From Deltaproteobacteria bacterium (lineage in GTDB: Bacteria; Desulfobacterota; GWC2-55-46; DRME01): 39,375 nucleotides of DNA. Location of the stretch: positions 1 to 39,375 of the forward strand of contig DRME01000091.1 of the NCBI GenBank assembly GCA_011375175.1, in the 5' to 3' direction. This document shows, piece after piece, positions 1-39,375 of this stretch (positions are counted from its first letter, which is position 1; the number at the start of each line of letters is the position of its first letter). Position numbers and translations under genes: made by a program. The notes beneath the pieces are model-generated. The model ran no database searches and had not been told where the DNA came from. It worked only from the letters and a program-made list of their open reading frames with translations.

Positions 1-215
1 CTCTCAGGCCGTCCCCGATCGAAAAAGGGCGAGGGGCGAGGGGGGCAAGAGGGGGCTTTCCTCTCGGGCCGTCCCTGAAGGAAAAAAGGCGAGGGGCAAG
101 GGGGCGTTTCCTCTCAGGTAGTCCCTGCGCCGTATTGAGCGAACGAAATGCAAGGAAACCATCCTGGGGGAAGAGGGGACTTTTCTTCTCGGGTAGTCCC
201 TGCGGCACGAAAGTC
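1..215. repeat. Degenerate tandem repeat upstream of nuoE
   Basis: A unit starting CTCTC(A/G)GG(CC/TA)GTCCC recurs at about 1, 61, 111 and 186, with spacings of roughly 60, 50 and 75 bases. The first two copies continue with an A-run and then GGCGAGGGGC. The last two share a GTAGTCCCTGCG core. No convincing gene lies here. One frame is open through it into nuoE from a TTG at 135, but that stretch is the repeat itself and has no NuoE similarity. The array is cut by the window edge, so the copy number is a minimum. Confidence 0.6.
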
Positions 216-242
216 AAGCCATCGGGAAGCGAATACGAAAAG

Positions 243-710
243 ATGTTTTCTCAAGAGATCGTAGAGCGCATAGAGGCGGCCACCAGGAAGTATCCCAACA
301 GGAAGTCGGCCACCATGGAGGCCCTGCGCATAGCGCAGTCCGTCAAGGGGCACCTCGAGGAGGACGACATGCGCGAGGTGGCGCGGCTTCTCGGCGTCTC
401 GCCCGTGGACGTGCTCCAGGTCGCGGCCTTCTACACCATGTACAACGTGCGCAGGCCCGTGGGCAGGTATCACATACAGGTCTGCCGCAACATATCGTGC
501 TCGCTGCTCGGCGCCGAGCACCTCATCGGCCACATGGAGAGGAAACTCGACATAAAGCTCGGAGGCACCACGGCGGACGGCAAGTTCACGCTCACCACCG
601 TCGAGTGTCTCGGCTCCTGCGGCACGGCGCCGGTCATGCAGATAAACGAGGACTACTACGAGAACCTCACGGCCGAGAAGATAGACGAGATACTGGCGGG
701 TCTTGACTGA
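243..710 (+). CDS. nuoE: NADH-quinone oxidoreductase subunit E (24 kDa-type)
   Basis: This is the thioredoxin-like 2Fe-2S subunit of the NADH-oxidising tip of complex I, cytoplasmic side, which pairs with NuoF. The protein is 155 residues, normal for NuoE. The four ligands of cluster N1a are visible as C81-x4-C86 and C122-x3-C126, the second within ECLGSCGTAP. I chose the ATG at 243 because the MFSQEIVERI N-terminus fits the family. The frame stays open upstream to a TTG at 135, but that segment is tandem-repeat sequence. No strong Shine-Dalgarno precedes the ATG. nuoF follows after 15 bases, so the two are co-transcribed. nuoA-D are not seen upstream within the 242 visible bases. Confidence 0.93.
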   Translation: MFSQEIVERIEAATRKYPNRKSATMEALRIAQSVKGHLEEDDMREVARLLGVSPVDVLQVAAFYTMYNVRRPVGRYHIQVCRNISCSLLGAEHLIGHMERKLDIKLGGTTADGKFTLTTVECLGSCGTAPVMQINEDYYENLTAEKIDEILAGLD

Positions 711-725
711 CGCCGCCCTCTGCGC

Positions 726-1988
726 ATGGAAAAGGTACTGCTCAGGAACATAGACAAGCCCGAGGCCTTCAAGCTCGAGAACTACCGCCGCGGCGGCGGT
801 TACGAGGCGCTCAGGAAGGCCCTCGAGATAAGGCCCGAGACGATCATCCAGATGGTCAAGGACTCGGGGCTTCGCGGACGCGGAGGGGCCGGTTTCTCGA
901 CGGGGCTGAAGTGGAGCTTCATCCCCAAGGACCCGACCATCCCCAAGTACCTCTGCTGCAATGCCGACGAGGGCGAGCCCGGCACCTTCAAGGACCGGGG
1001 GATCATCGACAACGACCCTCACCTGCTGCTCGAGGGGATGATCATATCAAGCTACGCCATCGGCGCCTCCAACGCGTACATCTATATCCGGGGCGAGTTC
1101 GCCTTCGGGGCGCGAAGGCTCGAAGAGGCCATAAAGGAGGCCTACGAAGCGGGGTTTCTCGGCGAGAACATACTGGGCTCGGGCTTCTCGCTCGACATGT
1201 ACGTCCACCGCGGCTTCGGCGCCTACATATGCGGCGAGGAGACGGCCCTTCTCGAATCGATCGAGGGACTGCGCGGCCAGCCGCGCATAAAGCCGCCCTT
1301 TCCGGCTCTGGCCGGCCTCTACGGAAAGCCCACGGTCATAAACAACGTCGAGACCCTTTCGTGCATACCGGCCATAATCGACAAGGGCGCCCAGTGGTTC
1401 GCCTCCATAGGTCCCGAGAAGAGTCCGGGTCCCAAGATATTCTGCGTGAGCGGCCACGTCAGAAGGCCCGGCCTCTACGAGCTGCCCATGGGCACCGTGC
1501 TGCGCGACCTCATCTACAACCACTGCGGCGGCGTGCCCGGCGACAGGAAGATAAAGGCCGTCATACCGGGGGGCGTGAGCGCTCCCATGCTCTCGTCCGA
1601 GGAGCTCGACACCCCTCTCGACTTCGACTCCCTGGCCGCCAAGAAGAGCATGCTCGGCTCCGGCGCCGTGGTGGTCATGGACGAGACCACCTGCATACCG
1701 AAGGTCTCGTACATAATAAACCGCTTCTTCAGCCACGAGTCCTGCGGCAAGTGCACGCCCTGCCGCGAGGGGACGGCGTGGCTTACGAGGATACTCGGGC
1801 GCATCGAGCATGGGAAGGGGCGTCCCGGAGACCTCGACGACCTCGACGCCATATGCGACGGCATATTCGGCCGCACCTTCTGTCCGCTCGGCGACGGAGC
1901 GGTCATGGCGCTTCGCGGAGCGCTCAAGCACTTCCGCCATGAGTTCGAGTATCACATCGAACACAAAAAATGCATGGTCTCCGCCTGA
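726..1988 (+). CDS. nuoF: NADH-quinone oxidoreductase subunit F (NADH/FMN-binding)
   Basis: This subunit oxidises NADH, carries FMN and holds 4Fe-4S cluster N3. It is 420 residues, the usual size. The glycine-rich nucleotide-binding loop GRGGAGFSTG is at 51-60. The conserved GAYICGEETALLESIEG segment begins at 166. The N3 ligands are C340, C343, C346 (ESCGKCTPCREGT) and C386 (TFCPLGD). All signature residues are intact, so it should be active. It lies 15 bases after nuoE and 30 bases before nuoG in one operon. The ATG start has no clear Shine-Dalgarno, which would suit translational coupling to nuoE. Confidence 0.97.
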   Translation: MEKVLLRNIDKPEAFKLENYRRGGGYEALRKALEIRPETIIQMVKDSGLRGRGGAGFSTGLKWSFIPKDPTIPKYLCCNADEGEPGTFKDRGIIDNDPHLLLEGMIISSYAIGASNAYIYIRGEFAFGARRLEEAIKEAYEAGFLGENILGSGFSLDMYVHRGFGAYICGEETALLESIEGLRGQPRIKPPFPALAGLYGKPTVINNVETLSCIPAIIDKGAQWFASIGPEKSPGPKIFCVSGHVRRPGLYELPMGTVLRDLIYNHCGGVPGDRKIKAVIPGGVSAPMLSSEELDTPLDFDSLAAKKSMLGSGAVVVMDETTCIPKVSYIINRFFSHESCGKCTPCREGTAWLTRILGRIEHGKGRPGDLDDLDAICDGIFGRTFCPLGDGAVMALRGALKHFRHEFEYHIEHKKCMVSA

Positions 1989-2018
1989 CGGACGCCGCCG
2001 GGCGGAGCCGGGATATCG

Positions 2019-4451
2019 ATGGTTACCGTAACGATAAACGGAAAAGAAGTCACGGTAGAGGATAACACCCTCATCCTCGATGCGGCCCGTCAGGCGGGCT
2101 TCGAGATACCGACCTTCTGCTACCAGGCCAACCTCTCGAGGCTCGGCTCGTGCAGGATGTGCCTTGTCGAGATCGAGGGGCAGCGCAAGCTCCAGCCCTC
2201 GTGCGTAACCCCCGTGCTCCACGGCATGAAGGTCAACACCGAGAGCGAGAACGTCCTCAAGGCCCGCTCCGACGTGCTCGAGTTCCTGCTCAGCAACCAC
2301 GCCCTGGACTGCCCGGTCTGCGACAAGGGCGGCGAGTGCGAGCTCCAGGACATGGTCTTCAGGCACGGGCCCCACAGGGGCCGCCACCGCGAGGCCAAGT
2401 ACCGCTTCCACGAAAAGGACTACGTCCTGAGCCCCGTCATCGTCAAGAACTCGAACCGCTGCGTCCACTGCATGCGCTGCGTGCGCGTCTGCAAGGAGGT
2501 GGTCGGCGTGGGCGTGCTCGGCTCCTTCGGCCGCGGCCAGACGCAGGAGGAGACGAGCTTCCTGCGCACCGAGCTCGACTGCGACCACTGCGGCAACTGC
2601 ATAGAGGTCTGTCCCGTGGGCTGCTTCATGCGCAGGCCCTACCGCTACAAGGCGAGGCCCTGGGACCTCGAGACGGCCGTGAGCGTCTGCCCCTACTGCT
2701 CCACGGGGTGCAGGATCAAGATCCAGCAGCGCGACGGCGTGGTGCTGCGCTCGATGGCCGAGCGGGGCAAGGGCTTCAACGAAGAGAGCCTCTGCGCCCG
2801 CGGCCGCTTCGGATTCGATTTCACGGGCAGCGCCGAGAGACTCACCACCCCTCTTGTGCGGCGCGACGGCGAGCTCCGAAGGGCCGGGTGGGACGAGGCC
2901 CTCTCGGTCATAAAGGAGCGTTTCAGGCTCGGCTCCAGGGCCGCCGGCATCGCCTCGGCGAGGCTCACCAACGAGGAGCTCTACCTCTTCCAGAAGCTCA
3001 TGCGCGGGGCGGTGGGCACGGCCAACGTGGATTCGGCGTCCAACAGGTGGAGCCCCCAGGCCGTCGAGGCCTTCGCCGACGTCACGGGCATGGCCGCAGG
3101 ACACAGCCGGGTCTTCGACCTCCTCGACGCCGGGACCATACTGGTCGTGGGCTCCCACCTCTCGACCGAGAACCCCGTGACCGACTACAAGGTCCGCCGC
3201 TACGTGGAGACGCGCGACACGGCGCTCATAGTCGCCTCTTCGCGCTCCATGAAGCTTGACGGCTCGGCGAGCTTCGTTCTGCGCCACGAGCCGGCCGCCG
3301 AAGGGGAGCTGCTCGAGGGCCTCGCGGCCATTGGCGGGGGCGAAGGCCGGAGCGGGGCCGTCGCCGGCGTGGACGCCGACGCCCTCCGGGGGGCGGCCCG
3401 GGAGCTCTTCGGATCGCAGACCGTGGGGATCATAGCCGGCACGGAGTTTCTGCGCTGTCCGGAGAACATCAGGGGGCTCAAGGGACTCAAGGAGGCCCTT
3501 GCCGCCGGTGGGCGCAGGGTGCTGATCATGCCGGTCTTCGACAGGCCCAACCAGCGCGGCGCCTGGACCCTCGGCGTAACGCCAGGCCTCGGCCCCGGCT
3601 TCGTGAGCCTCGACGACGGCGCCCGCGGCGAGGACTCCATAATCGAAGCCGTGGCGGCGGGCAGGATAGACTCCCTCTACGTGGCGGGAAGCGACCTCGC
3701 CGCCGCCTACCCCGACGGCGCGGCGGTGCGCAAGGCCCTTGAAAAACTCGACATGCTCGTGGTCCAGGACATCTTCCTCACCGAGACGGCCCGCATGGCC
3801 CACGTGGTCCTTCCGGCCGCCTCGTTCGCCGAGAAGTGCGGCACCTTCACCAATCAGGAGGGCCGCATCCAGCGCCTTGAAAAGCTCGTGGACCCGCCGG
3901 GCGAGGCGAAAACGGACCTCGAGATAATCGCCGCCGTCGGCGAGATGATCTCGCCGGGCTTCGGCCCCGCAACGGCCGAGCGTGTGCGGGAGGAGATAGA
4001 CAGCGAGGTCGAAGCCTACGGCTCCGCCACCGCCGACGAGCGGGGAGGACTCCTCGTGGCCGGTTCGGCGCAGGGGCTGCGCCCCGCCGACCACCCCGTC
4101 GTGGTCTCCCACGTGGAGGAGAAGGTCGACGCCGCCTTCCACTTCAAGCTCGTAACGGGCAACCACCTCTTCTTCTCGGGGACGCTTGCGCGCCGCTCGC
4201 CCGTGCTCAGAGGCCTGCTCGGCGAGCCCTACGTGGAGATAAACGAGGAAGACGCCGAGAGCCACGGCCTCAAGGCCGGCGACTTCGTGAAGGTCCACGG
4301 CAAGTACCACGAGGTGAAGCTCAAGGTGCGCACCACCCGCGGCTTCGCGCCGTCCGTGGCCTACATACCGGAGAACTTCGAGGAGCTCGAGATCAACCGT
4401 TTTTTCAGAAAGGGACACATGGTCCCGCGGGTCAACATAACGCGCGTGTAG
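2019..4451 (+). CDS. nuoG: NADH-quinone oxidoreductase subunit G (75 kDa-type, multi-cluster)
   Basis: This is the large electron-wire subunit of the complex I peripheral arm, 810 residues. Its N-terminus is a 2Fe-2S ferredoxin domain with C34, C45, C48, C62 (N1b). It is followed by H94, C98, C101, C107 (N5) and two ferredoxin-type quartets at C148/151/154/158 and C188/191/194/198. The first of these motif pairs is more ferredoxin-like than in E. coli NuoG. A further C224-x2-C227-x3-C231 with C259 is the N7-type site kept only in some bacteria. From about 270 onward is a molybdopterin-oxidoreductase-like body, catalytically inert in complex I, with a C-terminal dinucleotide-binding-like domain. 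A GGAG lies 11 bases before the ATG. Confidence 0.95.
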   Translation: MVTVTINGKEVTVEDNTLILDAARQAGFEIPTFCYQANLSRLGSCRMCLVEIEGQRKLQPSCVTPVLHGMKVNTESENVLKARSDVLEFLLSNHALDCPVCDKGGECELQDMVFRHGPHRGRHREAKYRFHEKDYVLSPVIVKNSNRCVHCMRCVRVCKEVVGVGVLGSFGRGQTQEETSFLRTELDCDHCGNCIEVCPVGCFMRRPYRYKARPWDLETAVSVCPYCSTGCRIKIQQRDGVVLRSMAERGKGFNEESLCARGRFGFDFTGSAERLTTPLVRRDGELRRAGWDEALSVIKERFRLGSRAAGIASARLTNEELYLFQKLMRGAVGTANVDSASNRWSPQAVEAFADVTGMAAGHSRVFDLLDAGTILVVGSHLSTENPVTDYKVRRYVETRDTALIVASSRSMKLDGSASFVLRHEPAAEGELLEGLAAIGGGEGRSGAVAGVDADALRGAARELFGSQTVGIIAGTEFLRCPENIRGLKGLKEALAAGGRRVLIMPVFDRPNQRGAWTLGVTPGLGPGFVSLDDGARGEDSIIEAVAAGRIDSLYVAGSDLAAAYPDGAAVRKALEKLDMLVVQDIFLTETARMAHVVLPAASFAEKCGTFTNQEGRIQRLEKLVDPPGEAKTDLEIIAAVGEMISPGFGPATAERVREEIDSEVEAYGSATADERGGLLVAGSAQGLRPADHPVVVSHVEEKVDAAFHFKLVTGNHLFFSGTLARRSPVLRGLLGEPYVEINEEDAESHGLKAGDFVKVHGKYHEVKLKVRTTRGFAPSVAYIPENFEELEINRFFRKGHMVPRVNITRV

Positions 4452-4748
4452 AGGGCCGGCGGCCGGGGGAGCCGCTTTGACGCCGCATCCGCTTTGACGC
4501 CGCATCCGCCGGCCTCCCGTTGCGGCCCCGCAGGGGCGGGCCGGCGGCGAGGGGGCCGGTTCGACGCCCGTCGGCGCCTTCACCAACAGTAACGTCGAGC
4601 TCGGTAGCGAGCCGGCGGAAACGGACGAAGGGGCGCAAAAGGGGCGCGAAGGGGGCACACGAAGGGGGCAGGGGGGAGGGCCTCTCCGGGAGAGGGCTCC
4701 CGGGGCGGAGGACCACCGGCCTTTCCCAATCGGAAGGAGGCGACCGAA
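4452..4748. other. nuoG to cNMP-binding gene intergenic, with 17-bp tandem duplication
   Basis: This 297-base gap is one of the two largest inside the nuo cluster. It contains an exact tandem duplication of GCTTTGACGCCGCATCC at 4474-4490 and 4491-4507. It also has a G-rich stretch (about 4630-4700) with several near-repeats of a GGGGCGCAAA/AAGGGGGC type. I see no intrinsic terminator and no clear promoter hexamers. A strong GGAAGGAGG Shine-Dalgarno for the next gene ends the gap. Confidence 0.5.
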
Positions 4749-5219
4749 ATGATAGACCCCAAGACTCTCAGGGACCTCCAGTTCTTCTCGGACCTCACCG
4801 ACGAGGAGCTCGAGGTCATGGCCGGCATAGTCAACAAGAAGGACTTCAAGACCGGCGACGTCGTCTTCAAGGAGACAGAGTCGGGCACGTCGCTCTACAT
4901 CATCAGGAAAGGCGAGGTCAAGGCCTGCAAGATGGCGCCCGACGGAGAGCTCCTGACGCTGACCATAATGAAGGACGGCGAGATATTCGGAGAGATGAGC
5001 TTTCTGGACGGCAGGCCCCGCTCGGCGACTATCGTCGCCATATCGGACGTGGAGACATACGTCATCGAGAAGGCCGACTTCGACACCATAGTAGACGAAC
5101 ACCCGAGGATAATCTACAAGATACTCAAGAACATCGTCTTCACGATCCACTCCATTGTGCGGGGCATGAACACCCGCTACATGGAGATGATAAACTACAT
5201 GTGGGGCAGGAGAAGGTAG
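4749..5219 (+). CDS. Stand-alone cyclic-nucleotide-binding-domain protein inside the nuo operon
   Basis: This is a 156-residue protein made almost entirely of one CRP/FNR-type cyclic-nucleotide-binding beta-barrel. Visible are the IIRKGEVKA strand-turn-strand (51-60) and an intact phosphate-binding cassette F80-G-E82 to R91-S-A-T94, with the Arg that contacts the cyclic phosphate. Helices follow to the C-terminus. There is no helix-turn-helix, so it is not a DNA-binding CRP, and there are no membrane segments. It starts at an ATG behind a GGAAGGAGG site. nuoH begins 3 bases after its stop, so it is tightly coupled to nuoH. The role is unknown. By position it could make complex I assembly or activity respond to a cyclic nucleotide; this is inference. 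A pure structural use of the fold is the alternative. Confidence 0.85.
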   Translation: MIDPKTLRDLQFFSDLTDEELEVMAGIVNKKDFKTGDVVFKETESGTSLYIIRKGEVKACKMAPDGELLTLTIMKDGEIFGEMSFLDGRPRSATIVAISDVETYVIEKADFDTIVDEHPRIIYKILKNIVFTIHSIVRGMNTRYMEMINYMWGRRR

Positions 5220-5222
5220 GCC

Positions 5223-6281
5223 TTGTTCGACTTCTTCGTAGGCGTAGACATCCTTCTCTTCGAGGTCAAGATGGTCCTTGTTGAAGTGCTGCTCATAGCC
5301 GTAAAGGTCGTCGTCGTCACGCTCATCCTCTTTGCGGCGCCGCTGCCGCTCACCTGGCTCGAGCGCAAGGTGGCCGGCCACATACAGGTGCGTCTCGGCC
5401 CTTATCGCGTGGGACCCCACGGCCTCCTCCAGCCCTTCGCCGACATGATAAAGCTCGTATTCAAGGAGGACATCGTCCCGGCCAGGGCCGACAGGTTCCT
5501 CTTCCTCGCGGCGCCGGTCGTCACCATGGTGCCGGCCTTCGCCGCCTTCGTGGCCATCCCCTTCGGCGAGACGTGGACCGTGCCCTTCGTGGGCCGCGAG
5601 GTCACGCTCTACATCTCGGACATGAACGTGGGCATACTGTACGTGCTCGCCATAGCGGGGCTCGGTATCTACGGCATAATCCTCGGCGGCTGGGCTTCGA
5701 ACAGCAAGTACGCCCTCCTGGGGGGACTCCGCTCGGCGGCCCAGATGATAAGCTACGAGATCGCCCTGAGTTTCGCCTGCATAGGTGTCGTCATGATGGC
5801 CAACTCGCTGAGCCTGGTGGAGATAGTCAGGGCCCAGTCCGGCTCCTTCACCGACTGGAACGTCTTCTATCTCCCCGTCGGTCCGGTCTGGTTCTTCATA
5901 TTCCTCACGGCCGGGCTCGCCGAGATAAACCGCATACCCTTCGACCTCCCCGAGGACGAGGGCACCCTTGCGGCGGGCTTCCACGTCGAGTACAGCGGCA
6001 TGCGTTTTGCCCTGTTCATGCTCGCCGAGTACGTGGCCATGGTCTCCATCTCGGTGCTCGCCGTGCTGCTCTTTTTCGGCGGGTGGAACGCGCCGCTGCC
6101 GATCCCGCTTCCCCCCATAGTGTGGTTCCTCATAAAGGTGGTGGCCTTCATATACTTCTTCATGTGGGTGAGGTTCACTTTCCCGCGCTACCGTTACGAC
6201 CAGCTCATGACCATCGGGTGGAAGGTGCTCATACCGCTTTCGCTCGTCAACATACTCGTAACCGGGCTCATGAGGATATGA
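5223..6281 (+). CDS. nuoH: NADH-quinone oxidoreductase subunit H (quinone-site membrane subunit)
   Basis: This membrane subunit, 352 residues with about eight helices, forms the quinone chamber and the link to the proton-pumping arm. The conserved WLERKVAGHIQ-RLGP segment is near residues 45-60. The loop EINRIPFDLPEDEG, followed by EYSGMRFALFMLAEY, is the acidic quinone-chamber loop and matches the family closely. I chose the TTG start at 5223 because GGAGAAGG sits just upstream, inside the end of the preceding gene. An ATG at 5271 is a possible alternative that would still keep the first helix. The gene lies 3 bases after the cNMP-binding gene. Confidence 0.95.
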   Translation: MFDFFVGVDILLFEVKMVLVEVLLIAVKVVVVTLILFAAPLPLTWLERKVAGHIQVRLGPYRVGPHGLLQPFADMIKLVFKEDIVPARADRFLFLAAPVVTMVPAFAAFVAIPFGETWTVPFVGREVTLYISDMNVGILYVLAIAGLGIYGIILGGWASNSKYALLGGLRSAAQMISYEIALSFACIGVVMMANSLSLVEIVRAQSGSFTDWNVFYLPVGPVWFFIFLTAGLAEINRIPFDLPEDEGTLAAGFHVEYSGMRFALFMLAEYVAMVSISVLAVLLFFGGWNAPLPIPLPPIVWFLIKVVAFIYFFMWVRFTFPRYRYDQLMTIGWKVLIPLSLVNILVTGLMRI

Positions 6282-6318
6282 GCTCCCGACTGCGACCGTA
6301 AAAGGTCCGTCCGCGCAA

Positions 6319-6903
6319 ATGACTGACAGGAAGAGAAAAGAACAGGCCGGTGCCGGCGGCGTCGTAAAGAAGGCGCTTCTGCTCGATCTCCTCAAGGGGC
6401 TGCGGGTGACGCTGGGCTACAACGTCTCCAAGAGCATCACGCACCGCTATCCCGACGAGGAGAAGTGGATACCCTACAAGCGTTTCCGGGGCCGCCACAC
6501 GCTCAACAGGACGCCCGACGGAAAGGAGCTCTGTGTAGCCTGCGAGCTCTGCGTCAAGGCCTGTCCCACGCGCTGCATAACGGTAGTGCCCATGGAGGAC
6601 GACACGGGACGGGGCATAGCCGACAGGGTGCCCAAGGTCTGGCGGGTAGACCTGGTGAGGTGCCTTTTCTGCGGCTACTGCGAGGACGCCTGCCCCACGC
6701 GCGCCGTGCGGCTCGGCCGCGACTACGAGCTCGCCTGCTTCAGCCTCGAAGAGGCGGTGCGAAACCGCGAGGAGCTGCTTAAGCCGCAGGAGATACCCGA
6801 GGACTTCGAGGGCGGACTCATCGTCAAGGCGCGGCTCGAAAAGGGCGAGAAGGGGCCCCGCGTGAGACCGGACCTCACCAAGCAGAAGAGAAGGGCCTGG
6901 TAG
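6319..6903 (+). CDS. nuoI: NADH-quinone oxidoreductase subunit I (2x4Fe-4S)
   Basis: This peripheral subunit carries clusters N6a and N6b, which deliver electrons towards N2 and the quinone. It is 194 residues, with two classic ferredoxin motifs: C72-x2-C75-x2-C78-x3-C82-P and C115-x2-C118-x2-C121-x3-C125-P. The N-terminal region (about 13-60) has the amphipathic helix and the RGRHTLNR signature typical of NuoI. The C-terminus is basic and a little longer than in E. coli. It lies 37 bases after nuoH and 53 bases before nuoJ. Confidence 0.96.
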   Translation: MTDRKRKEQAGAGGVVKKALLLDLLKGLRVTLGYNVSKSITHRYPDEEKWIPYKRFRGRHTLNRTPDGKELCVACELCVKACPTRCITVVPMEDDTGRGIADRVPKVWRVDLVRCLFCGYCEDACPTRAVRLGRDYELACFSLEEAVRNREELLKPQEIPEDFEGGLIVKARLEKGEKGPRVRPDLTKQKRRAW

Positions 6904-6956
6904 GACGGCGGCCGCCCCCCCGCCGCAGCAATCAAGTAAGGACAGGTAGTCTGTAG

Positions 6957-7478
6957 ATGGAACTCTTGTTTTTCATCGTCTTCGCGGCCCTGGCCGTGGC
7001 CTCGGCCCTCGGCGTGGTGCTCATGCGAAACCCCGTGTACAGCGCCGTCTCGCTCATAGTCTGCCTGCTGCAGATGGCGGCGCTCTTCGTGCTCCTGCGC
7101 TCGCCCTTCCTCGCCGCCGTGCAGGTCTTCATCTACGTGGGCGCCGTAATGGTTCTCTTCCTCTTCGTCGTGCTCTTTCTCGACGTGGGCAAGGAGAGCC
7201 GCAGCGTCTACATCCACGCCACGGGGCCCTGGGCCGTGCTGGGATACGCCGGTTACGCCGCGCTCACGGCCTTTCTCATAGGCTACGTGGCCCTTCGCGG
7301 AAGGCTCTCCGTCGCCCCGGGCGGCTACGACGAGCAGGCCCTCCTCGAGAACACGGAGGTCATGGGCAGGCTCCTCTACACGAAGTACATCTTCCCCTTC
7401 GAGGTCGTCTCGCTTCTGCTGCTCGTGGCGCTCGTGGGCGGCGTGGTGCTGGCCATGAAGGAAAGGGAGAAGGCGTAG
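6957..7478 (+). CDS. nuoJ: NADH-quinone oxidoreductase subunit J
   Basis: This small membrane subunit of complex I, 173 residues with five predicted helices, lies near the quinone chamber. The N-terminus MELLFFIVFAALAVASAL and the segment RNPVYSAVSLIVC are typical of NuoJ. So are the helix QVFIYVGAVMVLFLFVVLFL, with its pi-bulge type glycine, and the C-terminal helix ending VLAMKEREKA. The ATG at 6957 has only a weak upstream AAGGA. Its stop is 5 bases before nuoK. Confidence 0.95.
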   Translation: MELLFFIVFAALAVASALGVVLMRNPVYSAVSLIVCLLQMAALFVLLRSPFLAAVQVFIYVGAVMVLFLFVVLFLDVGKESRSVYIHATGPWAVLGYAGYAALTAFLIGYVALRGRLSVAPGGYDEQALLENTEVMGRLLYTKYIFPFEVVSLLLLVALVGGVVLAMKEREKA

Positions 7479-7483
7479 GCCCT

Positions 7484-7792
7484 ATGTTTACACTCACTCT
7501 GTCACACTACCTCGTACTGAGCCTCGTGCTCTTCTCCATCGGTGTCGCCGGCGTGCTGCTGCGCCGCAACATCATAATCGTGCTCATGAGCCTCGAGCTC
7601 ATATTCAACTCGGTGAACATAAGCCTCGTCGCCTTCAGCCACTACCTCCAGGACATGTCCGGCAGGGTCTTCGTCGTATTCTCCATCACCGTGGCCGCCG
7701 CCGAGGTGGCCGTGGGCCTTGCCATACTGGTGCTCGTCTACAGGCGGCGCAACACGGTCTACGTCGAAGAGCTCGACGAGATGAGGAACTGA
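7484..7792 (+). CDS. nuoK: NADH-quinone oxidoreductase subunit K
   Basis: This is a 102-residue, three-helix membrane subunit of the proton-translocating arm. The two functionally important buried glutamates are present in MSLELIFNSVN (helix 2) and AAAEVAVGLAILV (helix 3). The start RRNIIIVLMSLELI fits the family. It lies 5 bases after nuoJ. The last codons (DEMRN) and the stop lie inside a 46-bp segment that is repeated 81 bases downstream. Confidence 0.95.
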   Translation: MFTLTLSHYLVLSLVLFSIGVAGVLLRRNIIIVLMSLELIFNSVNISLVAFSHYLQDMSGRVFVVFSITVAAAEVAVGLAILVLVYRRRNTVYVEELDEMRN

Positions 7793-7900
7793 CCGGCCCG
7801 CGAGGCGGGCCGGGCGGGCGGCCGCAACCGCTGTCTTCGCGGGGTCGCCCTCTCCGACGAGATGAGGAACTGGCCGGCCCGCGAGGCGGGCCGGGCGGGC
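7774..7900. repeat. Duplicated nuoK tail with GC hairpins
   Basis: The segment 7774-7819 recurs at 7855-7900 with one mismatch in 46 bases, which turns the nuoK stop TGA into TGG. It covers the last six codons of nuoK plus its downstream GC hairpin, CCGGCCCGC-gag-GCGGGCCGG. The spacing of 81 bases is a multiple of three. No gene is visible in the 201 bases between nuoK and nuoL. Two copies of the same strong hairpin therefore sit between the genes and could limit read-through or protect the message. That role is inference. Confidence 0.8.
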
Positions 7901-7993
7901 AGGCGGGGCGGAAAGGCCGTCCGGCCATGACGATATCCCGGCCGCCGGAGCGGGCGGCCAGGGGAAGACGAACAGGCGGAACGGACAGGGATT

Positions 7994-9871
7994 ATGAGTA
8001 CATGGCTCTTGCTTCTCATACCACTCGCCTCGGCGGTGGTCATCACGCTTGTCACCAGGCCTAACAGGGACCTGAGCTCCTACATCTCCATCGGGGCCAT
8101 AGGCGTCTGCCTGCTCATCGCCCTGCCCAAGCTCTTCTACATGATCGGCCATCCGCACATGACGCCCGTGGAGAGCTCCTTTACATGGCTCGACGTGGAG
8201 GGCCTCGTCGTCGAGATGGGCACCATCATCGACCCGCTGAGCATACTCATGCTCTTCATCGTAACCTTCGTGGGCTCGCTCATACACATCTACTCGAGGG
8301 GCTACATGGAGGGGGACCCGGGCTTTTCGAGGTTCTTCGCCTGCCTCTCGCTCTTCATCTTCGCCATGCTCGGCATCGTGCTGGCCAACAACTTCATCAT
8401 GATCTTCGTCTTCTGGGAGCTCGTGGGCCTTGCGTCGTACCTCCTCATAGGCTACTACTACGAGAAGCCCTCGGCCGCCGATGCCGCCAAGAAGGCCTTT
8501 CTCGTGAACCGCGTCGGTGACTTCGGCTTCATCCTCGGCATAATCGTCCTCTTCTACGCCGCCGGCACCTTCAACTTCCTCGAGCTCGAGCACCTCATAC
8601 ACGAGGGGCACATCGACGACACCACGCTCCTCGTCTCGGCGCTGCTCATCTTCTGCGGCGCCGTGGGCAAGTCGGCCCAGATACCGCTCCACGTCTGGCT
8701 GCCCGACGCCATGGAGGGCCCCACGCCCGTCTCGGCTCTCATACACGCCGCCACCATGGTCGCCGCCGGCGTGTACATGCTCGCCCGCACGGCCTTCCTC
8801 TTCCACGCCGCGCCGGAGAGCGCATCGCTCGTCGTAGCCTACGTGGGCGGCGCCACGGCCCTCATGGCCGCGCTCATAGCGCTCGCCCAGGACGACATAA
8901 AGCGCATAATCGCCTTCTCGACGCTCAGCTCCCTCGGCTACATGGTGATGAGCGTTGGCCTCGGCGGCGTGGGCCCCGGCATGTTCTACCTCACGACCCA
9001 CGCCTTCTTCAAGGCCCTGCTCTTTCTCGGCGCCGGCAGCGTCATCCACGCCTGTCACACGAACAACATATGGGAGATGGGGCGGCTCTGGCCCAAGATG
9101 AGGATAACGGCCGTCACCTTCCTGCTCGGCTCGCTCGCCATGATGGGAGTCTTCCCCTTCAGCGGCTTCTGGAGCAAGGACGAGATACTGGCCACGGCCT
9201 GGGACAACGACATCGTACTCTTCGGCGTCGGCGTGGCCACGGCCTTCTTTACGGCCGTCTTCATGACGAGGCTCATCGTCGTCACCTTCTTCGGCGACAA
9301 GCGCTACCACGGCCATCCCCACGAGTCCCCGCCGGTCATGACGGTGCCGCTCATGGTGCTCGCCTTCTTCGCCGTCACCGCCGGTTTCGTGGGGCTGCCG
9401 AGCCTGGACCCCAACTTCGGCACCTTCTTCGGGGGCCACGGCGGCGGTCACGCCGAGGGCGCGGCAGGCGGCCACCACTTCAACTTCCTCGTCGCCGGCC
9501 TCTCCACGGCGGCCGTCTTCGCGGGCATCGTCATCGGCTGGCTCGTCTACGTGAAGGAGACCGTGAGCCCCTCCATGCTCCAGACGCGCTACAGGGCCGT
9601 ATACGACATGCTGGCCGCGCGCTTCTACTTCGACGACTTCTACGACAACGTGCTGGTGGCCGGGGTCTACAACGGCATCGCCAGGGTCTGCAACTTCCTG
9701 GAGGTCAACTTCATCATAAACTTCCTCGTGAACGGCACGGCCTACCTGACGAGGGAGACGGGCAAGGCCCTGCGACTCTCCATTACAGGGAAGACCCAGC
9801 ACTACGCCTACATCATGGTCGGAGGGGCGCTCGTGCTGGCCTTCGTCTTCATAATCACCTTAGGAGTGTGA
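7994..9871 (+). CDS. nuoL: NADH-quinone oxidoreductase subunit L (antiporter-like)
   Basis: This is the distal antiporter-like proton-pumping subunit, 625 residues, with many membrane helices and a long C-terminal amphipathic helix region. The core motif KSAQIPLHVWLPDAMEGPTP with SALIHAATMVAAGVY is intact, as is FVFWELVGLASYLLIGYYY with its conserved Glu. The loop near residues 475-490 is Gly/His-rich (GGHGGGHAEGAAGGHH), which is unusual and could bind metal or simply be a linker. nuoM starts 4 bases after its stop, behind a TAGGAG site. Confidence 0.96.
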   Translation: MSTWLLLLIPLASAVVITLVTRPNRDLSSYISIGAIGVCLLIALPKLFYMIGHPHMTPVESSFTWLDVEGLVVEMGTIIDPLSILMLFIVTFVGSLIHIYSRGYMEGDPGFSRFFACLSLFIFAMLGIVLANNFIMIFVFWELVGLASYLLIGYYYEKPSAADAAKKAFLVNRVGDFGFILGIIVLFYAAGTFNFLELEHLIHEGHIDDTTLLVSALLIFCGAVGKSAQIPLHVWLPDAMEGPTPVSALIHAATMVAAGVYMLARTAFLFHAAPESASLVVAYVGGATALMAALIALAQDDIKRIIAFSTLSSLGYMVMSVGLGGVGPGMFYLTTHAFFKALLFLGAGSVIHACHTNNIWEMGRLWPKMRITAVTFLLGSLAMMGVFPFSGFWSKDEILATAWDNDIVLFGVGVATAFFTAVFMTRLIVVTFFGDKRYHGHPHESPPVMTVPLMVLAFFAVTAGFVGLPSLDPNFGTFFGGHGGGHAEGAAGGHHFNFLVAGLSTAAVFAGIVIGWLVYVKETVSPSMLQTRYRAVYDMLAARFYFDDFYDNVLVAGVYNGIARVCNFLEVNFIINFLVNGTAYLTRETGKALRLSITGKTQHYAYIMVGGALVLAFVFIITLGV

Positions 9872-9875
9872 ACAG

Positions 9876-11426
9876 GTGGAAGGTTTCCCCGTACTGTCTG
9901 CCATAATACTGACGCCGCTTCTGGCCTGTTGCGTCCTCATCTTCGTCGACGAGAAGAGGCTCTCGCTCATAAGGGGGGTGGCCGTGACGGCCACGTCCAT
10001 AACACTGCTCCTCTCGCTCTGCCTCCTCTTCACCTACGACACCGCCGCCGGAGGCTTCCAGTTCGTCGAGCGCGTGGAGTGGATAAGATCGCTCGGCGTC
10101 TCCTACTACGTGGGTGTCGACGGCATAAGCCTCTCCATGGTGGTGCTCACGGCCTTCGTCATCTTCACCGGCGTCTTCGTCTCGTGGGTGGGCATCAAGA
10201 AGAGGGTGAAGGAGCACTACATATTCCTGCTCCTGCTCGTGGCCGGCGTCTTCGGCGTCTTCGTCTCGCTGGACCTACTCTTCTTCTACCTCTTCTACGA
10301 GCTCGCCGTCATACCCATGTATCCGCTCATCGGCATATGGGGGAGCGCCAACCGCGAGTACGCCACCATGAAGCTCACGCTGTACCTGAGCCTTGGCGCC
10401 GTCTTCGCGCTGCTCGGCATACTCTCGCTATACTTCACCGCCGGGGCCCAGACGGGCACCTACACCTTCGATATCCTGGCGCTGAGCAAGCTCCACTACG
10501 ACGCCGGCTACCAGAAGATCGTCTATCTGCCCATACTCGTCGGCTTCGGCGTGCTCGTTCCGCTGGCGCCCTTCCACTCGTGGTCGCCCATAGGGCACGC
10601 GGCGGCGCCCTCGGCCGTCAGCATGCTCCATGCCGGCGTGCTCATGAAGCTCGGCGCATACGGCATAATCCACGTGGCCATGCGCATATTCCCCGAGGGC
10701 ACCCAGTTCTGGATGCCCGTCGTCGCCGTGCTCTGCCTGGTGAACATCTTCTACGGCGGCATGGTGGCCATGCACCGCAGGGACATGAAGTTCATGATCG
10801 GCTACTCGTCGTCGAGCCACATGGGGTACGTTCTGCTCGGCCTGGCCACCCTCAACACCATCGGGCTCAACGGCGCCGTGCTCCTCATGTTCGCCCACGG
10901 CATAATGACGGCCCTGGCCTTCGCGCTCATCGGCTTCGTCTACGATCAGGCCCACACGCGCATGATCTACGACTTCTCGGGCCTGGCCAAGAGGCTGCCC
11001 TTCGTGGCCGTCGCCTTCGCCATCATGGGGTTCGCCTCCAGCGGACTGCCGGGCCTTGCCAACTTCGTCGCCGAGCTCATGGTCTTCATAGGCGCCTTCA
11101 AGGACTACCCGCTCCAGGCCGTGGTGGCCGTATTCGGCATAATCGTGACGGCCACCTACATGCTCAGGTGCCTGCGCGACGTCTTCTTCTGCGAGCCGCT
11201 GCCGGAGTGGGACAACCTGCGTGACGCGACGACGTTCGTGGAGAGGTTCCCCTACGTGGTGCTCATCGCCGTGCTGCTAATCGTCGGCTTTTATCCCTCG
11301 ATCATCGTCGACGTCATAAACAGCGGCGTGGTGTCGCTGCTCGAGAACATAAACGCCGACGCCGGGGCCGTGGCCCAGGCCGCCTCGCACGGCGCAGCCG
11401 CCGCGGTCCACGGCGCCGGACATTAG
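9876..11426 (+). CDS. nuoM: NADH-quinone oxidoreductase subunit M (antiporter-like)
   Basis: This middle antiporter-like subunit has 516 residues. The buried Glu motif FYLFYELAVIPMYPLIGIWG is present. The helix-break region reads PFHSWSPIGHAAAPSAVSMLHAGVLMKLGAYG, in place of the more common W-LPDAH form, so it belongs to a variant NuoM group. The start is a GTG at 9876 with TAGGAG ten bases upstream, overlapping the end of nuoL. The C-terminus is Ala/His-rich (QAASHGAAAAVHGAGH). nuoN follows after 40 bases. Confidence 0.95.
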   Translation: MEGFPVLSAIILTPLLACCVLIFVDEKRLSLIRGVAVTATSITLLLSLCLLFTYDTAAGGFQFVERVEWIRSLGVSYYVGVDGISLSMVVLTAFVIFTGVFVSWVGIKKRVKEHYIFLLLLVAGVFGVFVSLDLLFFYLFYELAVIPMYPLIGIWGSANREYATMKLTLYLSLGAVFALLGILSLYFTAGAQTGTYTFDILALSKLHYDAGYQKIVYLPILVGFGVLVPLAPFHSWSPIGHAAAPSAVSMLHAGVLMKLGAYGIIHVAMRIFPEGTQFWMPVVAVLCLVNIFYGGMVAMHRRDMKFMIGYSSSSHMGYVLLGLATLNTIGLNGAVLLMFAHGIMTALAFALIGFVYDQAHTRMIYDFSGLAKRLPFVAVAFAIMGFASSGLPGLANFVAELMVFIGAFKDYPLQAVVAVFGIIVTATYMLRCLRDVFFCEPLPEWDNLRDATTFVERFPYVVLIAVLLIVGFYPSIIVDVINSGVVSLLENINADAGAVAQAASHGAAAAVHGAGH

Positions 11427-11466
11427 GGAAACTCCGAAACGAGATATTCGAGAGGTCGTGGCTGAG

Positions 11467-12891
11467 ATGGAAATGCACTTAGAGAGGACGGTTCCCGAGA
11501 TACTCATGCTGGGGCTTGCCATGCTCCTGCTCGTCCTGGACCTGCTGCTGCCCAGGGGGACGCGCAAGATACTCGGGGTCATAGCCATAGCCGGTACGGC
11601 CGTGACGGGCATAAGCCTCTCGCTGCTGGGCAAGGGGCCGGCCCTTGCCGGCCTCTTCCTCGTGGACGACGTGGCGATCTTCTTCAAGTGGCTCTTCGTG
11701 GTCACGGCCGTCTTCATCTTCTACATGGCCATGAGCTACGAGGAGAGGATAAAGGCCTGGAAAGGCGAGTTCTACACGCTCATCGCCTTTGCCGTGCTGG
11801 CCATGATGCTGCTCGCCTCGTGCTCCGACCTCATAAGCTTCTACGTCTCGCTCGAGTTCATGGCCATCTGCCTCTACGTGCTCGCCGCCTTTGCAAAGGA
11901 CGAGCGCAGGAGCGTGGAGGCCGGCCTCAAGTACCTCATAACCGGCGCGCTCGCCTCGGGCTTCCTCCTCTACGGCATGAGTTTTCTCTACGGCGCAACG
12001 GGCACGACGAGCTTTGCCGGCATGGCCGACGCCCTGAGGGGAGAGGCGGACGTGGGGGCCTATCTTCTCGTGGGGCTCGCCTTCACCATCATGGGCCTCA
12101 CCTTTAAGATATCGTCCCTGCCCTTCCACGTCTGGGCCCCCGACGTATACCAGGGCTCGCCCGCCCCGGTGACGGCGCTCCTGGCCGCGGGCTCCAAGGC
12201 CGCGGGCTTCGTGGTCATGCTGCGCATCCTCTTGACGGCCCTCGGTCCGGTCAAGGCCGAGTGGGCGGCCTTCGTCGCCCTCCTTTCGGGCCTTACCATG
12301 ATATTCGGCAACATGGCCGCCATGCCGCAAAAGGACATCAAGAGGCTCATCGCCTACGCGGGCATAGGTTCGGCTGGCTATCTGCTCATGGGTGTGGCCG
12401 CCGCCTCGACCCTCGGCGCCGGCGCCATAATGTTCTACCTGCTCGCCTACCTTTTCGGCATAGTCGGCGCCTTTCTCGTCATCATCATATTCTCCAACGC
12501 CGAGGGCACGGACAGCATCGAGGCCTACGCGGGCCTGAGCCGCAGGTCGCCGCTTCTGGCGGGCACGCTCTTCATCGCGCTCCTTTCGCTCGTGGGCGTG
12601 CCGCCCCTTGCCGGCTTCATCGCCAAGTTCTACCTCATAGCCGCGGCCGTCAAGGAGGGGCTCATCGTGCTGGCCATCGTGGGACTGGTCATGGCCATCG
12701 TCACCATGTACTATTTCCTGCTGGTCATAAAGAGCGTCTACCTGCGCGAGCCCACAAGCGACGAGCCCATAAGGCTCGACCCGGTCACCAGGGCCGTGCT
12801 CTATACGGTCAACGTGGCGACCCTCTTCCTCGGCATATACCCGGGGCCGGTGACCGACTGGGTGATGCTCATAGCGGGGGAGCTCTTCTGA
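11467..12891 (+). CDS. nuoN: NADH-quinone oxidoreductase subunit N (antiporter-like)
   Basis: This antiporter-like subunit is the last complex I gene in the cluster, with 474 residues from the ATG at 11467. The core motif LPFHVWAPDVYQGSPAPVTALLAAGSKAAGF is intact, and the YVSLEFMAICLYVLAA helix carries the conserved Glu. I chose the ATG at 11467 because AGAGG at 11451-11455 is correctly spaced for it. An in-frame GTG at 11458 would lie too close to that site. No classical terminator follows the stop. A type A-like hairpin at 12947-12994 is the first strong fold downstream. Confidence 0.94.
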   Translation: MEMHLERTVPEILMLGLAMLLLVLDLLLPRGTRKILGVIAIAGTAVTGISLSLLGKGPALAGLFLVDDVAIFFKWLFVVTAVFIFYMAMSYEERIKAWKGEFYTLIAFAVLAMMLLASCSDLISFYVSLEFMAICLYVLAAFAKDERRSVEAGLKYLITGALASGFLLYGMSFLYGATGTTSFAGMADALRGEADVGAYLLVGLAFTIMGLTFKISSLPFHVWAPDVYQGSPAPVTALLAAGSKAAGFVVMLRILLTALGPVKAEWAAFVALLSGLTMIFGNMAAMPQKDIKRLIAYAGIGSAGYLLMGVAAASTLGAGAIMFYLLAYLFGIVGAFLVIIIFSNAEGTDSIEAYAGLSRRSPLLAGTLFIALLSLVGVPPLAGFIAKFYLIAAAVKEGLIVLAIVGLVMAIVTMYYFLLVIKSVYLREPTSDEPIRLDPVTRAVLYTVNVATLFLGIYPGPVTDWVMLIAGELF

Positions 12892-12946
12892 GCCGAGGCC
12901 CCCGGTGGGGGCGACGGGGCGGCCGGCGACGTTGCGGTCAGTTGCG

Positions 12947-12994
12947 CCGGGGGAAACGCGGGCCTGTGGCCCTTCTACAGAAAGTTTCCCCCGG
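12947..12994. repeat. Solo type A hairpin module after nuoN
   Basis: An outer stem CCGGGGGAAAC/GTTTCCCCCGG encloses an inner stem GGGCC-tgt-GGCCC. This is the long form of the right-hand hairpin of the type A elements described elsewhere in this annotation. It stands alone between nuoN and the DUF1858-like gene. The rest of the 232-base gap (12892-13123) holds no gene. The module could act as the 3' end or stabiliser of the nuo transcript, though there is no T-run. Confidence 0.7.
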
Positions 12995-13123
12995 TTTTGA
13001 GAAAGGGCTCACGCAGCGGCGGTGCTTCAGTGGAACCCCGCTGCCTTTCGAGCCGCCTTTGCTCTTTCGGCCGTTCAAGGAAGCGGGCTTTTTCAGCCCA
13101 ATTCATACAGAGGACGAGACGGG

Positions 13124-13375
13124 ATGGGACACTTACACTGCAAGGTCAAGGGGCCGATAACGGAGAAGGTCGTGATCAAGGACCTCGTCGAGGTATGCCC
13201 CGAGGCGGTCGATATAATCAAGAAGCACCTGGGCGAGAACTGCCTCAGCTTTCCGGGGTCGCAGACTGAGACCATAGAGTTCCTGGCGGCCATGAACGAC
13301 AGCCACCCCTACGCGCTGCTCGACGAGCTCAACGAGACCTGCAAGACGCCGCCGAAGAAGACGGGACACTTTTGA
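13124..13375 (+). CDS. Small DUF1858-like protein
   Basis: This is an 83-residue soluble protein starting MGHLHCKVKG, with cysteines at 6, 25, 40 and 73. The central part ITEKVVIKDLVEVCPEAVDIIKKHLGENC resembles the DUF1858 fold: a short helical domain with the pattern 'V-x-D-L-(x)n-P-(x)n-hhh-x-x-G-x-x-C'. That fold is often found alone or fused to hybrid-cluster and sulfur-relay proteins. Its function is not established. I chose the ATG at 13124 because the upstream frame is intergenic repeat sequence. ispE begins one base after its stop, so the two are probably translated together. Confidence 0.7.
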   Translation: MGHLHCKVKGPITEKVVIKDLVEVCPEAVDIIKKHLGENCLSFPGSQTETIEFLAAMNDSHPYALLDELNETCKTPPKKTGHF

Positions 13376-13376
13376 T

Positions 13377-14252
13377 GTGACGGCCAGGACGTTCCTTTCA
13401 CCGGCCAAGGTGAACCTCTTTCTGTACGTCATCGGGAAGAGGCCCGACGGCTTCCACGAGATACGCACGCTCATGCAGCCGCTTTCGCTGTGCGACGAGA
13501 TTGCCGTCACGGTGGAGCGCGACGGCCGTGCCGTGAGTCTCGTGTGCGAGGGCCGCTACCGCGCGCCCACCGGTCCGGAAAACCTCGCCTGGCGCGCCGC
13601 CGAGCTGTTCATGGACCATACCGGCAGGGAGCGCTCGGTGCGGATCGCCATCAAGAAGCGCATACCCGTAGGCGCCGGCCTCGGCGGCGGAAGCTCGAAC
13701 GCCGCCACGGTCCTCAAGGCGCTGAACTTCTTGAGCGGCGCGCCGCTGGGCAGGAAAGAGTTGCGCCGGCTCGGGGCCCGGCTCGGCTCGGACGTGCCCT
13801 TCTTTGTCGGCGACTCTCCGGCCCTGGCCACGGGGCGCGGCGAGATACTCGAGCCCTGCCGCCTGCCGGGCTACGCCTACCTGCTCATCAATCCCGGCTT
13901 CCATGTCTCCACGGCCCACATCTACGGACGGTGCGCGGCGGGCCGGAGCGGCCGGGGACCGGACAGGGACGCCGTCTCCGCCCTCGTCGACGCGCCCCAC
14001 GGCATCGCCTCCATGCTCCACAACGACCTCGAAGAGGCCACAATGGCCGAGCACCCCGAGCTGGCCCGCTACAAGACCCTCCTATCCGAGCACGGCGCCC
14101 GGTGGGGGACCCTTATGTCGGGGAGCGGCCCCACGGTCTTCGGCATATTCCAGGACCGCGAGAGCAGGGACGCCGCCGCACTCGCCCTGCGCGGCGAGCT
14201 GGGCGACCACGGCAGGGTCATAGCCGCCGAGGGGCTCGGCGGACCGTTCTGA
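13377..14252 (+). CDS. ispE: 4-diphosphocytidyl-2-C-methyl-D-erythritol kinase
   Basis: This is the fourth step of the MEP isoprenoid pathway: ATP-dependent phosphorylation of CDP-ME at the 2-hydroxyl. It is a GHMP kinase of 291 residues. K11 in SPAKVNLFL and D139 in GSDVPFF are the expected active-site residues. The ATP loop PVGAGLGGGSSNAA lies at 97-110, and the C-terminal GHMP motif MSGSGPTVFGIF is present. The start is GTG at 13377, one base past the previous stop, and is probably coupled. No prs or other usual neighbour follows. The next gene is convergent. Confidence 0.95.
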   Translation: MTARTFLSPAKVNLFLYVIGKRPDGFHEIRTLMQPLSLCDEIAVTVERDGRAVSLVCEGRYRAPTGPENLAWRAAELFMDHTGRERSVRIAIKKRIPVGAGLGGGSSNAATVLKALNFLSGAPLGRKELRRLGARLGSDVPFFVGDSPALATGRGEILEPCRLPGYAYLLINPGFHVSTAHIYGRCAAGRSGRGPDRDAVSALVDAPHGIASMLHNDLEEATMAEHPELARYKTLLSEHGARWGTLMSGSGPTVFGIFQDRESRDAAALALRGELGDHGRVIAAEGLGGPF

Positions 14253-14332
14253 GAGGACGGCCGCTGGGGTGTGAAGGGGCGGCATCCGCGGAGCCCGGAG
14301 AGGGGGGCCGCGCCCGCTCCGGCGACGTATCC

Positions 14333-15730
14333 TTACGGCTCATCTCCTCCGCCCAGGGGCAGGATGATCCTGAATGTGGACCCCTTGCCCTCCGTGCTCT
14401 CGGCCTCGACGCTTCCGCCCATGGACTCGACGGCGGCTTTGACTATGGCCAGTCCCAGTCCGCTTCCGGGCAGCCTCCCCCTTGCGTTCCCGCCGCGGTA
14501 GAACCTGTCGAAGACCTTTTCGAGCTCGGCGGGGCTCATGCCCGTGCCCGTGTCCTCCACGGCGATCACGGCCCTGGAGCCGGAGCTTGAGACCCCTATT
14601 ACGACACTCCCGCCCGGACGGTTGTACTTGACGGCGTTGTCCACCAGATTGGTGAGCGCCTCTGCAAGGCGGCGCGGGTCGGCCGTGACGACCACGTCGC
14701 CCTCGCCCCGCACGCTCAAGGATATGCGGCGGGCCGCTGCCGCCGGTTCGATGAGTCTCTTGATGTCGGCGGCGAGTTTGTCGAGACTCACGGGCCCGGT
14801 CCGGGGGGTGAAGCCCCCGCCTTCGAGCCGAAGGATGTCGATGATGCGGCTTATGGTCGCCGACAGGTGCGCCGTGGCGTCCGATATCTTCCGCAGCGTC
14901 TCCCTGTATTCCTCCTCCCCGCGCTCTCTGGCAAGGGCCACGTCGCAGCAGGTCTTTATGATAGAGGTCGGGGTCCTGAGCTCGTGGGAGGCCTCGGAGA
15001 GGAAGCGGCGCTGGCGCTCGAAGGATGCTTCGAGGCGGGCGATCATGGTGTTGAAGCTCTCGGCCAGCGGCGCGAGCTCCCCGGCGAGCCCTTCGGTGTC
15101 GAGTCTGTCGTGGAGGTTGCGCTCCGTTATCTCGCCTATGCGCGAGGTGAAGGTCCGCAGCGGCTTGAACGAGCGCAGGCTTATGAGCCAGACGCCGAGC
15201 GCCGAGACCACTCCCACGGCCGGTATGACCGCGAAGAGCGTCCCCGTGAATGACGCGAGCATTGCGAAGGCGTCCTCCAGAGGCTCGGTGGCCTGGATGG
15301 TCACGGTCCTCCCCGAAGCGAGGGCGAAGGACTGGACGAGCATACGGAGCCTCGTCTTGCCGGGGCCGGTGAGGTAGCTGTAGATGGGCTCGATGGAAGG
15401 GGCCGGCACGTCGAGCGCCGCCCCCACGGCGGTGAGCGAGGGGGAGGCCGCCACGATGCGGCCCCTCTCGTCGATTATCTGGTAGTAATGGCCCGAGAGC
15501 GGCACGGCGTACTCGCCCACCGCCGCCTCGGAGAGCTCCGTCTCTATGCGGCCCTCCTCCTCTTCGAGAAGCCCGGAGATCAGGACCATCTCCGAGTGGA
15601 GGTGGCCGTCCACCGAGCCGATGACGATGGCTTCGAGCTCGTGGCGCAGAAACAGGCCCAGCCCCGTGAGAAGAAAGGTGAAGACCAGGATCGACCAGGC
15701 AACGAGCCTTGCCCTTATTGTGGCGAACAA
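14333..15730 (-). CDS. Sensor histidine kinase (HAMP/HisKA/HATPase)
   Basis: This inner-membrane two-component sensor has 465 residues from the TTG at 15730. Helix 1 is at about 10-29 and a periplasmic sensor region spans about 30-155. Helix 2 is at about 165-190, followed by HAMP. The HisKA motif SEASHELRTPTSI contains H249. The HATPase has N box EALTNLVDNAVKYN, G1 DTGTGMS and G2 GSGLGLAIV. I prefer the TTG at 15730, which has AGAGGAGAG about 8 bases upstream. The longer in-frame GTG at 15760 lies inside the neighbouring palindromic element and would add ten repeat-derived residues. Its partner regulator lies upstream on the same strand, separated by that element. Confidence 0.9.
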   Translation of the reverse strand: MFATIRARLVAWSILVFTFLLTGLGLFLRHELEAIVIGSVDGHLHSEMVLISGLLEEEEGRIETELSEAAVGEYAVPLSGHYYQIIDERGRIVAASPSLTAVGAALDVPAPSIEPIYSYLTGPGKTRLRMLVQSFALASGRTVTIQATEPLEDAFAMLASFTGTLFAVIPAVGVVSALGVWLISLRSFKPLRTFTSRIGEITERNLHDRLDTEGLAGELAPLAESFNTMIARLEASFERQRRFLSEASHELRTPTSIIKTCCDVALARERGEEEYRETLRKISDATAHLSATISRIIDILRLEGGGFTPRTGPVSLDKLAADIKRLIEPAAAARRISLSVRGEGDVVVTADPRRLAEALTNLVDNAVKYNRPGGSVVIGVSSSGSRAVIAVEDTGTGMSPAELEKVFDRFYRGGNARGRLPGSGLGLAIVKAAVESMGGSVEAESTEGKGSTFRIILPLGGGDEP

Positions 15731-15741
15731 CTCCGTCTCTC

Positions 15742-15920
15742 CTCTTTGTAAAAGGGTCACAGACCCCCGGTTCCCTCAGACTCCCTCAAAAAACTTTTGA
15801 AGCGAGTTGGTTTCCCCCTGTTTTGCCAGGCAAAACAGGGGGAAACCAACTCGTATCGAAAGTCTTTGAAGGGGGTCTGGGGGAAACTTTCTTCAGAAAG
15901 TTTCCCCCAGAGTAATTAAA
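15742..15920. repeat. Type A palindromic element, copy A1 (left end truncated)
   Basis: The element lies between the response regulator and the histidine kinase. It has a left hairpin of the long form (inner GGGTC/GACCC), then CTCCCTC-A-rich-CTTTTGAAG. The central perfect palindrome at 15803-15853 has two 25-base arms around a single A. AAAGTCTTTGAAGGGGGTC follows, then the short-form right hairpin (CTGGGGGAAACTTTCT and its complement). The outer left end is missing, and the copy stops at the Shine-Dalgarno of the kinase gene. In an mRNA running from regulator to kinase it would fold into three stacked hairpins and could lower kinase expression. Confidence 0.9.
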
Positions 15921-15934
15921 CCGCTCACGCGGCG

Positions 15935-16627
15935 TCAGGCCCTCTCCTGCCCGGCGTCGCCGGCCCTGAGCATGTAGCCTGCGCCCCTGACGGTGTGTAT
16001 GAGCTTTTCCTGGCGGCCGCGGTCGATCTTGTTTCTCAGCCGGCTCACATAGACGTCGATGATGTTGGAGTCCATGTCGAAGTCCTCGCTGTAGATGTGC
16101 TCGGTTATGAAGGTCCGCGAGAGCACCCTGCCCGCGTTGTAGGCGAGGAGTTCGAGGATGGCGTATTCACGGGCCGAGAGCTTCAGCTCCTCGCCGTCAA
16201 GGCGCACGGAGCGGCTCGCCGTGTCCACCTCGAGCCCGCCTATCCGCAGAACGGACTCTTTCGCCTGCGCCGCTCTGCGAAGCAGCGAGCGAAGCCTGGC
16301 CAGCAGCTCTCCGAAGTCGAAGGGCTTTGTCAGGTAGTCGTCGGCGCCCGTGTCCAGCCCCGCTATCCTGTCTTCCACGCCGTCGCGTGCCGTGAGCAGG
16401 AGCACCGGCGTCTTTACGCCGGCGCGCCTTGCCCTGGCGAGCACTTCGAGGCCGTCGAGTCCCGGCAGCATGAGGTCGAGCACCACGACGTCGGCGGCGA
16501 TGTTCTCCATCATGTAGAGTCCCTCCTCGCCGTCGTGGGCCGTCTCCACCGTGTACCCGGCGTCGACGAGCCCCTTTTCGATTACGGCCGCAAGCTCGCG
16601 CTCGTCTTCTATGAGTATGATCTTCAT
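15935..16627 (-). CDS. OmpR-family response regulator
   Basis: This is a 230-residue transcription regulator. The receiver domain spans 1-115 with acidic residues E7/D8, phospho-acceptor D51 (VVVLDLMLPGLDG), T79 and K101 (LTKPFDF). It is followed by a winged-helix DNA-binding domain (about 130-222) with SAREYAILELL and the recognition region NIIDVYVSRLRNKI. The start is the ATG at 16627. A longer open frame upstream overlaps the cytochrome b gene and is not real. It is cognate to the kinase at 14333-15730, inferred from adjacency. Probable target sites are described upstream of the PepSY gene. Confidence 0.95.
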   Translation of the reverse strand: MKIILIEDERELAAVIEKGLVDAGYTVETAHDGEEGLYMMENIAADVVVLDLMLPGLDGLEVLARARRAGVKTPVLLLTARDGVEDRIAGLDTGADDYLTKPFDFGELLARLRSLLRRAAQAKESVLRIGGLEVDTASRSVRLDGEELKLSAREYAILELLAYNAGRVLSRTFITEHIYSEDFDMDSNIIDVYVSRLRNKIDRGRQEKLIHTVRGAGYMLRAGDAGQERA

Positions 16628-16671
16628 GGTCGTCGAAGGCTGGAGGGCTTCCGCGGAAGACCTCCGCCGGC

Positions 16672-17349
16672 TCACTCCTCGGGAAAGTACTTCTTGCCGT
16701 GGATCATGGACGAGAAGAGTCCCGTCCGCTCCCCGATCTCGTGGAAGACCAGCCCGCCTATGTGGGCCGTTAGGTAGAAGATGACGAACCAGAGTCCGAA
16801 CTCGTGTATCTCTTCGGCCGCTTCCTCCACGGCCTCGAGGGCCTCTTCGCCGAGACCGGCCGTGAACCATGCGGCCGGCGCCATGTGAAGCTCCACGCCC
16901 GCAAGGGTAAGTCCCGTGAGGGCCTGGGCTGCGAGCACTACGAAGAGGGCCGTGTAGAAGAGTGAGGCCAGGGGGTTGTGTCCCCTTGAGAGCGGCGGCT
17001 CGCTTTTGAAGCCGCTCAGGTACCAGCGGACGTTGGCGGCCACGCCGCTCCACTGCTCCCCTGTTAGCGGCACTATGTCGCGCCACCGGGCGTACTCGTT
17101 GCCGAGAAAGGCCCAGGCGATGCGAAGCGTGAACGTAAAGACGAAGACGTAGCCCGTGTAGGCGTGCAACTGCTTTACGGGCCTTCGCAGCGCCTTTGCC
17201 ACGCCGAGCGCCTCCATGGCCTCGTTGCCGAGCATGAGCAGCGCAAGCGTCAGGACGAGCAGGGCGTTGGTCCAGTGAAGCACCCTTGTCTGCCAGTCCC
17301 AGACATCCACCACAACACGCCTGTCCATTGTCGTTTTCTCTCTGTCCAT
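16672..17349 (-). CDS. Cytochrome b561-type (Ni,Fe-hydrogenase b-subunit-like) protein
   Basis: This is a 225-residue integral membrane di-heme cytochrome b. It begins VWDWQTRVLHWTNALLV, the usual DxxTRxxHW start of this family. Four helices lie at about 24-42, 62-82, 126-151 and 185-206. Candidate heme ligands are H25, H62, H182 and H196. I chose the ATG at 17349 (GGGAGG 9 bases upstream); an ATG at 17328 is a second option. No hydrogenase gene is nearby. Its neighbours are a PepSY protein and a two-component system, a recurrent combination in which the cytochrome probably moves electrons across the inner membrane. The donor is unknown. Confidence 0.88.
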   Translation of the reverse strand: MDREKTTMDRRVVVDVWDWQTRVLHWTNALLVLTLALLMLGNEAMEALGVAKALRRPVKQLHAYTGYVFVFTFTLRIAWAFLGNEYARWRDIVPLTGEQWSGVAANVRWYLSGFKSEPPLSRGHNPLASLFYTALFVVLAAQALTGLTLAGVELHMAPAAWFTAGLGEEALEAVEEAAEEIHEFGLWFVIFYLTAHIGGLVFHEIGERTGLFSSMIHGKKYFPEE

Positions 17350-17464
17350 CTTTGCTTGCCTCCCGTCTTCGGTCCCATCTTCCGAAGTCGCTTCCCGGCG
17401 GAGCCGGACGGTGGACCGTTCGGCTCCGCCCATGGACGCGGCGTCGAGCACGGTCTTTCCGTCT

Positions 17465-17941
17465 TCAGTCCTCGTCGTCGTGACGGTGCTCGTGGCGGAT
17501 CGCGCCGTAGGCGCCGCCTCTCTTATAATACTTTTCCCGGCCTTTTACAACAGCGCCGTCTTCGGCGTCCACGTAGAGTTCCACCACCGAGCCGTCGTGG
17601 GCCCGAACCTTCACCTCGTAGCGGCCCCGCTCGAACTCGACCTTGATCACCTCGCCGGGGACCTCGGCCGTTGCGGCGGCAACGGCGTCGTCGAGGGAGA
17701 GACGCTTTCTTTCGACGACCGCGCCGTCGGCGGTGCTGACGTAGACTCTTTTGACCGAGCCGTCGGCGGTCCTTATCCTGACCTCGTAGACGTCGCCATC
17801 GAGCTCGGCCCCGATGACCTCGCCGGCCACCTCTGTGGAGGCCGTCTCGACGGCCCGGCTCAGGTCCACGGCCCCGGCGGCCGCCGCAGCGGTTGCGGCG
17901 AGCAGTGTCACGATGGCTGCTGTGCCGATTGTTCTCTTCAT
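17465..17941 (-). CDS. Periplasmic protein with two PepSY-like repeats
   Basis: This is a 158-residue protein with a signal peptide at about 1-24 (MKRTIGTAAIVTLLAATAAA...). It has two tandem PepSY-type repeats, about 26-77 and 81-132. Each reads (V/L)-x-L-x-x-AV-x-x-A-x-x-EV-x-GEVI, then YEV(R/K)(I/V)R-x-x-DGSV, then V-x-x-x-DGAVV. The tail is acidic and His-rich (HEHRHDDED) and may bind metal. The start at 17941 has AAAGGAGG 8 bases upstream. It is first in an operon with cytochrome b561, regulator and kinase. PepSY proteins of this kind often accompany such two-component systems. Its function is inferred only from context. Confidence 0.87.
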   Translation of the reverse strand: MKRTIGTAAIVTLLAATAAAAAGAVDLSRAVETASTEVAGEVIGAELDGDVYEVRIRTADGSVKRVYVSTADGAVVERKRLSLDDAVAAATAEVPGEVIKVEFERGRYEVKVRAHDGSVVELYVDAEDGAVVKGREKYYKRGGAYGAIRHEHRHDDED

Positions 17942-18039
17942 CTTCCTTTCCTCCTTTGTTCGATGTGTCGTCTCTGTTTCACTCCCGCGGGCGGCGCGGG
18001 AGTCCCTGCAGGGAGGCCTTTCCCCTGCGTCCTGATTCC

Positions 18040-18067
18040 AGTATAAGCGAGGAAGCATTAAAGGAAG
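18040..18067 (-). promoter_or_regulatory. Putative promoter and regulator sites of the PepSY operon
   Basis: On the minus strand a TATACT -10 box (18040-18045) is preceded by no good -35. In that position is a direct repeat CTTCCT (18062-18067 and 18050-18055) spaced 12 bases start to start. A weak -35 overlapped by direct half-sites is the usual layout for OmpR-type activation, so autoregulation by the operon's own regulator is plausible. Downstream in the leader is a hairpin ACTCCCGC/GCGGGAGT (17981-18003). Confidence 0.4.
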
Positions 18068-18196
18068 ATGAAAGTGCGGAGGTCTTGAAGGACGGGGCCG
18101 GAGGCGGTCCCTTTTTGCGGCGGCGCCCCTATGGCTGGGGAGAGCCCGCAGCCTCACGGTAAACGATTGACTACGGGTTCTCTTCTGATATAATAA

Positions 18197-18401
18197 GGAA
18201 GCTCTGATTTATTGCACTGAGGGAACCTTTTTGTAAAAAGGTTCCCTCAGACTCCCTCCAAAAACTTTTAACGCGAGTTGGTTTCCCCCTGTTTTGCCAA
18301 GCAAAACAGGGGGAAACCAACTCGTATTGAAAGTCTTTGAAGGGGGTCTGGGGGAAACTTTCTACAGAAAGTTTCCCCCAGCGTAATTAATCAGAGTTTC
18401 C
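18197..18401. repeat. Type A palindromic element, copy A2 (full length, 205 bp)
   Basis: This is the most regular full copy. The outer ends GGAAGCTCTGATT and AATCAGAGTTTCC are inverted. The left hairpin (short form) is GAGGGAACCTTTTT/AAAAAGGTTCCCTC. The central palindrome 18274-18324 has 24-base arms around CAA. The right hairpin is CTGGGGGAAACTTTCT with its complement. The inner flanks CTCCCTCCAAAAACTTT and AAAGTCTTTGAAGGGGG are also inverted to each other. The element is flanked on both sides by ATAA, a possible 4-bp target duplication. It lies between the divergent PepSY and MBL genes. It is clearly less GC-rich than the surroundings. Confidence 0.95.
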
Positions 18402-18496
18402 ATAAGTCATCGGGTGTAGGAGCTTTTCGGCCATGGGGCCCCGAGTCCCCGGTGTACGGCTGCCGGCTGAACGATGAGCAGATTGAGGAAGCCCGG

Positions 18497-19336
18497 ATGA
18501 GAGTACGTTGTTGGGGCTCGCGCGGCTCCATAGCGGTTTCTGGCAGGGAGTACCTCAAGTACGGGGGGGACACCACCTGTGTCGAGGTCACGGCGGCAAG
18601 CGGCGAGACGATCATCATCGACGCCGGCACGGGCATAAGGCGGCTCGGCAACCGGCTCATGGCCGCCGGCGTGACCGACATCCACCTGCTAATCACCCAC
18701 GCCCACTGGGATCACCTCTCGGGATTTCCTTTCTTCAAGCCCCTGTACAGCAGCTCTACCGATATCCGTGTCTACGGCGGACTGCCGACCCAGGCGTCGG
18801 TTAAGAACATCATCTCCAAGACCATGACGCCCCCTTACTTTCCCATAAAGCTCGAGGACATCCACGCGGAGATCAGTTTTTTCGGCATCGGCAACTCGAG
18901 CGTCTCCATCGGCTCGGTCTCCATCAGGACCATAGCGCTCAACCACACGAACGAGGGCGTGGGCTTCCGTTTCGACGAGGGCGGCCGAAGCTTCGTCTTC
19001 CTCACGGACAACGAGCTCGGCTACGAGCACCCGACCGGTCTTTCGAGGACCGACTACCTCGAGTTCTCGAGGGGGGCCGATCTTCTCTTCCACGACGCCG
19101 AGTACAGGCCCGACGAATACGAGAGCACGAGGGGATGGGGGCACTCGGTATTTCTCGACGCCGTGGAGCTCGCCGTCGAGGCCGGCGCGGCGAGGCTGGG
19201 TCTCTTTCACCACAACCAGGAGCGTTCGGACCCGGAGATCGACGCCATGGTCGACGAGGCCCGCGACGTGATCGGCGCAAGGGGTGCCGTTCTGGAGTGC
19301 ATGGCCGTGGCCGAGGGCTTCGAGGCCGAGGTATGA
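18497..19336 (+). CDS. MBL-fold metallo-hydrolase
   Basis: This is a 279-residue metallo-beta-lactamase-fold enzyme. The metal motif THAHWDHL gives H68, H70, D72 and H73. Further ligand candidates are in LTDNEL and LLFHDAEY, and a late histidine is in GLFHHNQ. The N-terminus MRVRCWGSRGSIAVSG with YGGDTTCVEV is typical of the RNase Z/PhnP-like and class-II phosphodiesterase-like group. The substrate cannot be told. I chose the ATG at 18497 with GAGGA 7 bases upstream. The upstream frame is not conserved. Its stop overlaps the start of the methyltransferase (ATGA), so the two are coupled. Confidence 0.88.
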   Translation: MRVRCWGSRGSIAVSGREYLKYGGDTTCVEVTAASGETIIIDAGTGIRRLGNRLMAAGVTDIHLLITHAHWDHLSGFPFFKPLYSSSTDIRVYGGLPTQASVKNIISKTMTPPYFPIKLEDIHAEISFFGIGNSSVSIGSVSIRTIALNHTNEGVGFRFDEGGRSFVFLTDNELGYEHPTGLSRTDYLEFSRGADLLFHDAEYRPDEYESTRGWGHSVFLDAVELAVEAGAARLGLFHHNQERSDPEIDAMVDEARDVIGARGAVLECMAVAEGFEAEV

Positions 19337-20040
19337 AGACCGGCGTCCTCCATATCCCGCGCCAGGCCGCCTCCATGCTCTTTGCCGTGGGCGCGGCCCT
19401 TCTGATTGCGGCCCCGGTCGCCGCTGCCGCCGGCGCGGCGGGTCACCGCCACGTGCCTTTCGGGTCCGTGGAGAGGTATATCTCCGTACTCGAGGAAGAG
19501 GGGCGGGCCGCCTGGCAGAAGCCCCGGCGCGTGATCGATGTGCTGCCTCTCGACGAGGGCGATAGGGCGGCCGACATAGGCGCTGGCTCCGGGTACTTCA
19601 CGGTGCTGCTCGCCGAAAAGGTCGGTCCCCGGGGGACGGTCTTCGCCGTAGACATCGAGCAGGAGATGCTCGACTATATCGAGAGGCGCCTTCGGGCCGA
19701 GGGGATAGGCAACGTCGTCACCGTGCTCGCTGGCGACGACGACCCGCGCCTGCCCGAAGAGGCCGTGGACCTCGTCTTCATCTGCGACACCTACCACCAC
19801 CTGCCCGACCGCGTGGAGTACATGAGGCGGCTGAAGAAGGTCTTGAGGCCAGGCGGCCGCGTGGCGATAGTCGATTTCAGGGCCGAGAAGACGCCCGTGG
19901 GCCCGCCGCTCTCCATGAGGCTTTCGCGCTCGCAGGTCATCGAAGAGATGGAGGCCGCCGACTTCAGCCTCGAAGGCGAGTTCTACTTCCTTCCCTACCA
20001 GTACTTCCTTGTCTTCATGCTCGGCGGGGTCTTCCTGTAG
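19333..20040 (+). CDS. Membrane-anchored or exported class I SAM-dependent methyltransferase
   Basis: This is a 235-residue protein with a hydrophobic N-terminal segment (about 12-38) that is a signal peptide or anchor. A Rossmann methyltransferase domain follows. Motif I is ADIGAGSGYFTVLLAEKVGPRG (80-101), the acidic residue after strand 2 is in VFAVDIEQEM, and LVFICDTYHHLPD and LRPGGRVAIVDFRAEKTPVGP are also seen. The whole is of the ubiE/arsM-like group. An exported SAM enzyme would be odd because SAM is cytoplasmic, so an N-in anchor is more likely. It is coupled to the MBL gene by ATGA overlap. The substrate is unknown. Confidence 0.85.
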   Translation: MKTGVLHIPRQAASMLFAVGAALLIAAPVAAAAGAAGHRHVPFGSVERYISVLEEEGRAAWQKPRRVIDVLPLDEGDRAADIGAGSGYFTVLLAEKVGPRGTVFAVDIEQEMLDYIERRLRAEGIGNVVTVLAGDDDPRLPEEAVDLVFICDTYHHLPDRVEYMRRLKKVLRPGGRVAIVDFRAEKTPVGPPLSMRLSRSQVIEEMEAADFSLEGEFYFLPYQYFLVFMLGGVFL

Positions 20041-20045
20041 AGCCC

Positions 20046-20088
20046 GGGGGTCTCAGACCCAGGGGGTCTCAGACCCAATGGGTCTCCG
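20046..20088. terminator. Short tandem GGGTCT/AGACCC hairpins between convergent genes
   Basis: GGGTCT-C-AGACCC occurs at 20048-20060 and again at 20064-20076, with a third GGGTCT at 20080-20085. It lies in the 51-base gap between the convergent methyltransferase and glyS genes. The cores match the inner hairpin of long-form type A modules. There is no T-run, so a terminator role is only suggested by position. Confidence 0.35.
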
Positions 20089-20091
20089 GCT

Positions 20092-22263
20092 TCAGACGAC
20101 GAGTCTCGACAGGTCGGCGACGGAGATGTAGAGCGAGCGGATCGAGTGGAGGAGCAAGAGCCTGTTGTTCCTCGTCCTCTCGTCGTCGACCATGACCATC
20201 ACGTGGTCGAAGAAGGCGTCGATGGTCTCCTTTACGGAGGCCAGCGCCTCGAAGAGGGCCTTGTACTCGCCCTTGCGGCGGTGCTCCTCGATGACCGGCG
20301 CGAGGCGGCGGCCCGTCTCGAAGAGGCGGCGCTCGTGGTCGGTCTCGAAGAGGGAGGCGTCGGGTCCGCGGCCTTCGATGCGGCGGCCCTTGAGGATGTT
20401 GGAGACGCGCTTGAAGGCCGTCACCAGGCTCGGGCAGGCCGGGTGCTCCTTGAAGCCCTCTATGGCGTTTATGCGTTTCACGGCGTCCACTATGTCGAAC
20501 CAGGGGGTTGAGAGCACGGCCTCTACGGCGTCGTGCGAGAGCCCCCGGCCGAGGAGCTGGTTTCGCAGTCTCTCCCTGATGAAGTCGAGCACGTCGCGGC
20601 GCACCTCGTCGCGCCCTCTGGTGAGCTTTTCAGCGAGGAGATCGAGGGCCTTGTCGACGAGTTCGTCAATGGCGACGCGCAGGCCCTTGTCGAGGATTAC
20701 GGCCACCGTGCCGAGGGCCTGGCGGCGCAGGCCGTAGGGGTCCTGGGCCCCGCTCGGTATGAGCCCCACGCCGAAGCAGCCCGTTATGGTGTCGAGCTTG
20801 TCGGCCATGCCGATGATCGCGCCCGGCACCGAGGCCGGCAGCTCTCCCGACGCGCCGACGGGCATGTAGTGCTCGTATATGGCCGCCGCCACCTCGGCCG
20901 GTTCTCCCGATGCGCTGGCGTAGATGCTTCCCATCTTGCCCTGGAGCGAGGGGAACTCGCCCACCACGCCGCTTACGAGGTCGGCCTTGGAGAGCACGCA
21001 GGCGCGGCCGAGTATGAGGGCGGCGTACTCCTTGGGCGAGTCCTTGGCCGCGGCGAGCCGCACGCGGTAGTCGTCTGCGAGGAAGGCGGCCGGGTCGTCT
21101 CCCGCAACCCCTTCGCAAAAGCCGGTCTTCCCGCCTATGTAGAGGGCCAGGGCCGTAAAGCGCATGACCTTCTCGTAGGATGTGCCGAGCCTGGACTGGA
21201 AGACCACGCCCCGCAGCTCCTCCACCCTCTCGGTGAGCGGCACCTTGAGGTCCTGTTCGTAGTAGAACTTGGCGTCGCTGAGCCGAGCGCGCAGCACGCG
21301 CTCGTTGCCCCTTCTGACGACCCCCATGTCCGACGCCCTCGTGTTCGCCACCGTTATGAAGGCCGCCACGAGCCGGCCCTTGTCGTCGACGACCGAGAAG
21401 TAGCGCTGGTGCTCGCGCATGGCGTTGACCACCACCTCTTTGGGAAGAGCGAGGAATTCCTCTTCGAAGCGGCCGTGGACGACCACCGGGTACTCGACGA
21501 GGTTCGTCACTTCCTCGAGGAGGCCCCTGTCAGCGAGTACCCTCCCTCCGGCGGCGCGGGCCTCCTCTTCGAGGCCCTTTTCTATGATCTCGAGCCTTTC
21601 GGCGGGGTCCACGATGACGCTGGCCTCCCGGAGCGTCTCCACATAGCGTGACGCCTCGCCTACGGCGACGGCCTTTGCCGGAGAGTGGAAGCGGTGGCCC
21701 CTGGTCGTGGAGCCGCTCTCTATGTGGCCGAAGCGGAAACGCACGGGCTCTTTGCCGTAGAGGGCGAGGATCCAGTGGACGGGACGCGCAAAGCTCATCT
21801 CGAAGGCGGACCAGCGCATGGCCTTGGGAAAGGAGAGCGACGAGACCGTATCGGCGAGCATCGCCGGCAGGAGTCTTTCGGTGCGCTCGCCCTTTACGAC
21901 CTTCTCGGCGTAGACGTACTCGCCCCTGGGGGTCTTGATGGTGGTGAGGTCCCCTGGCGCCACCCCCTGGGAGGCGGCGAAGCCGGCGAGGGCCTTCGTC
22001 GGGTTTCCGTTCTCGTCGTATGCGGCCTTCACGTTCGGCCCCCGGGCCTGGATCTTCCTGTCGGGCTGGACCGGGGCGAGGGCCTCGACCAGGACGGCGA
22101 GCCTTCGCGGCGTGCCCATGGTCCTTACGGCCGAGTAACCGAGCCCCGCGGCGCGCAGCCTCTTTTCGATCCCTTCGCCGAGGGCCGCAAGGGCCCCGGC
22201 CATGAATGAGGCCGGTATCTCTTCGGTGCCTATCTCGACTATCAGGTCTTTCGGCTCGCTCAA
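20092..22263 (-). CDS. glyS: Glycyl-tRNA synthetase beta subunit
   Basis: This is the beta chain of the alpha2beta2 glycyl-tRNA synthetase, which recognises tRNA-Gly. It has 723 residues from the TTG at 22263. The N-terminus DLIVEIGTEEIPASFM is the family signature. GPNVKAAYDENGNPTKALAGFA follows, with the HD-like core in the middle and a DALR-type anticodon-binding domain near the C-terminus. The TTG has GGAGGA 9 bases upstream. An in-frame ATG at 22344 lies within a predicted promoter and would add non-conserved residues. The alpha subunit gene glyQ is not adjacent; it lies 11 kb away at 33475-34356. Confidence 0.94.
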   Translation of the reverse strand: MSEPKDLIVEIGTEEIPASFMAGALAALGEGIEKRLRAAGLGYSAVRTMGTPRRLAVLVEALAPVQPDRKIQARGPNVKAAYDENGNPTKALAGFAASQGVAPGDLTTIKTPRGEYVYAEKVVKGERTERLLPAMLADTVSSLSFPKAMRWSAFEMSFARPVHWILALYGKEPVRFRFGHIESGSTTRGHRFHSPAKAVAVGEASRYVETLREASVIVDPAERLEIIEKGLEEEARAAGGRVLADRGLLEEVTNLVEYPVVVHGRFEEEFLALPKEVVVNAMREHQRYFSVVDDKGRLVAAFITVANTRASDMGVVRRGNERVLRARLSDAKFYYEQDLKVPLTERVEELRGVVFQSRLGTSYEKVMRFTALALYIGGKTGFCEGVAGDDPAAFLADDYRVRLAAAKDSPKEYAALILGRACVLSKADLVSGVVGEFPSLQGKMGSIYASASGEPAEVAAAIYEHYMPVGASGELPASVPGAIIGMADKLDTITGCFGVGLIPSGAQDPYGLRRQALGTVAVILDKGLRVAIDELVDKALDLLAEKLTRGRDEVRRDVLDFIRERLRNQLLGRGLSHDAVEAVLSTPWFDIVDAVKRINAIEGFKEHPACPSLVTAFKRVSNILKGRRIEGRGPDASLFETDHERRLFETGRRLAPVIEEHRRKGEYKALFEALASVKETIDAFFDHVMVMVDDERTRNNRLLLLHSIRSLYISVADLSRLVV

Positions 22264-22334
22264 CTCGGGGGTCCTCCGGGCTCTTTGTGCGGCTTTTCGC
22301 GGCCCTCTGCGGGCCTCGTCGGCCGGGCCCGTAC

Positions 22335-22362
22335 AATCTACCATAACCGCCGTATTTTTCAA
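22335..22362 (-). promoter_or_regulatory. Putative sigma-70-type promoter of glyS
   Basis: On the minus strand TTGAAA (22357-22362) and TAGATT (22335-22340) are spaced 16 bases. Transcription would start near 22328, giving a leader of about 65 bases before the TTG start of glyS. This supports that start over the upstream ATG. Confidence 0.4.
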
Positions 22363-22390
22363 GCCTTTTGTGATGCGCGCCGGGCGGCGC

Positions 22391-22421
22391 AAAAAAAGGC
22401 CGCACCCAGAAGGGTGCGGCC
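22391..22421 (-). terminator. Intrinsic terminator for the PEP-CTERM gene
   Basis: Read on the minus strand, a 10-bp perfect stem (22412-22421 with 22398-22407, loop of 4) GGCCGCACCC/GGGTGCGGCC is followed by seven T (22391-22397). It ends transcripts coming from the PEP-CTERM gene and insulates glyS. The 200 bases between it and that gene (22422-22625) hold no gene, only two short GTTGCAGCCCCC repeats. Confidence 0.8.
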
Positions 22422-22625
22422 TCCGCGGAGAGGACTCAAGGGACGATGCCCTTACGGTCTTTTCTTTCGCCGGGCCCTAAGGCGCCATTTCCACCCGGCG
22501 GCCGCAACTCTCACGCAGCCCCCGTAAGCCCCGTTGCAGCCCCCTGTCGTTTTCCTTCACGCAGGGCCTCGTGTATAGCCTCGCGCACCCGTTGCAGCCC
22601 CCCTTGCAGCCCCCCCTTTTCCGGC

Positions 22626-23303
22626 TCAGGCCGCCTTGCGCCTTGCGGCCGCAAGCCCGATGAGGCCGCCGCCGAGAAGCAGCAGCGTCGAGGGTTCGGG
22701 CACCGACGACGACGCCGTTATGATAAGCGAATTACCCTCGAGGTGGGGGAGCGCCGCCTTCGTGTATCCGCCCATGCCATCGGGCGAGACGAAGGCGAAG
22801 TTCGTTATGCCCATGAAGTCGCCGGGCGTGATGGTGATTGTCCACGTCTGGTTGCCGAGCCCTGAGATGACGCCGCCGTCGGTGCAGCAGGGCCACCATC
22901 TGAAATCGGCGCTCGTGGAGGTGAGCTCGCCGGGGTCGTCCGAGTAGACGGTCACGCCCGAGGGCACGCCGCTTATACTCATCTTGAAGACTCCGCCGGA
23001 GAGGTCGCCGGGCGTGTCCAAGATCATGCCCAGGCTCATGTTGCCGGGCGCCCCGGTCGTGTCGGTGTAGAGCCAGAAGTAGGCGGTATCCGGGGCCGTG
23101 CCGAAGGCCGGGTGGCCGGAGCCTGACCAGGAGTAGTTGTAGTACGACCAGGCCGACTTGGGCTGTGCGATGGGTGCCACCGTCACGGAGGGGGTGGTGG
23201 TGGTGGAGTAGCTGTAGGTGATGGCCTCCGCGCGGCGGGGGAGCGCCGGCGTCAAGGACAACGCCGCCGCCACGGCGGCCGCCAATAGTATCTTTTTCTT
23301 CAT
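22626..23303 (-). CDS. PEP-CTERM sorting-domain exported protein
   Basis: This is a 225-residue secreted protein. The signal peptide is about 1-28 (KKKILLAAAVAAALSLTPALPRRAEA). The body is beta-rich and Ser/Thr/Gly-rich with no recognised catalytic motif. It ends in a PEP-CTERM tag, VPEPSTLLLLGGGLIGLAAARRKAA, made of the PEP box, a hydrophobic helix and a basic end. Such tags are processed by exosortase in Gram-negative bacteria that make exopolysaccharide; no exosortase lies in the window. I chose the ATG at 23303 with AAAGGAG 7 bases upstream; a TTG two codons earlier overlaps the spacer. A type A fragment forms its leader, and it is followed by a clear terminator. Confidence 0.9.
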   Translation of the reverse strand: MKKKILLAAAVAAALSLTPALPRRAEAITYSYSTTTTPSVTVAPIAQPKSAWSYYNYSWSGSGHPAFGTAPDTAYFWLYTDTTGAPGNMSLGMILDTPGDLSGGVFKMSISGVPSGVTVYSDDPGELTSTSADFRWWPCCTDGGVISGLGNQTWTITITPGDFMGITNFAFVSPDGMGGYTKAALPHLEGNSLIITASSSVPEPSTLLLLGGGLIGLAAARRKAA

Positions 23304-23327
23304 CTCCAATCTCCTTTACAATAAATG

Positions 23328-23355
23328 TTCCCTCAGCGCAATAAATCAGAGTTTC
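23328..23355. repeat. Type A terminal fragment in the PEP-CTERM gene leader
   Basis: This is the outer end of a type A element only: on the minus strand AGAAACTCTGATTTATTG, then CGCTGAGGGAAC. It lies 25 bases upstream of the PEP-CTERM start codon, so it is part of the leader or promoter of that gene. It looks like the relic left after deletion of the rest. Confidence 0.75.
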
Positions 23356-23704
23356 TTTATAAATACAAATATGCAAATACCGAGCCAGAGAAACCCCGCA
23401 TCATGCCTTCTGCCTGTAACATCTTGTATTGTTTGATAAAAACGAAGCTCCCGCCCCGTGGCCCTTCGCTTTCACGGGGATGCGCGGGGAAAGTGTCAAC
23501 ACTTGTTGACAGGGAGGAGGCGGCGCCGCCGGGGGCTCAAGCTGTGTTCTGTAAGGCTTCTTCAGCAAAAACAACCTATTGCGGCGTTTCGGAGTGACTG
23601 CCTCTGTTGTAGTCTTTTTTTACACCCGAGGAAGCCTCGATTCAAGGAACCTGTTTATTTGCTCTTCGAGCCGCGTCGGCTCTCTTGATCGTCCAACCCG
23701 CGCC
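23356..23704. other. Gene-free stretch with an 18-bp palindrome and a type C module
   Basis: No gene is supported here. Two signals are seen. TGTCAACA-ct-TGTTGACA (23494-23511) is a perfect 18-bp dyad, the size of an operator. The 38-base segment 23657-23694 is the reverse complement of 28082-28119 with two mismatches; it contains an inner GAGCCG/CGGCTC dyad. I call this module type C. In the other location it replaces the centre of a type A element. Confidence 0.6.
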
Positions 23705-24050
23705 GGCCGCCTCGGGGGCTGTACCGGGGGTTCGGGCCGCAAAGGCGTAAAAGATCCCGCCTGGCGCGGGCCGAACCCCACGGTGCAGCCGAAGATCCGA
23801 ATAACATACGGTGAGGCAGGGGGATACGCGTGCCTGTGGCCCCTCTTCAGAAAGTTTCCCCCGGCAGACTGCGGCGGCCGCCTCGGGGGGCTGTACCGTG
23901 GGGTTCGGGCCGCAAAGGCGTAAAAGATCCCGCCTGGCGCGGGCCGAACCCCACGGTGCAGCCGAAGATCCGAATAACATACGGTGAGGCAGGGGATACG
24001 CGTGCCTGTGGCCCCTCTTCAGAAAGTTTCCCCCGGCAGACTGCGGCGGC
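23705..24050. repeat. Tandem pair of type B nested-palindrome elements (B1, B2)
   Basis: A 171-bp unit is repeated in tandem (from 23705 and from 23876), almost identical. Each holds a type B fold (23717-23790 and 23889-23963). An outer stem GGCTGTACCG..GGTTCGG pairs with CCGAACC..CGGTGCAGCC around a core with CGC-aaag-GCG and CCCGCC-tg-GCGCGGG. GAAGATCCGAATAACATAC and a degraded type A right hairpin ending AAAGTTTCCCCC follow. The repeated unit includes about 16 bases from the 3' end of the YfhO-like gene, so duplication came after the element had joined that gene. Confidence 0.9.
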
Positions 24051-26709
24051 GCTCGACGAGTATGGAGGCCGCCATGGCCGCAGCGGCGGCGGCCATGAGC
24101 GCCGCGCCGAGCCTGAAGCTTGCGGGGTCGTAGACGAAGCGGACCCTGTGGCTGCCCGGGCCGATCTCCACGCCGCGCACTACGCCGTTTACGCGCACGA
24201 GCTCGGCCGGCTCGCCGTCGACCTCGACGCGCCAGCCCCTGTAATAGGTGTCGCTCAGCACCAGAAGGCCCGCCCTGGCGGCCCGGGCCTCGACGGTTAG
24301 CGAGTTGGCGCCGCTCTCTGTCACGGAGGCCGGTTCGATGTCGCCTCGGCGCTCCGGGAGCTCGCCGCGGCGTGGATAGCGCACCGTCGCCTCGCGGGGC
24401 CCGCCGTCCTTCGCCCCGCCATCGAGTTTGAAGTCGTAGGCCACGTAGGCCCTGGGAAGGGCCGTCAGGTTCTCGTAGACGCGGACCTCGCCGTCGTAGA
24501 CGAGGCGAAGCTCCCGGCCCTTCGCCGCGGCGGCGAGCTCGCGGCCCGCCGGAAAGACGAGGTGGCGCACGGCGAGGAAGGAGTAATAGGGCAGCCGCTC
24601 GACTATCTCGCCCTCCACGTCGAAGGCGGCGACCCTGAAGTACTCCCTCCTCGCTTCGTCGTGGAGGCGGAGCGAGCGTTCGGGACGGCCCGTGAACCAC
24701 AGGGCCGACGAGACCCTGTCCTCATGCTCCACGGGCCGCTGGAGGCGCTCGAAGCGGAAGTCGCGGTATGCCGGCAGGAGCAGGGCGTTTATGTAGTGGA
24801 TGTCGTGGACGCCGAGGGCCGAGGCGTGGTTGGGGAAGAGCGCGCCGTGGAAGCCGGCGGCACGGTAGTCCGGGCCGGCGGCCTTCAGAAGCTCCACGTA
24901 GGGCGGCGGGCTGAAGGGGTCGTATCTCGAGGGCATGCCGCGCGGCGCGGCGGCGTCGGCGAGGAAGAAGGCCGCCGCGGCGAGGCAGCCGAGAAGGGCC
25001 GCGAGCCGTCTTCTGCCCAGGAGCAGCGCCGCGGCTGCGCCGAGGCCGGGGACGAGGAGCAGGGCCTTGAAGTAGAGCCAGCGGTGGTCGTAGCCCCTCG
25101 GCGCCATCCACCAGAGCTCGACGAGCGCCACGACGACGACGGCCTCGATGCCGGAGCCCCTTCGCGCGTGGACGGTCGTTGCCACGAGCGCGCAGAGGGC
25201 GAAGAGGAGCGCCGCGCCGTGGGAGAGGACCATGGCCGGCGCCGCGTAGGGGACGGCGTGGGGGCTGAAGTGCCTCTCGGCCGTCGAGACCAGCATGGCG
25301 GCGCCCGGCAGGGCGAAGAGGACGTAGGCGGCGGCGAGGGCGGCGAAGACGACGAGCGGGGCGCGGGCTTCGGCTCCTGGAGCGGAGCGCCTCTCCAGGA
25401 GGGCGTAGCCGCAGGCCGCCGCGGCGCTGAGCGGGAAGACCCATGCCGGCGCAGACCACCGCGGGCTCCAGGCCCGGTCGAAGAAGGGCAGCTCGCCGAG
25501 GTAGACGAAGGGCCTTACGCCGAAGTTCTTGAGAAGAAGCGCCGCGCCGAAGGCCAGGAAGAAGAGGAGCAGGGACGCCGTCGCGTCGCCGGCACCCTCT
25601 TCCCGGCCCGGCCCCGTCCCGATGCGCCGCAGGGCGAGCGCCGCAAGGCCGCCGAGCGAGAGGAAGACCGACACGACGCCCGTGTATCCGCCCATGTAGT
25701 CCCATATCCCCTTGGTGGCGAATATGCGGAAGTAGAAGTCCGTGTCGCCGTAGCGGGCGAGCGCGCCGGGAAGGAGCTTCGGGTCGGCCGGTATGGCCGT
25801 GGCCCCGGGGTTGAGGGCGACGAAGAGGGTCTTGAGGTTTGCGATGTGCTGGGTGCCCACGCCGGCACCGGGGTGGTGGAGGTGGTGGCTCAGGGAGACG
25901 AACTCGATGAAGGGGATGACGAGCGGGGCCGCCAGGAGCAGCCCCGCCGTGAAGACGACCGCCCCCTTGAGCGCCGCGGCGGAGAGCTCCCTTGCGCCGC
26001 CGCAGAGGCCCAGGCAGCGGAAGACGTAGTAGCAGAGGCCGAGAAGACAGACGTAGAGCGCCGTCTCCGGCTGGCCGCCGAGCAGCGTGAGCGCCACGGC
26101 CGCGCCGGCCAGCGCCGTGTCGGCGGCCGAGCCGCGCCGGGCCGTGCGCTCCAGGGCGTAGAGGAGCAGCGGCAGGGTCATGGCGGGGTTGGCCATCTGC
26201 TCGAGGTTCACAAACCAGGTGAACGTGCCGGAGAAGATGTAGAACGCCGCGCCGAGGATGGCGGCCGTGAAGCCGAGCCCCGCCAGCTCGAGCGCGAGGA
26301 AGGTGAAAAACCCGGCTACGACGAGCCTTCCGAGGAGGAAGTAGTCCCAGAGCCACCAGGGCGAGAGGTCCTCGATGATCTGGTAGGGGAAGAAGGCCCT
26401 CGTCGAATAGTCCGCGGCAAGGGGGGTGCCCGCCGCCTGGTAGGGATTCCACAGGGGCAGCTCTCCCGAGGCGAGAAGGTCGCCGACGAGCTTGTTTACG
26501 GGCCACTCGTAGTAGGCCGGCGTGGCGAGGTCCACGCCGTAGGTGTTTACCGGGATACGTCCCTCGTAGCCGTAGGGCCAGCCGTCCACCGCGCCGTGGG
26601 GCTGGTAGAGCGGGGCCATGAGCGTCCTGCCGCCGAAGACGACGGGCGAGTGGACGGCCGCGACGAGGGCGAGGAGAATCAGCAGGGCCTTGAGGTTGCG
26701 GGAGATCAC
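24019..26709 (-). CDS. YfhO-like multi-pass membrane protein
   Basis: This is an 896-residue polytopic membrane protein with a dozen or so helices in the first two-thirds. An extracytoplasmic beta-rich domain and a last helix near the C-terminus follow. The signature GELPLWNPYQAAGTPLAADY near residues 80-100 and SGTFTWFVNLEQMANPAMTLPL are typical of the YfhO/GT-C-like group. Members of that group are linked to glycosylation of envelope polymers. The substrate is unknown. The start is GTG at 26709 without a clear Shine-Dalgarno and is uncertain. The last residues LPGETF and the stop codon are encoded by the adjoining type A/B repeat, so the native C-terminus was probably different. Confidence 0.82.
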   Translation of the reverse strand: MISRNLKALLILLALVAAVHSPVVFGGRTLMAPLYQPHGAVDGWPYGYEGRIPVNTYGVDLATPAYYEWPVNKLVGDLLASGELPLWNPYQAAGTPLAADYSTRAFFPYQIIEDLSPWWLWDYFLLGRLVVAGFFTFLALELAGLGFTAAILGAAFYIFSGTFTWFVNLEQMANPAMTLPLLLYALERTARRGSAADTALAGAAVALTLLGGQPETALYVCLLGLCYYVFRCLGLCGGARELSAAALKGAVVFTAGLLLAAPLVIPFIEFVSLSHHLHHPGAGVGTQHIANLKTLFVALNPGATAIPADPKLLPGALARYGDTDFYFRIFATKGIWDYMGGYTGVVSVFLSLGGLAALALRRIGTGPGREEGAGDATASLLLFFLAFGAALLLKNFGVRPFVYLGELPFFDRAWSPRWSAPAWVFPLSAAAACGYALLERRSAPGAEARAPLVVFAALAAAYVLFALPGAAMLVSTAERHFSPHAVPYAAPAMVLSHGAALLFALCALVATTVHARRGSGIEAVVVVALVELWWMAPRGYDHRWLYFKALLLVPGLGAAAALLLGRRRLAALLGCLAAAAFFLADAAAPRGMPSRYDPFSPPPYVELLKAAGPDYRAAGFHGALFPNHASALGVHDIHYINALLLPAYRDFRFERLQRPVEHEDRVSSALWFTGRPERSLRLHDEARREYFRVAAFDVEGEIVERLPYYSFLAVRHLVFPAGRELAAAAKGRELRLVYDGEVRVYENLTALPRAYVAYDFKLDGGAKDGGPREATVRYPRRGELPERRGDIEPASVTESGANSLTVEARAARAGLLVLSDTYYRGWRVEVDGEPAELVRVNGVVRGVEIGPGSHRVRFVYDPASFRLGAALMAAAAAAMAASILVERRRSLPGETF

Positions 26710-26770
26710 TTTTTTGCGGTTGGCGGTCCCTCTCCGAAGCGCCGCGCTCGGGCGGGACGCAGCGCCGCCC

Positions 26771-27775
26771 TTACTTGCCCCTGTAGCAGCCGAGCGTATG
26801 GGTCGTGCCCTCGAAGGTGGCGTCCGTTGCGGCCTGCCAGCGGGGCCTGACGGCGTAGGAGGCCGGGTCCCTGTAGTAGGAGTCGACGGCCTCGCGCATC
26901 ACCCGCGTCATGGCGGCCACGTAGCTCCTTGTGCGCTGGCGGCCCTCGATCTTGAAGGCCGATATGCCGGCCTCGATGAGCTCGGGGACGATGGAGAGGA
27001 CGTTGAGCGACTCGGGGTCCTCCATGGCGTAGCTCGTCCGGCCGTCGGGCATGACGTAGCGCCCCTTGCAGCACGTGGGGTATGGCGAGGACTCGCCGGC
27101 GGCGAGGTCGTTGAGGACCATGGAGTTGAGCGAGATGCGCAGCCCGCCGTCGTCGCCCGAGTCGAAGCGCACGAAGCGCGACGGCGAACATGCGCCCTCC
27201 GTGTTGGTCGAGGCGCCGGTGACGAAGCTGGAGAGGTAGCAGCGGCCCTCGATGTTTATGCACAGCCCGCCGAGGGCGAAGACCTCGAGCTCCACGTCGG
27301 TCATCTCGCGGATGCGCCTTATCTCGTCGACGGTCACGACCCTGGGCAGCACGACGCGGCGGATGCCGAACTCGCGCCTGTAGAAGTTTATGGCCTCGTA
27401 GTTGGAGGCGCTGGCCTGGACGCTAAGGTGGAGGACGGCGTCGGGATAACGCTCCCTGGCGTAACGGAGTATGCCGAGGTTTGCGAGGATCACGGCGTCG
27501 GCGCCGAGCTCGACGGCGAAGTCGACGGACCGGTACCACTGCTCGTAAGTGTCTGCCTGGGGAAAGGTGTTGACCGCTATGTAGACCTCCCTGCCGCGGC
27601 TGTGGGCGTAGTCCATGCCCTCGCGCAGCCCGTCGGCCGTGAAGTTGAGACCCTCGAAGTTGCGGGCGTTGGTGGCGTCGTTGAAGCCCGTGTAGACCAC
27701 GTCGGCGCCGTTGTCTATGGCGGCCTTGAGCGACGGCAGATTGCCCGCCGGACAGACAAGCTCGACTTTCTTCAT
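26771..27775 (-). CDS. U32-family (UbiU-like) iron-sulfur protein
   Basis: This is a 334-residue U32 'peptidase' family protein. It starts KVELVCPAGNLPSLKAAIDNGADVVYTGF, typical of the TIM-barrel domain. Cysteines C172, C179, C196 and C235 have spacings of 7, 17 and 39. As I recall, these are the spacings of the 4Fe-4S ligands of E. coli UbiU, which works with UbiV in O2-independent ubiquinone hydroxylation. No UbiV homologue is adjacent. RlhA-type rRNA hydroxylation proteins share the fold and are the main alternative. ubiG in the same window favours a quinone role. The YfhO-like gene follows 61 bases downstream. Confidence 0.85.
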   Translation of the reverse strand: MKKVELVCPAGNLPSLKAAIDNGADVVYTGFNDATNARNFEGLNFTADGLREGMDYAHSRGREVYIAVNTFPQADTYEQWYRSVDFAVELGADAVILANLGILRYARERYPDAVLHLSVQASASNYEAINFYRREFGIRRVVLPRVVTVDEIRRIREMTDVELEVFALGGLCINIEGRCYLSSFVTGASTNTEGACSPSRFVRFDSGDDGGLRISLNSMVLNDLAAGESSPYPTCCKGRYVMPDGRTSYAMEDPESLNVLSIVPELIEAGISAFKIEGRQRTRSYVAAMTRVMREAVDSYYRDPASYAVRPRWQAATDATFEGTTHTLGCYRGK

Positions 27776-27813
27776 GCTTCAATACCCCGATGGCGGATTT
27801 GGGGAGATTTTCC

Positions 27814-27960
27814 CTGGGGGAAACTTTCTGTAGAAGGGCCACAGGCCCGCGTCTCCCCGCGCCCTCTCGTATGTTATCCGGATCTTCGGCTGTACCGGGG
27901 GGTCGACCCGCGCCAGGCGGGATTTTTTACGCCTTTGCGGCCCGACCCCCCGGCACAGCC
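27814..27960. repeat. Long-form type A hairpin plus type B element (B3)
   Basis: 27814-27860 is a right-hand type A hairpin with inner GGGCC/GGCCC. Then comes the conserved TATGTTATCCGGATCTTCGG and the type B fold 27888-27960. The outer stem GGCTGTACCGGGGGGTCG pairs with CGACCCCCCGGCACAGCC (one mismatch). Inside it is CCCGC-gccag-GCGGG followed by ATTTTTT and then CGCC-ttt-GCGG. The inner part has the form of an intrinsic terminator read on the plus strand. It lies upstream of the U32 gene start. Confidence 0.9.
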
Positions 27961-27986
27961 CCCCAGAGGCAGCCGGCGCGGGCAGC

Positions 27987-28187
27987 CTGGGGGAAACTTT
28001 CTGCAGAAGGGCCATAGGCCCACGTTTCCCCCAGACCCCCTTCAAAGACTTTTAACTTGGGCCTAAGAACCTCGCTTCCTTGGACGATCACGAGAGCCAA
28101 CGCGGCTCGAAGAGCAAATTAAAAGTTTTTGGAGGGAGTCTGAGGGAACCGTGGGTCTGTGACCCTTTTACAAAAAGGTTCCCTCAG
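27987..28187. repeat. Type A element copy A6, inverted, with exchanged centre
   Basis: The order is reversed relative to A2: right hairpin first (long form, inner GGGCC/GGCCC), then CCCTTCAAAGACTTTTAA. Next come 64 bases without the usual palindrome (28056-28119), then AAAAGTTTTTGGAGGGAGTC and the left hairpin (long form, inner GGGTC/GACCC). The foreign centre contains the type C module 28082-28119, which is also found at 23657-23694. The outermost end is missing. The copy lies just upstream of the pyrE promoter. Confidence 0.9.
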
Positions 28188-28248
28188 TATTCTACACGAA
28201 AAGGAGGCGGGAAGTCGATAAAAAATCCGGGGCGGCCGGAGAATCGGC

Positions 28249-28277
28249 TTGACTGGCGAGGGCGGAGACCGTATACT
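28249..28277 (+). promoter_or_regulatory. Strong sigma-70-type promoter of pyrE
   Basis: TTGACT (28249-28254) and TATACT (28272-28277) are spaced exactly 17 bases, each one base off consensus. The expected start site (about 28284-28285) lies only 3-4 bases before the pyrE ATG at 28288, so the message would be leaderless or nearly so. The same TTG could be misread as an upstream start codon. Confidence 0.75.
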
Positions 28278-28287
28278 CGAAACCGCT

Positions 28288-28851
28288 ATGGGAAGCGAGT
28301 TCGAGAGACTTGTCGGGATAATCTACCGGCGTTCCTTCCGTTACGATCCGGCCAAGGGGTTCGTCCTCTCCAGCGGCGCCAGAAGCGACATATATATCGA
28401 CGTGAAGAAGACGGTGCTGAGCGCCGAGGGCATGGTCACGGTGGGGCGCGTCGTCTACGAGCGGATAAAGGGGCTCGGCGCCGACGGCATAGGGGGGCTG
28501 ACCCTTGGAGCCGATCCCATAGCCTACGCCGCGGCCATGACGAGCAACCTCGCCGGAGACCCCCTCGAGGTCTTCATAGTGCGCAAGGAGGCGAAAAAAC
28601 ACGGCACCATGCGCTGGATAGAGGGCAACCTCGGCGAGGGGGCGCGGGTCGTCGTCGTCGACGACGTGGTGACGACCGGGGCATCCACCATCAAGGCCGT
28701 GGAGAAGGCGAGGGAGGCGGGCTTCGAGGTGGTGAAGGTCCTGGCGCTGGTGGACCGCTGCGAGGGAGGACGGGAGAATATCGAGCGGACGACGGGCTGC
28801 GCCTTCGAGGCGGTGGTAAGCCGTGAAGACCTGTTGAGGCTGCGGCCCTGA
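28288..28851 (+). CDS. pyrE: Orotate phosphoribosyltransferase
   Basis: This enzyme converts orotate and PRPP to OMP in pyrimidine synthesis. It has 187 residues. FVLSSGARSDIYIDVKKT (25-42), the flexible-loop RKEAKKHG (99-106) and the PRPP loop VVVVDDVVTTGAS (121-133) are all intact. I chose the ATG at 28288. It lacks a Shine-Dalgarno, and the promoter -10 ends 10 bases upstream, consistent with leaderless translation. pyrF follows after 23 bases and catalyses the next step, so the two form a functional operon. Confidence 0.95.
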   Translation: MGSEFERLVGIIYRRSFRYDPAKGFVLSSGARSDIYIDVKKTVLSAEGMVTVGRVVYERIKGLGADGIGGLTLGADPIAYAAAMTSNLAGDPLEVFIVRKEAKKHGTMRWIEGNLGEGARVVVVDDVVTTGASTIKAVEKAREAGFEVVKVLALVDRCEGGRENIERTTGCAFEAVVSREDLLRLRP

Positions 28852-28874
28852 GGGGCCCTTTCCGCGCAAGTGAG

Positions 28875-29600
28875 ATGGAGCCGAAAGAGCGCATAATCTT
28901 CGCCCTCGACGTGGAGAGCGCCCGGGAGGCCTCGGAGCTGTGCTCGCTTCTCGAGGGTCGCGTGGGGGTCTTCAAGATCGGGCTCGAGCTCTTCTGCGCC
29001 GAGGGTCCGGCCGTGGTGCGCGCCGTGAAGGAGAAGACGGGCGCCGCCATATTCCTGGACCTCAAGTTCCACGACATACCGGCCACCGTGGCCGGGGCCT
29101 GCCGCAGCGCCGCCCGGCTCGGCGTAGACTTCGTGACCGTCCACTGCGGCGGCGGGGCGCGGATGCTGCGCGCCGCCGCGGAGGCCGCGCCGCGGCTCAA
29201 GGTCCTGGGCGTCACGGTCCTTACGAGCCTGGGACGCGGCGACATGGAGGCCGTGGGCGTCGATACGGCCCGCTTCGCCTCTCCCGCCGAGCTGGCCGTC
29301 GAGCGCGCGGCCATGGCCGTGGAGGCCGGCTGCGCCGGGGTCGTCTGCTCGGGCCGGGAGGCCGCCGCCGTAAGAAAGCGCATCGGCGCCGGTCCGCTCA
29401 TCGTAACGCCCGGCGTGAGACCCTCCGGTCACGCCGCGGGCAGCGACGACCAGAAACGCACAACCACCCCAGCCGACGCCTTCCGCGACGGCGCCGACTA
29501 CATAGTCGTCGGCAGGCCCATCCGCAACGCCGCCGATCCGGCGGCGGCGGCCGACGCCATAGCCGCGGAGATCGGCCGGGCCCTCTCCGTAACACCCTGA
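28875..29600 (+). CDS. pyrF: Orotidine 5'-phosphate decarboxylase
   Basis: This enzyme decarboxylates OMP to UMP. It has 241 residues, a TIM barrel. D12 (FALDV), K34 and the catalytic array D62-x-K64-x-x-D67 in FLDLKFHDIPATV are present. The phosphate-binding end is seen as TPGVRPSGHAAGSDDQKR and IVVGRPIRNA. It starts at an ATG behind GCAAGTGAG. It is followed by a probable terminator at 29659-29676. Confidence 0.96.
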   Translation: MEPKERIIFALDVESAREASELCSLLEGRVGVFKIGLELFCAEGPAVVRAVKEKTGAAIFLDLKFHDIPATVAGACRSAARLGVDFVTVHCGGGARMLRAAAEAAPRLKVLGVTVLTSLGRGDMEAVGVDTARFASPAELAVERAAMAVEAGCAGVVCSGREAAAVRKRIGAGPLIVTPGVRPSGHAAGSDDQKRTTTPADAFRDGADYIVVGRPIRNAADPAAAADAIAAEIGRALSVTP

Positions 29601-29658
29601 GCCACAGCCCCCCTTTGTAAGAATTCTTTCGCAGACCCATGAATCCCCTTTCACTCCC

Positions 29659-29676
29659 CTCCGGCCGGAGTTTTTT
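29659..29676 (+). terminator. Short intrinsic terminator after pyrF
   Basis: The palindrome CTCCGGCCGGAG (29659-29670) is directly followed by TTTTTT (29671-29676). The stem is only four to five pairs after allowing a loop, so it is modest. It stands 58 bases after the pyrF stop in the right orientation. Confidence 0.5.
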
Positions 29677-29719
29677 CACCTGCCGTTTAAACCCTTCGTC
29701 CCGCCGGGAGAAAAAGTCC

Positions 29720-29747
29720 TTGCTTTTGCAGGAGGCTGTATTAAAAT
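29720..29747 (+). promoter_or_regulatory. Putative promoter reading towards the XRE-type regulator
   Basis: TTGCTT (29720-29725) and TAAAAT (29742-29747) are spaced 16 bases. The transcript would start near 29755. It would carry about 110 bases of unexplained sequence (29755-29862), then type A copy A3, before the regulator gene at 30241. No gene is seen in 29755-29862; an RNA there is possible but unproven. Confidence 0.4.
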
Positions 29748-29862
29748 AATGCGGTGTGCGCCGTCGGTGCGTTGTAACTGCTGGTGAGGGGAAGACTCTC
29801 CGTGTGGCGGACCAGCCGTGGTTTGTCGCATCTTCTCGGGCGCGTCCCTATATTTTATTTAG

Positions 29863-30080
29863 GGAAGCTCTGATTTATTGCACTGAGGGAACCTTTTTGT
29901 AAAGGGTCATAGACCCACGGTTCCCTCAGATTCCCTCCAAAAACTTTTAACGCGACCTGGTTTCCCCCTGTTTTGCCTGGCAAAACAGGGGGAAACCAGG
30001 TCGCATCGAAAGTCTTTGAAGGGGGTCTGGGGGAAACTTTCTACAGAAAGTTTCCCCAAGGGTCATTAATCAGAGTTTCC
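29863..30080. repeat. Type A palindromic element, copy A3 (full length, 218 bp)
   Basis: This is a full copy with outer ends GGAAGCTCTGATT and AATCAGAGTTTCC. The left hairpin is of the long form (inner GGGTC-ata-GACCC). The centre is a perfect palindrome 29952-30004 with 26-base arms around a T. The outer part of its arms reads GCGACCTGG/CCAGGTCGC, where A1 and A2 have CGAGTTGG/CCAACTCG. Both arms are thus changed in register. The right hairpin is short-form. The remaining gap to the regulator (30081-30240) holds no gene. Confidence 0.95.
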
Positions 30081-30240
30081 TTGGGGACCAGGGGGCAACA
30101 ATCGGGGGTTCCTTGAGGAAAGGCGGGTGTTTGCCGGAAGCAAGCAGGGTGCAGGGTGACAAAGAGAGTCTATCGCTACCGACAAGAGCCGTATCGAGAG
30201 GCCGGCGCGGCGGCGCCATACGCAGGAGGTTCCGGGGTTG

Positions 30241-30708
30241 ATGAAGGTGAACGAAGAGTGCATAACCGCTGAGGTGCTTAAGGGTCTCGGACGCCGGGGA
30301 GGGTCCGTAGCCAGGGGGGGCGCTCCCGGGGCGAAGGCCGCCGGCGCAGGCGTAGATGTCAAGGAAGTCGGAGAGCGGTTAAAGATGCTGAGGAAGGAGT
30401 TCCACCTGAGCCAGGAACAGCTCGCCGGCGAGCTCCTGGTCTCCAAGAAGCTCTTGTCCGAGATAGAAGGCGGCAAGCGCATGCTCTGCGGCCCCATCGT
30501 CGTTGCGCTGGAATGTCTGTTCGGCGTGAACCGCCAGTGGCTGCTCACCGGCGAGGGGGAGAAGGGGGGAAGCGGCTTCTCCGCCCATGCCGCCGACGGC
30601 GTGGCGGACTTCGTGAGGTCCTACAACCGGCTCTCGCCGGAAGGCAGGAAAAAGCTCATGAACATCCTGAGGGTATTTCTCCTCACGGAGAACAAGGTGG
30701 TCTTCTGA
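30241..30708 (+). CDS. XRE-family helix-turn-helix regulator
   Basis: This is a 155-residue cytoplasmic regulator. After a low-complexity Gly/Ala-rich N-terminal 40 residues comes an HTH_3 domain, about 41-102: VGERLKMLRKEFHLSQEQLAGELLVSKKLLSEIEGGKRM, ending FGVNRQWLLTGEGE as in Cro/CI-like and phage-type repressors. The C-terminal part DFVRSYNRLSPEGRKKLMNILR is helical. AGGAGG at 30224-30229 fits the ATG at 30241; a TTG at 30238 is also possible. Its targets are unknown. It stands alone between a type A element and ubiG (convergent). Confidence 0.85.
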   Translation: MKVNEECITAEVLKGLGRRGGSVARGGAPGAKAAGAGVDVKEVGERLKMLRKEFHLSQEQLAGELLVSKKLLSEIEGGKRMLCGPIVVALECLFGVNRQWLLTGEGEKGGSGFSAHAADGVADFVRSYNRLSPEGRKKLMNILRVFLLTENKVVF

Positions 30709-30862
30709 GCGGAAGGGGCCGGCGTCGTGTCTCTTCCCGCCGTCGTACCGGCGCAAGCCGTGCCGACGCAAGAGGAAGTCCGGCCCTGTTCCCCGCCGGA
30801 GGCGAAGGCCCGGCGGTCACTCTCCCGCAGGTGCCGGCAGCGGCGGAGAGCCGGCAGTTGCG

Positions 30863-31582
30863 TCAATCCCTCCTTTTCACACCGTAGCCCAGGTAGTTGA
30901 CCGTCGTGTCGTCGGAGAGGACGAACTCGAGCCGCCAGGGGCTGAAGCTCATGCCCCGCAACCCTTCCATCGTCACGCCGCAGCTCTCCATGATCTCCTT
31001 CAGATGCGAGGGCTTTATGAATTTCCTGAACTCGTGGGTGCCGGGCGGGACCATGCCCAGTATGTCCTCGGCGACGAATATGGCCAGGAGCCGCGCCCTG
31101 AGCGTCCTGTTGATGGTTCCGAAGAAGAAGAGGCCGCCTGGTCCGAGCATGGAGAGGGCGCCGGCCAGAAAGGCCGCGGGGTCGTCGACGTGTTCGAGCA
31201 CCTCGGCGCAGACGACGATGTCGTAGGGACTCGGCTCGCCCGCGGCTTCGTGTGCGGCCTTCAGCTCCTCCACGGAGCAGACCCTGTAGTCTATGTGCAG
31301 TCCCGACTGCGCGGCGTGCCCTTTCGCCGCCTCGATGGCCACGGGCGAGAGGTCGATGGCCGTCACCGCCGCCGCCTCGGCGGCGAACCTTTCGGAGAGA
31401 AGACCGCCGCCGCAGCCCACGTCGAGCACCTTTTTGCCTTCGAGCCCGCCGAGACGCCGGCAGGCCACGTCCCTGAAGTACTCGAAGCGCAGGGGGTTTA
31501 TCCTGTGGAGCGAAAAGAGCCTCCCCTTGGGATCCCACCACTCCCGGCCGTATTCGTCGAATTTTTTCGCTTCGTCGTTCAT
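30863..31582 (-). CDS. ubiG: UbiG-type O-methyltransferase (quinone biosynthesis)
   Basis: This enzyme methylates the ring hydroxyls in ubiquinone synthesis using SAM. It has 239 residues. The signature WWDPKGRLFSLHRINPLRFEYF (15-36) is specific to UbiG. SAM motif I is VLDVGCGGGLLSERFA (52-67), and CAEVLEHVDDPAAFL and LGPGGLFFFGTINRT follow. No C-terminal membrane segment is seen. The ATG at 31582 has GAGGG 10 bases upstream. It stands alone, with type B elements just upstream. Together with the UbiU-like protein it suggests ubiquinone is made; other methyltransferases of this family are a less likely reading. Confidence 0.88.
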   Translation of the reverse strand: MNDEAKKFDEYGREWWDPKGRLFSLHRINPLRFEYFRDVACRRLGGLEGKKVLDVGCGGGLLSERFAAEAAAVTAIDLSPVAIEAAKGHAAQSGLHIDYRVCSVEELKAAHEAAGEPSPYDIVVCAEVLEHVDDPAAFLAGALSMLGPGGLFFFGTINRTLRARLLAIFVAEDILGMVPPGTHEFRKFIKPSHLKEIMESCGVTMEGLRGMSFSPWRLEFVLSDDTTVNYLGYGVKRRD

Positions 31583-31642
31583 GTGTGCAGAACCCTCGAT
31601 AAGGTACGGTGCTGGTTGGGGTCGGTATCGCGTTGGTGTCGC

Positions 31643-31874
31643 GGCTCCCGGGCGGTCGGCCCGCGCCAGGCGGGTTTGTTACGCCTTTGCGGCCCGACCG
31701 CCCGGGAGCCGTTATTTGCCTGGGGGAAACTTTCTGTAGAAGGGCCACAGGCCCACGTTTCCCCCCGCGGCTCCCTCGGATGTTATTCGGATGTTTGGCG
31801 GTCCCTTGGAGGTTCGGCCCGCGCCAGGCGGGGCTTTCTTACGCCTTTGCGGCCCGAACCTCCAAAGGACCGCC
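31643..31874. repeat. Cluster of type B (B4), type A hairpin and type B (B5) upstream of ubiG
   Basis: B4 is 31643-31710, with outer arms GGCTCCCGGGCGGTCGG/CCGACCGCCCGGGAGCC, perfect over 17 bases. A long-form right type A hairpin is at 31720-31766. B5 is 31797-31874, with arms GGCGGTCC..TTGGAGGTTCGG and CCGAACCTCCAA..GGACCGCC (one mismatch). Both type B cores are nearly identical (CCCGCGCCAGGCGGG, T-rich, ACGCCTTTGCGG) although their outer arms are unrelated. There is no gene here. Confidence 0.9.
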
Positions 31875-31916
31875 CCCCGGGTAGCTGATGCGGGCAAGAC
31901 ACTCCCCTTCAAAAGG

Positions 31917-31995
31917 GCGTTAAAAGTCTTTGGAGGGAGCCTGAGGGAACCTTTTTACAAAGAGGTTCCCTCAGTGCAATAAATCAGAGCTTCCC
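31917..31995. repeat. Half type A element (copy A7)
   Basis: This is one half only: CGTTAAAAGTCTTTGGAGGGAG, then the short-form left hairpin (GAGGGAACC..GGTTCCCTC) and the terminal TGCAATAAATCAGAGCTTCCC. The central palindrome and other half are absent. It abuts the type D hairpins on its right. Confidence 0.85.
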
Positions 31996-32131
31996 TTACT
32001 TTTTCCCCAACAAGAAAGTAACCACGTGAGACGGGGCCGAAGGCCGCGATGTCTGCCCGCGACGGTCGTAGGCTCATCAAGATTCATCAGTTTTTCTTTG
32101 GTTACTTTCTTTTTTCCAAAAAGAAAGTAAC
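31996..32131. repeat. Type D pair of A/T-rich hairpins after hemL
   Basis: Two related palindromes bound a 136-base segment. On the left (31996-32023) is TTACTTTTTCCCC..AAGAAAGTAACC, imperfect. On the right (32100-32131) is GGTTACTTTCTTTTT..AAAAAGAAAGTAAC with a 14-bp stem. The right one touches the hemL stop codon and would fold at the end of the hemL message, so it may serve as its terminator. The 76 bases between them hold no gene. Confidence 0.75.
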
Positions 32132-33418
32132 TCAGAGGCCGCGGCGGAAGCTTGTTTTTACGGCCTCGAGAGTCCTTTCGATGTCGGTGAGGCTGTGTGC
32201 GAGACCGACGAAGGCCGCCTCGAACTGAGAGGGCGGCATGTATACGCCGCAGGCGAGCATGCGGCGGAAGAAGCGCGAGAAGCGGGGGAGATTGCTTGCC
32301 GCGGCGTTTGCGTAGTTTTTCACCGGTCTTTCGTTGAAGAAGAGGGTGAACATGGTGCCCGCCTTGGCGACCTGGCACTGGATGGAGGTGTCGGCGACGA
32401 TCTCTTCGATGCCGTCGCAGAGGGTGTCGGTGAGCTTGAAGAGTTTGTCGTAGACGCCTTTTTTCCTGAGGAGCTTTAGGGTCTCGATTCCGGCCGTCAT
32501 GGCAAGGGGGTTGCCCGAGAGGGTGCCTGCCTGGTAGACGGGGCCGACGGGGGCGAGCTCTTTCATGAGGGAGCGTTTTCCGCCGAAGGCGCCGACGGGG
32601 AGTCCTCCGCCGATGACCTTTCCGAGGCAGGTGAGGTCGGGCCTTACGTTGTAGACCTTCTGGGCTCCTCCGTAGCAGAGCCGGAAGCCGCTCATGACCT
32701 CGTCCATTATGAGCAGCGCTCCGTAGCGGTCGCAGAGCGTGCGCAGCCCTTCCATGAAGCCGTCCTTCGGCGGGACGACGCCCATGTTGCCCGGCGAGCC
32801 CTCGACTATGACGCAGGCGATGCCCTTGGGGTCCTTTTCGAAGATCTCCTCGACGGAGAAGAGGTCGTTGAAGACGGCGTTGTAGGTGTGTCTCGCCAGG
32901 TCGGCGGGGACGCCGGGGCTGTCGGGCACACCGAAGGTGGCGGCCCCGCTTCCGGCCTTTACGAGGAGGCTGTCGGCGTGTCCGTGGTAGCAGCCCTCGA
33001 ACTTTATGATGTTGTCGCGGCCCGTTGCGGCGCGGGCGAGGCGGATGGCGCTCATGGTCGCCTCGGTGCCGGAGTTGACGAACCTGACCATCTCCATGGA
33101 GGGGAAGGCCTCGGTGACGAGTTCTGCGAGCTCCACTTCGAGCTCTGTCGGCGCGCCGAAGCTGGTGCCGCGGGCCACGGCCCTTTTGAGGGCGGCGCTC
33201 ACCGCCGGGTGGGCGTGGCCTGCTATCATGGGTCCCCAGGAGCCGACGTAGTCGATGTACTCGTTGCCGTCGGCGTCGTAGATCTTGGAGCCCTTGGCCC
33301 CGGAGATAAAGAGGGGCTTCCCGCCCACGGCCTTGAAGGCCCTGACGGGACTGTTCACACCGCCCGGTATGAGCCGGGACGCCCTTTTCAGCAGCTCGCT
33401 CGATTTCTTCGTCGACAT
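32132..33418 (-). CDS. hemL: Glutamate-1-semialdehyde 2,1-aminomutase
   Basis: This PLP enzyme makes 5-aminolevulinate from glutamate-1-semialdehyde in the C5 heme pathway. It has 428 residues. The N-terminus is RASRLIPGGVNSPVRAF, followed by SGTEATMSA (116-124), the PLP aspartate motif DEVMSGFR (239-246) and the Schiff-base K267 in CLGKVIGGGLPVGAFGG. The ATG at 33418 has AAGGAG 6 bases upstream. The frame continues upstream but without conservation. It is the last gene of mgtE-recO-glyQ-hemL. Confidence 0.96.
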   Translation of the reverse strand: MSTKKSSELLKRASRLIPGGVNSPVRAFKAVGGKPLFISGAKGSKIYDADGNEYIDYVGSWGPMIAGHAHPAVSAALKRAVARGTSFGAPTELEVELAELVTEAFPSMEMVRFVNSGTEATMSAIRLARAATGRDNIIKFEGCYHGHADSLLVKAGSGAATFGVPDSPGVPADLARHTYNAVFNDLFSVEEIFEKDPKGIACVIVEGSPGNMGVVPPKDGFMEGLRTLCDRYGALLIMDEVMSGFRLCYGGAQKVYNVRPDLTCLGKVIGGGLPVGAFGGKRSLMKELAPVGPVYQAGTLSGNPLAMTAGIETLKLLRKKGVYDKLFKLTDTLCDGIEEIVADTSIQCQVAKAGTMFTLFFNERPVKNYANAAASNLPRFSRFFRRMLACGVYMPPSQFEAAFVGLAHSLTDIERTLEAVKTSFRRGL

Positions 33419-33474
33419 CTCCATCTCCTTGCAAAGGTGTTTAGAGGTCCCGCCGGTGGGCTTCCGGCGCACTT

Positions 33475-34356
33475 TCACCCGGCCGCCGCCTCTTTGAGCA
33501 GCGGGTAGCCGAGCTCTTCACGCACCTTGAGATAAAGCCGGGCCGAGCTTCTGGCCAGACGCCTTACGCGGCCTATGAATCTCGTGCGCTCGGCGACGCT
33601 TATGGCGCCGCGGGCGTCGAGGAGGTTGAAGGTGTGCGAGCACTTGAGGCAGTAGTCGTAGGCCGGCAGGGAGAGCCCCCTGTCCAGGAGTCTGAGCGCC
33701 TCGCGCTCGTACATGTCGAAGAGTTTGAAGAGGAGGTCCTTGTCGGCCTCCTCGAAGTTGTAGCGCGAGAACTCGACCTCCCCGCGGTGGTGGACGTCGC
33801 CGTATGTGACGTCGGCGGTCCACCGGAGGTCGAAGACGTTGTCCACGCCCTGGAGGTACATGGCTATGCGCTCGAGGCCGTAGGTTATCTCGCCGGAGAC
33901 GGGGCTCAAGTCGATGCCGCCCGCCTGCTGGAAGTAGGTGAACTGGGTTATCTCCATGCCGTCGAGCCACACCTCCCAGCCCAGTCCCCAGGCGCCGAGG
34001 GTGGGGGACTCCCAGTCGTCCTCGACGAAGCGTATGTCGTGGTCGAGCGGTTCGATGCCAAGGGCCTTGAGGCTGTCGAGATAGATGTCCTGTATGTCCT
34101 CGGGCGAGGGTTTGAGTATGACCTGGAACTGGTAGTAGTGCTGGAGCCTGTTGGGGTTTTCGCCGTAGCGTCCGTCGGTGGGACGGCGCGATGGCTCGAC
34201 GTAGGCGGCCCGCCAGGGCTCCGGGCCGAGCACCCGGAGGAAGGTTGCGGGGTGGAAGGTGCCGGCCCCCTTTTCCATGTCGTAGGGCTGATGTATGATG
34301 CATCCCCGCTCGGCCCAGAAGCGCTGGAGCCTCAATATGACATCCTGAAAAAGCAT
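33475..34356 (-). CDS. glyQ: Glycyl-tRNA synthetase alpha subunit
   Basis: This is the catalytic alpha chain of heterotetrameric glycyl-tRNA synthetase, a class II enzyme of 293 residues. [41 protein letters not shown] is the family N-terminus. [26 protein letters not shown] holds the class II motif 2 Arg. The ATG at 34356 has GAGGAGG 10 bases upstream, within recO, and starts 3 bases after the recO stop. glyS, its obligatory partner and usual neighbour, is 11 kb away on the same strand. Confidence 0.96.
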
Positions 34357-34359
34357 CTT

Positions 34360-35184
34360 TCAAGAACCTCCTCGTGACGGTGGTTGTCGTATCTTGTTCA
34401 TGAAGAGCCTGGTCTTGAGCTCCTTGCCCAGGTGGTGGCGTATGAACTCGCCGAGTAGTTCCTCGCCTTCTGCGAGGAGCGATGGTGAGGGCACGAGTCT
34501 CTGGAGCTTGGCCGGGTCGAGTCGCGCCGCCATGGTGAGGAAGCGCGCCGCGCCGGGCGAGACCTTCATGAGGCCGGCGCTCCCTGCGGCCCCTGCGGCG
34601 CAGCGAGCGCAGAGCAGTCCCCCTCTTTCGGCGCTGAAGAAGTGGGGAGCCGCCGCGGCCCGGCCTGCTCTCCCGGCGCCGCCGCCCTGCCGGAGGGGTC
34701 TGCGGCAGGCGACGCAGCCCGAGAGGTGGGGCAGGTAGCCCGCGGCGGCGAGAAGCCTCATCTCGAAGGAGCGAAGAAGCGGTCCCGTGGGGGCGCCGTC
34801 GTCGATCTTCGCGAGTATGGCGGTGACGAGGGGGAAGAGGCCCGGCGTCTGCTGGCCGTCGCCGGTCATCTCCGAGGCGAGCTCGGCCACGTAGCTTGCG
34901 GCGGCGAGGCGTTCCACGGAGGTTTTGATGCCGCTGAATTCCCGGAGGAGCGAGGCGTCGTCGATCCTCGCAAGGGTGCTGCGGGGGCTGAGGTGTACGA
35001 GCAGCGAGCTCAGGCTGAGGGGGTCGAGATTGCCCACGAAGCGGCGGCGGCTGCGCTTGGCGCCCTTGGCTATGGCGCGCAGCTTCACCGAGCGGTCGGT
35101 GAGGAAGGTGACTATCCTGTCCGACTCCCCGTAGTCGAAGGCCCCGAGTATTAGGGCGCTGGTCTTTGTGTGTCCCCCTTTCAT
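34360..35184 (-). CDS. recO: DNA repair protein RecO
   Basis: RecO helps load RecA in the RecF pathway by annealing SSB-coated DNA. The protein has 274 residues. It has an N-terminal OB fold (about 5-85: SALILGAFDYGESDRIVTFLTDR, KGAKRSRRRF). A helical domain follows with a zinc-binding set C157-x2-C160 and C192-x2-C195, separated by a Gly/Ala/Arg-rich insertion. It starts at an ATG 4 bases after the mgtE stop and is probably coupled. Confidence 0.92.
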   Translation of the reverse strand: MKGGHTKTSALILGAFDYGESDRIVTFLTDRSVKLRAIAKGAKRSRRRFVGNLDPLSLSSLLVHLSPRSTLARIDDASLLREFSGIKTSVERLAAASYVAELASEMTGDGQQTPGLFPLVTAILAKIDDGAPTGPLLRSFEMRLLAAAGYLPHLSGCVACRRPLRQGGGAGRAGRAAAAPHFFSAERGGLLCARCAAGAAGSAGLMKVSPGAARFLTMAARLDPAKLQRLVPSPSLLAEGEELLGEFIRHHLGKELKTRLFMNKIRQPPSRGGS

Positions 35185-35188
35185 GGCG

Positions 35189-36547
35189 CTACAGGATTCC
35201 TACGTGGAGGAAGAGGGCCGCGAGGCCGAGGAAGGTGAAGAAGCCTCCGATGTCCGTACAGGCCGTGACGAATATGCTCGCCGAGAGGGCCGGGTCGGCG
35301 TTGAGCCACTTGAGGATGAGGGGTATCGTCGCCCCGCTCAGTCCGGCTATGACCATGTTGGCCGTCATGGCGAGGAAGAGGAGCACTCCCACCATGGTGC
35401 TTGCGCCGAGGAGGTAGGATATGAGGGCCGCCACGGCGCCGACGAGGAGGCCGTTGCCCAGCCCCACGAGCGCCTCCTTTACGAGTACCCGCCGTGCGTT
35501 GCGAAGGCTCAGCTCGCCGAGCGCAAGGCCCCTTACCATGACCGTTATGGTCTGGGTGGCGGCGTTGCCGCCCAGGCCCGCCACGACCGGCATGAAGACG
35601 GCGAGCACGACGAGCGACTCTATGGTGCCCTCGAAGAGCTTGACGACGCTTGCGGCGAGGAAGGCGGTTCCGAGGTTTACCAGAAGCCAGGGCGAGCGCA
35701 TCCTGAAGGAGCGGCCCGGAGGGTCGAGGGCCCGCTCCCCGGTGTTGAGGCTCGCCATGTGGTAGACGTCCTCGAATATCTCCTCCTCTATGACGTCTAC
35801 CACGTCGTCGACCGTGATGCGTCCCACGAGCTTTCCGAAGCCGTCGACGACGGGGAGGCTTATGAGATCGTATTTCTTGAAGAGGCGGGCCACTTCCTCC
35901 TGGTCCACGTCGGTGGTGACCTTGATGAAGTCGCGGTCCGCTATCTCGCCCACGAGCGCCGTGGGCGGGGCGAGGATGAGGCGGTCCAGCGGCACGACGC
36001 CGACGAGGACCCGTTCGGAGTCGACGACGAAGACGCTCGATATGTTCTCCACCACGTAGCTTTTGCGGCGCACCTCCTCGATGGCCTCTTCTATGGTGGC
36101 GTCCTCGTGGACCGAGACGAGCTCGGTCTGCATCTTACCGCCGGCCGTGTCATCGGCGTAACGCAACAGTCTTCTGACCTGCTGGGACTCGTGGGTGTCC
36201 ATGCCCTCGAGGACCTTGCGGGCCTCCTCCACGGGCAACTCGCTTATGAAGTCCGTTGCGTCGTCGGTGTCCATCTCGTCGACGACCTCGACGAGCTTGT
36301 CGTCGGTGAGCGATGCGATGAGGATGGCGCGGCGGCGCTCGTCGACCTCGAGAAAGACCTCGGAGGCCACCTCGGGCTTGAGCGTGTGGAAGAGCGAGAT
36401 CATCTGCGAGTCGTCGATGTGCTCGAAGAGGTGGGCGATGTCCGAGGGATGGAGCCTGGAGACGAGCTCGCCGAGACGCTCGCGCTCACCGCTCTCAAGC
36501 AGCGACTTTATCTCGTCTATCTGGGAGTCGGTGACCTCTATGGACAT
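35189..36547 (-). CDS. mgtE: Magnesium transporter MgtE
   Basis: This Mg2+ channel/transporter has 452 residues. An N-terminal superhelical Mg2+-sensing domain (about 1-125) leads to two CBS domains (about 135-250). A five-helix pore domain follows with PVVAGLGGNAATQTITVMVRGLALGE, ending ACTDIGGFFTFLGLAAL. D432 is at the same number as the pore Asp of the Thermus protein, as I recall it. The ATG at 36547 has GGAGAG 8 bases upstream. The frame runs on upstream, but into type A copy A4, so that extension is false. It is first in the operon with recO, glyQ and hemL. Confidence 0.95.
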   Translation of the reverse strand: MSIEVTDSQIDEIKSLLESGERERLGELVSRLHPSDIAHLFEHIDDSQMISLFHTLKPEVASEVFLEVDERRRAILIASLTDDKLVEVVDEMDTDDATDFISELPVEEARKVLEGMDTHESQQVRRLLRYADDTAGGKMQTELVSVHEDATIEEAIEEVRRKSYVVENISSVFVVDSERVLVGVVPLDRLILAPPTALVGEIADRDFIKVTTDVDQEEVARLFKKYDLISLPVVDGFGKLVGRITVDDVVDVIEEEIFEDVYHMASLNTGERALDPPGRSFRMRSPWLLVNLGTAFLAASVVKLFEGTIESLVVLAVFMPVVAGLGGNAATQTITVMVRGLALGELSLRNARRVLVKEALVGLGNGLLVGAVAALISYLLGASTMVGVLLFLAMTANMVIAGLSGATIPLILKWLNADPALSASIFVTACTDIGGFFTFLGLAALFLHVGIL

Positions 36548-36571
36548 GGCGAGCACTCTCCAAAAAGTTAG

Positions 36572-36773
36572 GGAACCCTGATTTGTTGCACTGAGGGAAC
36601 CTTTTTGTAAAAAGGTTCCCTCAGACTCCCTCCAAAAACTTTTGATGCGAGTCGGTTTCACCTGTTTTGCCTGGCAAAACAGGTGAAACCGACTCGTATC
36701 GAAAGTCTTTGAAGGGGGCCTGGGGGAAACTTTCTACAGAAAGTTTCCCCCAGAGCAATCAATCAGAGTTTCC
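36572..36773. repeat. Type A palindromic element, copy A4 (full length, 202 bp), in the mgtE leader
   Basis: This is a full copy with ends GGAACCCTGATT and AATCAGAGTTTCC. The left hairpin is short-form. The central palindrome at 36648-36696 has 24-base arms around a T. The arms read CGAGTCGGTTTCACCTG and their complement, differing from A1-A3 at matching positions on both sides. The right hairpin is short-form. It sits between the predicted promoter of mgtE and its start codon, so it should be transcribed as part of the mgtE leader. Confidence 0.95.
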
Positions 36774-36878
36774 TTGGCGAAATCGGCCACCGCAGTTGGG
36801 TGAGCGGAAAAAAGCGCGGCGTCTTCTACGGTTACGGCGCCAAGGAATAAAAATAGCACAGGGTGAAAGAGCAGTCAA
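36772..36878 (-). promoter_or_regulatory. Predicted mgtE promoter and structured leader
   Basis: On the minus strand TTGACT (36873-36878) and TATTTT (36850-36855) are spaced exactly 17 bases. Transcription would start near 36843-36846, which is where an 8-bp closing stem begins. CCTTGGCG (36845-36838) pairs with CGCCAAGG (36779-36772), enclosing 58 bases with smaller stems (for example CCGC/GCGG). The element does not match the M-box consensus as I know it. It may be a regulatory leader for Mg2+ transport or an unrelated structure. Nothing else is seen up to the M29 gene stop (36879-36980). Confidence 0.45.
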
Positions 36879-36980
36879 CAGGAGATGGGGCCGGAACTTC
36901 CCGGTTTTCCGAAAAAAGCGTCCATATCCGGTGACGCCGGAACGTTTCCGGCGGGAAGGGGCCCTGTCGCCGGGGGGCGC

Positions 36981-38051
36981 TCAGGGCAGCAGCTTTCCGT
37001 TTTCCTGTACGGCCCTGCCGTCCACGTAGAGGGCGCCGTCTTTTCTCAGGTCCTTTATCATGTCCCAGTGTACGGCCGAGTGGTTTCCGCCGCCAGCTTC
37101 TTCGTAGGAGCGGCCGACGGCGAGGTGGACGGTGCCGCCGATCTTTTCGTCGAAGAGTATGTCCTTGGAGAAACGCTTTATGCCGTAGTTGACGCCTATG
37201 CCGAGCTCGCCGAGGCGGCGCGCGCCCTCGTCGGTGTCGAGCACGGCGATGAGGAAGCGTTCGTTCTTCTCGGCCGAGGCGTCGACGACGCGGCCGGCGT
37301 CGAACCTGAGCCTTACGCCCGTGACCTCACGGCCCTGGTATATGGCCGGCATGTCGTAATATATGTGTCCACTGGCCGAGTCCTCGATGGGCGAGAGGAA
37401 GACTTCGCCGTCGGGCATGTTGCGCTCGCCCCAGCAGGGGATGGCCTTCCTGCCCTCGATGGAGAGGGTGAGGTCGGTTTCCCTGCCGACGATCCTCACC
37501 TCGCGGCCCCGGTCGAGCACGCGCTTGAGCCGCATCGCCACCGCCTTGAGCCCGGACCAGTCTATATTGGTGGCGCCGTAGAGGAAGTCCTCGTACTCCT
37601 CGAGGCTCATCTCCGCCTCCTGGGCAAGGGCGTTGGTCGGGAAGTTGCACAGCACCCAGCGTTTCTCGTTCACTATCTTTTCGCTTATGGGTTTGAGGAC
37701 CCTGCTTCTCAGGGCGATCTTCTTTGGGTCCGTCGAGGAGAGGGCCTTCCTGTTGAGCGGCGCCCTGATGTTGACGACACAGTCGATATGTTCGGCCTCG
37801 TAGAGCCTGGTGTCGGGAAAGCGCTCCAGTTGCGCCCTGGTGGCCATGTCGTAGAAGATCCCGGCCGTCTCCTCGAAGTTTATGGAGGTAAGGGGGTGGG
37901 CCTTCTTTCTCATCACCTCGCGGTAGACCTCGATGACAAGGGGCTTTGCCAGCTCGCTCGATGCGCTTATGAGGACCGTCTCGCCGCGTTTGAGCCGCAG
38001 CGAGTGGTTCACCAGTATGGATGCCAGCGTGGTTGCGCGCGGGTCGATCAT
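36981..38051 (-). CDS. M29-family (thermophilic/AmpS-type) aminopeptidase
   Basis: This is a 356-residue metallo-aminopeptidase. The probable co-catalytic metal ligands are E216 (PDGEVF), E282 (GELGIG), H309 (TVHLAVG), Y316 (RSY), H328 and D330 (VHWD). Their order fits the M29 family. The protein begins TTLASILVNHSLRLKRGETVLISAS, typical of the N-terminal domain. The ATG at 38051 has AAGGAGG 10 bases upstream. It follows the radical SAM gene by 42 bases on the same strand. M29 members have broad N-terminal specificity; the exact role is unknown. Confidence 0.92.
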   Translation of the reverse strand: MIDPRATTLASILVNHSLRLKRGETVLISASSELAKPLVIEVYREVMRKKAHPLTSINFEETAGIFYDMATRAQLERFPDTRLYEAEHIDCVVNIRAPLNRKALSSTDPKKIALRSRVLKPISEKIVNEKRWVLCNFPTNALAQEAEMSLEEYEDFLYGATNIDWSGLKAVAMRLKRVLDRGREVRIVGRETDLTLSIEGRKAIPCWGERNMPDGEVFLSPIEDSASGHIYYDMPAIYQGREVTGVRLRFDAGRVVDASAEKNERFLIAVLDTDEGARRLGELGIGVNYGIKRFSKDILFDEKIGGTVHLAVGRSYEEAGGGNHSAVHWDMIKDLRKDGALYVDGRAVQENGKLLP

Positions 38052-38093
38052 GATCGTGTCACCTCCTTGGCGTTTGTTTAGGGGGGCGCGCCT

Positions 38094-39011
38094 TCACAGG
38101 CGGCGGGCCGCGCCCTGGCGCGTGCCTCTTGCCCGGAGCTTCGCCTCCACGGCCTCTGCCACGGCGAACTTGCCGGCCCCCCAGCGGGGGGCGACGAGCA
38201 GGCGGCGGGGCGCGTCGCCGCAGAGCCGGTGTATGACCGTCTCAGGCGGCAGGAGCTCGATGGCGTCGGCGACTATGGATGCGTACTCGTCGAGCCCGAG
38301 CGGCGTCACCTCTCCCCGGCGGTACATCGTTTCAAGGGGCGTGCCCCTGAGCACCTGGAGCTGGTGGAACTTGACGCCCCAGAGTCCGAGCTCGGCCACG
38401 CGGCCGACCGTGGCCGCCATGTGGCGGCGTTCCTCGCCGGGAAGACCCATGATGAGGTGCGCGCACACGTCGATGCCCCGCTCCATGGCCGCGCGGGCGG
38501 CGCAGATGAAGTCCCCGGCGGTGTGGCCCCTGTTGATGAGCCTCAGCGTGCGCTCATGGATCGACTGCAGGCCCAGCTCGATCCAGAGGTCCTTTTTCCC
38601 GCGCACCCGGCAGAGGAGATCGAGCACCTCGGGGCCGAGGCAGTCGGGCCTTGTGGAGACGGCGAGGGCGACGACCTCGGGGTGGCGCACGGCGGTGTCG
38701 AGCATGGCGGCGAGCCTGTCGGTCGGTCCGTTGGTGGAGGTGCCCGACTGGAAGTATGCGACGAAGGCCCCGGCCCTGTGGCGGCGGCGCACATACTCGA
38801 TGCCGGCCTCGAGCTGCGCGGCAACGGAGAGACCGTCCGCGCCGCGGGCGGGCCTCAGCGCGTCGCTGCGGCAGTAGGCGCATCCCCCTCCGCCCGGAAG
38901 ACCGCCGCCGTTGGGACAGGCGAAGCCGGCGTCGAGCGAAACCTTCCACGTCCGCCTGCCGTAACGCTCGTAGAGGACGGCGCCGAGAGAGCGGTAGCGC
39001 GGTCTTCCCAT
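38094..39011 (-). CDS. Radical SAM protein of the YhcC/TIGR01212 type
   Basis: This is a 305-residue radical SAM enzyme. The 4Fe-4S ligands are C32, C44 and C47 in the spacing C-x11-C-x2-C (ACPNG..GGCAYC), characteristic of this group. Also seen are FQSGTSTNGPTDRL, STRPDCLGPEVLDLL, ELGLQSIHERTLRLINRGH and HLIMGLPGEERRHM. The N-terminal RYRSLGAVLYERYGRRTWKVSLDAGF matches YhcC. The reaction is not known to me. The promoter must lie among the repeats to its right. Confidence 0.92.
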   Translation of the reverse strand: MGRPRYRSLGAVLYERYGRRTWKVSLDAGFACPNGGGLPGGGGCAYCRSDALRPARGADGLSVAAQLEAGIEYVRRRHRAGAFVAYFQSGTSTNGPTDRLAAMLDTAVRHPEVVALAVSTRPDCLGPEVLDLLCRVRGKKDLWIELGLQSIHERTLRLINRGHTAGDFICAARAAMERGIDVCAHLIMGLPGEERRHMAATVGRVAELGLWGVKFHQLQVLRGTPLETMYRRGEVTPLGLDEYASIVADAIELLPPETVIHRLCGDAPRRLLVAPRWGAGKFAVAEAVEAKLRARGTRQGAARRL

Positions 39012-39099
39012 CCCTTTGCCTTTCGAATATGCCGGGCGAAATTTCCCGAAAAACGGCGCCGGTCTTCCCCCGGCCCCCCTGTATGTTATTCGTATCTTC

Positions 39100-39177
39100 G
39101 GCGCTCCCCCGGAGGCTCGACCCGCGCCGGGCGGGTTCTTTTTACGCCCTTGCGGCCCGAACCTCCGGGGGAGCGCC
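39100..39177. repeat. Type B nested-palindrome element (B6)
   Basis: The conserved TATGTTATTCG..ATCTTCGGC precedes the fold. The outer arms GGCGCTCCCCCGGAGGCTCG and CGAACCTCCGGGGGAGCGCC pair with one G-T. The core is CCCGCGCCGGGCGGG, T-rich, then ACGCCCTTGCGG. It lies just upstream of the radical SAM gene. Confidence 0.9.
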
Positions 39178-39210
39178 TCCGAGTCGGCGGGGCCGTGCCC
39201 CTTTTATTAG

Positions 39211-39375
39211 GGAAACGCTGATTTATTGCACTGGGGGAAACTTTCCGTAGAAGGGCCATAGGCCCACGTTTCCCCCAGACCCCCTTCAAAGACTTTTAAT
39301 TCCCTGCGGATCATCCCGATTTTGCAGGCAAAATCGGGATGATCCGCAGGGCGTTAAAAGTTTTTGGAGGGAGTC
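39211..39375. repeat. Type A palindromic element, copy A5 (cut by the window end)
   Basis: This copy is mosaic. The terminal GGAAACGCTGATTTATTGCACTG is joined to the long-form right hairpin (inner GGGCC/GGCCC), then CCCTTCAAAGACTTTTAA. The central palindrome is 39302-39351 with two perfect 24-base arms (CCCTGCGGATCATCCCG.. and its complement) around AG. CGTTAAAAGTTTTTGGAGGGAGTC follows at the edge. Apart from the TTTTGC/GCAAAA next to the loop, the arms share nothing with A1-A4. Confidence 0.93.

Follow-up and report, generated by a model that had tools for sequence, protein, structure and literature searches.

A repeat that usually holds a long palindrome at its centre, framed by the arms CTTTTAA and TTAAAAG, raises the question of what has happened in a copy that holds something else in that place. 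The copy concerned, A6, lies in the window analysed here, a stretch of 39,375 nucleotides that is the whole of contig C91 in a 2.49-Mb draft genome of 138 contigs. A first-pass annotation had proposed that A6 keeps both type A arms but carries 64 other bases between them, part of which recurs near position 23657, and that the centre of the element thus behaves as a cassette slot. The description itself holds: positions 28056-28119 read CTTGGGCCTAAGAACCTCGCTTCCTTGGACGATCACGAGAGCCAACGCGGCTCGAAGAGCAAAT and are flanked directly by CTTTTAA (28049-28055) and TTAAAAG, and 28082-28119 matches the reverse complement of 23657-23694 over 38 bases with two mismatches, where dinucleotide shuffles of the window give an expectation of 0. 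The analysis below leads to a different account of its origin. The genome of this groundwater bacterium is full of a small, palindrome-rich repeat of modular, transposon-like build, and A6 is a copy from an old branch of it; the centre slot is real in a descriptive sense, and the cassette mechanism is not supported by the evidence offered for it.

Annotation of the modules (L, R, H1, H2, B and the centres) by BLAST revealed that A6 is larger than had been noted. It is a composite on the minus strand, which reads H2L-B-H2L-R-C-L-H1L in window direction and whose module order recurs in two other loci (L004, L016). Its parts, delimited by module annotation and, for the centre, by the sequence and a genome-wide alignment, are:

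27814 to 28187, minus strand: whole composite with A6, H1L - L - C - R - H2L - 38 nt - B - 41 nt - H2L
28140 to 28187, minus strand: outer hairpin H1, long variant (CTGAGGGAACC..GGTTCCCTCAG with an inner hairpin)
28121 to 28140, minus strand: left arm L (GACTCCCTCCAAAAACTTTT)
28056 to 28119, minus strand: centre of type C, non-palindromic, 64 bases
28034 to 28053, minus strand: right arm R (AAAAGTCTTTGAAGGGGGTC)
27987 to 28034, minus strand: outer hairpin H2, long variant
27900 to 27948, minus strand: type B hairpin module
27814 to 27858, minus strand: second H2L hairpin, after B

Genome-wide alignment of the copies demonstrates that the repeated unit around 28056-28119 is the entire centre of ~62 bases, referred to as C (consensus of the aligned copies: TTTGCTCTTCGAGCCGCGTTGGTTCTCATGATCGCCGAGGAAACGAGGTTCTTTAGCCCAA), and that the 38 bases named earlier are just the portion of C surviving at 23657. 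A search of the whole genome with 28050-28126 gave 36 matches, ~20 of them strong over most of the query. There are about 30 copies of C in all, and those that are intact lie between L and R. In more than 100 other copies the same slot holds one of two palindromes, P1 or P2. The search for alternative centres that had been suggested for CTTTTAA-N-TTAAAAG indeed recovers both: the pattern has 111 matches per strand (0 for a reversed-pattern control), and nearly all of the matches listed contain P1 (CCCTGCGGATCATCCCGATTTTGC..) or P2 (CGAGTTGGTTTCCCCCTGTTTTGCC..). Tolerant matching in the fetched loci parsed 37 P1, 35 P2 and 30 C copies, numbers that are near-exhaustive for C and samples for P1 and P2; element counts and flank conservation alike are partly conditioned on the search patterns. 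Intact copies of all three kinds share the plan T - H1 - L - centre - R - H2 - T, and every combination of short and long H1 with short and long H2 is present with each of P1, P2 and C. As for the surroundings of C, its better-preserved copies keep L and/or R; none free of L/R remnants was found among the well-preserved genome copies, and a few degenerate ones have lost both arms. The position is interchangeable, as had been claimed, since P1, P2 and C lie between the same L and R, but the evidence offered does not bear out a moving cassette.

The second site, which had served as evidence for the cassette, comprises:

23658 to 23695, plus strand: truncated C, with an internal deletion joining GTCCAA to the spacer before B (module annotation and comparison of the junction with A6)
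23729 to 24034, plus strand: B - H2L - B - H2L tandem after the truncated C (module annotation)

Here C runs to GTCCAA and then jumps to CCCGCGCCGGC...; what follows GTCCAA reads CCCGCGCCGGCCGCCTCGGGGGCTGTACCGGGGG. Because A6 has this same spacer, CCCGCGCCGGCTGCCTCTGGGGGGCTGTGCCGGGGGG, in front of its B module, the site is a C-R-H2-B composite from which an internal deletion has removed R and H2. The neighbouring type B modules do not alter this reading: in many copies centred on P1, P2 or C, B follows ~40 nt past R and H2L ~41 nt further on (L045, L083, L104, L006, L021), and since B also trails R in copies with P1 or P2 centres (L045, L083, L104), its adjoining C says nothing specific about C. 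The module thus does lie beside a type B array, but this is a deletion relic and not a second context independent of type A. The first-pass annotation had itself named such a relic as the outcome that would speak against it; for the 23657 site this is what was found, while the slot is still supported by other evidence. As a caution, a module common to two contexts may be a deletion remnant and need not prove a cassette. The type B module itself (GGCCGCAAAGGCGTAA..TCCCGCCTGGCGCGG; window 23902-24034) has ~100 copies in this genome, the only one of 48 searched to contain it, and its outer stem seems to covary between copies.

How, then, did A6 arise? We consider it quite probable that it is a copy of a miniature inverted-repeat transposable element (MITE) that inserts as a whole unit, that its centre changes by template switching and recombination, that C marks an older subfamily and that the 23657 site is a deletion product. 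Such a unit would follow the plan T - H1 - L - centre - R - H2 - T, with B modules sometimes added after R. Its mobility is recorded at its ends. Type A carries terminal inverted repeats T (GGAARCTCTGATTWATT) at both ends, with 99 exact matches on each strand, and pairs of T lying 60-330 bp apart define 34 non-redundant complete elements, the sizes of which cluster at ~74 bp (T-hairpin-T) and at 203-234 bp. Exact 4-bp flanking duplications are present in 12 of the 34, against 1.6 in shuffled pairings (0 of 5000 shuffles reach 12), and duplications of 2, 3, 5 or 6 bp give no signal in the same set; the unit inserts whole, duplicating 4 bp of its target. The commonest targets are TTAG, CTAA, TTAA and TTTA/ATAA-like tetranucleotides, which agree with the YTAR target of IS5 (PMC10359306). 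Nested insertions point in the same direction: in L022 (TTAA/TTAA) and L019 (TTGA/TTAA), T-elements have entered the TTAA that separates C from R in older C elements, and removal of the insert with one 4-bp copy restores a readable C element, from which the empty site can be deduced. The complete copies that have a C centre and both ends (L003, L005) show no target duplication, so the movement of C-centred units is not directly demonstrated. Type A as a whole behaves as a non-autonomous transposon with an IS5-like signature.

An IS5-type DDE transposase acting in trans could account for both the ends and the duplication. Like IS5-group MITEs, type A has ends starting with GGAA, a 4-bp target duplication of the YTAR/TTAA kind and no coding capacity; unlike them, it showed no partner in this genome: no insertion sequence with ends matching GGAARCTCTGATTWATT and no IS5-type transposase were found. 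Searches of the genome for the PF01609 transposase (in a draft assembly that breaks at these repeats), for the PF05598 domain and for PF01797 (Y1 transposase, RAYT type) yielded none, and the PF05598 loci of relatives have no IS ends matching those of the element. By its terminal features type A is an IS5-type MITE; its membership of that group fails on the missing partner IS.

The family reaches beyond this genome. Of 48 genomes belonging to the order, 18 carry the R arm with the start of H2, as does 1 of the ~380 genomes outside it in a sample of the phylum. The family is thus largely restricted to this order, which we take to be the GTDB order around GWC2-55-46. Named carriers are groundwater metagenome-assembled genomes of Deltaproteobacteria (among them GWA2_55_10, H5_GWC, UBA5799 and several NC_groundwater genomes). 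Their elements have the same plan as type A, with a central hairpin of the form TTCC-N8-CCCCC-loop-GGGGG-N8-GGAA in which N8 varies from copy to copy: 19 elements contain 17 distinct 8-nt arms, and the pairwise difference of N8 averages 56%, compared with 4.5% for L+R, a low value partly selected for because the L/R arms were the search bait. The pairing of these N8 arms is unaffected by this choice; it is 97.4% Watson-Crick, as opposed to 46.6% (sd 5.2, max 67.1) when the 3' arms are re-dealt. C is absent from the 38 relatives searched and B from 47, and P likewise occurs in none of the relatives searched. Weak matches to C in two relatives (G026, G032) lie in coding sequence and were dismissed as chance, and that in G001 (L063, ~250-370) proved to be an H1 + L half element; this genome belongs to another family, and the half element lies immediately downstream of a tRNA-like gene. 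No C was found by an exact-pattern scan of a collection of genome contigs, no arm by such a scan of viral contigs, and A6 had no BLAST match in phages or plasmids. In three elements of relatives (L117, L161, L164) the loop of the central hairpin holds unrelated sequence of 50-150 nt, in one case with further repeats; these long loops are possible secondary insertions. In three relatives (L113, L114, L117) a short gene follows ~60-100 nt past the element, its start looking alike by eye (MPEVSRELADK, MLGVSEGLVEK, MSFREILRGLVE), a placement that may reflect either shared descent of an orthologous site or an association.

If relatives have palindromic centres only, C might be unrelated DNA that was inserted into one palindromic-centred element and amplified later; in favour of this, it is absent from the 38 relatives, all of which have hairpins at the centre. 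The divergence of the copies tells another story. The mean pairwise difference of the core is 0.155 among well-preserved C copies and 0.232 among all of them, against 0.079 and 0.064 for P1 and P2; in intact copies, L+R mismatches in 34 nt amount to 0.67 with C and 0.34 with P1/P2; and degenerate C copies exist (L024-L029 and the one at 13042) in which H1 and H2 are absent and the arms decayed. C therefore did not arise recently from the P1/P2 copies now present, and an insertion of unrelated DNA appears unlikely to us. The simplest reading is that, in this lineage, C represents an older subfamily of the element, carrying its non-palindromic centre in the same place, and that P1 and P2 are younger, amplified subfamilies; C could in turn have descended from an older palindromic element. 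A swap of younger arms onto C-centred copies was considered and dropped: since core and arms are both about twofold more diverged than in P copies, age alone explains the divergence of the C arms. A short reading frame in C (ATG...TGA) was also rejected, as A6 and other copies lose the start or gain stops.

The palindromes could alternatively be kept by their product, the element serving as a functional RNA or transcription signal (a bidirectional terminator or a regulatory RNA) whose centre varies under selection for an RNA stem. The near-complete pairing of central stems in relatives despite the 56% difference between copies would fit such selection, as would the stable folds of P1 and P2 (single-strand DNA fold, z -11 and -12.7). 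The non-palindromic C, on the other hand, folds no better than shuffles (z ~-1), and copies in the window occupy divergent, tandem and possibly intra-operon gaps, not mainly positions after genes. No Rfam family scored above the gathering threshold; matches below it were to plant and animal miRNA and plastid 3'-UTR models that fit palindromes, and were discarded. Substitutions in the P1/P2 stems are two-sided in 39 cases and one-sided in 20, and the one-sided changes include 6 G.T and 7 A.C pairs, that is, no excess of G.T such as RNA selection would produce. The loops occur in both orientations (TT 14, AA 11). According to one account (PMC8604942), template switching both homogenises the arms of inverted repeats and inverts their spacers. 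Two-sided changes and loop flips together speak for a process at the DNA level and against selection for an RNA stem, which we hold to be rather improbable, while leaving room for a structural role.

The centre is the fastest-changing part of the element, mostly a long palindrome with arms kept equal and a loop that flips, as the P1/P2 copies display; template switching at the hairpin would be the simplest route to both features. The near-identical inverted L and R would further allow centres and outer hairpins, which do reassort among the copies, to do so by ordinary recombination. Alternatively, the centre could be actively diversified, with arms fixed order-wide and a stem rewritten yet kept self-complementary by hairpin copying or a recombinase, the stem acting as a copy-specific tag or recognition element; to this we give little credence. 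A cassette slot proper, in which a dedicated recombinase swaps or inverts independently existing C, P1 and P2 cassettes between CTTTTAA and TTAAAAG, is very improbable, for although three centre types lie between identical arms, one P1 centre is wholly inverted relative to L/R (L050, 1 among 35 P1 copies) and P2 and C stand side by side, joined at the L side, in two chimeras (L008, L012), ordinary recombination between near-identical inverted arms suffices for L050, L008 and L012, the better-preserved C copies never occur without element remnants, C, B and P are limited to this genome among relatives, the 23657 site is a relic and no recombinase candidate was found. We thus read the variable centre as the outcome of template switching and inter-copy recombination, not of a cassette recombinase.

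Among known systems, the module plan of type A can be likened to that of the BOX elements of Streptococcus (boxA - boxB/boxD variable - boxC; PMC3049150), which are likewise short interspersed non-autonomous repeats with terminal inverted repeats and target duplications, and have conserved end modules around variable internal ones, lone modules, clustering and nested insertions. Type A differs in that its centre is a single palindrome or C, where BOX varies the count of tandem boxB, and in that the centre is hypervariable but self-complementary in relatives; it would work like BOX without being a BOX member. With bacterial interspersed mosaic elements and REP/REPIN sequences, as far as these are described in PMC2817692 and PMC3116915, it shares high-copy intergenic palindromes in mosaic arrays. 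Its terminal inverted repeats and 4-bp duplications, its unit of ~205 bp with three hairpins and a genome in which no Y1 transposase was detected set it apart; type A is not a REPIN. A BOX-like mobile family thus inhabits 18 of the 48 searched genomes of one deltaproteobacterial order, with hundreds of copies here. The more interesting finding, beyond A6, is a fixed-arm element with a hypervariable, self-complementary centre across an order: near-constant arms beside an always-paired centre offer a natural test of whether DNA template switching or RNA selection maintains palindromes.

Further copies and remnants in the window are:

18197 to 18401, plus strand: complete type A, P2 centre, terminal inverted repeats, ATAA 4-bp target duplication on both sides
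15741 to 15910, plus strand: type A, P2 centre, with a minus-strand gene on either side, of which the downstream one codes for a histidine kinase
29863 to 30080, plus strand: type A, P2 centre, a terminal repeat at each end, flanks TTAG/TTGG and hence without an exact target duplication
36571 to 36773, plus strand: type A, P2 centre, both terminal repeats
39211 to 39375, minus strand: type A, P1 centre, cut by the contig end
13042 to 13101, plus strand: degenerate old C, the third in the window, which follows an H2L hairpin (12949-12992) at a distance of 49 nt

Many of the draft contigs start or end inside P1/P2 palindromes (for example C2:4-71, C3:2-70, C36:6-90 and 39291-39375 of the window); the element is probably a main cause of assembly breaks, and its true copy number is probably higher. 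A half type A remnant (H1 and terminal repeat, 23315-23358) lies just upstream of the start of a gene for a PEP-CTERM protein (22626-23309). Finally, a 51-bp direct duplication, 94% identical, is found at 7774-7824 and 7855-7905, at and after the end of a nuoK-like gene.
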